Below the pieces are notes generated by a model that searched no databases, was not told the origin of the DNA, and saw only the letters and a list, made by a program, of their open reading frames with translations. Positions 1 through 48,900 of a stretch of DNA of 48,900 nucleotides are shown here, one piece after another. The position numbers and the translations under genes are program-made. This stretch comes from Alterluteimonas quercicellularis (GTDB lineage Bacteria; Pseudomonadota; Gammaproteobacteria; Xanthomonadales; Xanthomonadaceae). Numbering within the stretch: the first letter of the stretch is position 1; each line of letters begins with the position of its first letter. The stretch is taken from NCBI RefSeq assembly GCF_021191635.1, contig NZ_JAIWPR010000012.1, positions 1 through 48,900 on the forward strand, written 5' to 3'.

Positions 1-130
1 CGGCGGGGGGGGGGGGGCGGGGGGGGCGCCCCCCCCCCCCCCCCCCCCCGGGCCCCCCCCCCCCCCCCCGCCCCCTTTGCGAGAAGGGGGCCCAAAAAAG
101 CGAAAGCGAAACCCGCCGCAGGCCCCCGCC
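1..130. other. Low-quality contig end (G/C homopolymers)
   Basis: The first ~75 bases are almost pure runs of G and then C, and the next ~55 are G/C-runny and A-rich. This looks like sequencing or assembly noise at a contig edge. In this family rpsD normally lies just upstream of rpoA, so its end has probably been lost here. Nothing coding should be called before position 161. Confidence 0.8.
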
Positions 131-160
131 CGGTGGTTCATTGCAGGAGATGCCACAAAC

Positions 161-1159
161 ATGACGGTTACTGCCAACCAGGTCCTGCGTCCGCGCGCTC
201 CGCAGATCGAGCGCCTCACCGGCAACCGTGCCAAGGTCGTGATCGAGCCGCTGGAGCGGGGCTACGGCCATACGCTCGGCAACGCGCTGCGCCGCGTGCT
301 GCTGTCCTCGATCCCCGGCTTCGCCATCACCGAGGTCGAGATCGACGGCGTGCTGCACGAGTACAGCGCGATCGAGGGGCTGCAGGAAGACGTGCTGGAA
401 GTGCTGCTCAACCTCAAGGACGTCGCCATCCGCATGGGCACCGGCGAGAGCTCCACGCTGTCGCTGTCGAAGTCCGGCCCGGGCGTCGTCACCGCCGCCG
501 ACATCAAGACCGACCACAACGTCGAGATCCTCAACGGCGAGCACGTGATCTGCCACCTGACCAAGGATGCGTCGATCAACATGCGCCTGAAGATCGAGCG
601 CGGCTTCGGCTACCAGCCGGCCGCCGCCCGCCGCCGTCCCGACGAGGAGACGCGCGCGATCGGCCGCCTGATGCTGGACGCGTCATTCTCGCCGGTGCGC
701 CGCGTCGCCTACGAGGTCGAGGCCGCCCGCGTCGAGCAGCGCACCGACCTCGACAAGCTGGTGCTGGACATCGAGACCAACGGCACGATCGACGCCGAAG
801 AGGCCGTGCGGACCGCCGCCGACATCCTCACCGACCAGCTGTCGGTGTTCGGCGACTTCACCAACCGCGACCGCGGCGCGGCGAAGCAGCAGACCGCGGG
901 CGTCGACCCGCTGCTGCTGCGCCCGATCGACGACCTGGAGCTGACGGTGCGTTCGGCCAACTGCCTGAAGGCCGAGAGCATCTACTACATCGGCGACCTG
1001 ATCCAGAAGACCGAAGTCGAGCTGCTCAAGACCCCGAACCTCGGCAAGAAGTCGCTGACCGAGATCAAGGAAGTCCTGGCGCAGCGCGGCCTGTCGCTCG
1101 GCATGAAGCTGGAGAACTGGCCGCCGGCCGGCGTCTCCGCGCACGGCATGCTGGGGTGA
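161..1159 (+). CDS. rpoA: DNA-directed RNA polymerase subunit alpha
   Basis: Alpha subunit of RNA polymerase (332 aa), which dimerises to nucleate core assembly and contacts UP elements and activators. The N-terminal assembly domain occupies roughly residues 20-235 and includes the [12 protein letters not shown] segment. After a linker comes the alpha-CTD (about 250-320), with RSANCLKAE and the [11 protein letters not shown] helix-hairpin-helix that binds DNA. The ATG at 161 is chosen because it follows AGGAGA at 145-150 and gives the family's usual N terminus and length. The open frame back to 77 runs through low-quality sequence. rplQ follows as in other proteobacteria, but after an unusually long spacer of 315 bp. 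Confidence 0.97.
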
Positions 1160-1184
1160 GGATTACGCGAGTCCCTCGCAAGAG

Positions 1185-1357
1185 CCCGCACATCCCTGTG
1201 CGGGGATTCAAATAGAAGCCCCCGGCCATGGATGGCCGGGCAGGACTCTCCGGAGTCCGCGCAGTATCGCCATGGATGGCAACGAAGAAATGATCGTGCT
1301 GTGCCTTTGGCCCCAGTACGAAAGCAACAGCACCACCACGCCAGATGGGCCAAAGGC
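1185..1357. repeat. Hairpin cluster in the rpoA-rplQ spacer
   Basis: The 315-bp gap between rpoA and rplQ has no convincing gene but is packed with inverted repeats. These are CCCGCACA/TGTGCGGG (1185-1204), CCCGGCCAT/ATGGCCGGG (1221-1240), GGACTC/GAGTCC (1243-1258), GCCAT/ATGGC (1269-1280) and an 11-bp GCCTTTGGCCC/GGGCCAAAGGC pair (1303-1313 with 1347-1357). The GCCATGGATGGC core occurs twice. The pattern resembles REP/BIME-type repeats inserted inside an operon. None of the hairpins is followed by a T-run, so transcription probably continues into rplQ. Confidence 0.6.
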
Positions 1358-1474
1358 CCGCGGCGACCGCCGGCGACGGATGCCGGCAAGGACCATCCGC
1401 AGTCCAAGCTCCAGCGCCAGGATGGCGACAACGCAGTCCACAGTCCCAACATTCCCATCTGAAGGATCCACGCC

Positions 1475-1861
1475 ATGCGCCACCAGAAAGCCGGCCGCAA
1501 GTTCAACCGCACCAGCGCGCACCGCGAGGCGATGTTCAAGAACATGGCCGCGTCGCTGTTCAAGCACGAGCTCATCAAGACCACCCTGCCCAAGGCCAAG
1601 GAACTGCGCCGGGTCGCCGAGCCGCTGATCACCCTGGCCAAGACCGACGGCGTGGCCAACCGCCGCCTCGCCTTCGCGCGCCTGCGCGACAAGGAAGCGG
1701 TGGGCAAGCTGTTCGTCGAGCTGGGCCCGCGCTACCAGGCCCGCCCGGGCGGCTACCTGCGCATCCTCAAGTGCGGCTTCCGCGCCGGCGACAACGCGCC
1801 GATGGCCTACGTCGAGCTGGTCGACCGCCCGCAGGTCGAGGCCGAGGCCGACGAGGACTGA
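1475..1861 (+). CDS. rplQ: 50S ribosomal protein L17
   Basis: Ribosomal protein L17 of the large subunit (128 aa, the usual length). The start [17 protein letters not shown] and the segment [13 protein letters not shown] are diagnostic of the family. GAAGGA at 1461-1466 provides a ribosome binding site 8 bases before the ATG. It is the last gene of the S4-rpoA-L17 group, and a strong intrinsic terminator follows directly. Confidence 0.97.
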
Positions 1862-1889
1862 GCCCGCCGCGCCGCGGCAGGCACGCCAG

Positions 1890-1921
1890 GAACCCCGGCC
1901 CCGCGCCGGGGTTCTTCGTTT
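1890..1921 (+). terminator. Intrinsic terminator after rplQ
   Basis: A 10-bp perfect stem GAACCCCGGC (1890-1899) / GCCGGGGTTC (1905-1914) with a 5-base loop, followed by TTCGTTT. It ends the ribosomal/RNA polymerase operon. Confidence 0.85.
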
Positions 1922-2046
1922 CGGCGCCCGTGGCGTGGCGGCCCGCCCTTGGGCGACGTGTCCGGCCCGCGCGCTTTTTGCTATGTTGCTGACCGTTCCG
2001 CGGCACCCGCGCCTTCGCGCGCCGCGCCCGCCCTTACAGGCCCGCA

Positions 2047-2568
2047 ATGCGCATGAACCCCTTCGCCTGGTCGTTCCGGGCCCGTTTCCTCGCCGGTGCG
2101 GCGATCTGCTTCGCGCTGATCGGCTTCGCGATCTACAGCCAGCTGCAGTGGGGCCTGGAGCCTTGCCCGCTGTGCATCTTCCAGCGCTTCGCCTTCGCCG
2201 GCCTCGGGGTGGTGCTGCTGGCGGGCGGGCTGCACGCGCCGAAGCGGCCGCCGGGGCGCCGGGTCTGGGGCGTGCTCGCGCTGGTCGCCGCCGGGGTGGG
2301 CATGGCGATCGCCGGCCGGCATACCTGGCTGCAGCTCAACCCGCCGGAGATGCCGGCCTGCGGGCCGCCCTACGAGTTCCTGCGCGAGACGCTGTCCACC
2401 ACCAGCCTGATCCGGCGGGTGATGAGCGGCAGCGGCGACTGCGGCCTGGTGGACTGGACCTTCCTCGGCCTGTCGATGCCGGCCTGGAGCCTGCTCTGGT
2501 TCGTCCTGCTGGCGGCCTGGGCGCTGCATGCCGCGTTCGCCCGCCCGCGGGCGCCGGCCGGCCGCTGA
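2047..2568 (+). CDS. dsbB: Disulfide bond formation protein B
   Basis: Inner-membrane quinone reductase that reoxidises DsbA (173 aa). Four transmembrane segments are visible. The first catalytic pair is C40-P-L-C43, at the end of the first periplasmic stretch. The second is C105 (MPACG) and C132 (SGDCG) in the second periplasmic loop. These match the four-cysteine arrangement of E. coli DsbB, whose length is also similar. The gene stands alone behind the rplQ terminator. The ATG at 2047 is followed two codons later by another Met, so the exact start could be 2053. Confidence 0.93.
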   Translation: MRMNPFAWSFRARFLAGAAICFALIGFAIYSQLQWGLEPCPLCIFQRFAFAGLGVVLLAGGLHAPKRPPGRRVWGVLALVAAGVGMAIAGRHTWLQLNPPEMPACGPPYEFLRETLSTTSLIRRVMSGSGDCGLVDWTFLGLSMPAWSLLWFVLLAAWALHAAFARPRAPAGR

Positions 2569-2599
2569 ACCCGCGGTGCGGCGATCGTTGCAGGCGAAA

Positions 2600-2627
2600 T
2601 TGACGCGTCGCAGCGCTCTGGCATGAT
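2600..2627 (+). promoter_or_regulatory. Probable sigma-70 promoter of the DAHP synthase gene
   Basis: TTGACG (2600-2605) and CATGAT (2622-2627) are separated by 16 bp and lie about 40 bp before the ATG at 2667. The -35 matches the consensus at 5 of 6 positions and the -10 at 4 of 6. Confidence 0.45.
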
Positions 2628-2666
2628 GGCCGTCCTTCCCGCCCCCCGGGAACGAGGAACGCCTCC

Positions 2667-4061
<1,395 letters not shown>

Positions 4062-4219
4062 GGGTGCCGCGGCGGGCCGCCCGCGGACCGATCGCGCAAG
4101 CGACCGACCCGCGGGCGCGGGTTCGGCAGGCACCGGACTCGCGGCGACGCCTTCTCCACCGCGCGTGAACGCGCTGCGCTGCAGCATGGGACAGGAGCCC
4201 GCACCCACGGAACTCCTGC

Positions 4220-5329
4220 ATGCCGCCCATCGACTGGACCCTGGTCTCCGCCACCGCCTGGCCGCTCGCGGTCGCCCTGCTGATCGGATTCGCCGTGCGG
4301 CGCCTGGTGCTGCTGGCCGCGCGGCGCGCCCGCTCCCGTGCCGGCGGCCGCGCCTGGGCGCTGATGATCGCCGCGGTCGCGGTGCCTGCGGCGGTCGCGC
4401 TGCCGCTGTTCTTCCTCGGCCTGGCGGTCAACGCCACGCCGCTGCCGCCGGTCTGGATCGCGCGCATCCAGCACCTGCTGGGCGTGGGCGGGCTGGCCTG
4501 CCTCACCTGGGCCTTCATGCGCGCGGTGGGGGCGCTGGAGGCGCGCATCGTGGCGCGCAACCCGGTCGACGTGGCCGACAACCTGCATGCGCGGCGGGTG
4601 CAGACGCAGACGCGGGTGATCGGCCGCGCGATCCAGGTCGGCATCTTCCTGATCGGCCTGTCGATCGTGCTGATGACCTTCCCGGCGATCCGCCAGGTCG
4701 GCGCCACCCTGCTGGCCTCGGCGGGCCTGGTCGGCGTGGTCGCCGGCTTCGCCGCCAAGCCGGTGTTCGGCAACCTGATCGCCGGGCTGCAGATCGCCAT
4801 CACCCAGCCGATCCGGCTCGACGACGTGGTGATCGTGGACGGCGAGTGGGGTCGGATCGAGGAGATCACCAGCGCCTACGTGGTCGTCGCGATCTGGGAC
4901 CAGCGGCGGCTGGTGGTGCCCCTGCAGTGGTTCATCGAGAACCCGTTCCAGAACTGGACCCGGCGCAGCGCCGAGATCCTGGGCCCGGTCTACCTGTGGC
5001 TGGACCACGGCGCGCCGCTGGAGGCGGTGCGCGCGGAGCTGCGCCGGATCTGCGAGTCCGACCGGCGCTGGGACGGGCGCGTGTGCGTGGTGCACGTGGA
5101 GGACATCACCGCCGAGGCGATGAAGGTGCGGCTGCTGGTCAGCGCGCGCAACTCGGGCGACGACTACGACCTGCGCGCGGCGGTGCGCGAGGGCATGCTG
5201 GAGTTCCTGCGCCGCGAGCACCCGCAGGCGCTGCCGCGCGCGCGCACCACGCTGGAGGGCGCCCTGGCGCTGCGCGCGCCGGAGGACCGGCCGGGGCGCC
5301 GCGAATCGCCCGAGCCCGCGTCGTCGTAG
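4220..5329 (+). CDS. MscS-family mechanosensitive ion channel
   Basis: Small-conductance mechanosensitive channel of the inner membrane that releases solutes on hypo-osmotic shock (369 aa). The N-terminal ~170 residues contain four or so hydrophobic helices. The pore helix and the start of the beta domain are recognisable in AGFAAKPVFGNLIAGLQIA and PIRLDDVVIVDGEWGRIEEI, followed by the cytoplasmic vestibule with VPLQWFIENPFQNWTR. The last ~25 residues are Pro/Glu/Arg-rich and probably disordered. The start has only a weak GGA upstream. The gene is convergent with the typA operon, with a repeat pair between them. Confidence 0.9.
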   Translation: MPPIDWTLVSATAWPLAVALLIGFAVRRLVLLAARRARSRAGGRAWALMIAAVAVPAAVALPLFFLGLAVNATPLPPVWIARIQHLLGVGGLACLTWAFMRAVGALEARIVARNPVDVADNLHARRVQTQTRVIGRAIQVGIFLIGLSIVLMTFPAIRQVGATLLASAGLVGVVAGFAAKPVFGNLIAGLQIAITQPIRLDDVVIVDGEWGRIEEITSAYVVVAIWDQRRLVVPLQWFIENPFQNWTRRSAEILGPVYLWLDHGAPLEAVRAELRRICESDRRWDGRVCVVHVEDITAEAMKVRLLVSARNSGDDYDLRAAVREGMLEFLRREHPQALPRARTTLEGALALRAPEDRPGRRESPEPASS

Positions 5330-5337
5330 CCGGCGCC

Positions 5338-5493
5338 GCAGGAGCGCGCTCGCGCGCGGATGCTCTATTTTGCGGACGCCGGAAGAAGCGGTGCCGGCCG
5401 CTGTTCACCTGCGTCCGCGCGTGGGGACGCGTTCTTCTTGTGGCGTCGGTCCGGTGGCACCTTGCCCATTCGCGCGCGAGCGCGTTCCTACGG
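5338..5493. repeat. Inverted pair of GTAGGAGCGCGCTCGCGCGCG-type repeats
   Basis: One copy reads forward at 5338-5358 (GCAGGAGCGCGCTCGCGCGCG, followed by GATGCTC) and one reads in reverse at 5471-5493 (complement CGTAGGAACGCGCTCGCGCGCG). They lie at the convergent ends of the mscS-like and DUF2127 genes. The arrangement is like a BIME and could serve as a bidirectional terminator or 3' stabiliser. The TAG stop of the DUF2127 gene is part of the right-hand copy. Confidence 0.65.
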
Positions 5494-5964
5494 GCGCCGG
5501 GCCAGGTCGCGGCCCAGTACCCAGACGATGGCGAGGTTGATCGCCAGCACCAGCGCGGGCAGCCAGCCGGGGTGCCGCCACAGCTCGGCGATCTCGAACG
5601 GCAGGTAGAGCGCGGCGCCGACGCAGCCCAGCCACGACGCCCAGCGGCGCGCGCGCCACAGGCCCCAGGCCTCGACGAAGCGCATCGCCGCGTAGACCGC
5701 CAGCACGGCCAGCAGCAGGTGCAGCGTGCCGGGGCTGAGCGCGCGCTCGACCCAGGCGACCCGGCTGCCGTCGAGCGGCGCGCCGAGGCGGGCGGCGGCG
5801 GATTCGACCAGCCGCTGCAGCTGCGGCGCGCCCAGCCAGCCGAGGCCGCCGGCGGTCAGCAGCGCGACCGCGCCCTTGGCCGCTTCGAACACCGCCACCG
5901 CGCGCAGCTGCGCCCGGCGCGGCGCGTCGTCGTCGGTCCGGGCGGCGGAGGGCAGGGCGTGCAT
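5488..5964 (-). CDS. DUF2127 family membrane protein
   Basis: Small membrane protein of unknown function (158 aa). It has an N-terminal amphipathic/hydrophobic stretch (VAVFEAAKGAVALLTAGGLGWL) and two or three C-terminal transmembrane segments. RFVEAWGLWRARRWASWLG and YLPFEIAEL are typical of DUF2127. The start is the ATG at 5964, preceded on the minus strand by GGAGTGATCACC, which also overlaps the end of thpR 5 bases upstream, so it is the third gene of a typA-thpR-DUF2127 operon. Its stop codon TAG lies inside a GTAGGA-type intergenic repeat. Confidence 0.8.
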   Translation of the reverse strand: MHALPSAARTDDDAPRRAQLRAVAVFEAAKGAVALLTAGGLGWLGAPQLQRLVESAAARLGAPLDGSRVAWVERALSPGTLHLLLAVLAVYAAMRFVEAWGLWRARRWASWLGCVGAALYLPFEIAELWRHPGWLPALVLAINLAIVWVLGRDLARRP

Positions 5965-5969
5965 GGTGA

Positions 5970-6548
5970 TCACTCCAGGCGCGGTTGCGGCGTCGCGTCG
6001 CCGGCGGCGTCGCGCAGCGGCCACCACTGCAGGACGTCGTAGCGGCCGGGGGCGGTGCGCGCCAGCGACAGGCTGCCGAGGCAGGCGTCGAAGGGCAGGG
6101 GCAGCATGCCGGGGCCGGGGGTGGAGAGCGCGTCCAGGCGGTCGCCGCGCTCGGCGTAGGCGAGGGTGACGTGCGGGGCCGGCGTGCGCGGTTCCGGCGC
6201 GTGGCCGCAGGCCACGGCCGTGCGCTCCAGCGCGGCGAACAGGCCGGCCAGGGCGTCGTCCGGCGCGGTGCGCGCGACCAGCACCCGCGCGCCCGGCCAG
6301 GCCTCGATGCGGTCGAAGCGCAGGGACAGGCGGGGCCGCTGCGCGGCCACGTCGCTCAGGGCGGCCAGCAGCGGCGCCGGGTCGTCCGGCAGGCCCTCGG
6401 CCAGGAAGCGCAGGGTCATGTGGAACTGCGCGCGACGGCGCCAGGCCAGGCCGCGCGCCGCCGGCAGCGCGGCGGGCAGCGCCGCGCACAGGGCCTCCAG
6501 CGCGTCGAGCGCCTCCTCGTCCGGCATCCAGGCGACGAAGACGCTCAC
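5970..6548 (-). CDS. thpR: RNA 2',3'-cyclic phosphodiesterase (2H family)
   Basis: 2H-phosphoesterase that opens 2',3'-cyclic phosphate ends of RNA, also described as a 2'-5' RNA ligase (192 aa). Both catalytic HxT motifs are present: H43-M-T-L (FHMTLRFL) and H126-V-T-L (PHVTLAYA). They sit at the expected spacing for the bilobal fold. The gene starts 13 bases after typA and runs almost directly into the DUF2127 gene, so all three are probably one transcript. The cellular substrate is not evident. Confidence 0.9.
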   Translation of the reverse strand: MSVFVAWMPDEEALDALEALCAALPAALPAARGLAWRRRAQFHMTLRFLAEGLPDDPAPLLAALSDVAAQRPRLSLRFDRIEAWPGARVLVARTAPDDALAGLFAALERTAVACGHAPEPRTPAPHVTLAYAERGDRLDALSTPGPGMLPLPFDACLGSLSLARTAPGRYDVLQWWPLRDAAGDATPQPRLE

Positions 6549-6561
6549 CGCGGGGCCAGGC

Positions 6562-8406
<1,845 letters not shown>

Positions 8407-8468
8407 GGCGAGTGCGCGCCGGTGCGGGAGGGGCAGGGGCGCGAAAAGTGTGGTGGAGGAAGCCGGCT

Positions 8469-8474
8469 ATTATA
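8469..8474 (-). promoter_or_regulatory. -10 element of the typA operon
   Basis: On the minus strand the sequence reads GCTATAATAGCCGGCTTCC, a perfect TATAAT about 63 bp upstream of the typA ATG. No -35 with standard 17-bp spacing is obvious. Confidence 0.55.
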
Positions 8475-8578
8475 GCGTGCTGCGCCGCCGCAATGCGGGC
8501 GTCGGCGGGCCGGCGGTTGATTCCGGCGGCCGCCGGCCGCATGTGGTCCCCTTCTCCCGACCCCCGAGGCACCCCCGC

Positions 8579-9073
8579 ATGTCCCTGAACGCCGTTTTCG
8601 ATACCGACCGTGGCCAGATCCGGGTCGAGCTCCTGCCCGACAAGGCCCCGCTGACGGTGGCCAACTTCGTCAACCTGGCCAGGCGCGGGTTCTACGACGG
8701 GCTGAGCTTCCACCGCGTCATCCCCGACTTCATGATCCAGGGCGGCTGCCCCGAGGGCTCCGGCCGCGGCGGCCCCGGCTACCGCTTCGAGGACGAGACC
8801 GCCAACGGCGTCCGGCACGAGCGCGGGGTGCTGTCGATGGCCAACGCGGGCCCGGACACCAACGGCAGCCAGTTCTTCATCACCCACATCAAGACCGACT
8901 GGCTGGACGGCAAGCACACCGTCTTCGGCAAGGTGACCGAGGGCCTGGAGGTGGTGGACGCGGTCAAGCAGGGCGATGCGATCAAGTCGGTGAAGATCGA
9001 GGGCGATGCCGACGCCGCGCTGGCCGCCAAGGCCGACCGCGTGGCGGAGTGGAACAAGGTCCTGGCGGCCTGA
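8579..9073 (+). CDS. ppiB: Peptidyl-prolyl cis-trans isomerase B (cyclophilin)
   Basis: Cytoplasmic cyclophilin-type prolyl isomerase (164 aa), without a signal peptide. Active-site segments visible are [13 protein letters not shown] near residue 46, with the catalytic Arg, then [16 protein letters not shown] and [10 protein letters not shown]. The ATG at 8579 gives the canonical [12 protein letters not shown] start. The longer open frame upstream is antisense to typA. It is divergent from typA. Confidence 0.95.
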
Positions 9074-9125
9074 GGACCGCCCCGGCCCGCGCACCGGCGG
9101 TCCTGGCGACGCGCGGGCCGGGTGC

Positions 9126-9131
9126 TAGAAT
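9126..9131 (+). promoter_or_regulatory. -10 element upstream of the glutaredoxin gene
   Basis: TAGAAT followed by CGCCGGCT. The same 14-mer TAGAATCGCCGGCT precedes gltX at 46806. It lies about 130 bp before the GTG start at 9264, so a long leader would be implied. Confidence 0.45.
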
Positions 9132-9263
9132 CGCCGGCTCCGCGCGGCCGCCGCCGGAGCCCGACCGGACCCAGCACGAGCGTCGATGCGCCCATCCCGT
9201 CCACCGATCGCGTCCCGCGCCCGCATCCGTGCGGCCGGCGCCGTCCCCGCCCGGGCCTGAGCC

Positions 9264-9620
9264 GTGCGCCGGGCGCTGATCCTGCTGACGCTCTGCGCCG
9301 CTGGCGCCTGGTTCCACTTCCGGGGCGAGGCGGCCCCCGAACTGCATCCCGACGACCCCCGCGCCGCCACCGGCGACGACCGCATCGTGATGCTGGCGGC
9401 CGACTGGTGCGGCTACTGCCGCAAGCAGCAGCAGGACTTCGAGCGCGCCGGCGTGCGCTACCGCGTGCTCGACATCGACACCCCCGACGGCGACCGCGCC
9501 ATGCGGGCGCTGGGCGCCCGCGGGGTGCCGGTGACCGTCATCGGCCAGGACGTGGTGCGCGGCTACGACACCGCCGCGCTCGACCGCCGGCTGACCCCGC
9601 TCGGCTACCGCGTCTACTGA
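9264..9620 (+). CDS. Membrane-anchored or secreted glutaredoxin-family protein
   Basis: Small thioredoxin-fold protein (118 aa) with an N-terminal hydrophobic segment ([16 protein letters not shown]) acting as a signal or anchor, so the redox domain probably faces the periplasm. The active site is C49-G-Y-C52 ([10 protein letters not shown]). GVPVTVIG near residue 92 supplies the cis-proline typical of glutaredoxins. It starts with GTG. The partner is unknown. It sits between ppiB and mdh on the same strand with its own -10-like element upstream. Confidence 0.8.
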
Positions 9621-9663
9621 ACGCGCGCGCCGTTCCCCACCCAGCAACGAGAGGATCCACCGA

Positions 9664-10650
9664 ATGAAGACCCCCGTCCGAGTCGCCGTCACCGGTGCCG
9701 CCGGCCAGATCGGCTACGCCCTGCTGTTCCGCATCGCCTCGGGCGAGATGCTGGGCAAGGACCAGCCGGTCGTGCTGCAGCTGCTGGAGCTGCCGATGGA
9801 CAAGGCCCAGGCCGCGCTGAAGGGCGTGATCATGGAGCTGGAGGACTGCGCGTTCCCGCTGCTGGCCGGCGTGATCGGCACCGACGACCCGGAAGTCGCG
9901 TTCAAGGACGCCGACATCGCCCTGCTGGTCGGCGCCCGCCCGCGCGGCCCGGGCATGGAGCGCAAGGACCTGCTGCTGGAGAACGCCAAGATCTTCACCG
10001 CCCAGGGCGCGGCGCTGAACAAGGTCGCCAGCCGCGACGTCAAGGTGCTGGTGGTCGGCAACCCCGCCAACACCAACGCCTACATCGCGATGAAGTCCGC
10101 CCCCGACCTGCCGGCGAAGAACTTCACCGCCATGCTGCGCCTGGACCACAACCGCGCGCTGAGCCAGCTGTCGAAGAAGGCCGAGGTGGCCGTGGGCGAC
10201 ATCGAGAAGCTGATCGTCTGGGGCAACCACAGCCCGACCATGTACCCCGACTACCGCTTCGCGACGGTGGGCGGCGCGTCGCTGAAGGACAGGATCGGCG
10301 ACGACCCGTGGAACGCCGACACCTTCATCCCGCAGGTCGGCAAGCGCGGCGCGGCGATCATCGAGGCGCGCGGCCTGTCGTCGGCCGCCTCGGCCGCCAA
10401 TGCCGCGATCGACCACGTCCGCGACTGGGTGCTGGGCAGCGGCGGCAAGTGGGTCACGATGGGCATCCCGTCCGACGGTTCCTACGGCATACCCGAGGAC
10501 GTGATCTTCGGTTTCCCGGTGACCACCGAGAACGGCGAGTACACGATCGTCCAGGACCTGCCGATCGACGACTTCAGCCAGAAGGCGATCGACAAGACCC
10601 TGGCCGAGCTGGAGGAAGAGCGCGGCGGCGTGGCGCACCTGCTGGGATAG
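9664..10650 (+). CDS. mdh: Malate dehydrogenase
   Basis: NAD-dependent oxidation of malate to oxaloacetate in the TCA cycle (328 aa). It belongs to the cytosolic-type MDH group common in Xanthomonadaceae. The Rossmann motif is [15 protein letters not shown] at residues ~9-23. NPANTNA near residue 130, LDHNRA near 160 and the catalytic histidine in [11 protein letters not shown] near 188 are all present. GAGAGGATCC precedes the ATG. The downstream spacer is full of hairpins. Confidence 0.97.
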
Positions 10651-10764
10651 CTTTCGCGCTCCGCACGAAAGCCCCACGGTTCGCGCAGCGAACCGCGGGC
10701 CCCAGCGGAATCGCCTTCCACAACCCCCGCGCCTTCGGCGCGCCCCCCTTGACTCAAGGGGGGC
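10651..10764. repeat. Hairpin array between mdh and prpE
   Basis: Four inverted repeats in 114 bp directly after the mdh stop. They are CTTTCG/CGAAAG (10651-10671), CGGTTCGC-GCA-GCGAACCG (10677-10695), a GCGCC-TTC-GGCGC hairpin near 10728-10741, and a perfect GCCCCCCTTGA-C-TCAAGGGGGGC palindrome (10742-10764) followed by TCTTC. The last may act as terminator. The rest of the gap to 10904 has no gene. Confidence 0.6.
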
Positions 10765-10904
10765 TCTTCATCCGGGGGCTCGATGTGTTCGGAAAGAGAG
10801 CGCGTTCCATCCTCTTTCCGTTTTCCCGGGGTACGACCAAGGTCGCAGGCGCGTGCACGGGACGCGGCGCTATGCTCGAACGCGGTTTCCTGGGAGGGCG
10901 CCGC

Positions 10905-12794
10905 ATGAGTTCCTACGAAGAGGTCTACCGCCGCTCGATCGAGCAGCCGGAGGCGTTCTGGGCGGAGGAGGCCAGGGCCATCCACTGGCACCGGCCGCCC
11001 GACCGGATCCTCGACGACGCCGACCCGCCGTTCCGCAAGTGGTTCGCCGGCGGCCAGACCAACCTCTGCTACAACGCCGTCGACCGCCACCTGGAGGCGC
11101 GCGGCGACCAGCTCGCGCTGGCGGCCGTCTCCACCGAGACCGGCGTGGCGCGCGAGGTCACCTACCGCGAGCTGCACCGCGAGGTCAACGCCTTCGCCGC
11201 GGCGCTGCTGCGGCTGGACGTGGGCCGCGGCGACCGCGTGGTGATCTACATGCCGAACATGGCCGAGGCCGTGTTCGCGATGCTGGCCTGCGCGCGGATC
11301 GGCGCGATCCACTCGGTCGTGTTCGGCGGCTTCGCCGCCCACAACCTCGCGCTGCGCATCGACGATGCCGAGCCGAAGCTGCTGGTCTGCGCCGATGCCG
11401 GCAGCCGCAGCGGCAGGATCATCCCCTACAAGCCGCTGGTCGACGAGGCCTGCGCACGGGCGCAGTCGCCGCCGCCGCACGTGCTGATCGTCTCGCGCGG
11501 CCTCGATCCCGCGCAGCCGCGGGTGGCCGGTCGCGACGTCGACTACGCCGAACTGCGCGCGCAGCTCGGCGACGCCGAAGTGCCGGTGGCCTGGCTGGAG
11601 TCCAACGAGCCCAGCTACCTGCTCTACACCTCCGGCACCACCGGCCGGCCCAAGGGCGTGCAGCGCGACGTCGGCGGCTACGCGGTGGCGATGGCGCAGT
11701 CGATGCGCACGATCTTCGACTGCGCGCCGGGCGAGGTCATGTTCTCCACCTCGGACGTCGGCTGGGCCGTGGGCCACTCCTACAACGTCTACGGGCCGCT
11801 GATCGGCGGCTGCACCTCGCTGCTGTACGAAGGGCTGCCGGTGAATCCCGACCCGGGCATCTGGTGGTCGCTGTGCGAGCGCTACGGCGTGCGCACGATG
11901 TTCTCCTCGCCCACCGCGATCCGCGTGCTGAAGAAGCACGACGCGGCCTACCTGCGCGAACGCGACCTGTCGAAGCTGCGCTACCTCTTCCTCGCCGGCG
12001 AACCGCTGGACGAGCCGACCGCGCAGTGGATCACCGAGGCGCTCGGCAAGCCGGTGATCGACAACTACTGGCAGACCGAGACCGGCTGGCCGGCGCTGAC
12101 GCTGATGCCGGGCCTGGACATGAAGCCGGTGCGGTTCGGCTCGCCCGGCTTCCCCAACCTGGGCTACCGCATGAAGGTGGTCCGCGAGGGCAGCGGCGAG
12201 ACCGTGGGCCCGAACGAGAAGGGCGTGCTGGTGATCGAGCCGCCGCTGCCGCCGGGCTGCATGACCACGGTCTGGCGCGACGACCGGCGCTTCCTCGATA
12301 GCTACTTCTCGCACTTCGACGAACTGCTCTACAGCTCGCTGGACTGGGCGGTGCGCGACGAGGACGGCTACACCTTCATCCTCGGCCGCACCGACGACGT
12401 CATCAACGTCGCCGGCCACCGCCTGGGCACGCGCGAGATCGAGGAGGCGGTGTCGTCGTGCCCGGCGGTCGCCGAGGCCGCGGTGATCGGCGTGGCCGAC
12501 GAGCTGAAGGGCCAGGTGCCGATCGTGTTCGCCACCCTGCGCGATCCCAAGGCCGACGCCGCCGCGCGCGAGCAGGCCGCGCGCGACATGCAGCGCGCGG
12601 TGGACGCCTCGCTCGGCGCGGTGGCGCGGCCGTCGCGCGTGTACGTGGTGGGCGCGCTGCCGAAGACGCGCTCGGGCAAGCTGCTGCGGCGCTCGCTGCA
12701 GGCGCTCGCCCAGGGCCAGGACCCGGGCGACCTGTCGACGCTGGACGATCCCGGCGCGCTGGAGGAAGTGAAGCGCGCGCTGGGCAATCCGTAG
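10905..12794 (+). CDS. prpE: Propionate--CoA ligase
   Basis: AMP-forming acyl-CoA synthetase of the acetyl/propionyl-CoA synthetase family (629 aa). It activates propionate for the methylcitrate cycle. The phosphate-binding motif YTSGTTGRPKGVQRD is near residue 243. The adenylate motif DNYWQTETGWP is near 385. The C-terminal domain has GRTDDVINVAGHRLGTREIE, and the catalytic lysine is in KTRSGKLLRR. The usual AMP-acyl ligase N terminus (YEEVYRRSIEQPEAFW) supports the ATG at 10905 with GGGAGGG upstream. PrpE is preferred over Acs because of the neighbouring prpB and prpC. The TAG stop lies within a perfect 30-base palindrome. Confidence 0.88.
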   Translation: MSSYEEVYRRSIEQPEAFWAEEARAIHWHRPPDRILDDADPPFRKWFAGGQTNLCYNAVDRHLEARGDQLALAAVSTETGVAREVTYRELHREVNAFAAALLRLDVGRGDRVVIYMPNMAEAVFAMLACARIGAIHSVVFGGFAAHNLALRIDDAEPKLLVCADAGSRSGRIIPYKPLVDEACARAQSPPPHVLIVSRGLDPAQPRVAGRDVDYAELRAQLGDAEVPVAWLESNEPSYLLYTSGTTGRPKGVQRDVGGYAVAMAQSMRTIFDCAPGEVMFSTSDVGWAVGHSYNVYGPLIGGCTSLLYEGLPVNPDPGIWWSLCERYGVRTMFSSPTAIRVLKKHDAAYLRERDLSKLRYLFLAGEPLDEPTAQWITEALGKPVIDNYWQTETGWPALTLMPGLDMKPVRFGSPGFPNLGYRMKVVREGSGETVGPNEKGVLVIEPPLPPGCMTTVWRDDRRFLDSYFSHFDELLYSSLDWAVRDEDGYTFILGRTDDVINVAGHRLGTREIEEAVSSCPAVAEAAVIGVADELKGQVPIVFATLRDPKADAAAREQAARDMQRAVDASLGAVARPSRVYVVGALPKTRSGKLLRRSLQALAQGQDPGDLSTLDDPGALEEVKRALGNP

Positions 12795-12818
12795 GCGCGC
12801 GCGAGCGCGCGCCTACGG
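12789..12818. repeat. 30-base palindrome containing the prpE stop codon
   Basis: CCGTAGGCGCGCGC - GA - GCGCGCGCCTACGG, a perfect 14-bp stem. It belongs to the GTAGG(A/C)GCGCGC repeat family seen elsewhere in the window. It fills the 18-bp gap between the convergent prpE and HTH-citrate synthase genes and overlaps both gene ends, so it can serve both as a terminator hairpin. Its TAG (12792-12794) stops prpE. Confidence 0.75.
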
Positions 12819-14045
12819 GTCTTCCGGCGCCGCCTCGCCGGGGGCGACCCCGGTGTAGCGCGCGCGCGGCCGGATCAGCCGGCCCATCGCCTGCTGCTCC
12901 AGCGCGTGCGCCAGCCAGCCGGTGAGCCGGCCGGCAGCGAACAGCACCAGCGCCGGCGGTGCCGGCAGCGCATGGGCGTGGCAGATCGCGGCCAGCATGA
13001 AGTCGATGTTCGGGCGCTCGCCGCCGACCTCCTCGGCGGCGGCGACGATCGCCTCGAGTTCCGCCAGCACGGGGTCGCCGGCGCGCGCCGCGCGCAGCCG
13101 CGCCAGCAGCTCGGCCGCGCGCGGGTCGCCTTCCGGGTACAGCGCGTGGCCGAAGCCGGGCAGGTCGTCGCCGCGCCGCCAGCGCTCGGCGATCGCGGTC
13201 CGCGCGTCGCCAGCGCGCGCCTCCGCGATCAGCGCGTAGGCGCGCGCGGTGGCGCCGCCGTGGCGGGGTCCCGACAGCGCGGCCAGGCCGGCGCAGGCGG
13301 TGGCGTGCAGGTGCGCGCCGGTGGAGGCGACCACGCGCGCGGCGAAGGCGGAGACGTTGAGCTCGTGGTCGGCGCACAGCACCAGCGCCGCGCGCACCAG
13401 GTCGGCGAAGGCGGCGTCGCCGGGGCGCCAGGCACCGGCCAGCTGCCGGTGCACCGGCTCCGGCGAGGGCGCGGCCGCCACCAGCAGCGCGGCGGTCTGG
13501 CGCAGCAGGCCGGCGGCGGTCTCGTGGCGGGCGCGCGCGGCGGTGCTGAACGAGCGCGGCGCGTCCAGCGCCAGCAGCGGCAGCGCGGCCATGGCGCGCG
13601 CCAGCGGCGGCAGCGCCGCATCGCGCGCCAGCGCCGCGACCCGCGGCGGCCAGGCGGCGGCGGGCAGGCGGGCGAAGGGGTCGTCGGCGCCGCAGTCCCA
13701 CAGCAGGCGCGCGGCGTCCTCCAGCGTAGCCCCGGCGCGTACCGCCGCGACCGCCGAACGGCCGCGGTAGTAGGGGCTGTCGGGCCGGATCAGCGAGATG
13801 CGCGTCTCCAGCACCGGCAGCCCGCGGTCCAGGCTCTGCGCGGCGCCGCGCGCCGCCCCGCGGCCGCTGCGCTGGCGCTGGGCCAGCCGTTCCACGTCCT
13901 GGCGCAGGTAGCCGCGGCTGCGGTGGTCGGCGCCGGGCCGCGAGCGCAGCAGGCCGCGGCTGACGTAGGCGTACAGCGTCGCCCGGCTGATCCCCAGCAG
14001 GGCGCAGGCCTGGCGGGCGGTGAGGAGGTCGGCGTCGGCGCTCAT
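12813..14045 (-). CDS. Citrate synthase-like protein with N-terminal helix-turn-helix
   Basis: A 410-aa two-domain protein. Residues ~7-55 are a MerR/excisionase-type HTH (LLTARQACALLGISRATLYAYV). Residues ~75-400 form a citrate synthase fold. The three catalytic residues of the family are kept: H227 (ADHELN), H262 (GPRHGG) and D348 (PNIDF), with GFGHALYPEGDPRA for substrate binding. It may be both a (methyl)citrate synthase and a regulator sensing the propionate pathway. It is divergent from prpB-prpC across a 95-bp gap with TTGATC repeats and convergent with prpE. The ATG at 14045 is chosen because the frame further upstream crosses the operator. Whether it is catalytically active cannot be told from sequence. 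Confidence 0.85.
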   Translation of the reverse strand: MSADADLLTARQACALLGISRATLYAYVSRGLLRSRPGADHRSRGYLRQDVERLAQRQRSGRGAARGAAQSLDRGLPVLETRISLIRPDSPYYRGRSAVAAVRAGATLEDAARLLWDCGADDPFARLPAAAWPPRVAALARDAALPPLARAMAALPLLALDAPRSFSTAARARHETAAGLLRQTAALLVAAAPSPEPVHRQLAGAWRPGDAAFADLVRAALVLCADHELNVSAFAARVVASTGAHLHATACAGLAALSGPRHGGATARAYALIAEARAGDARTAIAERWRRGDDLPGFGHALYPEGDPRAAELLARLRAARAGDPVLAELEAIVAAAEEVGGERPNIDFMLAAICHAHALPAPPALVLFAAGRLTGWLAHALEQQAMGRLIRPRARYTGVAPGEAAPEDP

Positions 14046-14054
14046 GCCGACAGA

Positions 14055-14081
14055 TTGATCGATCCGATCAAGATTGATCAA
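14055..14081. promoter_or_regulatory. TTGATC operator array between HTH-citrate synthase and prpB
   Basis: TTGATC (14055-14060), inverted GATCAA (14066-14071) and the palindrome TTGATCAA (14074-14081) lie within 27 bp. They sit 10 bp upstream of the HTH-citrate synthase start and ~60 bp upstream of prpB. This is a good candidate binding site for the divergently encoded HTH protein controlling both directions. Confidence 0.6.
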
Positions 14082-14140
14082 CCGGTCCGGCGGTGCCAGA
14101 TTGTCGGCCCGCGCGCCGCCGCCCCGTCCAGGAGCCATCG

Positions 14141-15043
14141 ATGAGCCTGCCGTCCACCGGCGTCCCCGCGTCCCCGGGCGCGAAGTTCCGCGCCGCCCTC
14201 GCCGAGGAATCGCCGCTGCAGGTGATCGGCGCGATCAACGCCAACCACGCCCTGCTCGCGCGCCGCGCCGGCTTCCGCGCGATCTACCTGTCCGGCGGCG
14301 GCGTGGCGGCCGGCTCGCTGGGACTGCCGGACCTCGGGATCAACACCCTCGAGGACGTGCTGATCGACGTGCGCCGCATCACCGACGTCTGCGACCTGCC
14401 GCTGCTGGTCGACATCGACACCGGCTTCGGGCCCAGCGCGTTCAACATCGAGCGCACGGTCAAGTCGCTGATCAAGGCCGGCGCCGCCGCCTGCCATCTC
14501 GAGGACCAGGTGGGCGCCAAGCGCTGCGGCCACCGGCCGGGCAAGGAGATCGTGTCGCAGGGCGAGATGGCCGACCGGGTCAAGGCGGCCGCCGACGCCC
14601 GCACCGATCCCGACTTCTTCCTGATCGCCCGCACCGACGCCATCGCGGTGGAGGGCGTGGACGCGGCCATCGAGCGCGCGCTGGCCTGCGTGGAGGCCGG
14701 CGCCGACGGCATCTTCGCCGAGGCCGCGCGCGACCTGGACACCTACCGCCGCTTCGCCGACGCGGTGCAGGTGCCGGTGCTGGCCAACATCACCGAGTTC
14801 GGCGCCACGCCGCTGTTCACCCGCGACGAGCTGGCGCAGGCGGGCGTGGCGATCCAGCTGTTCCCGCTGTCGGCCTTCCGCGCCGCCAACAAGGCCGCCG
14901 AGGCCGTCTACGAGGCGGTGCGCCGCGACGGCACCCAGCGCGAGGTGCTGGGCGCCATGCAGACCCGCGAGGAGCTGTACGAGCGCATCGGCTACCACGC
15001 CTTCGAGCAGAAGCTGGATGCGCTGTTCGCGGGCCGCCAATGA
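14141..15043 (+). CDS. prpB: 2-methylisocitrate lyase
   Basis: Cleaves 2-methylisocitrate to pyruvate and succinate, the last step of the methylcitrate cycle (300 aa). The isocitrate-lyase family signature KRCGHRPGK is near residue 127. The metal-binding DIDTGFG is near residue 89 and the [15 protein letters not shown] segment near 48. AGGAG lies 7 bases before the ATG. It is the first gene of prpB-prpC, 34 bp ahead of prpC, and is probably controlled through the TTGATC array upstream. Confidence 0.95.
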
Positions 15044-15077
15044 CACCATCGCAACACGATCCGAACGGGAGGACACC

Positions 15078-16247
15078 ATGAGCGAATCCAACGCGTCCAA
15101 CGCGGCCGCGCCCGGCTTCAAGCCGAAGAAATCCGTGGCCCTGTCCGGCACCGCGGCCGGCAACACCGCGCTGTGCACGGTCGGCCGCAGCGGCAACGAC
15201 CTGCACTACCGCGGCTACGACATCCTCGACATCGCCACCACCAGCGAGTTCGAGGAGATCGCCTACCTGCTCGTGCACGGCAAGCTGCCCACCGAGGCCG
15301 AGCTGCGCGGCTACAAGGCCAGGCTGAAGTCGCTGCGCGGGGTGCCCGCCGGGGTCAAGGCGGCGCTCGAGCAGCTGCCGCCGTCGGCGCACCCGATGGA
15401 CGTCATGCGCACCGGCGTGTCCGCGCTGGGCTGCCTGCAGCCGGAGAAGGACGACCACAACCACCCGGGCGCGCGCGACATCGCCGACAAGCTGATGGCC
15501 TCGCTCGGCTCGATGCTGCTGTACTGGTACCACTTCAGCCACAACGGCAAGCGGATCGAGGTGGAGACCGGCGACGATTCGATCGGCGGCCACTTCCTGC
15601 ACCTGCTGCACGGCCATGCCCCGCGCGAGAGCTGGGTGCGCGCGATGCACACCTCGCTGATCCTCTACGCCGAGCACGAGTTCAACGCCTCCACCTTCAC
15701 CGCGCGCGTCATCGCCGGCACCGGCAGCGACCTGCATTCCTGCATCGCCGGCGCGATCGGCGCGCTGCGCGGGCCCAAGCACGGCGGCGCCAACGAGGTC
15801 GCCTTCGAGGTGCAGAAGCGCTACGAGACGCCCGACGAGGCGGAGGCCGACATCCGCGCGCGGGTGGAGCGCAAGGAAGTGGTGATCGGCTTCGGCCACC
15901 CGGTCTACACCACCGGCGACCCGCGCAACCAGGTCATCAAGGAGGTCGCGCGCGAGCTGTCGGTGGAGCAGGGCAGCACCAAGATGTACGACATCGCCGA
16001 GCGCCTGGAGACGGTGATGTGGGACATCAAGAAGATGTTCCCCAACCTCGACTGGTTCAGCGCGGTCAGCTACCACATGATGGGCGTGCCGACGGCGATG
16101 TTCACCCCGCTGTTCGTGATCGCGCGGACCTCGGGCTGGAGCGCGCACGTGATCGAGCAGCGCATCGACGGCAAGATCATCCGCCCCAGCGCGAACTACA
16201 CCGGCCCCGAGAACCTGGCGTTCGTCCCGATCGACCGCCGCGGCTGA
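15078..16247 (+). CDS. prpC: 2-methylcitrate synthase
   Basis: Condenses propionyl-CoA with oxaloacetate to 2-methylcitrate (389 aa). It is a citrate synthase-family enzyme with catalytic H200 (AEHEFNAST), H235 (GPKHGGAN) and D325 (PNLDWFS), and [14 protein letters not shown] as substrate loop. The short length and close placement after prpB favour methylcitrate over citrate synthase. GGGAGG lies 6 bases before the ATG. A terminator hairpin follows. Note that a second, HTH-fused citrate synthase homologue lies 1 kb away on the opposite strand. Confidence 0.95.
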
Positions 16248-16270
16248 TCGCGTCGGTCCATGCCCCGGCC

Positions 16271-16298
16271 AGGCCGCGCCTCGGCGCGGCCTCTTCGC
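16271..16298 (+). terminator. Terminator-like hairpin after prpC
   Basis: AGGCCGCGCC (16271-16280) - TC - GGCGCGGCCT (16283-16292), a perfect 10-bp stem followed by CTTCG. It lies in the 62-bp convergent gap between prpC and the GST gene, so it may end both. Confidence 0.65.
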
Positions 16299-16309
16299 GG
16301 AAGGCGGGC

Positions 16310-16924
16310 TCAGCCCTGGCCGCCTTCCTCCGCCTCCAGCGCCGCCAAGACGCCCGTGTCGGCCTGCATGCGCTCGAAGAAGCGGGCCAGGTTGTCCAGC
16401 CCGTCCAGGTCCACGCCGGTCTTGCGGGCCCAGCGCAGGGTGACGAAGAGATACGGGTCGGCGATCGACCGCGTGCCGGTGAGCCAGTCGCGGCCGGCCA
16501 GCTGGCGGTCCAGGATCCCGAACTGTCCGTGCAGCTTCCGCTTCGCGACTTCCTGGGAGCGCGCGATCAGCGCGTCGTCCTCGAGCCACGCGGTCGAGCC
16601 GAACAGGGGGTGGAAGGCGGGATGCACGTCGGAGTTGACGAAGGAGAGCCAGCGCTGCGTCTCCGCGCGCTCGTGCGCGGAGACGCCGGCGAGCCTGGCC
16701 CGCGGAAAGCGGTCGGCGATGTAGCCCAGGATCGCCGCGTTCTGGGTCAGCACCCAGCCGTCCTCCTCCAGCACCGGCACCGCGCCGGCCGGGTTGAGGC
16801 GGAGGAAGGCCCCAGATTTCCGTTCCTCGCGCGAGACCCGCTGGGTCTCGTAGGGCGCCCCCGCCCATTCCAGGGCGATGTGGTCGGCCAGGGCGCAGGT
16901 GCCCGGGGTGTAGTAGAGCTTCAT
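16310..16924 (-). CDS. Glutathione S-transferase family protein
   Basis: Soluble GST (204 aa) with an N-terminal thioredoxin-like domain and an all-helical C-terminal domain. The start MKLYYTPGTCALADHIALEW carries the Ser/Cys-type active site (PGTCA, Cys10) of beta-class GSTs. The cis-proline GAVPVLE is near residue 49 and TQNAAIL near 60. The substrate cannot be predicted. It is a single gene, convergent with prpC. Confidence 0.9.
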   Translation of the reverse strand: MKLYYTPGTCALADHIALEWAGAPYETQRVSREERKSGAFLRLNPAGAVPVLEEDGWVLTQNAAILGYIADRFPRARLAGVSAHERAETQRWLSFVNSDVHPAFHPLFGSTAWLEDDALIARSQEVAKRKLHGQFGILDRQLAGRDWLTGTRSIADPYLFVTLRWARKTGVDLDGLDNLARFFERMQADTGVLAALEAEEGGQG

Positions 16925-17005
16925 CGGTGGCGCTCCTCGGATCGGGAGCGCATTCTCGCGCGCCGGGCGGGCATCGGCGTGATCCGCCGCGCCGACGCGG
17001 CGGGA

Positions 17006-17515
17006 TCAGCCGCGCGTGGTGCCGCCGGCGGCGACGCGGGCGCCGGCGGCCGCGATCGCGGGCTGGCGCGGGGTCAGGCGCTGCACGCGCAGGAAGGTGT
17101 GGTCGCCGATCTGCGCCACCTGGTAGGCGTTGCGCCAGGTCGGGCTGGCGATGCCGTGGGCCATGAAATGGCTGGCGCCCGGCACGATCTCGGTGCGCTC
17201 GCCCGGCGGCAGCGCCCAGTTGCGCTCGGATTCCAGCGCGATCGTCACCGCCTGCGACCAGGCCTCGACGTTGCGCAGCCGCGTGCGCGGCGACACGATG
17301 GTCGGCGCGAACTGGTGGCGCGCGGTCACCACCTCGCACATCGATTCGCCCCACAGGCCGCTGTCCTGGCGGCGCAGGGCCACCTCGGCGACGGCCTTCT
17401 GCCCGCGTTCGGACTGGTTGCGGGCCTCCAGGTACACGGTGGTGCTCAGGCACAGCGAGTCGGCGGCGGGCTGGGGAAGGATCGACGCCAGCCAAAGGAT
17501 CCAGCTCAATTGCAT
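17006..17515 (-). CDS. SleB-type cell wall hydrolase
   Basis: Putative peptidoglycan hydrolase of the SleB/Hydrolase_2 family (169 aa). It has a short hydrophobic N terminus (LSWILWLASILPQPAAD) as signal peptide. The domain is recognised by CLSTTVYLEARNQSERGQKAVAEVALRRQ-like sequence (residues 22-50), where the Glu of YLEAR is the predicted catalytic acid, and by SHFMAHGIASPTWR near 113. The family acts on glycan strands; in non-sporulating bacteria it is thought to serve wall turnover. It is transcribed alone, divergent from the blaI operon. Confidence 0.82.
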   Translation of the reverse strand: MQLSWILWLASILPQPAADSLCLSTTVYLEARNQSERGQKAVAEVALRRQDSGLWGESMCEVVTARHQFAPTIVSPRTRLRNVEAWSQAVTIALESERNWALPPGERTEIVPGASHFMAHGIASPTWRNAYQVAQIGDHTFLRVQRLTPRQPAIAAAGARVAAGGTTRG

Positions 17516-17910
17516 GTTCGGTCCTTGCTCCGTTGCGCCGGGCGAGGCGGCGTCGTGCCCGGCGGGCAGCGGCGTTCGCGACGGATTCCGGCATGGCGAT
17601 AGGCACGTCCGGCATCGGCGCCATGACGCTCGCGAGGGATTCGCGACAAGGGCAGCGGCTCTTCGGCGCGCTTTACGCCCGGGACCGGGCCGCCGAACGC
17701 GGACCGGACCGGTTTCCGGGCGGGGGTGGCCCCGGAAGGTGGGCGCACGTTAAGTGCGCGTGTCGAAACCTATCCTGAATGCGGGAGGGAACGTCACTTG
17801 TCCCCGACAGGGGGCTGGGGTAAGGGCGCTTGGTACGGAAGTCCCCGCGGAAAGGCGCGGCCCGCGGCCGGTTCCGTGATCCATCCCCGTCAGGAGGCCC
17901 CGCCGCAAAT
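17516..17910. other. Long intergenic region, no gene seen
   Basis: About 395 bp between the wall hydrolase start and the blaI operators. Short open frames here have no family features. I see no strong hairpin or tRNA. It may hold the promoter of the minus-strand hydrolase. Confidence 0.5.
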
Positions 17911-17977
17911 CAACTAATCGTTTAGTTGACAGCCCGCGGCGGGCGGTCTAACGTCTGTCCAACTAATTCGTTAGTCG
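17911..17977 (+). promoter_or_regulatory. blaI promoter with two BlaI-type operators
   Basis: Operator 1 is CAACTAA-TCGT-TTAGTTG (17911-17928), a perfect palindrome. Operator 2 is CAACTAA-TTCG-TTAGTCG (17960-17977), with one mismatch. A TTGACA -35 at 17926-17931 overlaps operator 1. A TAACGT (17949-17954, 17-bp spacing) or TCTAAC (17947-17952) forms the -10, placing the transcription start in operator 2. The layout is typical of autorepression by the BlaI/MecI protein encoded just downstream. Confidence 0.75.
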
Positions 17978-17982
17978 AAACC

Positions 17983-18378
17983 ATGCCCAGAACGGCCACG
18001 CCCACCCCCACCGATGCCGAGCGGCGGATCCTGGAAGTGCTGTGGGCGCGTGGCGAGGCCTCGGTGCGCGAGGTCGCGGACCAGCTTTCCGAATTGCGGC
18101 CCGTGGCCTACACCACCGTGCTGACGCTGTTCAAGGTGCTCGAGAAGAAGGGCATGGTCGCCTATCGGACGGAGGGACGGGCCTTCGTCTATCGCGCGAC
18201 CATCAGCCGGACCAAGGCCCGGGCGCGGGCGCTGGAGCAGGTGCTGCGGCAGTTCTTCAATGGATCGCCGGACGCCCTCGCGCAGCACCTGATCGACGAG
18301 CACGGGCTGGACAGCGAGGAGATCGCGGCGCTGCGCCGCCGCATCGACGCCGCGCAGGACCGGGAGGCGTCGCCGTGA
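17983..18378 (+). CDS. BlaI/MecI family transcriptional repressor
   Basis: Winged-helix dimeric repressor (131 aa) that in the known systems blocks beta-lactamase or mecA genes until cleaved through a BlaR1/MecR1 protease. Residues ~10-75 form the DNA-binding domain: DAERRILEVLWARGEASVREV, then YTTVLTLFKVLEKKGMV. The C-terminal helices dimerise. The ATG at 17983 lies just behind two CAACTAA palindromes. Its stop overlaps the GTG start of the M56 gene by 4 bases (GTGA), so the two are translationally coupled. It probably represses its own operon. Confidence 0.93.
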   Translation: MPRTATPTPTDAERRILEVLWARGEASVREVADQLSELRPVAYTTVLTLFKVLEKKGMVAYRTEGRAFVYRATISRTKARARALEQVLRQFFNGSPDALAQHLIDEHGLDSEEIAALRRRIDAAQDREASP

Positions 18379-19898
18379 GCGCCTGGACCGGACTCGTCCT
18401 GCACTTCGGACTCCAGCACCTCTGGCAGTCGGCGCTGCTGCTGGCCGCGGCCTGGGCCGCGTGGTGCCTGCCTTCGCTGGGTGCCGCGTCGCGGGCCCGG
18501 ATCCTGGCCTGCCTGTTCTTCGGCGCGATGCTGCTGCCCGGGGCCGCCTGGCTGCCGTCGTGGCCGCACGCTGCGACGTTGCCGCCACCGGTCGTTGCAC
18601 AGGCCGCGCCCCCCGGGGCGTCGGCGCCGCCTGCCGGAGCGGTGGCGCCGCGCGCGGGACATGCGCACGACGACGGCCCCTGCGCAGCCGACGGCGGCGG
18701 TCTGGCGACGTGGCTGGCGCTGGTCTGGCTCGCCGGTGCGGGCTGGTCGCTGCGCGGCGTGGCCGCGGCATGGAACCGGGCGCGCTGGCTGCGGCGCGGG
18801 GCGTGGCCGTGGACGGGCGCCGGGGAGATCCCCTGGCTGACGGTGCCGGTGCGCGTGAGCGATGCGGTCTCCGGTCCGATGGTGGTGGGGTTGCGCGCGC
18901 CCTGCGTGCTGTTGCCGGTGGGACTGGCCGAGCGGATGCCGGCGCAGGCGCTGCATGCCGTGCTGCGGCACGAACTGGCGCACATCCGGCGCGGCGACCT
19001 GTGGATGCTCCTGCTGCAGCGTGTCGGCCTGGCGCTGTTCTGGTGGAACCCGCTGCTGCGGCGACTGGGCGCCCGGCTCGACCTGGCGCGCGAGATGGCC
19101 TGCGACGAGGCCGCGGCCAACGCGATCGGCAGCGGGCATCGCTGCGCCGATGCATTGGTCGCCAGCCTGGAACTGCGGGCCGTCGCGCCGCCGGCGACGC
19201 TGTCCACCGGCATGCACGGAAGCCGGCGCGCGCTCGCGCGGCGGGTCGAGGCGCTGCTGGCGTGGCGCGAGGCGCATCCGCGGCGGCGACGGGGAGCGCG
19301 GGCCGCCGCCGCCGGTCTGCTGCTTTCGGTCGCCGCTGTCGCCGCGGTGGCGACCCCGCGGGCGCCGACCGCCGCCTTCGATCGGGCGCGCATCGAACGC
19401 CTGGTCGCGGCGGCCGCCTCGGGCGACGTCGGCGCCGTGGAACGGTGGATCGCGCGCGGCGCCGACGTCGACGGCCGCGCTGCGGGCGCCGGTGCGTCGG
19501 GCACCGCGCTGATCGAAGCGGCGCGTGCCGGCGATCCGGCGATGGTCGACGTGCTGCTCCGGCTCGGTGCCGATCCCGACGCCGCCGCACTGCGCGACGG
19601 CAACCCGCTGATCGTGGCCTCGATGCAGGGCCACCTGCCGGTGATGCGGCGCCTGGTCGAGGCCGGCGCGGACGTGAACGCGGTGGTGCGCTACGACGAG
19701 ACACCGCTGATCAACGCCGCGCGCGAGGGCCATCTGGCGGCCGTGCGGTACCTGGTCGAGCAGGGCGCCGATGTCAGCCTCGGCGTGTGGGCGGACGAGG
19801 ATCGCTGGCGGTCGCCGCTCAACCAGGCGCATGGCGAGGCCGTGGCCGCCTACCTGCGACGACACGGCGCGGTGGCCGGCCCGCCTTCGCCTCGCTGA
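18375..19898 (+). CDS. M56 (BlaR1-type) metallopeptidase fused to ankyrin repeats
   Basis: Inner-membrane zinc protease (507 aa) of the BlaR1/MecR1 group. Transmembrane helices lie near residues 5-25, 35-55 and 110-130. The zinc site is H199-E-L-A-H203 (LRHELAHIRRGD), with third ligand E245 in MACDEAAAN. A further hydrophobic segment is near 310-330 (AAAAGLLLSVAAVAAVA). The C-terminal ~170 residues are ankyrin repeats (GADVDGR, GADPDAA, GADVNAV, GADVSLG repeat cores). BlaR1 carries a penicillin-binding sensor at this position, so the ankyrins may replace it. It starts with GTG overlapping the blaI stop. Its natural role is presumably cleavage or inactivation of the adjacent repressor on signal. 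Confidence 0.88.
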   Translation: MSAWTGLVLHFGLQHLWQSALLLAAAWAAWCLPSLGAASRARILACLFFGAMLLPGAAWLPSWPHAATLPPPVVAQAAPPGASAPPAGAVAPRAGHAHDDGPCAADGGGLATWLALVWLAGAGWSLRGVAAAWNRARWLRRGAWPWTGAGEIPWLTVPVRVSDAVSGPMVVGLRAPCVLLPVGLAERMPAQALHAVLRHELAHIRRGDLWMLLLQRVGLALFWWNPLLRRLGARLDLAREMACDEAAANAIGSGHRCADALVASLELRAVAPPATLSTGMHGSRRALARRVEALLAWREAHPRRRRGARAAAAGLLLSVAAVAAVATPRAPTAAFDRARIERLVAAAASGDVGAVERWIARGADVDGRAAGAGASGTALIEAARAGDPAMVDVLLRLGADPDAAALRDGNPLIVASMQGHLPVMRRLVEAGADVNAVVRYDETPLINAAREGHLAAVRYLVEQGADVSLGVWADEDRWRSPLNQAHGEAVAAYLRRHGAVAGPPSPR

Positions 19899-19914
19899 GC
19901 TGACAGGCCCTGCG

Positions 19915-19934
19915 CCGGCGCGGTGCCGCGCCGG
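19915..19934 (+). terminator. Hairpin between M56 and serine hydrolase genes
   Basis: CCGGCGCGG-TG-CCGCGCCGG, a perfect 9-bp stem 16 bp after the M56 stop, followed by TCTTCCTTC. It could attenuate read-through into the hydrolase gene 33 bp further on. Confidence 0.5.
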
Positions 19935-19966
19935 TCTTCCTTCATCGCTGTCCTGCGGAGAACCCC

Positions 19967-21544
19967 ATGGTCCCAAGTGGCGTCGCGCGTGCCGTCCGGC
20001 GCGCAAGAGACGGAATCGTGCGCCTGCGCGTACCGTTGCTCTGCCTCGTTGCGCTGCTGTCGACGGCCGGAGGTGCCGTGGCAGCCGACCCGCCCGCCGT
20101 CGCCGCACCGGTCGCCGGGCTGCAGCAGGCGCTCGACCGTGGCCTGCGTCCGCGCCTGCTGGTGGAAGGCGAGGCGCCGCCGCGCTGGTCGCTGCAGGAG
20201 CGCATGGCGCACTACGGCGTTCCCGGCGTGGCCATCGCGGTGATCCGCGACGGCCACGTCGCGCATGTCGCCGGGTATGGCGTGCGCGACCGCGAAGCCC
20301 CGGGCGCCGTCGGTGCCGACACCCTGTTCTCGGTCGGCTCGGTGAGCAAGGTCGTCGCCGCGGCGACCGCGCTGCGACTGGTCGCGCAGGACCGGATCGA
20401 GCTGGACCGGGACATCGACGCCTATCTCGACGGCTGGCAGGTGCCGCCCGATCCGGACCGACCCGGCGCGATCACCCTGCGCATGCTGCTGTCGCACACC
20501 GCCGGCCTCAACGTGCACGGATTCCAGGACTACCTGCCCGGCGAGCCGCTGCCGACCCTGCTGCAGACGCTGCGCGGCGAGTCGCCCGCGAAGAACGAGG
20601 CGTTGCGTCGCGTGGCGGCGCCCGGGGCCGGCATGCGCTACTCGGGCGGCGGCATCACCGTGGTGCAGAAGGCGATCGAGGACGTCTCGGGGCAGCCGTT
20701 CGAACGCGCTGCGCGCGACGCGGTGCTCGCACCGCTGGGCATGACGCGCAGCCGCTTCGCCGATCCGCCTGGCGGCGACGGCGATGTCGCGATGGCGCAC
20801 GACGCGCTCGGCGCGCCGGTCGCCCGGCCGCGCGGCTGGCAGAGCTTTCCCGAGCTCGCGGCGTCGGGGCTGTGGACCAGCGCCCGCGACCTGGCGGCGT
20901 TCGTCGCCGCCTTGAACGGGAGCTACCGGCGTGACGGCGGCTTCCTGCCGCAGGCGATCGCCCGCGACATGATGACCGAGGTGGAGCCCAGCCTGCACGG
21001 CCTCGGGCCGCGCCTGGGCGGCAGCGGCGCCTCGCGCTACTTCCACCACGGCGGCGCCAACGACAGCTACCGCGCCTGGATCGAAGGCCACCTCGGCACC
21101 GGCGACGGGCTGGTGATCCTGACCAACGGCCAGCGCGGCCACGCGCTGTTCGAGGAGATCCGCGCCGCGGTCTGGGACGTCCTGGATCCGACCTTCCTGC
21201 CGCTGCTGCGCACGCAGCCCTTCGATCCCGACGGCCCCGAGGCGGGTTTCGCGGGCGACTACGTACTGGACCCTGGGCTGCCGGAGGACCTGCGCGGCAA
21301 CCTGGCCCGCTTCTTCGAGCGCGGCGAGGTGCGGGTGCGCCCGCGCGAGGGCGGGCTGGCACTGTACGCGGGCGATGGCGAGCCGCTCGCGCTGGAGGCG
21401 ATCGATCCCGGCCACTACGTCGTCCTGGTGGCGCCCGACCTCGTGCACGCGCGCTTCCTGCGCGACGCGCACGGCCGCGTGCACGCGCTGCTGGTGGAGC
21501 GCGGCACTTCGCGGCTCTACTTCCGGCCCGCCGCCGCGCGCTGA
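19967..21544 (+). CDS. Secreted serine hydrolase, class C beta-lactamase-like
   Basis: Serine hydrolase of the beta-lactamase/transpeptidase-like family (525 aa). An arginine-rich N terminus and hydrophobic stretch end in GGAVAA at about residue 40, a likely signal peptide. The catalytic S125-V-S-K128 motif (FSVGSVSKVV) is followed by Y225-S-G and H361-G-G in place of KTG, as in class C-related esterases and peptidases. A C-terminal domain of ~130 residues (FAGDYVLD onward) resembles the extra domain of such hydrolases. It lies 68 bp after the M56 gene and is probably the target of BlaI control. Whether it hydrolyses beta-lactams, D-peptides or esters is open. Confidence 0.88.
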   Translation: MVPSGVARAVRRARDGIVRLRVPLLCLVALLSTAGGAVAADPPAVAAPVAGLQQALDRGLRPRLLVEGEAPPRWSLQERMAHYGVPGVAIAVIRDGHVAHVAGYGVRDREAPGAVGADTLFSVGSVSKVVAAATALRLVAQDRIELDRDIDAYLDGWQVPPDPDRPGAITLRMLLSHTAGLNVHGFQDYLPGEPLPTLLQTLRGESPAKNEALRRVAAPGAGMRYSGGGITVVQKAIEDVSGQPFERAARDAVLAPLGMTRSRFADPPGGDGDVAMAHDALGAPVARPRGWQSFPELAASGLWTSARDLAAFVAALNGSYRRDGGFLPQAIARDMMTEVEPSLHGLGPRLGGSGASRYFHHGGANDSYRAWIEGHLGTGDGLVILTNGQRGHALFEEIRAAVWDVLDPTFLPLLRTQPFDPDGPEAGFAGDYVLDPGLPEDLRGNLARFFERGEVRVRPREGGLALYAGDGEPLALEAIDPGHYVVLVAPDLVHARFLRDAHGRVHALLVERGTSRLYFRPAAAR

Positions 21545-21560
21545 TCCGCGCCGGCGTCGC

Positions 21561-22594
21561 CTACCAGCCGGCGACGACCAGCTTGCCGATGGTGCGCCCG
21601 GACTCCAGCCGCCGGTGCGCCTCGCGCAGGGTGTCGGCGCCGATCGGCGAGAGGGTCTCGCCCAGCGTGCCGCGCAGGCGGCCGCCGTCGACCAGCTCCG
21701 CCACGCGGGCGAGGATGCGGCCCTGCTCGTCCATGTCGGCGGTGCGCAGGCGCGGCCGGGTGAACATCATCTCCCAGTGGATGCCGATGCACTTGGCCTT
21801 GTAGGGATCGCCGATCCGCAGCGCGCCCGACGGTTCCACGATCAGGCCGAGGTGGCCCTGCGGCGCGAGCAGTTCGCCCAGCGCGTCCCAGTAGCGGTCG
21901 GTGTCGGCCAGGTTGATCGCCGCGTCGACCGCCTCCAGGCCCAGCGCCTGCAACTGCGGCGCCAGCGGCTGGCGGTGGTCGATCACGTGGTCGGCGCCGA
22001 GCTCGCGGCACCAGGCGACCGTTTCCTCGCGCGAGGCGGTGGCGACCACCGCGAAGCCGGCGAGCCTGGCCAGCTGGATCGCCAACGAGCCCACGCCGCC
22101 GGCGCCGCCGATCACCAGCAGCGTCTTCCCCTCGCCGCCGCCGTCGAAGGCGTAGGGCATGCGCTCGAACAGCAGCTCCCAGGCGGTGATCGCGGTCAGC
22201 GGCAGCGCCGCGGCCTGGGCGAAGTCCAGCGACTCGGGCTTGCGCGCGACCAGCCGCTCGTCGACCAGCTGGAACTGCGCGTTGCTGCCCGGGCGCGAGA
22301 CGTCGCCGGCGTAGTACACCGCATCGCCCGGGCGGAAGCCGGTCACCTCGGCGCCGACCGCGTCGACGACGCCGGCGGCGTCGTAGCCGAGGACCTTCGG
22401 CGCCGGTGCCGCGCCGCCGGCCTGGGTGCCGGTGACGGCCGGCGCGCGGCGCAGCTTGGTGTCGACGGGATTCACCGACACCGCCTCGACGCGCACGCGC
22501 AGGTCGCGCGGCCCGGGCTCGGGCGCGTCGAGCTCCAGCTCGACCAGCGCCTCCGGGTCGTCGATGGGCAGCGGTCGGGTCATGGCGATGGCTT

Positions 22595-22598
<4 letters not shown>
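21561..22598 (-). CDS. Zinc-independent quinone oxidoreductase/alcohol dehydrogenase family protein
   Basis: NADPH-dependent oxidoreductase of the medium-chain dehydrogenase family, quinone-reductase branch (345 aa). A GroES-like domain is followed by a Rossmann domain with VIGGAGGVGSLAIQLARL (nucleotide motif GGAGGVG near residue 165). No catalytic zinc cysteine cluster is seen, which fits the quinone oxidoreductase (ZADH) type. The ATG at 22598 gives MKAIAMTRPL and overlaps the aldo/keto reductase stop by 4 bases, so they are coupled. It is the last of three genes divergent from a LysR regulator. Confidence 0.88.
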
Positions 22599-23647
<1,049 letters not shown>

Positions 23648-23678
23648 GGTCTGTCTCCGAAGTGGGAAGCGAGGCGGA

Positions 23679-24902
23679 TCAGCAGGCGCAGGGCGCGGCC
23701 GCCGGCGCGTCCTCGCGGCGGGCCAGGCGGATAGCGACGACCGCCAGCGCCAGCCCGGCGAGGGTCGCCGCGGCGCCGGCCGGCGCGGTCGCGGCCAGGC
23801 CGCCGCCGTGCACGAGGACCAGGCCGCCGAGCCAGGCGCCGAGCGCGTTGCCGAGGTTGAAGGCGCCGATGTTGAGGCTGGAGGCGAGGGTGCGGCCGGC
23901 GTCGCCGGCCTGCCGCAGCACCCACAGCTGCATCGGCGAGACGGTGGCGAACGCCGCCACGCCCAGCAGGCCGGTGCACAGCACCATCGCCGGCACCGAG
24001 TGCATCGCCAGGCCGAGCGCGCCGATGACGGCGGCCAGCGCGCCCAGCGTGATCGGCAGCGACGCGGCCGGCCGCCGGTCGGCCAGCCGGCCGCCGAGCA
24101 GGTTGCCGGCGATCATGCCCACGCCGAACACCAGCAGCACCGGCGACACCGCCGCCTCGGACAGGCCGGTCACGCGCAGCAGGATCGGCTGGATGAAGGT
24201 GTACACGGTGAACACCCCGGCGAAGCCCAGCACGGTCATCGACAGGCCGAGCAGCACCTGCGGGCGCGCGACCGCCGCGATCTGCTCGGCCGCGCGCAGC
24301 GGCGCCGGCCGGTCGCGCTCGGCCGGCACCAGCGCGGCGATCACCACGGTCGCCAGCACGCCGAGCGCGCTCACCGCCCAGAACGTGGCGCGCCAGCCCG
24401 CCTGCAGGCCGAGCCAGGCGCCGGCCGGCACCCCGAGCAGGGTGGCCACGGTCAGGCCGGCGAACATGATCGAGATCGCCGAGGCCTGGCGGTCGCGCGG
24501 CACCAGCCCGGTCGCGACCACCGCCCCCACCCCGAAGAAGGTGCCGTGGGCCAGCGCGGTGACCACGCGCGCGGCCATCAGCCAGGCGTAGTCCGGCGCC
24601 AGCGCGCAGGCGAGGTTGCCGAGCGTGAACACCACCATCAGCCCGACCAGCACCGCCTTGCGCGGCAGCCGCGCGGTGGCGAGCGTGAGCAGCGGCGCGC
24701 CGACGAACACGCCCAGCGCGTAGCCGGAGATCAGCAGGCCGGCCGCGGCCAGGCTCACGTCGAGGTCGGCCGCCACCTGGGTCAGCAGGCCCATGATCAC
24801 GAATTCGGTGGTGCCGATGCCGAACGCGCCGGCGGTCAACGCGTACAGCGCCAGCGGCAGGCGGCGGGAGATGGCGGGCGGGGTGGGGAGCGGGGCGCGC
24901 AT
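23679..24902 (-). CDS. MFS transporter (DHA1/AraJ-like)
   Basis: Twelve-helix major facilitator, probably a proton-driven efflux pump (407 aa). The start of TM1 carries AGAFGIGTTEFVIMGLL, typical of the sugar-efflux/AraJ-like DHA1 group. The inter-helix motif RLPRKAVLVG lies near residue 82, and NIGAFNLGNALGAWLGG sits in TM11. The C terminus ends APCAC. It is the first gene of the MFS-AKR-oxidoreductase unit, divergent from LysR, so it is probably induced together with detoxifying reductases. Confidence 0.9.
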   Translation of the reverse strand: MRAPLPTPPAISRRLPLALYALTAGAFGIGTTEFVIMGLLTQVAADLDVSLAAAGLLISGYALGVFVGAPLLTLATARLPRKAVLVGLMVVFTLGNLACALAPDYAWLMAARVVTALAHGTFFGVGAVVATGLVPRDRQASAISIMFAGLTVATLLGVPAGAWLGLQAGWRATFWAVSALGVLATVVIAALVPAERDRPAPLRAAEQIAAVARPQVLLGLSMTVLGFAGVFTVYTFIQPILLRVTGLSEAAVSPVLLVFGVGMIAGNLLGGRLADRRPAASLPITLGALAAVIGALGLAMHSVPAMVLCTGLLGVAAFATVSPMQLWVLRQAGDAGRTLASSLNIGAFNLGNALGAWLGGLVLVHGGGLAATAPAGAAATLAGLALAVVAIRLARREDAPAAAPCAC

Positions 24903-24979
24903 GACAGGGGCGGTACGGGAGGGGGCGGCCAGTCTGGCGGGGACATTGACGCCGGAACAGGCGTAGGATCGGCAATGAC

Positions 24980-24998
24980 TTTCAACGAACCATTGAAA
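24980..24998. promoter_or_regulatory. Probable LysR binding site
   Basis: TTTCAA - 7 bp - TTGAAA inverted repeat in the 101-bp gap between the divergent MFS and LysR genes, only ~6 bp ahead of the lysR-type ATG. It contains a T-N11-A-like LysR box arrangement. Confidence 0.5.
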
Positions 24999-25003
24999 AT
25001 GGC

Positions 25004-25936
25004 ATGGACCGGATAGGCGACGTCGCCCTGTTCCTGCGGGTGATCGACCTCGGCTCGATCAGCGCCGCCGCGCGCAGCCTGGACCTGTCGCCGGCGGTGG
25101 CCAGCCAGCGCCTGAAGCGGCTCGAGCGCGAACTGGGCGTGCGGCTGCTGCACCGGACCACGCGCCGCATGCACCCGACCCCGGAGGGCTCGCTGCTGGC
25201 CACGCAGGGGCGCGCGCTGATCGACGAGTTCGACAGCCTCGCCGCCGGCCTGCGCGAGAGCGGCGGCGCCGGCGGCGTGGCCGGCGTGCTGCGCATGACC
25301 GCGTCGGCCTCGTTCGGCCGCCAGTACATCTCGCCGCTGCTGCCGGCCTTCCTCGCCGTGCATCCGGCGCTGCGGATCAGCCTGGACCTCGACGACCGCG
25401 TGGTGGACCTGGTCGGCGGCGGCTACGACCTCGCCATCCGCGTCGGCGCGCTGCCCGACTCCTCGCTGATCGCGCGGCCGCTGGCGCGCAACCGCTACGT
25501 GCTGTGCGCGTCGCCGGACTATCTCGCCCGGCGCGGCACCCCGCGCACGCCCGCCGACCTCGCCGCGCACGACGGCGTGCTGCTGTTCGGCAACCACGGC
25601 CGCCGCGACGTGTGGCGGCTGCTGGACGCGCAGGGCCGCGAGACCGCGGTGCGGATGCAGGCGCGCTTCGAGAGCAACCTGGGCGAAGCGCTGCGCGACG
25701 CGGTGCTGTCCGGGCTCGGGATCGCGCAGCACTCGCTGTGGCACGTGCACGAGGACCTGCGCGCCGGCCGCCTGCGGGCGGTCCTGCCCGGCTACCGCAT
25801 CGCCGAGACCGCCATCCACGCGGTGATGCCGCAGCGCCGGCTGGTGCCGCCGCGCGTGGACGCGCTGGTGGCGTTCCTGCTCGCGCGGCTCGGCGACCCG
25901 CCGCCGTGGGAGGTCGGCATGGAGAGGATTCCGTAG
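25004..25936 (+). CDS. LysR family transcriptional regulator
   Basis: LysR-type activator (310 aa). The N-terminal winged HTH (residues ~5-60) reads FLRVIDLGSISAAARSLDLSPAVASQRLKRLE. The effector-binding domain spans ~90-300, with DLAIRVGALPDSSLIARPL. It is a CrgA/YafC-like member. Divergent orientation makes it the likely regulator of the MFS/AKR/quinone oxidoreductase unit. The TAG stop (25934-25936) is formed by the start of a GTAGGAGCGCGC repeat. Confidence 0.93.
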   Translation: MDRIGDVALFLRVIDLGSISAAARSLDLSPAVASQRLKRLERELGVRLLHRTTRRMHPTPEGSLLATQGRALIDEFDSLAAGLRESGGAGGVAGVLRMTASASFGRQYISPLLPAFLAVHPALRISLDLDDRVVDLVGGGYDLAIRVGALPDSSLIARPLARNRYVLCASPDYLARRGTPRTPADLAAHDGVLLFGNHGRRDVWRLLDAQGRETAVRMQARFESNLGEALRDAVLSGLGIAQHSLWHVHEDLRAGRLRAVLPGYRIAETAIHAVMPQRRLVPPRVDALVAFLLARLGDPPPWEVGMERIP

Positions 25937-25990
25937 GAGCGCGCTCGCGCGCGACAGCTCTTCGCTTCGCTCTTCTTGGCCGCCACAAGA
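25931..25990. repeat. GTAGGAGCGCGCTCGCGCGCG repeat with extension
   Basis: CCGTAGGAGCGCGCTCGCGCG at 25931 onward continues through ACAGCTCTTCGCTTCGCTCTT to a CTTGGCCGCCACAAGAGCC segment. A related TTCTTGTGGCG stretch accompanies the copy near 5435. Its left edge supplies the LysR stop codon and its right edge runs into the 3' end of the dioxygenase gene on the other strand, removing any stop there. Confidence 0.6.
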
Positions 25991-26017
25991 GCCAAGCCCG
26001 CGAGCGCCCGCCAACCC

Positions 26018-26845
26018 CGACGGCGCGTCGTGGAAGGCGTAGGCGTCGAGCGCCAGCGAGCCGAACTCGTGCGAGCGGTGCAGCGTCTCGACCCGCGGCG
26101 CGTCGCCGGCGGCGCCCAGGGCGACGAACAGCGGCAGCAGGTGCTCCACGGTGGGATGCGCGCGATGCGCCTCCGGCGCGCGATGCGCCCAGTCGAGCAG
26201 GGCCGGCAGGTCGCCCGCCTCCAGCCGCGCGCGCATCCAGCCGGCGAAGGCGCCCGCCCAGGCCGGCATCGGCGCGTCGCGATCGGTCCACACCAGGTCG
26301 CCGAGGTTGTGCACGAAGCCGCCTGAGCCGATCACCAGCACCCCGTCCGCGCGCAGCCCGCCCAGCACGCGGCCGAGCGCGAAGTGCGCGGCGGCGTCGG
26401 CGCCCGGGTTCACCGACACCGGCACCACCGGGATGTCCGCGTCGGGATACATGCGCCGCAGCGGCACCCACACGCCGTGGTCCAGGCCCTGGTCCGGCCA
26501 CGGCGCGGCGGCGATGCCGGCCGCGCGCAGGCGGCCGACCACCGACTGGGCCAGCGCGGGCGCGCCGGGGGCGGGGTAGCGGATGCGGAACAGTTCGTCC
26601 GGGAAGCGGCCGAAGTCGTGGATCGTGGCCGGCGCGCCGGCGGCGCCGACCAGCGTCGGCGCCGCGGCGAAGTGCGCCGAGGCGACCACGATCGCGTTCG
26701 GGCGCGGCAGCCTCGCGCCGAGCCCGTCGAGGAAGCGGCCGGCCGGCGAGTCCTCCACCGCCAGCATCGGCGAGCCGTGGGAGAGGAACAGCGCGGGCGG
26801 CCGCGGCACGGCGGTGGCGGGCGATGGAGGCGGGAACGTCTGCAT
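26018..26845 (-). CDS. DODA-type extradiol aromatic ring-opening dioxygenase, 3' end altered
   Basis: Class III (LigB/YgiD-like) dioxygenase. Metal ligands are H23 (LSHGSPML) and H58 (SAHF) with H179 (FVHNLGD), and H123 (LDHGVWVPL) is the candidate catalytic base. The recognisable domain ends near residue 271 (LALDAYAF), the normal length of the family. No stop codon follows: the frame enters a GTAGGAGCGCGC-type repeat and stays open, antisense to the LysR gene, to 24836 (669 codons in total). The feature end given (26018) is the end of the conserved part, not a stop. Either repeat insertion or a sequencing frameshift removed the stop. The gene is divergent from prpD. Confidence 0.72.
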
Positions 26846-26997
26846 GCCCCCACCATGGCCCCCGGGGCCGCGCGGGCCAAGCCGCGCCGGCGAACCGCAG
26901 CGTTGCAGCCGGCTGCGCCGGAGCGGTGGAAGGCCCCCGGGACCGTCGCGCCGATACGTTCTAAAGTAGCGGGTCCCCGACGGAAGCGAGACGCCCC

Positions 26998-28440
26998 ATG
27001 ACGAGCGGCTTCGATCCCCGTTCGGCGGCCCGGCCGGCGCCCGACGCGCCCCTGGTCGCCATCGCCGACTACGTGCTCGACGCCCGCATCGAGTCCGCCG
27101 AGGCCTACGACACCGCGCGCCTGATGCTGCTCGACTCGCTGGCCTGCGCGCTGATGGCGCTGGCGTTCCCGGAGTGCGCCCGGCACCTCGGGCCGCTGGT
27201 CGAGGGCGGCGAGATCCCCGGCGGCGCCCGCGTGCCCGGCACCCGCTTCGAGCTCGACCCTGCGCAGGCCGCGTTCAACATCGGCACCCTGATCCGCTGG
27301 CTCGACTACAACGACACCTGGCTGGCGGCGGAGTGGGGACATCCTTCCGACAACCTCGGCGCGATCCTCGCGGTGGCCGACTGGCGCGCGCGCCGCGAGG
27401 GCCGCCCGGTCGCGATGCGCGAGGTGCTGGCGTGGGCGATCAAGGCGCACGAGATCCAGGGCGTGTACGCGCTGCGCAACGCCTTCAACCGGGTCGGGCT
27501 CGACCACGTGATCCTGGTGCGGCTGGCCTCCACCGCGGTCGCGACCGCGATGCTGGGCGGGGGCCGCGACGAGATCGTCGCCGCGGTCTCGCACGCATGG
27601 GTGGACAACGGCGCCCTGCGCACCTACCGCCACGCCCCCAACACCGGCCCGCGCAAGAGCTGGGCGGCGGGGGACGCCTGCCGCCGCGCGGTCGTCCACG
27701 CGCTCAATGCCGTGCGCAAGCGCGAGGTGGGCTGCCCCAGCGCGCTCAGCGCGCCCGGCTGGGGCTTCTACGACGTCGCCTTCGGCGGCCGCGCGTTCGA
27801 GTTCGAACGGCCGTTCGGCAGCTACGTGATGGAGAACATCCTGTTCAAGATCAGCTATCCGGCGGAGTTCCACGCCCAGACCGCGGTCGAGTGCGCGCTG
27901 CGCCTGCACCCGCTGGTGCGCGACCGCCTGGGCGAGATCGCGCGCATCGAGATCGAGACCCAGGAAGCGGGCGCGCGGATCATCGACAAGACCGGGCCGC
28001 TGGCCAACTACGCCGACCGCGACCACTGCCTGCAATACATGGTCGCGGTGCCGCTGATCTTCGGCCGCCTGACTGCGGAGGACTACGGCGACGAGGTCGC
28101 CGCCGACCCGCGCATCGATGCGCTGCGCGCGCTGACCCGGGTCCGCGAGAACCCGGACTTCACCCGCGACTACCTCGACCCGGGCAAGCGCGCGATCGGC
28201 AACGCGGTGGAGGTGTTCTTCGCCGACGGCGGCACGACCGGGCGGATCGAGGTCGCCTATCCGGTGGGCCACCGCCGCCGCCGCGCCGAGGGCGTGCCGC
28301 TGCTGCTGGCCAAGTGCGAAGCGGCCCTGCGCGCGCGCCTGCCGGCGGCGCAGGCGGACCGGATCCTGGCGCTCGCGGCGGACCCGGCGCGGTTCGACGC
28401 CACCCCCCTGGACGACTTCATGGCCCTTTATCGTCCCTGA
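26998..28440 (+). CDS. prpD: 2-methylcitrate dehydratase
   Basis: MmgE/PrpD-family enzyme that converts 2-methylcitrate to 2-methylaconitate (480 aa, the usual PrpD length). Family segments are DSLACALMALAFPEC near residue 41, GTLIRWLDYNDTWLAAEWGHPSDN near 95 (key Asp/His), the FNRVGLDH region near 160, PAEFHAQTAVE near 290 and DKTGPLANYADRDHC near 325. It stands alone, 11 kb from prpB-prpC and prpE. No acnD/prpF pair is seen in the window, so this PrpD probably performs the dehydration. Confidence 0.92.
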   Translation: MTSGFDPRSAARPAPDAPLVAIADYVLDARIESAEAYDTARLMLLDSLACALMALAFPECARHLGPLVEGGEIPGGARVPGTRFELDPAQAAFNIGTLIRWLDYNDTWLAAEWGHPSDNLGAILAVADWRARREGRPVAMREVLAWAIKAHEIQGVYALRNAFNRVGLDHVILVRLASTAVATAMLGGGRDEIVAAVSHAWVDNGALRTYRHAPNTGPRKSWAAGDACRRAVVHALNAVRKREVGCPSALSAPGWGFYDVAFGGRAFEFERPFGSYVMENILFKISYPAEFHAQTAVECALRLHPLVRDRLGEIARIEIETQEAGARIIDKTGPLANYADRDHCLQYMVAVPLIFGRLTAEDYGDEVAADPRIDALRALTRVRENPDFTRDYLDPGKRAIGNAVEVFFADGGTTGRIEVAYPVGHRRRRAEGVPLLLAKCEAALRARLPAAQADRILALAADPARFDATPLDDFMALYRP

Positions 28441-28485
28441 CTGGGAGGTAAGGGTCAGGGCCTGCCCCACGTTGGCACCCCAGAA

Positions 28486-28506
28486 CTGTTATGCTAGCGT
28501 TAACAG
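28486..28506 (+). promoter_or_regulatory. Inverted repeat over a -10-like element upstream of ompA
   Basis: CTGTTA (28486-28491) and TAACAG (28501-28506) flank TATGCT (28490-28495), a plausible -10. The ompA start lies about 120 bp further on. A good -35 is not visible, so the call is tentative. Confidence 0.35.
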
Positions 28507-28624
28507 GGCCTTCACAGGGCTGACTCTAGGCTACGCCGGCGATGATCGCCTCACGCGGTCACGACCGACTACGAACAATTTCAGTGCAGTCCCGCTTTCC
28601 CCCTTGATCAAGGAGCTGAACCAA

Positions 28625-29776
28625 ATGAAAAAGAAACTCCTCTGCGCCGCGCTGCTGGGCGGCCTGGGCCTGGCGCACGCCGCCAGTGCGCAGGAGTTCG
28701 ACGATCGCTGGTACCTGACCGGTTCGGTGGGCTACAACTTCCAGGACGACGACCGTCGCACCTCGGACGCCCCGTTCGGCACCATCGGCCTGGGCAAGTT
28801 CATCAGCCCCAACTGGTCGGTCGACGGCGAACTGAACTACCAGAATCCGAACTTCCGCAGCGCCAACGACGTGACGGGCTCCAACCCGGACCTGAACTGG
28901 AGCCAGTACGGCATCTCGTTCGACTTCCGCTACCACTGGATCTCGGAAGGCCGTTCCTGGAACCCCTACGCCCTGTTCGGCGTCGGCTACCAGCGCAGCG
29001 AGGAAGAGTACGACAACTTCCCGAACCCGGATTCGCCGGCCGAGAGCAAGGACGGCAACTTCGCCGCCAAGGTCGGCCTGGGCATCCAGAGCACCTTCGC
29101 CAACCGCGTCGCGGTCCGTACCGAGGTCGCGCTGCGCGGCGACTTCAACGACGACAGCTATGCGGCCAACGGTTCGCAGGACTGGGGCGGCTACCCGCAC
29201 AACCAGTCGGAGAGCTACTTCACCGACCTGCTGGCTTCGGTCGGCGTGGTGATCCCGCTGGGCCCGCCGCCGGTCGCTCCGGTCGCTCCGGCGCCGGTGC
29301 CGGTCGACAACTGCGCCGATCGCGACAGCGACGGTGACGGCGTGAACGACTGCGACGACCGCTGCCCGAACACCGCCGCCGGCACCACCGTCGGTCCGGA
29401 CGGCTGCCCGGTTCCGGTCACCATCGACCTGCGCGGCGTCAACTTCGACTTCGACCGGTCGACCCTGCGTCCGGACGCCGTGGCGATCCTGAACGAGGCC
29501 ATCGAGATCCTGCGCCGCTACCCCGACCTGCGCGTCGAAGTGGCCGGCCACACCGACTCCGTCGGTACCGATGCCTACAACCAGGGCCTGTCGGAGCGCC
29601 GTGCGCGCGCCGTGTACGACTACATCACCAGCAACGGCATCGATGCCGGCCGCCTGGTGGGTCCGGTCGGCTACGGCGAGAGCCGCCCGATCGCGCCGAA
29701 CACCAACCCGGATGGTTCGGACAATCCGGAAGGTCGTGCGCGCAACCGCCGCACCGAGCTGAACGTCCAGAACTGA
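28625..29776 (+). CDS. OmpA family outer membrane protein
   Basis: Two-domain outer membrane porin-like protein (383 aa). Residues 1-23 are a signal peptide (MKKKLLCAALLGGLGLAHAA, cleavage near ASA-Q). An eight-stranded beta-barrel (about 24-210) ends in a PPPVAPVAPAPVPV linker. Next comes an aspartate- and cysteine-rich thrombospondin type 3-like segment (DRDSDGDGVNDCDDRCPN). The C-terminal OmpA domain (~260-380) binds peptidoglycan with VEVAGHTDSVGTDAYNQGLSE and GRARNRRTEL. AAGGAG at 28610 precedes the ATG. A strong terminator follows. Confidence 0.95.
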   Translation: MKKKLLCAALLGGLGLAHAASAQEFDDRWYLTGSVGYNFQDDDRRTSDAPFGTIGLGKFISPNWSVDGELNYQNPNFRSANDVTGSNPDLNWSQYGISFDFRYHWISEGRSWNPYALFGVGYQRSEEEYDNFPNPDSPAESKDGNFAAKVGLGIQSTFANRVAVRTEVALRGDFNDDSYAANGSQDWGGYPHNQSESYFTDLLASVGVVIPLGPPPVAPVAPAPVPVDNCADRDSDGDGVNDCDDRCPNTAAGTTVGPDGCPVPVTIDLRGVNFDFDRSTLRPDAVAILNEAIEILRRYPDLRVEVAGHTDSVGTDAYNQGLSERRARAVYDYITSNGIDAGRLVGPVGYGESRPIAPNTNPDGSDNPEGRARNRRTELNVQN

Positions 29777-29801
29777 GGACGTCGGTTCACGCAACACCAG
29801 G

Positions 29802-29829
29802 AAGCCCGGCCTCGCGCCGGGCTTTCTGC
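29802..29829 (+). terminator. Intrinsic terminator after ompA
   Basis: AAGCCCGGC (29802-29810) - CTCGC - GCCGGGCTT (29816-29824), then TCTGC/TTT. It shows the classic GC stem and short T-rich tail. Confidence 0.85.
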
Positions 29830-29907
29830 TTTGGGGAAGGCCGCCGCCGCGGGCCTCGGCGCCCATGGGCGAAAAGTGCTAGCGTGGGCACGGCGGCGCG
29901 CTCGCCA

Positions 29908-29965
29908 ACTGAATACGATTCAGTGAAAACAATGGCTTGCGACGCTTAGTTAAAGCGCATACACT
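29908..29965 (+). promoter_or_regulatory. Promoter with upstream perfect palindrome
   Basis: TTGCGA (29937-29942) and TACACT (29960-29965) lie at exactly 17-bp spacing, 29 bp before the ATG at 29994. A perfect ACTGAAT-ACG-ATTCAGT palindrome (29908-29924) sits about 12 bp upstream of the -35, a typical activator position. Confidence 0.65.
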
Positions 29966-29993
29966 CCTTTGCACTTTCGCCGGGGATCCCACC

Positions 29994-30530
29994 ATGCACA
30001 AGGCCATCGCCACGTTGCTGCTCGCGGCAGCACCCGTCCTGTCCCATGCCGCCGACTGCTCGTTCGGCCAGAGCGTGTCCGCGCCGCTGCAGCCGACCGT
30101 GCTGTCCCCGCTGTCGCCCGAGCTGATCGCCCCGGCCTACCGGCCCGGCGCGCAGGGCGGCGTGCTGTCGCCGGCCTTCGACGAGGCGCAGTCGCTGGAC
30201 CAGGTGGTGCTGCGCATCAAGCTGGAAGGCTGCACCCAGGTGGCCAGCGCGATGCCGGCGCAGGCCGCGATCGATCCCAACGACCCTTCCGTCTACAAGC
30301 CGCAGACCGAGTTCGACAACACGCCGTGGCGGTTCGACATGCAGCAGGACGGCAAGATGATGACCGCCGACGAGTTCGACGCGTGGATGAAGGCCCGCGG
30401 CGTGCGCGTGGCCCGCGGCGCGCCGAAGCCGGCGGCGCCGGCGATCGACATCGAGGGCGTGCCCGCCGCGACGACGACCGGCGAATCGGCCGGCACCTCC
30501 GGCGGGGCCGCGTCCGCCTCGCCGGACTGA
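29994..30530 (+). CDS. Secreted protein with FDAWMKA motif (unknown function)
   Basis: Hypothetical exported protein (178 aa). Residues 1-20 are a signal peptide (AIATLLLAAAPVLSHAA, then DC). C22 and C80 could pair. The C-terminal segment 112-143 (WRFDMQQDGKMMTADEFDAWMKA and GVRVARGAP) closely matches residues 71-102 of the lipoprotein at 31907, so both belong to one small family. The last 30 residues are Ala/Ser/Gly-rich. It has its own promoter and terminator, so it is a monocistronic unit. It is not recognised as a known enzyme. Confidence 0.75.
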   Translation: MHKAIATLLLAAAPVLSHAADCSFGQSVSAPLQPTVLSPLSPELIAPAYRPGAQGGVLSPAFDEAQSLDQVVLRIKLEGCTQVASAMPAQAAIDPNDPSVYKPQTEFDNTPWRFDMQQDGKMMTADEFDAWMKARGVRVARGAPKPAAPAIDIEGVPAATTTGESAGTSGGAASASPD

Positions 30531-30555
30531 TCGGCGCGACAGGCGATCCCGGAAG

Positions 30556-30578
30556 AGCCCGCGCAAGCGGGCTTTTCT
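30556..30578 (+). terminator. Intrinsic terminator
   Basis: AGCCCGC (30556-30562) - GCAA - GCGGGCT (30567-30573) followed by TTTCT. The loop is a GNRA tetraloop. It lies between the convergent FDAWMKA-protein gene and kbl. Confidence 0.85.
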
Positions 30579-30593
30579 GCGTTCGGGGCCGGC

Positions 30594-31787
30594 TCAGGCG
30601 GCGACGACGCCCAGTTCGCGGCCGATGCGGGCGAAGGCGTCGATCGCGCGGTCCAGGTGCTCGCGGGTGTGCGCGGCGCTGATCTGGGTGCGGATGCGCG
30701 CCTGCCCCTTGGGCACCACCGGGAAGAAGAAGCCGATTGCGTAGATGCCTTCCTCCAGCAGCCGTTCGGCGAAGCGCTGCGCGAGCGGGGCGTCGTAGAG
30801 CATGACCGGCGAGATGGGATGGTCGCCCGGCTTGAGGTCGAAGCCGGCGGCGGTCATGCGCTCGCGGAAGTACCGCGTGTTCTCGCGCAGCCGCTCGCGC
30901 AGCCCGCCGGCGGCATCGAGCATCTCGAAGGCCTTGATGCCGGCGGCGACCACGTGCGGCGGCAGCGAGTTGGAGAACAGGTAGGGCCGCGAGCGCTGCC
31001 GCAGCAGCTCGATGACCTCCGCCTTGGCGGTGGTGAAGCCGCCCAGCGCGCCGCCCATGGCCTTGCCGAGGGTGCCGGTGAAGATGTCGATGCGGTCGAG
31101 CACGCCGCGGACCTCGGCCGAGCCGCGGCCGGTGGCGCCCAGGAAGCCGGTGGCGTGGCATTCGTCGATGTGCACCAGCGCGCCGTACTTCTCCGCGAGC
31201 GCGACGATCTCGTCGAGCGGGGCGACGAAGCCGTCCATCGAGAACACGCCGTCGGTGGTGATCAGGATCGTGCGGGCGCCGTCGGCGCGCGCCTGCTGCA
31301 GCTGCTTCTCCAGGTCGGCCATGTCGCAGTTGGCGTAGCGGTAGCGCCTGGCCTTGCACAGGCGCACGCCGTCGATGATCGAGGCGTGGTTGAGCGCGTC
31401 GGAGACGATCGCGTCCTGCTCGTCGAGCAGCGGCTCGAACAGGCCGCCGTTGGCGTCGAAGCAGGCGGCGTAGAGGATGGTGTCCTCGGTGCCGAAGAAG
31501 CGCGCGATGGTCGACTCCAGCCGCTTGTGCAGGTCCTGGGTGCCGCAGATGAAGCGCACCGAGGCGAGGCCGAAGCCGTGGGTGTCCAGCGCGTCCTTGG
31601 CCGCGGCGATCAGGTCCGGGTGGTCGGCGAGGCCGAGGTAGTTGTTGGCGCAGAAGTTCAGCACCGTGCGGCCGTCGGCGAGGGTGATCTCGGCCGACTG
31701 CGGGCTGGTGATGATGCGCTCGGACTTGAACAGTCCGGCGTCGCGGATCTCGTCGAGGGTGCCGGCGTAGCGCTGGGTGAGGGACAT
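30594..31787 (-). CDS. kbl: Glycine C-acetyltransferase (2-amino-3-ketobutyrate CoA ligase)
   Basis: PLP-dependent enzyme that splits 2-amino-3-oxobutyrate with CoA into glycine and acetyl-CoA, the second step of threonine catabolism after Tdh (397 aa). Diagnostic sites are [14 protein letters not shown] near residue 45, [10 protein letters not shown] near 108, [12 protein letters not shown] near 205 and the PLP lysine in [15 protein letters not shown] near 240. kbl and tdh are usually adjacent; here tdh lies 1.2 kb upstream on the same strand with two small genes between them. Confidence 0.97.
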
Positions 31788-31906
31788 CTCGGTTCCGGTG
31801 GCGGTTCAGGCAGATGTACACAGTCTATCCGCGGCGATTCGCGTCGTCGCCGGATTCACCCCGGGCCGGTCAGGATGCCGCCTTCGACCTGGAGGAGTGG
31901 ACGGCG

Positions 31907-32275
31907 ATGCGCAACGCGATGCTGTGGATGATGGTGCTGCCGGTTGCGCTGACGGTCGCGGGATGCCGGGACCGCGGCGCCGACGAGGACGCGAAGGAAG
32001 CCGCCGAGCCGCCGGCGGAATCGCGGCAGGCCCGCGCGCCCGCCCGGCGCGCGGCGCCTGCCGCGCCCGCCGCGGAAGCGCCTGCGGAGGGCGCGTCCGG
32101 GTCCGCGCCGGCGCTGCGCTTCGACATGACCTCGCAGGAGGGCGAGCTGCAGACGGCGGAGGATTTCGATGCGTGGATGAAGGCGCAGGGCGTGCGCGTG
32201 GCGGAGGGCAGGCCGACCGGGCCGGAAGCCCCGCCGGCGGCGGCTCAGCCCCAGCCCGGCGCCGCCCGCGACTAG
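31907..32275 (+). CDS. Lipoprotein with FDAWMKA motif (unknown function)
   Basis: Small predicted lipoprotein (122 aa). The lipobox VAGC places the lipidated cysteine at C20. An Ala/Pro/Glu-rich linker (residues 25-68) leads to the motif RFDMTSQEGELQTAEDFDAW continuing MKAQGVRVAEGRP (71-102), shared with the secreted protein at 29994. GGAGGAG (31891-31897) precedes the ATG at 31907. A longer frame from 31814 lacks a proper start signal. It is divergent from kbl. The function is unknown. Confidence 0.75.
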   Translation: MRNAMLWMMVLPVALTVAGCRDRGADEDAKEAAEPPAESRQARAPARRAAPAAPAAEAPAEGASGSAPALRFDMTSQEGELQTAEDFDAWMKAQGVRVAEGRPTGPEAPPAAAQPQPGAARD

Positions 32276-32351
32276 CGCCGGCATCTGCCGGGACCGGACG
32301 CGTTCGCGCACGCGGTTCGCGCCGTGGACGGCCGCGGCCGTCCGTCGCGCC

Positions 32352-32951
32352 TCAGCGCTGCGGAACCGCCAGCGCCGCGGCCAATGCGGCGAGCGAGCGC
32401 GCCTGCGGCGTGTCGTCGAAGCGGGCGGGCGTCTGCGGGTCCACGGTCCACCCGCCGGCCGCTTCGACCAGCACGATGGCGGTGCGGAAGGCGGCGTTCG
32501 GCGAGGAGACGTCGTAGATCAGGCCGATGCGCCGGCCGCCGCCGGCGTCGGGCGGCAGTGGGCCGGCTTCGACGAGGGCGTTGCAGGTATAGGCCTCGGC
32601 CTCGCCGGCGCCGATGGTGTCCACGCGCCGGCCCGCGATCTCCACGCCGCAGTGTGCGGCGGACAGCCCGCGCGACGCGTCGGTCCGGTAGGGCGCGAGG
32701 CGCAGCGTGCGGCCGTCGGGCCAGCGCAGGTCCGCGGGGGCGGTGCTGTCGTCCTGCGCACCGGGCGCCGCGGCCGCGCCGTGCGCGGACCGCCAGCCGG
32801 CCATGTCGCCGCCGCCGGCGACGAACGCGGCGATGTCGCCGAACACGGCCGGGTCGCCGCTGCTCTCGATCAGGAAATCGGGCGGCGCGTCGGCGGCCGC
32901 GGCGGCGACGGGAAGCAGGAGGCAGAGCAGCGACAGCGGGCGCAACGGCAT
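32352..32951 (-). CDS. Secreted hypothetical protein
   Basis: Hypothetical exported protein of 199 aa. The signal peptide is MPLRPLSLLCLLLPVAAAAA. The mature part has two cysteines (AAHCGVEI and YTCNALVE) that may form a disulfide, and FLIESSGDPAVFGDIAAF near its start. No known family is recognised. It lies 78 bp downstream of tdh on the same strand and may be cotranscribed. Codon usage matches its neighbours, supporting a real gene. Confidence 0.65.
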   Translation of the reverse strand: MPLRPLSLLCLLLPVAAAAADAPPDFLIESSGDPAVFGDIAAFVAGGGDMAGWRSAHGAAAAPGAQDDSTAPADLRWPDGRTLRLAPYRTDASRGLSAAHCGVEIAGRRVDTIGAGEAEAYTCNALVEAGPLPPDAGGGRRIGLIYDVSSPNAAFRTAIVLVEAAGGWTVDPQTPARFDDTPQARSLAALAAALAVPQR

Positions 32952-33029
32952 GCGGGTTCTCCGGGACGGGACCCTCCGCGGGATGTGGCGGGGGGCCGGA
33001 GCGTCGCAGCGCCCGCCCGGGCACCGGAC

Positions 33030-34052
33030 TCAATGCCAGTCGAGCACGACCTTGCCGGACTTGCCGGATTCCATCAGGTCGAAGCCCTTCTGGAACTCGT
33101 CGGCCGGCAACTGGTGGCTCAGCACCTTGCCCAGCGGGAAGCCGGACAGCACCAGCTGGGTCATCTTGTACCAGGTCTCGTACATCTTGCGGCCGTAGAT
33201 GCCCTGCACGGTCAGGCCCTTGAAGATGATCCGGTCCCAGTCGATGCCGGCGCCCTTGGGCAGGATGCCGAGCAGGGCGACCTTGCCGCCGTGGTACATG
33301 CAATCGAGCATGTCGTTGAAGGCGCGCGGGTTGCCGCTCATCTCCAGGCCGACGTCGAAGCCTTCCAGGTGCAGGTCGGCCATGGTGTCCTTGAGCGAGG
33401 CGTTGGCGACGTTGACCACGCGGGTGGCGCCCATGTCGGCGGCCAGCTTCAGGCGGTAGTCGTTGACGTCGGTGACCACCACGTTGCGCGCGCCCACGTG
33501 CTTGCAGATGCCCGCGGCCATCACCCCGATCGGGCCGGCGCCGGTGATCAGCACGTCCTCGCCGACCACGTCGAACTCCAGCGCGCAGTGCGCGGCGTTG
33601 CCGTAGGGGTCGAAGAACGCCGCCAGCTCCGACGGGATCTGGTCGGGGATCGGCCACAGGTTGGTGGCCGGCATGACGATGTAGTCGGCGAACGCGCCGT
33701 CGCGGTTGACGCCGATGCCGCGCGTGTTCGGGCACAGGTGCTGGCGGCCGGCGCGGCAGTTGCGGCAGTGGCCGCAGACGATGTGGCCCTCCGCGGACAC
33801 GCGCTGGCCCAGCGCGTAGCCGTCGACGCCGGGGCCGAGCTCGGCGACGCGGCCGACGAACTCGTGGCCGATGGTCAGGCCCGGCTTGATCGTGCGCTGG
33901 CTCCACTCGTCCCACAGGTAGATGTGCAGGTCGGTGCCGCAGATGGCGGCCTTCTCGACCCGGATCAGGACCTCGTTGGGCCCGGGCGAGGGCACCGGCA
34001 CCTCCTCCATCCAGATGCCCTTGGCGGCCTCGCGCTTGACCAGCGCGCGCAT
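33030..34052 (-). CDS. tdh: L-threonine 3-dehydrogenase
   Basis: Zinc- and NAD-dependent oxidation of threonine to 2-amino-3-oxobutyrate, feeding Kbl (340 aa). The sequence follows E. coli Tdh closely. The catalytic zinc site includes [11 protein letters not shown] and GHEFVG. The structural zinc is held by [15 protein letters not shown] near residue 95. The Rossmann motif is [10 protein letters not shown] near 172. The start at 34052 ([14 protein letters not shown]) matches the family N terminus. In-frame ATGs at 34082 and 34106 are alternatives; a TATAAT at 34119-34124 makes 34106 nearly leaderless. No strong Shine-Dalgarno is seen for any. Confidence 0.92.
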
Positions 34053-34118
34053 GGTGGTGGGTCGCCGGGTCGTCTCGGCCATGGATAAGGTGTCCGTCGT
34101 GGGCAAAAAGGAGGCGCG

Positions 34119-34124
34119 ATTATA
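34119..34124 (-). promoter_or_regulatory. -10 element of tdh
   Basis: Minus-strand TATAAT followed by CGCGCC, with predicted transcription start around 34112. It is divergent from the S46 peptidase, whose own TAGACT -10-like element is at 34182. Confidence 0.55.
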
Positions 34125-34219
34125 GGGCAGCGCCCGGTCCGGCCCGTGCTGCGCTGCGGGCGCCCGCCCGCGCGGGGTGGGTAGACTTGCGGTCCCCCGC
34201 CGACAGGAGACCGTTCCGG

Positions 34220-36364
34220 ATGACCCCCCGCCTGATCGCCGCGCTGCTCGCGCTCGCCGCCGCCCCGACCCTGGCCGGAGAGGGCATGTGGGTCCCGCAG
34301 CAGCTGCCGGAGATCGCGCAACCGCTCAGGCGCGCCGGGCTGCGCCTGCCGCCGGAGCAGCTGGCCGACCTCACCGGCGACCCGATGGGCGCGGTGGTCT
34401 CGCTCGGCGGCTGCACCGCGAGCTTCGTCTCCCCGCAGGGGCTGGTGGTGACCAACCACCACTGCGCCTACGGCGCCATCCAGCTCAACTCCACGCCCGA
34501 GAACAACCTCATGCGCGACGGCTTCAACGCCGGCGGGCGCCCAGGCGAGCTCAGCGCCGGGCCCAACGCGCGCATCTACGTGCTCGACTCGATTCGCGAC
34601 GTCACCGCCGAGGTGCAGCGCGCCATCGCCGGCGCCCCCGACGCGATCGGCCGCGCGCGCGCCTTCGAGGCGATCGAGAAGCGGCTGGTGGCCAGCTGCG
34701 AGTTCCAGCCCGGCCACCGCTGCCGCCTGTACGCGTTCGAGGGCGGCGGCGCCTACCGCCTGTTCCGCAACCTGGAGATCCGCGACGTGCGCCTGGTCTA
34801 CGCGCCGCCGGGCGGGGTGGGCAACTTCGGCGGCGAGGTCGACAACTGGATGTGGCCGCGGCACACGGGCGACTTCGCGTTCTACCGCGCCTACGTCGGC
34901 CCGGACGGCCGCCCCGCCGACCACGCCGCCGAGAACGTGCCCTACCAGCCGCGGCGCTGGCTGCGCTTCGCGCAGGAGCCGCTGCGCGAGGGCGACTTCG
35001 TGATGGCGGCCGGCTACCCCGGCACCACCAACCGCTACGCGATCGCCGCCGAGTTCGAGCAGACCGCGGACTGGATGTACCCCACGCTGTCGGCGCACTA
35101 CAAGCGCCTGCTGGCGCTGGTGGAGGAGGAGGGCCGCAAAAACCCGGAGATCGCGGTGCGCTACGCCAGCGTGGTCGGCGGCTGGAAGAACGCCTCGAAG
35201 AACTACGACGGCCAGCTCGAGGGCTTCGCCCGCATCGGCGCCGCCGCGCGCAAGCGCGAGGAGGAGGCCGCGGTGCTGGCCTGGCTGCGCGAGCAGGGCG
35301 AGGCCGGCGCGCCGGCGCTCGAGGCGCACGCCGAACTGGTGCGCAGCGCCGCGGCCGGCGACGCCGTGCGCGACCGCGACCTGGTCACCGGCCAGCTGCA
35401 CCGCCTGGGCACGATCGGCGTGGCGATGACGCTCTACCGCAACGCGATCGAGCGCAGCAACCCGAACACCGAGCGCGAGCCGGGCTACCAGGAGCGCGAC
35501 CAGGCGACCATCGAGGGCGGCCTGCAGCAGATGGAGCGCCGCCACCACCCCGACATGGACCGGATCCTGCAGCGCTACTGGTTCGCCGAGTACGCGAAGC
35601 TGCCGCCGGCGCAGCGCGACCCGGCCATCGACCAGTGGCTGGGCGGCCACGATGCCGCCGCGGTGGAGCGCGCGCTGGACCGGCTGGCCGGCACCCGCCT
35701 GGGCCAGCTCGAGGAGCGCATGCGCTGGCTGACCGCCGACCGCGACGCGTTCGAGCGCAGCGACGACCCGGCGATCCGCTACGCGGTGGCGGTGACGCCC
35801 TCGATGCTGCGGCAGGAACTCGAGCGCAAGGCGCGCGGCGGCGACCTGCTGCGCGCGCGGCCGCTGTACCTGGGCGCGGTGGCCGGCTACCGGCACAGCG
35901 CGGGGCAGGCGGTGTACCCGGACGCGAACTCGTCGCTGCGGATCACCTTCGGCCAGGTCACCGGCTACACCAAGCTCGACGGCAGCGCGCAGGCGCCCTT
36001 CACCCGGCTGGAGGAGGTCGCCGCCAAGGCCACCGGGCAGGAGCCCTTCGACGCGCCGCAGGCGCTGCTCGACGCGGTCGCGGCCAAGCGCTACGGCGGG
36101 CTGGCCGATCGCCGCCTGCGCACCGTGCCGGTGAACTTCCTCTCCGACCTCGACGTGACCGGCGGCAACTCCGGCTCGCCGGTGCTCGACGCCCACGGCC
36201 GCCTGACCGGGCTGCTGTTCGACATGAACTGGGAATCGGTGAGTTCCAACTGGGTGTTCGATCCGGCGATGACGCGGACCATCTCGGTCGACCAGCGCTA
36301 CCTGCGCTGGATCATGCAGGAGGTGTACCCGGCGCCGGACCTGCTGCAGGAACTGGATCTGTAG
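34220..36364 (+). CDS. S46 family dipeptidyl peptidase
   Basis: Periplasmic serine exopeptidase releasing N-terminal dipeptides (714 aa, as DPP7/DPP11). Residues 1-20 are a signal peptide ([17 protein letters not shown]). The catalytic triad is H81 (TNHHC), D218 (RHTGDF) and S651 (GGNSGSP). The specificity position 18 residues after the serine, Gly in DPP7-type and Arg in DPP11-type enzymes, is Met669 (LLFDMNWES). CAGGAGA sits 10 bases before the ATG at 34220. Its TAG stop lies within a GTAGGCGCGCGC repeat. It is divergent from tdh and likely supports peptide nutrition. Confidence 0.93.
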
Positions 36365-36430
36365 GCGCGCGCTCGCGCGCGATGCTCGTTCTCGACGATC
36401 CCGGGCACCGCGCGCGAGCGCGCTCCTACG
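36361..36430. repeat. Inverted repeat pair after the S46 peptidase
   Basis: Forward copy GTAGGCGCGCGCTCGCGCGCG (36361-36381) followed by ATGCTCG, and reverse copy CGCGCGAGCGCGCTCCTACG (36411-36430), 30 bp apart. It belongs to the same family as the copies at 5338, 5471, 12789 and 25931. The TAG of the forward copy is the peptidase stop. The pair lies between convergent genes. Confidence 0.7.
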
Positions 36431-36436
36431 CGGCCG

Positions 36437-36658
36437 TCAGTCCGGCCCGTTGCAGACCAGCTGGCCGTTGGCGACCGCGTTGGCGGTCCGCGTGCCCTCG
36501 TAGCTGAAGACGCCCTCGCAGCTGACCGAGTAGCTGCCGACGACGTTGCCGGCATCGTCCAGGTAGACGCCGAGCTCGCCGTTGCGCGGCTTGGCGGTCG
36601 CGGCACCGGCCGCGAGCAGGCCCGCGATCGCCGCGGCGGCCCAGAAACGCTTGTGCAT
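36437..36658 (-). CDS. Small secreted peptide with one Cys pair
   Basis: A 73-aa exported peptide. The signal sequence is MHKRFWAAAAIAGLLAAGAA with cleavage near TA-K. The mature ~50 residues have two cysteines (YSVSCEGVF and QLVCNGPD) that probably form one disulfide. It resembles the short DUF6289-like secreted proteins of Xanthomonadaceae, but that link is uncertain. GGGAGTCTTCC precedes the ATG at 36658. Function unknown. Confidence 0.6.
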   Translation of the reverse strand: MHKRFWAAAAIAGLLAAGAATAKPRNGELGVYLDDAGNVVGSYSVSCEGVFSYEGTRTANAVANGQLVCNGPD

Positions 36659-36834
36659 GGAAGACTCCCGTTCGGATCGCCGGCGGCATGCCGGCGCGGC
36701 GAGGGTGGCAGCCGCGCGGAAAGCGCAGGTCAAGATTCCGCAAAGCGCGCGTTGCAGGGTGACGGCGTTCGCGAAACCGGCGGCGCGCGGACGGCTCTGC
36801 TAACCTGCTGCGCCCCCGACGAGACGCGACGCGC

Positions 36835-37482
36835 ATGAGAATCCTGCTGGCCCGGCATGGCGAAACCCCGTGGAACGCGGAAGGCCGCTACCAGGGGCAG
36901 GAGGACATCGCGCTGTCGCCGGTCGGCATCGGCCAGGCCGAGGCCCTGGGCGAGCGCCTGCGGCACACGCGCATCGACCGCGCGGTAGCCTCGCCGCTGC
37001 AGCGCGCGTGCCGCACCGCCGAGCTCGCGCTGGGCCCGGAGCGCGCCGCGCTGTTGACGCTGGACGAGGGCCTGCGCGAGATCGGCCACGGCAGCTGGGA
37101 AGGCCTGCTGGCCAGCGAGATCGGCGAGCGCCACCCCGAGCTGCTGCAGGCCTGGCGCGAGGCGCCGGACACGGTGCTGATGCCCGGCGGCGGCGAGTCG
37201 CTGCAGCACGTGGCCGATCGCGCCTGGCCGGCGCTGGCGCGCGCGATGGACGGGCTGGGCGACGACGACACCCTGCTGGTGGTCGCCCACGACGCGGTCA
37301 ACCGGGTGATCCTGTGCCGCGTGCTGGGCATCCCGCTGTCGCGGCTGTGGACCTTCCGCCAGGCGCCGACCACGCTCAACCTGCTGGAGGGCGGCAGCCC
37401 CGGGACGCTGGAGGTGGTGCGCCTCAACGACTGCGCGCACCACACGCCGCTGTTCGGCGAGGCCGTGCACCGGGCGCTGTGA
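36835..37482 (+). CDS. Histidine phosphatase family protein
   Basis: Phosphoglycerate-mutase-like phosphatase (215 aa). The catalytic RHG motif is LLARHGETPWN (His8), with the second His in VVAHDAVNRVI near residue 145 and SPLQRACRTAE near 55. The substrate is unknown; alpha-ribazole or nucleotide phosphates are handled by relatives. The stop overlaps the GTG of folC by 4 bases (GTGA), so the two are coupled. Confidence 0.9.
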   Translation: MRILLARHGETPWNAEGRYQGQEDIALSPVGIGQAEALGERLRHTRIDRAVASPLQRACRTAELALGPERAALLTLDEGLREIGHGSWEGLLASEIGERHPELLQAWREAPDTVLMPGGGESLQHVADRAWPALARAMDGLGDDDTLLVVAHDAVNRVILCRVLGIPLSRLWTFRQAPTTLNLLEGGSPGTLEVVRLNDCAHHTPLFGEAVHRAL

Positions 37483-38828
37483 GCGCGCGCCGCACGCTGC
37501 CGGAGTGGCTGGCCGAGCTGGAGCGGCGGCACCCGGCCGGGATCGCGCTCGGCCTGGAGCGGGTGGGTGCGGTGCACGCGCGGCTCGGTATCGGCGCGCC
37601 GGCGCGGCGCGCCATCGTGGTCGGCGGCACCAACGGCAAGGGCTCGACGGTGGCCTTCCTGGAGGCGATCGCGCGCGCGCAGGGCTGGCGGGTCGGCGCC
37701 TATACCTCGCCGCACCTGCTGCGCTACAACGAGCGCGTGCGCCTGGACGGGCGCGAGGCCGGCGACGACGCCCTGGTCGAGGCCTTCGAGGCGGTCGAGG
37801 CCGCGCGCGGCGACGTCGCGCTGACCTACTTCGAGACCGGCACCCTGGCCGCGCTGTGGCTGTTCGCGCGCGCCGGGCTCGACCTCGCCGTGCTCGAGGT
37901 CGGCCTGGGCGGGCGCCTGGACGCGGTGAACCTGGTCGATGCCGACGTCGCGGCGATCACCACCATCGATCTCGACCACCAGGACTGGCTGGGCGGCGAC
38001 CGCGAGGCGATCGGGCGCGAGAAGGCCGGCATCGCGCGCGCCTGGCGGCCGCTGGTGATTGGCGACGAGGACCCGCCCTCCAGCCTGCTCGGCCATGCCT
38101 ACCGGATCGGCGCCCCGGCGATCCGCTATGGCAGCGACTTCTTCGCCGAACCGCTCGACGCGCAGCGCTGGCGCTGGCGCGAACTGGGCTGCGAACTGGA
38201 ACTGCCGCGCCCGCGGCTGGCCGGTGCGGTGCAGCTGCGCAACGCCGCGGTGGCGATCGCCGCGCTGCGGGCGCTGCCCGAGGACGTCGCGTCCGAGGCG
38301 ATCGTCGCCGGCATCGCCGCCGCGCGCCTGCCGGGGCGGCTGCAGCGCCTCGACGCGGGCGGGGTGGAGGTGCTGGTCGACGTGGGCCACAACCCGCAGG
38401 CGGCCCGCGCGCTGGCCGCCGCGCTGGCCGAGCGGCCCGCGGCCGGGCGCACGGTCGCGCTCTACGCGGCGCTGGCCGACAAGGACGCCGCCGGGGTGGC
38501 GGCCGCGCTGCAGGACGCGGTGGACGACTGGCGGCTGGCCGGGCTGGCGGACGCCGGGCCGCGCAGCCGCGACGCCGACGCCCTGGCCGCGGCCCTGGCC
38601 GGCACCGCGGCCGCCGGCGCCCCGCGCCACGCCAGCGTGGCCGAGGGCCTGGAAGCGGCGCTGCGGGCGGCGCGGCCCGGCGACCGCGTGCTGGTGTTCG
38701 GCTCCTTCCACACCGCCGCCGCGGCGCTGGCCGCGCTCGGCGCCGGCAGCGAGGACCCGGGCGCCGGTGCGCCGGGCGCATCGTCCGTCAGCCCGTCCTC
38801 AGGAGCCGGCGACGGCGGGCGCGTATAA
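37479..38828 (+). CDS. folC: Bifunctional dihydrofolate synthase/folylpolyglutamate synthase
   Basis: Adds glutamate to dihydropteroate and to tetrahydrofolates (449 aa). The Mur-ligase-like ATP site is VVGGTNGKGSTVAFLE near residue 48. Further family segments are GAYTSPHLLRYNERV near 71, EVGLGGRLDAVN near 139 and TTIDLDHQDWLG near 163. The C-terminal domain has VDVGHNPQAAR near 303. It starts with GTG overlapping the preceding stop. The tail (~30 residues, Gly/Ser/Pro-rich) is longer than needed for the fold. Its TAA stop is inside the -10 of the next gene. Confidence 0.94.
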   Translation: MSARRTLPEWLAELERRHPAGIALGLERVGAVHARLGIGAPARRAIVVGGTNGKGSTVAFLEAIARAQGWRVGAYTSPHLLRYNERVRLDGREAGDDALVEAFEAVEAARGDVALTYFETGTLAALWLFARAGLDLAVLEVGLGGRLDAVNLVDADVAAITTIDLDHQDWLGGDREAIGREKAGIARAWRPLVIGDEDPPSSLLGHAYRIGAPAIRYGSDFFAEPLDAQRWRWRELGCELELPRPRLAGAVQLRNAAVAIAALRALPEDVASEAIVAGIAAARLPGRLQRLDAGGVEVLVDVGHNPQAARALAAALAERPAAGRTVALYAALADKDAAGVAAALQDAVDDWRLAGLADAGPRSRDADALAAALAGTAAAGAPRHASVAEGLEAALRAARPGDRVLVFGSFHTAAAALAALGAGSEDPGAGAPGASSVSPSSGAGDGGRV

Positions 38829-38829
38829 T
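38824..38829 (+). promoter_or_regulatory. -10 element of the SPOR gene, overlapping the folC stop
   Basis: A perfect TATAAT whose internal TAA (38826-38828) is the folC stop codon. The SPOR protein ATG lies 28 bp after it. The -35 region within folC has no TTGACA. Confidence 0.5.
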
Positions 38830-38857
38830 TCCGCCGCCCTCGTTGCGCGAGACGTCG

Positions 38858-39796
38858 ATGGATTCCGGACTGAAACAGCGCCTGATCGGCGCGGCCGTGC
38901 TGATCGCGCTGGCGGTGATCTTCCTGCCGATGCTGGTCAAGGGCCCGGCGCCCGACAGCGGCGTGTCCGACCTGCCGCTCGACCTGCCGGAGACGCCCCG
39001 CGGCGAGGTGGTGACCCGCGACCTGCCGCTGATCGCGCCGCCGCCGGCGCCCGAGGACGGCGGGGTGCTGGAGGCGCAGCGCCGCGGCGGCACGACGCCG
39101 GCGTCCACGCCCGCGCCCGCGCCGAGCGGCGAGCTGCCCACCGTCGACACCGCCGCCGCCCCGCGCGCGAGCGCCGCCGGGGCGGATGCGTCGCCGGCGC
39201 TGCCGGCCACGACCGCCGGCGGCGCCTACGCGGTGCACTTCGGCAGCTATGGCAACAGCGTCGACGCCGAGACCGTGGTCAACCGCCTGCGCGCCGACGA
39301 CCTGCCCGCGGAGAGCGCGCGGGCCACGGTGTCCGGCAAGGCCGTGTGGCGCGTGCGCATCGGCCCCTACGCCAGCCGCGCCGACGCCGAGGCCGTGCGG
39401 GTGGCGGCGTCGCGCGTGGGCACCAACGATGCGCGGGTGATCGCGCTCGACGCGGCGCCGGCGGCCGCCGCCGCGCCGCCGCAGCAGGCGCAGGCGCCCT
39501 CCACACCGCCCGCGACGCCCGCCCCCGCGCCGGCCACGCCTGCGCCGTCCGCGGCCGCCGGCACCGGCTTCGTGGTCCAGCTCGGCGCCTTCAGCAACGC
39601 CGCCGATGCCGAGGCGCTGCGCGACCGCGTTCGCGCCGCCGGCATCAGCGCGTTCACCGACACCGTGCAGACCGAGCGCGGCCGGCTGACCCGGGTCAAG
39701 GCCGGCCCGGTGCTCGACCGCGCGGAAGCCGACCGGCTGCGCGCACAGATCCAGGGCAAGACCGGCGTCAACGGACTGGTACGCAGCAACCCCTGA
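38858..39796 (+). CDS. SPOR domain-containing cell division protein (DedD-like)
   Basis: Single-span inner-membrane protein (312 aa) whose periplasmic SPOR domains bind denuded septal peptidoglycan. The TM is near residues 9-27 (LIGAAVLIALAVIFLPMLV). A long Pro/Ala linker follows. There are two SPOR repeats: about 122-205 (AYAVHFGSYGNSVDAE, WRVRIGPYASRADAE) and about 235-310 (FVVQLGAFSNAADAE, TRVKAGPVLDRAEADRLR). The position between folC and purF matches E. coli dedD, but cvpA, usually next, is absent. Confidence 0.88.
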   Translation: MDSGLKQRLIGAAVLIALAVIFLPMLVKGPAPDSGVSDLPLDLPETPRGEVVTRDLPLIAPPPAPEDGGVLEAQRRGGTTPASTPAPAPSGELPTVDTAAAPRASAAGADASPALPATTAGGAYAVHFGSYGNSVDAETVVNRLRADDLPAESARATVSGKAVWRVRIGPYASRADAEAVRVAASRVGTNDARVIALDAAPAAAAAPPQQAQAPSTPPATPAPAPATPAPSAAAGTGFVVQLGAFSNAADAEALRDRVRAAGISAFTDTVQTERGRLTRVKAGPVLDRAEADRLRAQIQGKTGVNGLVRSNP

Positions 39797-39833
39797 GGGC
39801 GTCGCCTTCGCCGGCGTCCGCGCCGGCCCGTTC

Positions 39834-39868
39834 CGCCCGCCCCGCGCCCGGACCGCGCGGGGCGGGCG
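39834..39868 (+). other. Strong hairpin before purF
   Basis: CGCCCGCCCCGCGC (39834-39847) pairs perfectly with GCGCGGGGCGGGCG (39855-39868) across a 7-base loop. It ends 26 bp before the purF ATG. No T-run follows, so it may be a leader structure or weak terminator. Confidence 0.5.
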
Positions 39869-39894
39869 CCCGCTTCCCAGACAGGTGAATCTCC

Positions 39895-41367
39895 ATGTGC
39901 GGCATCGTCGGCATCGTCGGAACTTCCGAGGTCGCGCCAGCGCTCTACGACGGCCTGACCGTCCTCCAGCACCGCGGCCAGGACGCGGCGGGCATCGCCA
40001 CCGCGGTCGGCACCCAGCTGCGCGTGCACAAGGGCAACGGGCTGGTGCGCGACGTCTTCGACGCGCGGGCGATGGCCCTGCTCGAAGGCCGGGTGGGCAT
40101 CGCCCACTGCCGCTACCCGACCGCCGGCTCCGAGGGCAGCGACGAGGCGCAGCCCTTCTACGTCAACTCGCCCTACGGCATCGCGCTCGCCCACAACGGC
40201 AACCTGATCAACACCGACGCCCTGCGCAACCAGGTGTTCGAGCAGGACCGCCGCAACATCAACACCGATTCCGACTCCGAGGTCCTGCTCAACGTGTTCG
40301 CGCACGAGCTGGACCGGCAGAAGGCGCTGACGCCCGACGCCGCGTTCCGCGCGATCGACGGCGTCAACCGGCGCGCCAAGGGCGGCTACGCGGTGGTGGC
40401 CACGGTGCTCGGCCTGGGGCTGGTCGCGTTCCGCGATCCGCACGGCATCCGCCCGCTGGTGCTGGGGCGGCGCGAGACCGCGGCCGGCACCGAGTACGCG
40501 GTGGCCTCGGAATCGGTGGCGCTGGACATCCTCGGCTTCGAGCGCCTGCGCGACGTGGCGCCGGGCGAGGGCATCGTGATTACCGCGCGCGGCGAGCTGC
40601 ACCACCGCCCCTGCGCGGAGCCCGCCGGCTTCGCGCCCTGCATCTTCGAGTACGTCTACTTCGCGCGCCCGGACTCGATGATCGAGAACATCTCCGTGCA
40701 CAAGGCGCGCATGCGCATGGGCGTGACGCTGGGCGAGAAGATCCTGCGCGAGCGCCCCGACCACGACATCGACGTGGTGATCCCGATCCCGGACACCTCG
40801 CGCGATTCGGCGCTGGAGATCGCCAACGTGCTCGACGTGAAGTACCGCGAGGGCTTCATCAAGAACCGCTACGTCGGCCGCACCTTCATCATGCCGGGGC
40901 AGGGCGAGCGCGCGAAGTCGGTCAAGCGCAAGCTCAACCCGATCCCGCTGGAGTTCCGCAACCGCGTGGTGCTGCTGGTCGACGACTCGATCGTGCGCGG
41001 CACCACCTCGCGGCAGATCGTGCAGATGGCGCGCGATGCCGGCGCGCGCAAGGTCTACCTGGCCTCGGCCGCGCCGCCGGTGCGCTACCCGAACATCTAC
41101 GGCATCGACATGCCCTCGACCGACGAACTGGTGGCCAACGGGCGCAGCGAGAAGGAGATCGAGCAGCTGCTCGGCTGCGACTGGCTGATCTACCAGGACC
41201 TCGCCGACCTGGAGAAGGCGGTGGCCGGGCAGAAGTTCCGCGGCATGCGCTTCGACAGCTCCTGCTTCAGCGGCGAGTACGTCACCGGCATCGAGCCGGG
41301 CTACTTCGAGCGCCTGCAGCAGCTGCGCTCGGACGAGGCCAAGAAGAAGCGCCGCGTGGCCTCGTGA
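39895..41367 (+). CDS. purF: Amidophosphoribosyltransferase
   Basis: First committed step of purine synthesis: PRPP plus glutamine to phosphoribosylamine (490 aa). Class II glutamine amidotransferase N terminus with nucleophile Cys2 (MCGIVGIVG). The PRPP-binding loop is [19 protein letters not shown] near residue 360. CRYPTAGS and HNGNLIN also fit the family. CAGGTGAATCTCC precedes the ATG. A short 34-bp gap leads to the DUF455 gene. Confidence 0.97.
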
Positions 41368-41401
41368 GCCGGGAGCGGGCCGGGCGCGGAAGCGCGGCGC
41401 G

Positions 41402-42214
41402 ATGAGCGCCAGCCTGCTGGGCGCCGCGCGCGCCTGCCTGGAAGCATCGGACCCCGACCGCAAGGTCGCGCTGACCCGCGACGCGGCCGCCGCGTTCGCG
41501 CGCGGCGCGCTGCCCGTCGCCGCCGGCGACGCCCCGCCCGGGCCGATCCGCATGCCCGGCCGGCCGGAGCGCCCGCGGCTGGTGCACCCGCGCGAACTGC
41601 CCAGGCGCGGCTTTGGCACCCGCGAGGGCCGCGCCGCCTTCGTCCACGCCATCGCCCACATCGAGCTCAACGCGATCGACCTCGCCTGGGACGCGGTCTA
41701 CCGCTTCCGCGGCCTGCCGGACGCGTTCTACGCCGACTGGGCCGCGATCGCCGACGACGAGGCCCGGCACTTCGTCCTGCTGCGCGACCGCCTGCGCGCG
41801 CTCGGCCACGACTACGGCGACTTCGACGCCCACAACGGCCTGTGGGAGATGTGCGAGAAGACCGCGCACGACGGCCTGGCGCGGATGGCGCTGGTGCCGC
41901 GGGTGCTGGAGGCGCGCGGGCTCGACGTGACCCCGGGCATGATCGTGAAGCTGCGCGCGCTGGACGACCACGAGACCGCGGACATCCTCGAGGTCATCCT
42001 GGCCGAGGAGGTCGCCCACGTCGCTGCCGGCAGCCGCTGGTTCCGCTGGTATTGCGCGCAGCGCGGGATCGCGCCGGAGCCGCGCTTCCGCGAGCTGCTG
42101 GCCGAGTACGCGCGGGCCGTCCTGCACGGGCCGTTCAACCTCGACGCGCGCGCCGCGGCGGGGTTCAGCGCCGAAGAACTGGACGCGCTGCGGGCGGCCG
42201 CCCTGGGGGCGTGA
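41402..42214 (+). CDS. DUF455 ferritin-like protein
   Basis: Ferritin-like helical-bundle protein of the DUF455 family (270 aa), possibly di-metal. Conserved carboxylate and histidine motifs occur in pairs: AHIELNAIDLAWDAVYRF near residue 86, DDEARHFVLL near 119 and LAEEVAHVAAGSRWF near 201. Its biochemical role is not established. It follows purF by 34 bp, so it may be cotranscribed. The next gene (lanA1) is 231 bp downstream with no promoter I can defend. Confidence 0.85.
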   Translation: MSASLLGAARACLEASDPDRKVALTRDAAAAFARGALPVAAGDAPPGPIRMPGRPERPRLVHPRELPRRGFGTREGRAAFVHAIAHIELNAIDLAWDAVYRFRGLPDAFYADWAAIADDEARHFVLLRDRLRALGHDYGDFDAHNGLWEMCEKTAHDGLARMALVPRVLEARGLDVTPGMIVKLRALDDHETADILEVILAEEVAHVAAGSRWFRWYCAQRGIAPEPRFRELLAEYARAVLHGPFNLDARAAAGFSAEELDALRAAALGA

Positions 42215-42445
42215 CCGGGCGCCGGCGGGCGCCGCGGGACAGTGTGACGAACATCGTGGACGCCGGCCCGCGCCGGCCCCAGTATCGGAGCGGGGCGGAG
42301 CGGAGTCTTCCCGGGCCGGAGCGCCGCGACTCCGTCGCCCCGTCCAGATGCCGTGGGTGCGTTCGACGGGGAGGTCGGACCATGTCTCCCCGTGGGCGTG
42401 CAGGCGGCCTTTCGTAGGTTGATCACATCGACAAGGAGATACGAC

Positions 42446-42634
42446 ATGCAGCACGAAGACATCGTCAGCGGCTGGCTGAGCGGCGCGGACAGCGTGGACG
42501 GCTACGAGAACCCGGCGGGTTCGCTGTACGTGGAGGGGATCGCGGCCACCGAGGCGGCGATGACGCACCGCGACTTCTTCCTCCTGACCCAGTGCAGCTC
42601 CTGTACGGCGTCCAGCCCCGTGCACTGTTGCTAG
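42446..42634 (+). CDS. Mersacidin-type class II lanthipeptide precursor 1
   Basis: Precursor peptide (62 aa) for the LanM encoded 0.4 kb downstream. The leader MQHEDIVSGW...NPAGSLY has the W and NPAG landmarks of mersacidin/lichenicidin-family leaders. The C terminus TQCSSCTASSPVHCC has four cysteines (50, 53, 61, 62) and six Ser/Thr for lanthionine rings. No GG/GA site lies just before the cysteine core, so the leader boundary is unclear. ACAAGGAG 8 bases before the ATG is a strong ribosome binding site. A GNRA hairpin follows. The peptide is 320 bp from its paralogue. Confidence 0.88.
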   Translation: MQHEDIVSGWLSGADSVDGYENPAGSLYVEGIAATEAAMTHRDFFLLTQCSSCTASSPVHCC

Positions 42635-42642
42635 TGCGAAAC

Positions 42643-42668
42643 GAACGGGCCCCGCGAGGGGCCCGTTC
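42643..42668 (+). terminator. Hairpin between the two lanthipeptide precursors
   Basis: GAACGGGCCCC - GCGA - GGGGCCCGTTC, an 11-bp perfect stem with a GNRA tetraloop, 8 bp after the lanA1 stop. No T-run follows (CCGTATGG), so it probably stabilises the lanA1 message or allows partial read-through. Confidence 0.6.
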
Positions 42669-42765
42669 CCGTATGGCGAGCGGCCGGCGATCGCGCCGGC
42701 CGTGCGTCGGCGCAGGCGCGGCCTGCGCCGTCTCGCGAGTTGGACCACCGACAAGGAGAAGCGAC

Positions 42766-42957
42766 ATGCAGCACGAAGACATCGTCAACGGCTGGCTGGG
42801 CGGCGCCGACAGCGTCGACGGCCACGACAACCCGGCCGGCTCGCTGTACACCGGAGGCGTGGAGGCGACCGAGGCCTCGATGGCCGGCCCGCAGTTCGGC
42901 CTGCTGACCCTGTGCAGCCTGTGCACCGGGTCGTCGACGACCGAGCACTGCTGCTAG
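42766..42957 (+). CDS. Mersacidin-type class II lanthipeptide precursor 2
   Basis: Second precursor (63 aa), with the same leader plan (MQHEDIVNGW...NPAGSLY) and a core CSLCTGSSTTEHCC. Cysteines are at 50, 53, 62 and 63. Seven Ser/Thr from T48 on are available (T48, S51, T54, S56, S57, T58, T59). Leader identity with peptide 1 is high, while the segment between NPAG and the core is more diverged. A matching ACAAGGAGA ribosome binding site precedes the ATG at 42766. An upstream frame from 42592 is read-through and not a better start. Confidence 0.88.
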   Translation: MQHEDIVNGWLGGADSVDGHDNPAGSLYTGGVEATEASMAGPQFGLLTLCSLCTGSSTTEHCC

Positions 42958-42965
42958 CGGCACCC

Positions 42966-42995
42966 GCGCGCGGCGGCCTGCGGCCGGCCGCGCGC
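42966..42995 (+). other. Hairpin between lanA2 and lanM
   Basis: GCGCGCGGC (42966-42974) pairs with GCCGCGCGC (42987-42995), with a further GGCC/GGCC pairing in the loop. It could lower lanM expression relative to the precursors. Confidence 0.45.
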
Positions 42996-43058
42996 CTTCC
43001 ACGCGGCGCCGTCGCGAGCCGACGGTGCCGGGACACCAGGAACACATCGGGGCAGGGC

Positions 43059-45941
43059 ATGGACGAACAGCAGGCAGGGGGCGCGGCGTTCGACCGCGCG
43101 ATCGACATCATCGCCGCCGACGCGCGCCGGGGGCTGGACGCGCGGCTGGCCGAGGCGGCGCGCGGGCTGGCCGACGCGGAGCGCGCGGTGGTGGCCGAAG
43201 CGGCGCATCGCGCCCTGGCCGGCAACGCGCGCCGCAAGCTCAACCGGGTGCTGCTGCTGGAGCTGCACGCGGCGCAGCTGGCCGGACAGCTGCGGGCGCA
43301 GGACGAGCGGGCGCGCTTCGAGGAGTTCGTCGAGCTGGCCTGCCGGCCGGCGTTCCTCGACCACCTCGCCGCGCGCTACCCGGCGCTGCGGCCGCGGCTG
43401 CAGCGCACCCTCGACCAGCACGCCGAGGCGCTGGCGCTGCTGGTGCGGCGGCTGGTCGCCGACCGGCCGCGGCTGCGCGCGCTGACCGGCGCGCCGGAAG
43501 GCGCGCTGCACGCGCTGCGGCTGGGCGAGGGCGACGTGCACAACCGCGGGCAGGCGGTGGCGCAGGTGGCGTTCGAGGGCGGCAGCGTGATGTACAAGCC
43601 GCGGCCGCTGGAGATCGACCTCGCCCTGGAGGGCTTCCTGGCGCGCGTGCTGGGCGATGCGCCCGACCGCATCCGGGTGCCGGCCTCGCTCGCGCGCGGC
43701 GACTACGGCTGGACCGAGTTCGTCGTCCACCGCTACTGCGAGGGCGAGGCGGAGCTGGCCGCGTTCTACCGCAACATCGGCCACTGGCTGGCGGCGATGC
43801 GCCTGCTCGGCGGCACCGACCTGCACCACGAGAACATCGTCGCCGCCGGGCCGGTGCCGGTGGCGGTCGACGTCGAGAGCCTGTTCGCGCCCGAGGTCGC
43901 GGTGGCGCCCGGCGGGGTGGGCGAGGCGATGGACGAGGCGACCCGGCTCATCACCAGCTCGGTGCTGCGCACCGGCCTGGTGCCGTTCCGCGCGCCGATG
44001 CTCGGCCTGCACGGCGTGGACATCTCCGCCGCCGGCGCGCTGCCCGGCGAACAGCCGAAGATCCGGGTGCCGCTGATCGCCGGCGCCGGCACCGCCTCGG
44101 CGCGGATGCGGGTGGCCGACGTCGAGCTGCCCGCGGCGCGCAACCACCCCTGTCCGCGCCCGGACATCTCGCAGCACTGGAACCACGTCGTGGACGGCTT
44201 CGCCGACCTGACCCGGCGCCTGCAGGCGCTGGACCGCGAGGGCGCGCTGCGGCCGCTGCTCGAGCCGTTCGCCGGCTGCGTGGTGCGCCGCATCCGCCGG
44301 CCCACGCAGGCGTACTCGGAGGTGATGCGCATGCTGTGGCATCCCGCCTCGCTCCACGACGAGCCGCCGGCGCTGGCGCGCGCCCGCGACATCCTGCGCC
44401 GCAACGCCGAGGTGCTGCCGGTGGCGCCGGGCGATCCGCAGGTCATCGCCGCCGAGGTCGAGGACATGCGCCACGGCGACATCCCCGTGTTCGCCGAACG
44501 GCTCGCGCCCGCCGACGTCGGCGGCGTGCTGGACGGCTGGCGCGGGATGCGCCTGGAGATGGAGGAGCTGACCATCCGCGGCGCGCTGGTGACCGCCTAC
44601 CTCAACGGCCGGCTGGCCGATCGCCAGGGCGCGCCGCGCGACATCCTCGCCCGGCACCCGCACGCGCGCGACTTCGACGCCCGCCGCCGCCGCCTGGCCG
44701 CGGCCACGGTGGAGAAGCTGCTGCGGCTGTCGGTGCGCGGCGGCGACGGCACCCGCACCTGGATCAGCCCGGTGCTGGGGCCGGAGGGCTGGACCATGCG
44801 CACGCTGCAGGCCGATCTCTACATCGGCCTGGGCGGCATCGCGGTCGCGCTGGCCGGCTACCGGCACGAGCTGCGGCTGGGGCGCGCCGATCCGGTCGAC
44901 GGGCTCGACGCCGCGATCGCCGGCACGATGCGGGTGGCCGACGCGCTGGAGACGCGCGAGCCGATCGACGCGGTCGGCGGCTTCATCGGCCTGGGCTCGC
45001 AGGTGCTGGCCTGGCTGACCCTGCACGGCCTGGACGGCGAGCCGGAGATGCTGGCGCGCGCCCAGCGCAGCGCCGCGGCGATGGCCCGGCGCGGTTTCCC
45101 GGCGGCGGGCAACCTGGACCTGCTGGAAGGCGTCAGCGGCGCCATCGTGCCGCTGCTGCAGCTGGCCGAGGCCGACGGCGACGCGCGCTGGCTCGACCTC
45201 GCCGCGCAGGCCGGCCGCTGCCTGGAGGCGGCCGCGATCGTCGACGCGGACGGCGCGCGCTGGCCGAGCGCGATCTTCCACCTGCCCTTGGGCGGCTTCG
45301 CCCACGGCGTCACCGGCAGCGGCTGGGCGCTGGCGCGGCTGGCGCTGAGCGCGGCGGGCAGCGCGGCCGACCGCGAACGCTGGTCCGCGCTCGCCGGGCG
45401 CGCGTTCGCGTTCGAGGACGCGTTGTACGACCACGCGGCGCAGGACTGGATCGACGTGCGCAAGCCCGGCACCGGCGACTTCCCGGACACCTGGTGCCAC
45501 GGCAGCGTCGGCATCGGGCTGGCCGCCTGCGACCTCTACGCGCGCACCGGCGCCGAACGCCACCTGGACACGCTGCGCCGCGCGGTGCGCGCCGCCGACC
45601 GCCGCGGCTGGGGCATCAGCCATACCCTGTGCCACGGCGACCTGAGCCTGTGGGAACTGATGACGCGCGCCGAGGCGCTCGATCCGTCGCTGCGGCGCGA
45701 GGACGCGCTGCCGGCCGGCGTGCGCATCGTCTCGGCGATGGAGGAGTACAGCGGCGCGGTCGGCGGGCTGGCGCGCGACACCTACACGCCGGGCCTGATG
45801 AGCGGAGTGTCGGGGTCGGTGCACTTCCTCAACCGCCTGCACCCGGACTGCAGGCTGCCCTCGCCGCTGCTGCTGGAGAGCGCCGCCGCGCCGCGGCCCC
45901 GCGCCGCGCCGGAGGCGGCGGAGGCGGCCGCTGCGGCGTAG
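43059..45941 (+). CDS. lanM: Class II lanthipeptide synthetase LanM
   Basis: Bifunctional dehydratase/cyclase (960 aa, typical LanM size). The N-terminal dehydratase (DUF4135) shows KPRPLEIDL near 180, T253-D-L-H-H-E-N259 and DVES near 271. These form the kinase-like site that phosphorylates and eliminates Ser/Thr. The C-terminal LanC-like cyclase has zinc ligands C813 (WCHGSVG), C858 and H859 (LCHGDLS), 45 residues apart as in known LanM enzymes. The last ~20 residues are Ala-rich. It lies 101 bp after lanA2; it presumably modifies both precursors. No LanT/LanP, immunity or regulator gene is adjacent. Confidence 0.95.
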   Translation: MDEQQAGGAAFDRAIDIIAADARRGLDARLAEAARGLADAERAVVAEAAHRALAGNARRKLNRVLLLELHAAQLAGQLRAQDERARFEEFVELACRPAFLDHLAARYPALRPRLQRTLDQHAEALALLVRRLVADRPRLRALTGAPEGALHALRLGEGDVHNRGQAVAQVAFEGGSVMYKPRPLEIDLALEGFLARVLGDAPDRIRVPASLARGDYGWTEFVVHRYCEGEAELAAFYRNIGHWLAAMRLLGGTDLHHENIVAAGPVPVAVDVESLFAPEVAVAPGGVGEAMDEATRLITSSVLRTGLVPFRAPMLGLHGVDISAAGALPGEQPKIRVPLIAGAGTASARMRVADVELPAARNHPCPRPDISQHWNHVVDGFADLTRRLQALDREGALRPLLEPFAGCVVRRIRRPTQAYSEVMRMLWHPASLHDEPPALARARDILRRNAEVLPVAPGDPQVIAAEVEDMRHGDIPVFAERLAPADVGGVLDGWRGMRLEMEELTIRGALVTAYLNGRLADRQGAPRDILARHPHARDFDARRRRLAAATVEKLLRLSVRGGDGTRTWISPVLGPEGWTMRTLQADLYIGLGGIAVALAGYRHELRLGRADPVDGLDAAIAGTMRVADALETREPIDAVGGFIGLGSQVLAWLTLHGLDGEPEMLARAQRSAAAMARRGFPAAGNLDLLEGVSGAIVPLLQLAEADGDARWLDLAAQAGRCLEAAAIVDADGARWPSAIFHLPLGGFAHGVTGSGWALARLALSAAGSAADRERWSALAGRAFAFEDALYDHAAQDWIDVRKPGTGDFPDTWCHGSVGIGLAACDLYARTGAERHLDTLRRAVRAADRRGWGISHTLCHGDLSLWELMTRAEALDPSLRREDALPAGVRIVSAMEEYSGAVGGLARDTYTPGLMSGVSGSVHFLNRLHPDCRLPSPLLLESAAAPRPRAAPEAAEAAAAA

Positions 45942-46028
45942 CCGCGCTCGCACGGGGACGGAGGGCCGGCCCCGCTCGCCGCGGCAGGTATCGCCCGTCC
46001 CGCCGGGCGATGCGCCGGCGGCGCGCGG

Positions 46029-46751
46029 TCAGAGCCCTTCGAGGCGGAAGTCGTCGCCGTCGGCGCGCAGCACCGAGCCCTGCGCGTACCAGTCGCCCAG
46101 CACGATGCGGCGGCGGCCGCCGTCGAGCCGGTGGATCGCCGGGCGATGGGTGTGGCCGTGGATCATGGTGTCCACGCCGTAGCGGGCGAAGGTCGCGTCG
46201 ACCGTGGCCGGCGCGACGTCGGTGATCGTCTCCATGGTGCCGGCGTCGCGCAGCGCGCCCTGGCGCGCCTGGCTGGCCGCGCGCGCCTGCTGCGCGAAGG
46301 CGAGCCGCGCCTGCAGCGGCTGCGCCAGCATCCCCGCCTGCCACGCCGGATCGCGGGTCTGCGCGCGCACGGCCTGGTAGTCGACGTCGTCGGTGCACAG
46401 CAGGTCGCCGTGGGTCAGCAGCACCGGGCGGCCGCCGAGCACGATCACAGTCGGATCGGGCAGCAGGCGTAGCCCCGCGCGTGCGGCGTAGTCGCGGCCG
46501 AGCAGGAAGTCGCGGTTGCCGTGCATGAACCACACCGGCACGCCGGCCCCGGACAGCGCCGCGAGCTTCCCGGCCACGAAGGCGCCGGCCTCGGACGGAT
46601 CGTCGTCGCCGACCCAGGACTCGAACAGGTCGCCGAGGATGTACAGCGCCTCGGCGTCGCGCGCCTGCCCGTCGACGAACCCGCCGAACAGCCGGGTGAT
46701 CTCCGGGCGCGCGGGGTCGAGGTGCAGGTCCGAGATGAAGAGCGTGGTCAT
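46029..46751 (-). CDS. lpxH: UDP-2,3-diacylglucosamine diphosphatase
   Basis: Metallophosphoesterase of lipid A synthesis that yields lipid X (240 aa). Dimetal-site motifs are all visible: ISDLHLD near residue 6, [12 protein letters not shown] near 40, [10 protein letters not shown] near 75, LLTHGD near 113 and IHGHTHRPA near 197. The ATG at 46751 gives [10 protein letters not shown]; an upstream ATG at 46760 is an alternative. It is divergent from gltX and convergent with lanM. Confidence 0.95.
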
Positions 46752-46805
46752 GGCGCGCATTGTAAGGGCCGTCCGCGAGCGCGGGCGGCGGGGCGGGGTG
46801 CACGG

Positions 46806-46811
46806 TAGAAT
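46806..46811 (+). promoter_or_regulatory. -10 element of gltX
   Basis: TAGAAT followed by CGCCGGCT, 28 bp before the gltX ATG. It is the same 14-mer as at 9126. It is divergent from lpxH. Confidence 0.55.
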
Positions 46812-46838
46812 CGCCGGCTTCGCCGCCGCCGCACCGCC

Positions 46839-48245
46839 ATGACCGTCCGCACCCGCTTCGCTCCCAGTCCCACCGGCTACCTGCACATCGGCGGCGCGCG
46901 CACCGCGCTGTACTGCTGGCTGGCGGCCCGGCGCGCCGGCGGCCGGTTCGTGCTGCGGATCGAGGACACCGACCGCGAGCGCAGCACGCAGGCGGCCATC
47001 GACGCGATCCTGGAGGCCATGGACTGGCTGGGCCTGGACTACGACGAGGGCCCGGTCTACCAGACCTCCCGGGTGGACCGCTACCGCGAGGCCGCCGAGC
47101 GCCTGGTCGCCGACGGTCAGGCCTACTACGCCTACGAGTCGAAGGCCGAGCTCGACGCGATGCGCGAGGCGGCGATGGCGCGCGGCGACAAGCCGCGCTA
47201 CGACGGCGCCTACCGCGAGCGCGGCGCGCCCTGCCGGGACGACCCGAACCGGGTGATCCGGCTGAAGAACCCGGTGGACGGCACGGTGGCCTGGGACGAC
47301 CTGGTCAAGGGCCGCATCGAGATCGCCAACGCCGAGCTGGACGACCTGGTGATCTTCCGTCCCGACGGCTATCCCACCTACAACTTCGCGGTGGTGGTCG
47401 ACGACCTGGACATGGGCATCACCGACGTGGTCAGGGGCGACGACCACGTCAACAACACCCCGCGCCAGATCAACATCTACCGCGCGCTCGGCGCCGAACC
47501 GCCGCGTTTCGCGCACCTGCCGATGATCCTCGACGAGCACGGCGCCAAGCTGTCCAAGCGCACCGGCGCCGCCGACGTCATGCAGTACCGCGAGGCGGGC
47601 TACCTGCCGCACGCGCTGCTGAACTACCTGGTCCGGCTGGGCTGGTCGCACGGCGACCAGGAGATCTTCTCGATCGAGGAGATGACCGCGCTGTTCGACC
47701 TGGCCGACGTCAACGCCAAGGCCTCGCGGCTCGATCCCGCCAAGCTCGGCTGGCTCAACCAGCAGTACCTGAAGACCGACGCGCCCGAGGACGTCGCGCG
47801 ACACCTGGCCTGGCACCTGGAGCGCGCCGGCTACGACCTCGCGCGCGGCCCCGCGCCGGCCGACGTGGTGCTGGCGCTGCGCGACCGCGTGCAGACCCTG
47901 GCCGACATGGCCGAGCGCGCGGCGGTCTGGTACCGCCCGCTGGCGGAGTACGACGACAAGGCCGTGGCCAAGCACCTGAAGGCGGAGGCCCGCGCGCCGC
48001 TGGCCGATGCCCGCGCGCGCCTGGCCGCGCTGCCGGACTGGAGCGCCGAGGCGGCCAACGAGGCGCTGCAGGCGACCGCCGCGGCGCTGGCGCTGGGCAT
48101 GGGCAAGGTCGCGCAGCCGATGCGGGTGGCGATCACCGGCACCCAGGTCAGCCCGGACATCGGCCACACCGTGTACCTCGCCGGCCGCGAGCAGGCGCTG
48201 GCGCGGATCGACGCGGCGCTGGCGCGGATCCCGGCGGAGGCCTGA
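46839..48245 (+). CDS. gltX: Glutamate--tRNA ligase
   Basis: Charges tRNA-Glu (468 aa). The class I HIGH signature is [19 protein letters not shown] near residue 6. The KMSKS-type loop is [17 protein letters not shown] near 237, and the [10 protein letters not shown] segment is also present. The C-terminal anticodon-binding domain fits the family. ATG at 46839. It is followed by zur on the same strand after 63 bp. Confidence 0.97.
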
Positions 48246-48308
48246 GGGCCGCCGGGCCGCCCGCGGGGCCGGGTTGAGTCGGCGGCGCTGCGCCACCATC
48301 ATGGGGGC

Positions 48309-48803
48309 ATGCCGAGCGCCCGTGCCCACGCCTGCACCGATCCCAAGCACCACGTCCACGACGCGGCGGGCTACGTGGCCGCGGTGGAGGCGGCCTGCGT
48401 GCGCCGCGGCCTGCGGCTGACGCCGATCCGCGCGCACGTCCTGGGCCTGGTGGCCCGCGCCGAGAAGCCGCTCAAGGCCTACGACCTGCTCGACCGGGTC
48501 CGCGAGGGCGACGGCCCCGGCGCGCCCGCGCCGCCGACGGTGTACCGCGCGCTCGACTTCCTGCTCGAGCACGGCTTCATCCACAAGCTGGAGTCGATCA
48601 ACGCCTTCGTCGCCTGCCACCACCCGAGCAGCCGGCAGCACTCGGTGCCGTTCCTGATCTGCGACACCTGCCACAGCGCCACCGAGCTGGAGGACGAGGA
48701 GGCGGTCGAACTGCTCGACGCCCGCGCCCGCGCGCTGGGCTTCGTGCCGCAGGCGCAGACGCTGGAAGTGCACGGCACCTGCGCCCGCTGCGCGGCGGCC
48801 TGA
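48309..48803 (+). CDS. zur: Fur-family zinc uptake regulator
   Basis: Fur-type metal-sensing repressor (164 aa), with Zur preferred over Fur. The winged HTH has [16 protein letters not shown] near 32-47 and [21 protein letters not shown] near 76-96. The sensor half has metal ligands [20 protein letters not shown], while the structural zinc is set by CDTC and CARC near the C terminus. The extended, His-rich N terminus is typical of Zur. The window ends shortly after. Confidence 0.85.
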
Positions 48804-48833
48804 GCGCGGGCGCCTCGCGGGAGAATCCGGTCG

Positions 48834-48900
48834 CGGGGGGGGGGGGGGGGGGGGGGCGGGGGGGGGGGGGGGGGGGGGGGGCGCCCCCCCGCCGGGAGAC
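48834..48900. other. Low-quality contig end (G homopolymer)
   Basis: Nearly pure G with a few C, mirroring the other end of the window. It is best treated as sequencing or assembly noise. Confidence 0.8.

Follow-up and report, generated by a model that had tools for sequence, protein, structure and literature searches.

A probable two-precursor class II lanthipeptide unit of the DUF6229 family in a Luteimonas-type genome, and how its products might leave the cell

How would class II lanthipeptides be freed of their leaders and exported when neither a transporter nor a protease gene adjoins the precursor genes and their synthetase? The question is posed by the window, the 48,900 nucleotide stretch of Alterluteimonas quercicellularis DNA analysed here, in which two tandem precursor ORFs and an intact LanM gene, all on the forward strand, lie between a DUF455 gene and an lpxH-like gene. 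The precursor genes lanA1 (42446-42634, +; precursor 1, 62 aa) and lanA2 (42766-42957, +; precursor 2, 63 aa) are followed by lanM (43059-45941, +), which encodes a class II lanthionine synthetase of 960 aa; all three ORFs were recovered at exactly the bases given by the first-pass annotation, and its description of a class II lanthipeptide locus with two precursors and a full LanM is borne out by Pfam and NCBIfam matches. To the left lies the DUF455 gene (41402-42214, +), with a gene for a glutamine amidotransferase-domain protein (39895-41367) 5′ of it, and to the right a convergent gene for a calcineurin-like, lpxH-like phosphoesterase (46029-46793, -), beyond which a further ORF is found (46839-48245); we take three of these flanking genes to be purF, lpxH and gltX. 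No transporter, protease or regulator gene was seen between DUF455 and the last of these ORFs, in agreement with the earlier statement that LanT, LanP, LanFEG and a regulator are all missing beside the locus. The contig ends 2,959 bases 3′ of lanM, but the same neighbours continue in relatives that share the site.

Both precursors gave full-length matches to DUF6229 (PF19740; Pfam cut-off 25 bits), with 84.3 bits for precursor 1 and 71.1 bits for precursor 2, while neither matched any NCBIfam precursor model at E values up to 1, and a mersacidin-type assignment is not supported. They carry, beside lanM, the Ser/Thr/Cys-rich C-terminal core of class II precursors, and relatives of the precursors do adjoin other lanM genes, in keeping with the assignment of the locus. 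The synthetase falls within the DUF4135/LanC family as had been supposed, matching TIGR03897 with 481 bits (cut-off 304), DUF4135 with 304 bits and LANC_like with 107 bits. Its solved relatives are LicM2 and CylM; the dehydratase motifs YKPR179, DLHHEN254, DVESLF271 and RRIRRPT410 are intact and aligned with both, and the cyclase zinc motifs WCHG812 and LCHG857 align with LicM2, the cyclase part of CylM giving only an insignificant stretch. The catalytic roles that these motifs play in CylM and LicM2 are assumed to apply here as well.

The precursors share a leader around WL.GAD....NPAGPLy.eG, and almost all of them have CC at or near their end, while their cores sort into six types by patterns of our own that were set after viewing the cores, type E being the remainder. 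When placed on a quick tree built from 54 LanM proteins plus two outgroups the six types require five changes, the minimum possible, and this match between core types and LanM tree is new here. The window's core is of type A, T-x-C-S-[SL]-C-[ST]-[AG]-S-x(4-5)-C-C, a pattern found in all 13 precursors compared from two genera (two peptides of locus L053, identical to those of L052, were omitted); one of these genera, g1, is taken as Luteimonas from its kinship with L001 and L002, both of them named loci, and the other, g16, is at a guess Lysobacter. One g1 peptide, the second copy of genome G395, has an extra Cys. In precursor 1 the core comprises approximately residues 44-62, limits that are drawn from conservation, and T48, S51, T54 and S56 together with C50, C53, C61 and C62 are kept across type A, position 54 being either Ser or Thr, whereas S52 is probably no ring donor as it is replaced by Leu in precursor 2. 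Going by the conserved donors, four (methyl)lanthionine rings are predicted between the set T48, S51, T54 and S56 and the set C50, C53, C61 and C62; the single LanM would dehydrate the conserved Ser/Thr residues in the two precursors alike, and thioether rings would likely be closed onto the four core cysteines of each. By analogy with rhodanocin, dehydration may outrun ring closure: the DUF6229 precursor of Dyella sp. 333MFSha (LanII), when combined with its LanM, acquired four dehydrations and three rings, and the group was named rhodanocins, according to the accessible part of the report (PMC9576775). The locus resembles rhodanocin, as described in that part, in pairing a DUF6229 precursor with a LanM partner, and differs in its core type and in its LanM, which shares 42% identity with its counterpart in the Dyella relative L003; in a narrow sense it is not a rhodanocin, as its LanM lies in the sister clade to that of L003 and its core is of type A, not E. 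With mersacidin/lichenicidin-type lantibiotics that have a LanT it shares the class II enzyme and the Ser/Thr/Cys-rich core, but it lacks their NCBIfam precursor match, an adjoining C39-ABC gene and a Gly-Gly in precursor 1. The locus is probably best explained, on the strength of its sequence, as a two-precursor class II lanthipeptide unit of the DUF6229 (rhodanocin-related) family, the products of which may have an antibacterial or signalling role.

Class II lanthipeptides had been called uncommon in this family of bacteria, a claim that agrees with the presence of DUF6229 in just 34 of 395 family genomes (57 places), and that is weakened by its occurrence in 5 of 54 genera and by the 72 class II clusters described from Lysobacter, where, in the accessible text, DUF6229 accounts for 21 of 27 unique precursors in six similarity clusters (PMC11451712). 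In samples of the class and of the phylum DUF6229 was found in 3 of 369 genomes (2 above cut-off) and 3 of 398 genomes, respectively; in all three samples the window's own genome is one of them. The Lysobacter peptides belong to the same precursor family, with six clusters reported there and six core types here; the insertion site, the lanA2 paralogue and a genome-wide exporter comparison are absent from the accessible part of that study (PMC11451712). Raised expression of LanM genes in Lysobacter, from which no lanthipeptide had been isolated, is mentioned in the accessible parts of two 2023 papers (PMC10380237, PMC10745450). DUF6229 is thus a published class II precursor family to which the window locus adds a further member with an unsolved export step; a Luteimonas-type locus, an exporter comparison and actinobacterial relatives were not met in the accessible literature, outside of which most subscription papers lie.

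To compare loci, 50 stretches around DUF6229 places were fetched, with up to approximately 10 kb per side and less at contig ends. Adding the window, a second locus of its genome, which occurs on two contigs, as well as three LanM-led loci brought the set to 56 loci, of which 54 are distinct; in all they contain 60 DUF6229 ORFs. LanM was located directly 3′ of DUF6229 and on the same strand in all 56 (family and Dyella; 54 distinct), the LanM relatives L004 and L005 (26% and 23%) lying outside the DUF6229 scan. The two copies of the second locus, on contigs C6 and C8, are probably one, since the ends of these contigs share an overlap of 5171 bases at 100%. A neighbour gene conserved across the 56 loci was not found, and the number of distinct contexts is 22 if two shared gene clusters are required and 5 if one suffices, as counted from rough gene calls of our own with L011 and L012, a single locus, counted apart. 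Among actinobacteria, two Embleya loci and one from Nonomuraea pair a DUF6229 ORF, called with our own profile, with a LanM whose identity to that of the window is 43-44%; two further Embleya loci have no LanM match within 12 kb of the DUF6229 ORF, and the pairing is therefore the rule in the family, though not in Embleya. LanM also matched 173 plasmid records, three of which were examined. Within the genus, a search with DUF455 matched 51 of 52 genomes and returned 30 loci for examination, in 23 of which lpxH and gltX come next after DUF455, while lanA-lanM lies between DUF455 and lpxH in five, the window included, and two were not judged. Relative to the 23, the unit is, judged by gene order, an insertion between DUF455 and lpxH, and four further genomes of the genus carry it there too.

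Just 3′ of lanA1 lies a perfect 11-bp hairpin (42643-42668, +), the stretch of which folds with -31.4 kcal/mol (z -3.37, and -3.1 in a second run); a GC-rich hairpin between lanA2 and lanM (42966-42995, +) reaches -37.3 kcal/mol, which does not go beyond its composition (z -0.65 and -0.06). The 60 bases 3′ of lanA fold better than shuffles (z < -2) for 32 of the 43 type A-D and F precursors as compared to 1 of 17 of type E, a contrast that may partly be explained by the stretch possibly entering lanM in some loci. In four other paired loci the hairpin is found 3′ of the second copy; the significant one of the window follows lanA1. It is possible that the lanA1 hairpin acts as an attenuator or 3′ stabiliser, and our guess is that such a hairpin sets the ratio of precursor to enzyme.

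The presence of two precursors had been taken to indicate either a two-component product or two related ones, and it is the latter part that is favoured by our comparisons. Judged from the alignment, lanA2 is a tandem, diverged paralogue of lanA1 (dN 0.23, dS 0.70), and tandem pairs are present at 5 of the 10 distinct loci of type A as compared to 0 of 45 other loci. A DNA tree, on which 2 of 10 inner branches of the precursors are starred, splits the g1 and g16 precursors at 100/100, indicating that pairing probably arose at least twice. This recurrence would suit a classical two-component lantibiotic, whose products differ in role and act together; however, the five paired loci are not independent, L052 and L053 being near-copies, and at the same site two copies are found again in G395 while L. 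huabeiensis (L001), L. abyssi (L002) and G374 have a single one. Moreover, both peptides of the window keep T-x-C-S-x-C-[ST]-x-S...CC and with it the same likely ring residues, unlike the dissimilar cores of the two-component pair named in the accessible part of PMC9576775. A two-component system is therefore unlikely, and paralogous variants that share one Ser/Thr/Cys pattern are the likelier reading. That such systems can decay is evident from G395, where the LanM gene at the same site is split over two frames, and with transporter, protease and regulator absent beside the window locus it might be regarded as a decaying remnant without product. This is extremely improbable: the compared LanM stretch (939-948 codons) is free of stop codons in the window and three relatives, and dN/dS is 0.16-0.25 in four species pairs. 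For precursor 1, too, dN is far lower than dS in each of the five pairs examined, and at the level of the coding sequences both LanM and precursor 1 are shown to be under purifying selection.

With regard to export, tblastn with one reference placed no C39-ABC gene beside DUF6229 at any of the 56 loci, and no C39 profile place, compared by eye, fell within 10 kb of a DUF6229 place in the 34 genomes. A C39 match exists somewhere in 30 of these (29 above cut-off), the window's genome among them, and is absent from four, one of which, G370, carries the window locus at the same site. The one C39 protein of the window's genome, a C39-ABC encoded on contig C55, adjoins HlyD, an ATP-grasp maturase (best match TIGR04187, below cut-off) and two short ORFs, the leaders of which end in VSGG or IAGG and which share the tail THATG.NGDDPGDPG. 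As G374 has a related HlyD, C39-ABC and maturase with one such short ORF, the C55 cluster is read, on its gene content, as graspetide-like with GG-leader precursors of its own. A different, peptidase-free ABC transporter is encoded 3′ of LanM in 5 of the 17 loci grouped as rhodanocin-type, unlike the window locus; it shares 42-48% identity with the product of the Embleya ABC gene that converges on LanM, and its identity to the C39-ABC is 29-38%, largely within the ATPase part. An exporter profile built from four of the five proteins and that of Embleya was searched against 22 genomes and gave 1072-1127 bits in five, of which four had contributed sequences and only G303 is independent, and no more than 358 bits in the remaining 17; a widespread background ABC of 337-358 bits, encoded in the window's genome at C16:17623-19125, was present in 21 of the 22, and no orthologue was found in any of the ten genomes that have type A loci, that of the window among them. 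As far as a draft of 109 contigs can show, the genome of the window therefore probably lacks an orthologue of this exporter. Two further neighbours were discarded as candidates. An M13 metallopeptidase gene within approximately 7 kb of 8 of the 56 loci was considered as a leader protease; M13 matches number 2-6 per genome (34 of 34), and 87-89% identical orthologues occur in three stretches without a LanM match, so that it is more likely a pre-existing neighbour. The ABC-like gene near L056 and L057 has two ABC_tran stretches and no membrane-domain match.

When the earlier view that export must be encoded elsewhere was put to the test, the genome yielded the C39-ABC of the graspetide-like cluster and no peptidase-free orthologue; no likely dedicated exporter was recovered in searches of the draft. 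As the sole C39 exporter belongs to another cluster and no peptidase-free orthologue was found, we infer that export would use a general ABC exporter and leader removal a general protease. LahT150 is presumably a C39 protease. Cleavage and export in trans by the C39-ABC on C55 would draw on the sole C39 protein that the genome search recovered and on the Gly-Gly at residues 30-31 of precursor 2, but is very unlikely, given that precursor 1 has no Gly-Gly, that G370 retains the locus without a C39 match, that the C55 cluster has its own maturase and leader ORFs, and that a rhodanocin precursor was not cleaved by LahT150, as stated in the accessible part of PMC9576775. The modified peptides might instead not be actively exported at all, the branch having lost its exporter and the products acting intracellularly or leaving by lysis. 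The ten genomes of the window's core type in which no peptidase-free orthologue was found, the presence of the locus in G370, which has no C39 match, and the lack of a common neighbour gene argue for this, whereas the widespread ABC (approximately 340-360 bits) in 21 of 22 genomes could serve as exporter, and we regard a complete lack of export as rather doubtful. Returning to the unit as a whole, it may tentatively be proposed that a two-gene unit of DUF6229 precursor and LanM spread through the Lysobacterales and is shared with the Actinomycetota, and that the window's branch shed its former peptidase-free ABC altogether, its products being intracellular or relying on a housekeeping exporter and needing neither a transporter nor a protease dedicated to them anywhere in the genome.

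If this branch does lack a dedicated exporter or protease, genome mining should not count on a LanT or define the core from a double-Gly site, and the native cut site and the export route would need to be established experimentally. At some rhodanocin-type and Embleya loci the adjoining ABC transporter offers a ready candidate for the export step of those relatives.

The genome of A. quercicellularis holds another DUF6229-LanM locus, in which a precursor of core type C, as set by our patterns, was found; this locus (L011, 6622-9995, and L012) lies on the ends of contigs C6 and C8, which share 5171 identical overlapping bases. At the site corresponding to that of the window, the LanM of the same-genus relative G395 was observed to be broken across two reading frames (L134, 3740-6585). 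DUF6229 ORFs and LanM are also present in the Actinomycetota (Embleya and Nonomuraea, stretches L138-L142), with no LanM match within 12 kb of the DUF6229 ORFs of L139 and L141, both from Embleya. Furthermore, the LanM dehydratase region was partially matched (24%, 35% of query covered) by Enterococcus phage record OR846606.1 at 31560-32561.

Within the window itself, a peptidase S46 gene (34187-36364) is located approximately 6 kb upstream of the precursors, and an ORF past the presumed gltX (48309-48803), which we take to resemble a Fur-family regulator, follows lanM by approximately 2.4 kb.

Contig C55 of the same genome encodes a 933-residue protein (L018, 8542-11343) that combines a partial LanM dehydratase domain (DUF4135) with DUF6624 and is without a LanC match. 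Approximately 13 kb from its gene is a graspetide-like cluster (L013, 7218-12566), in which HlyD, a C39-ABC protein and an ATP-grasp maturase are accompanied by two short ORFs with GG leaders, at 10665-10883 and 11195-11359. A set related to this cluster is present in genome G374 (L132).
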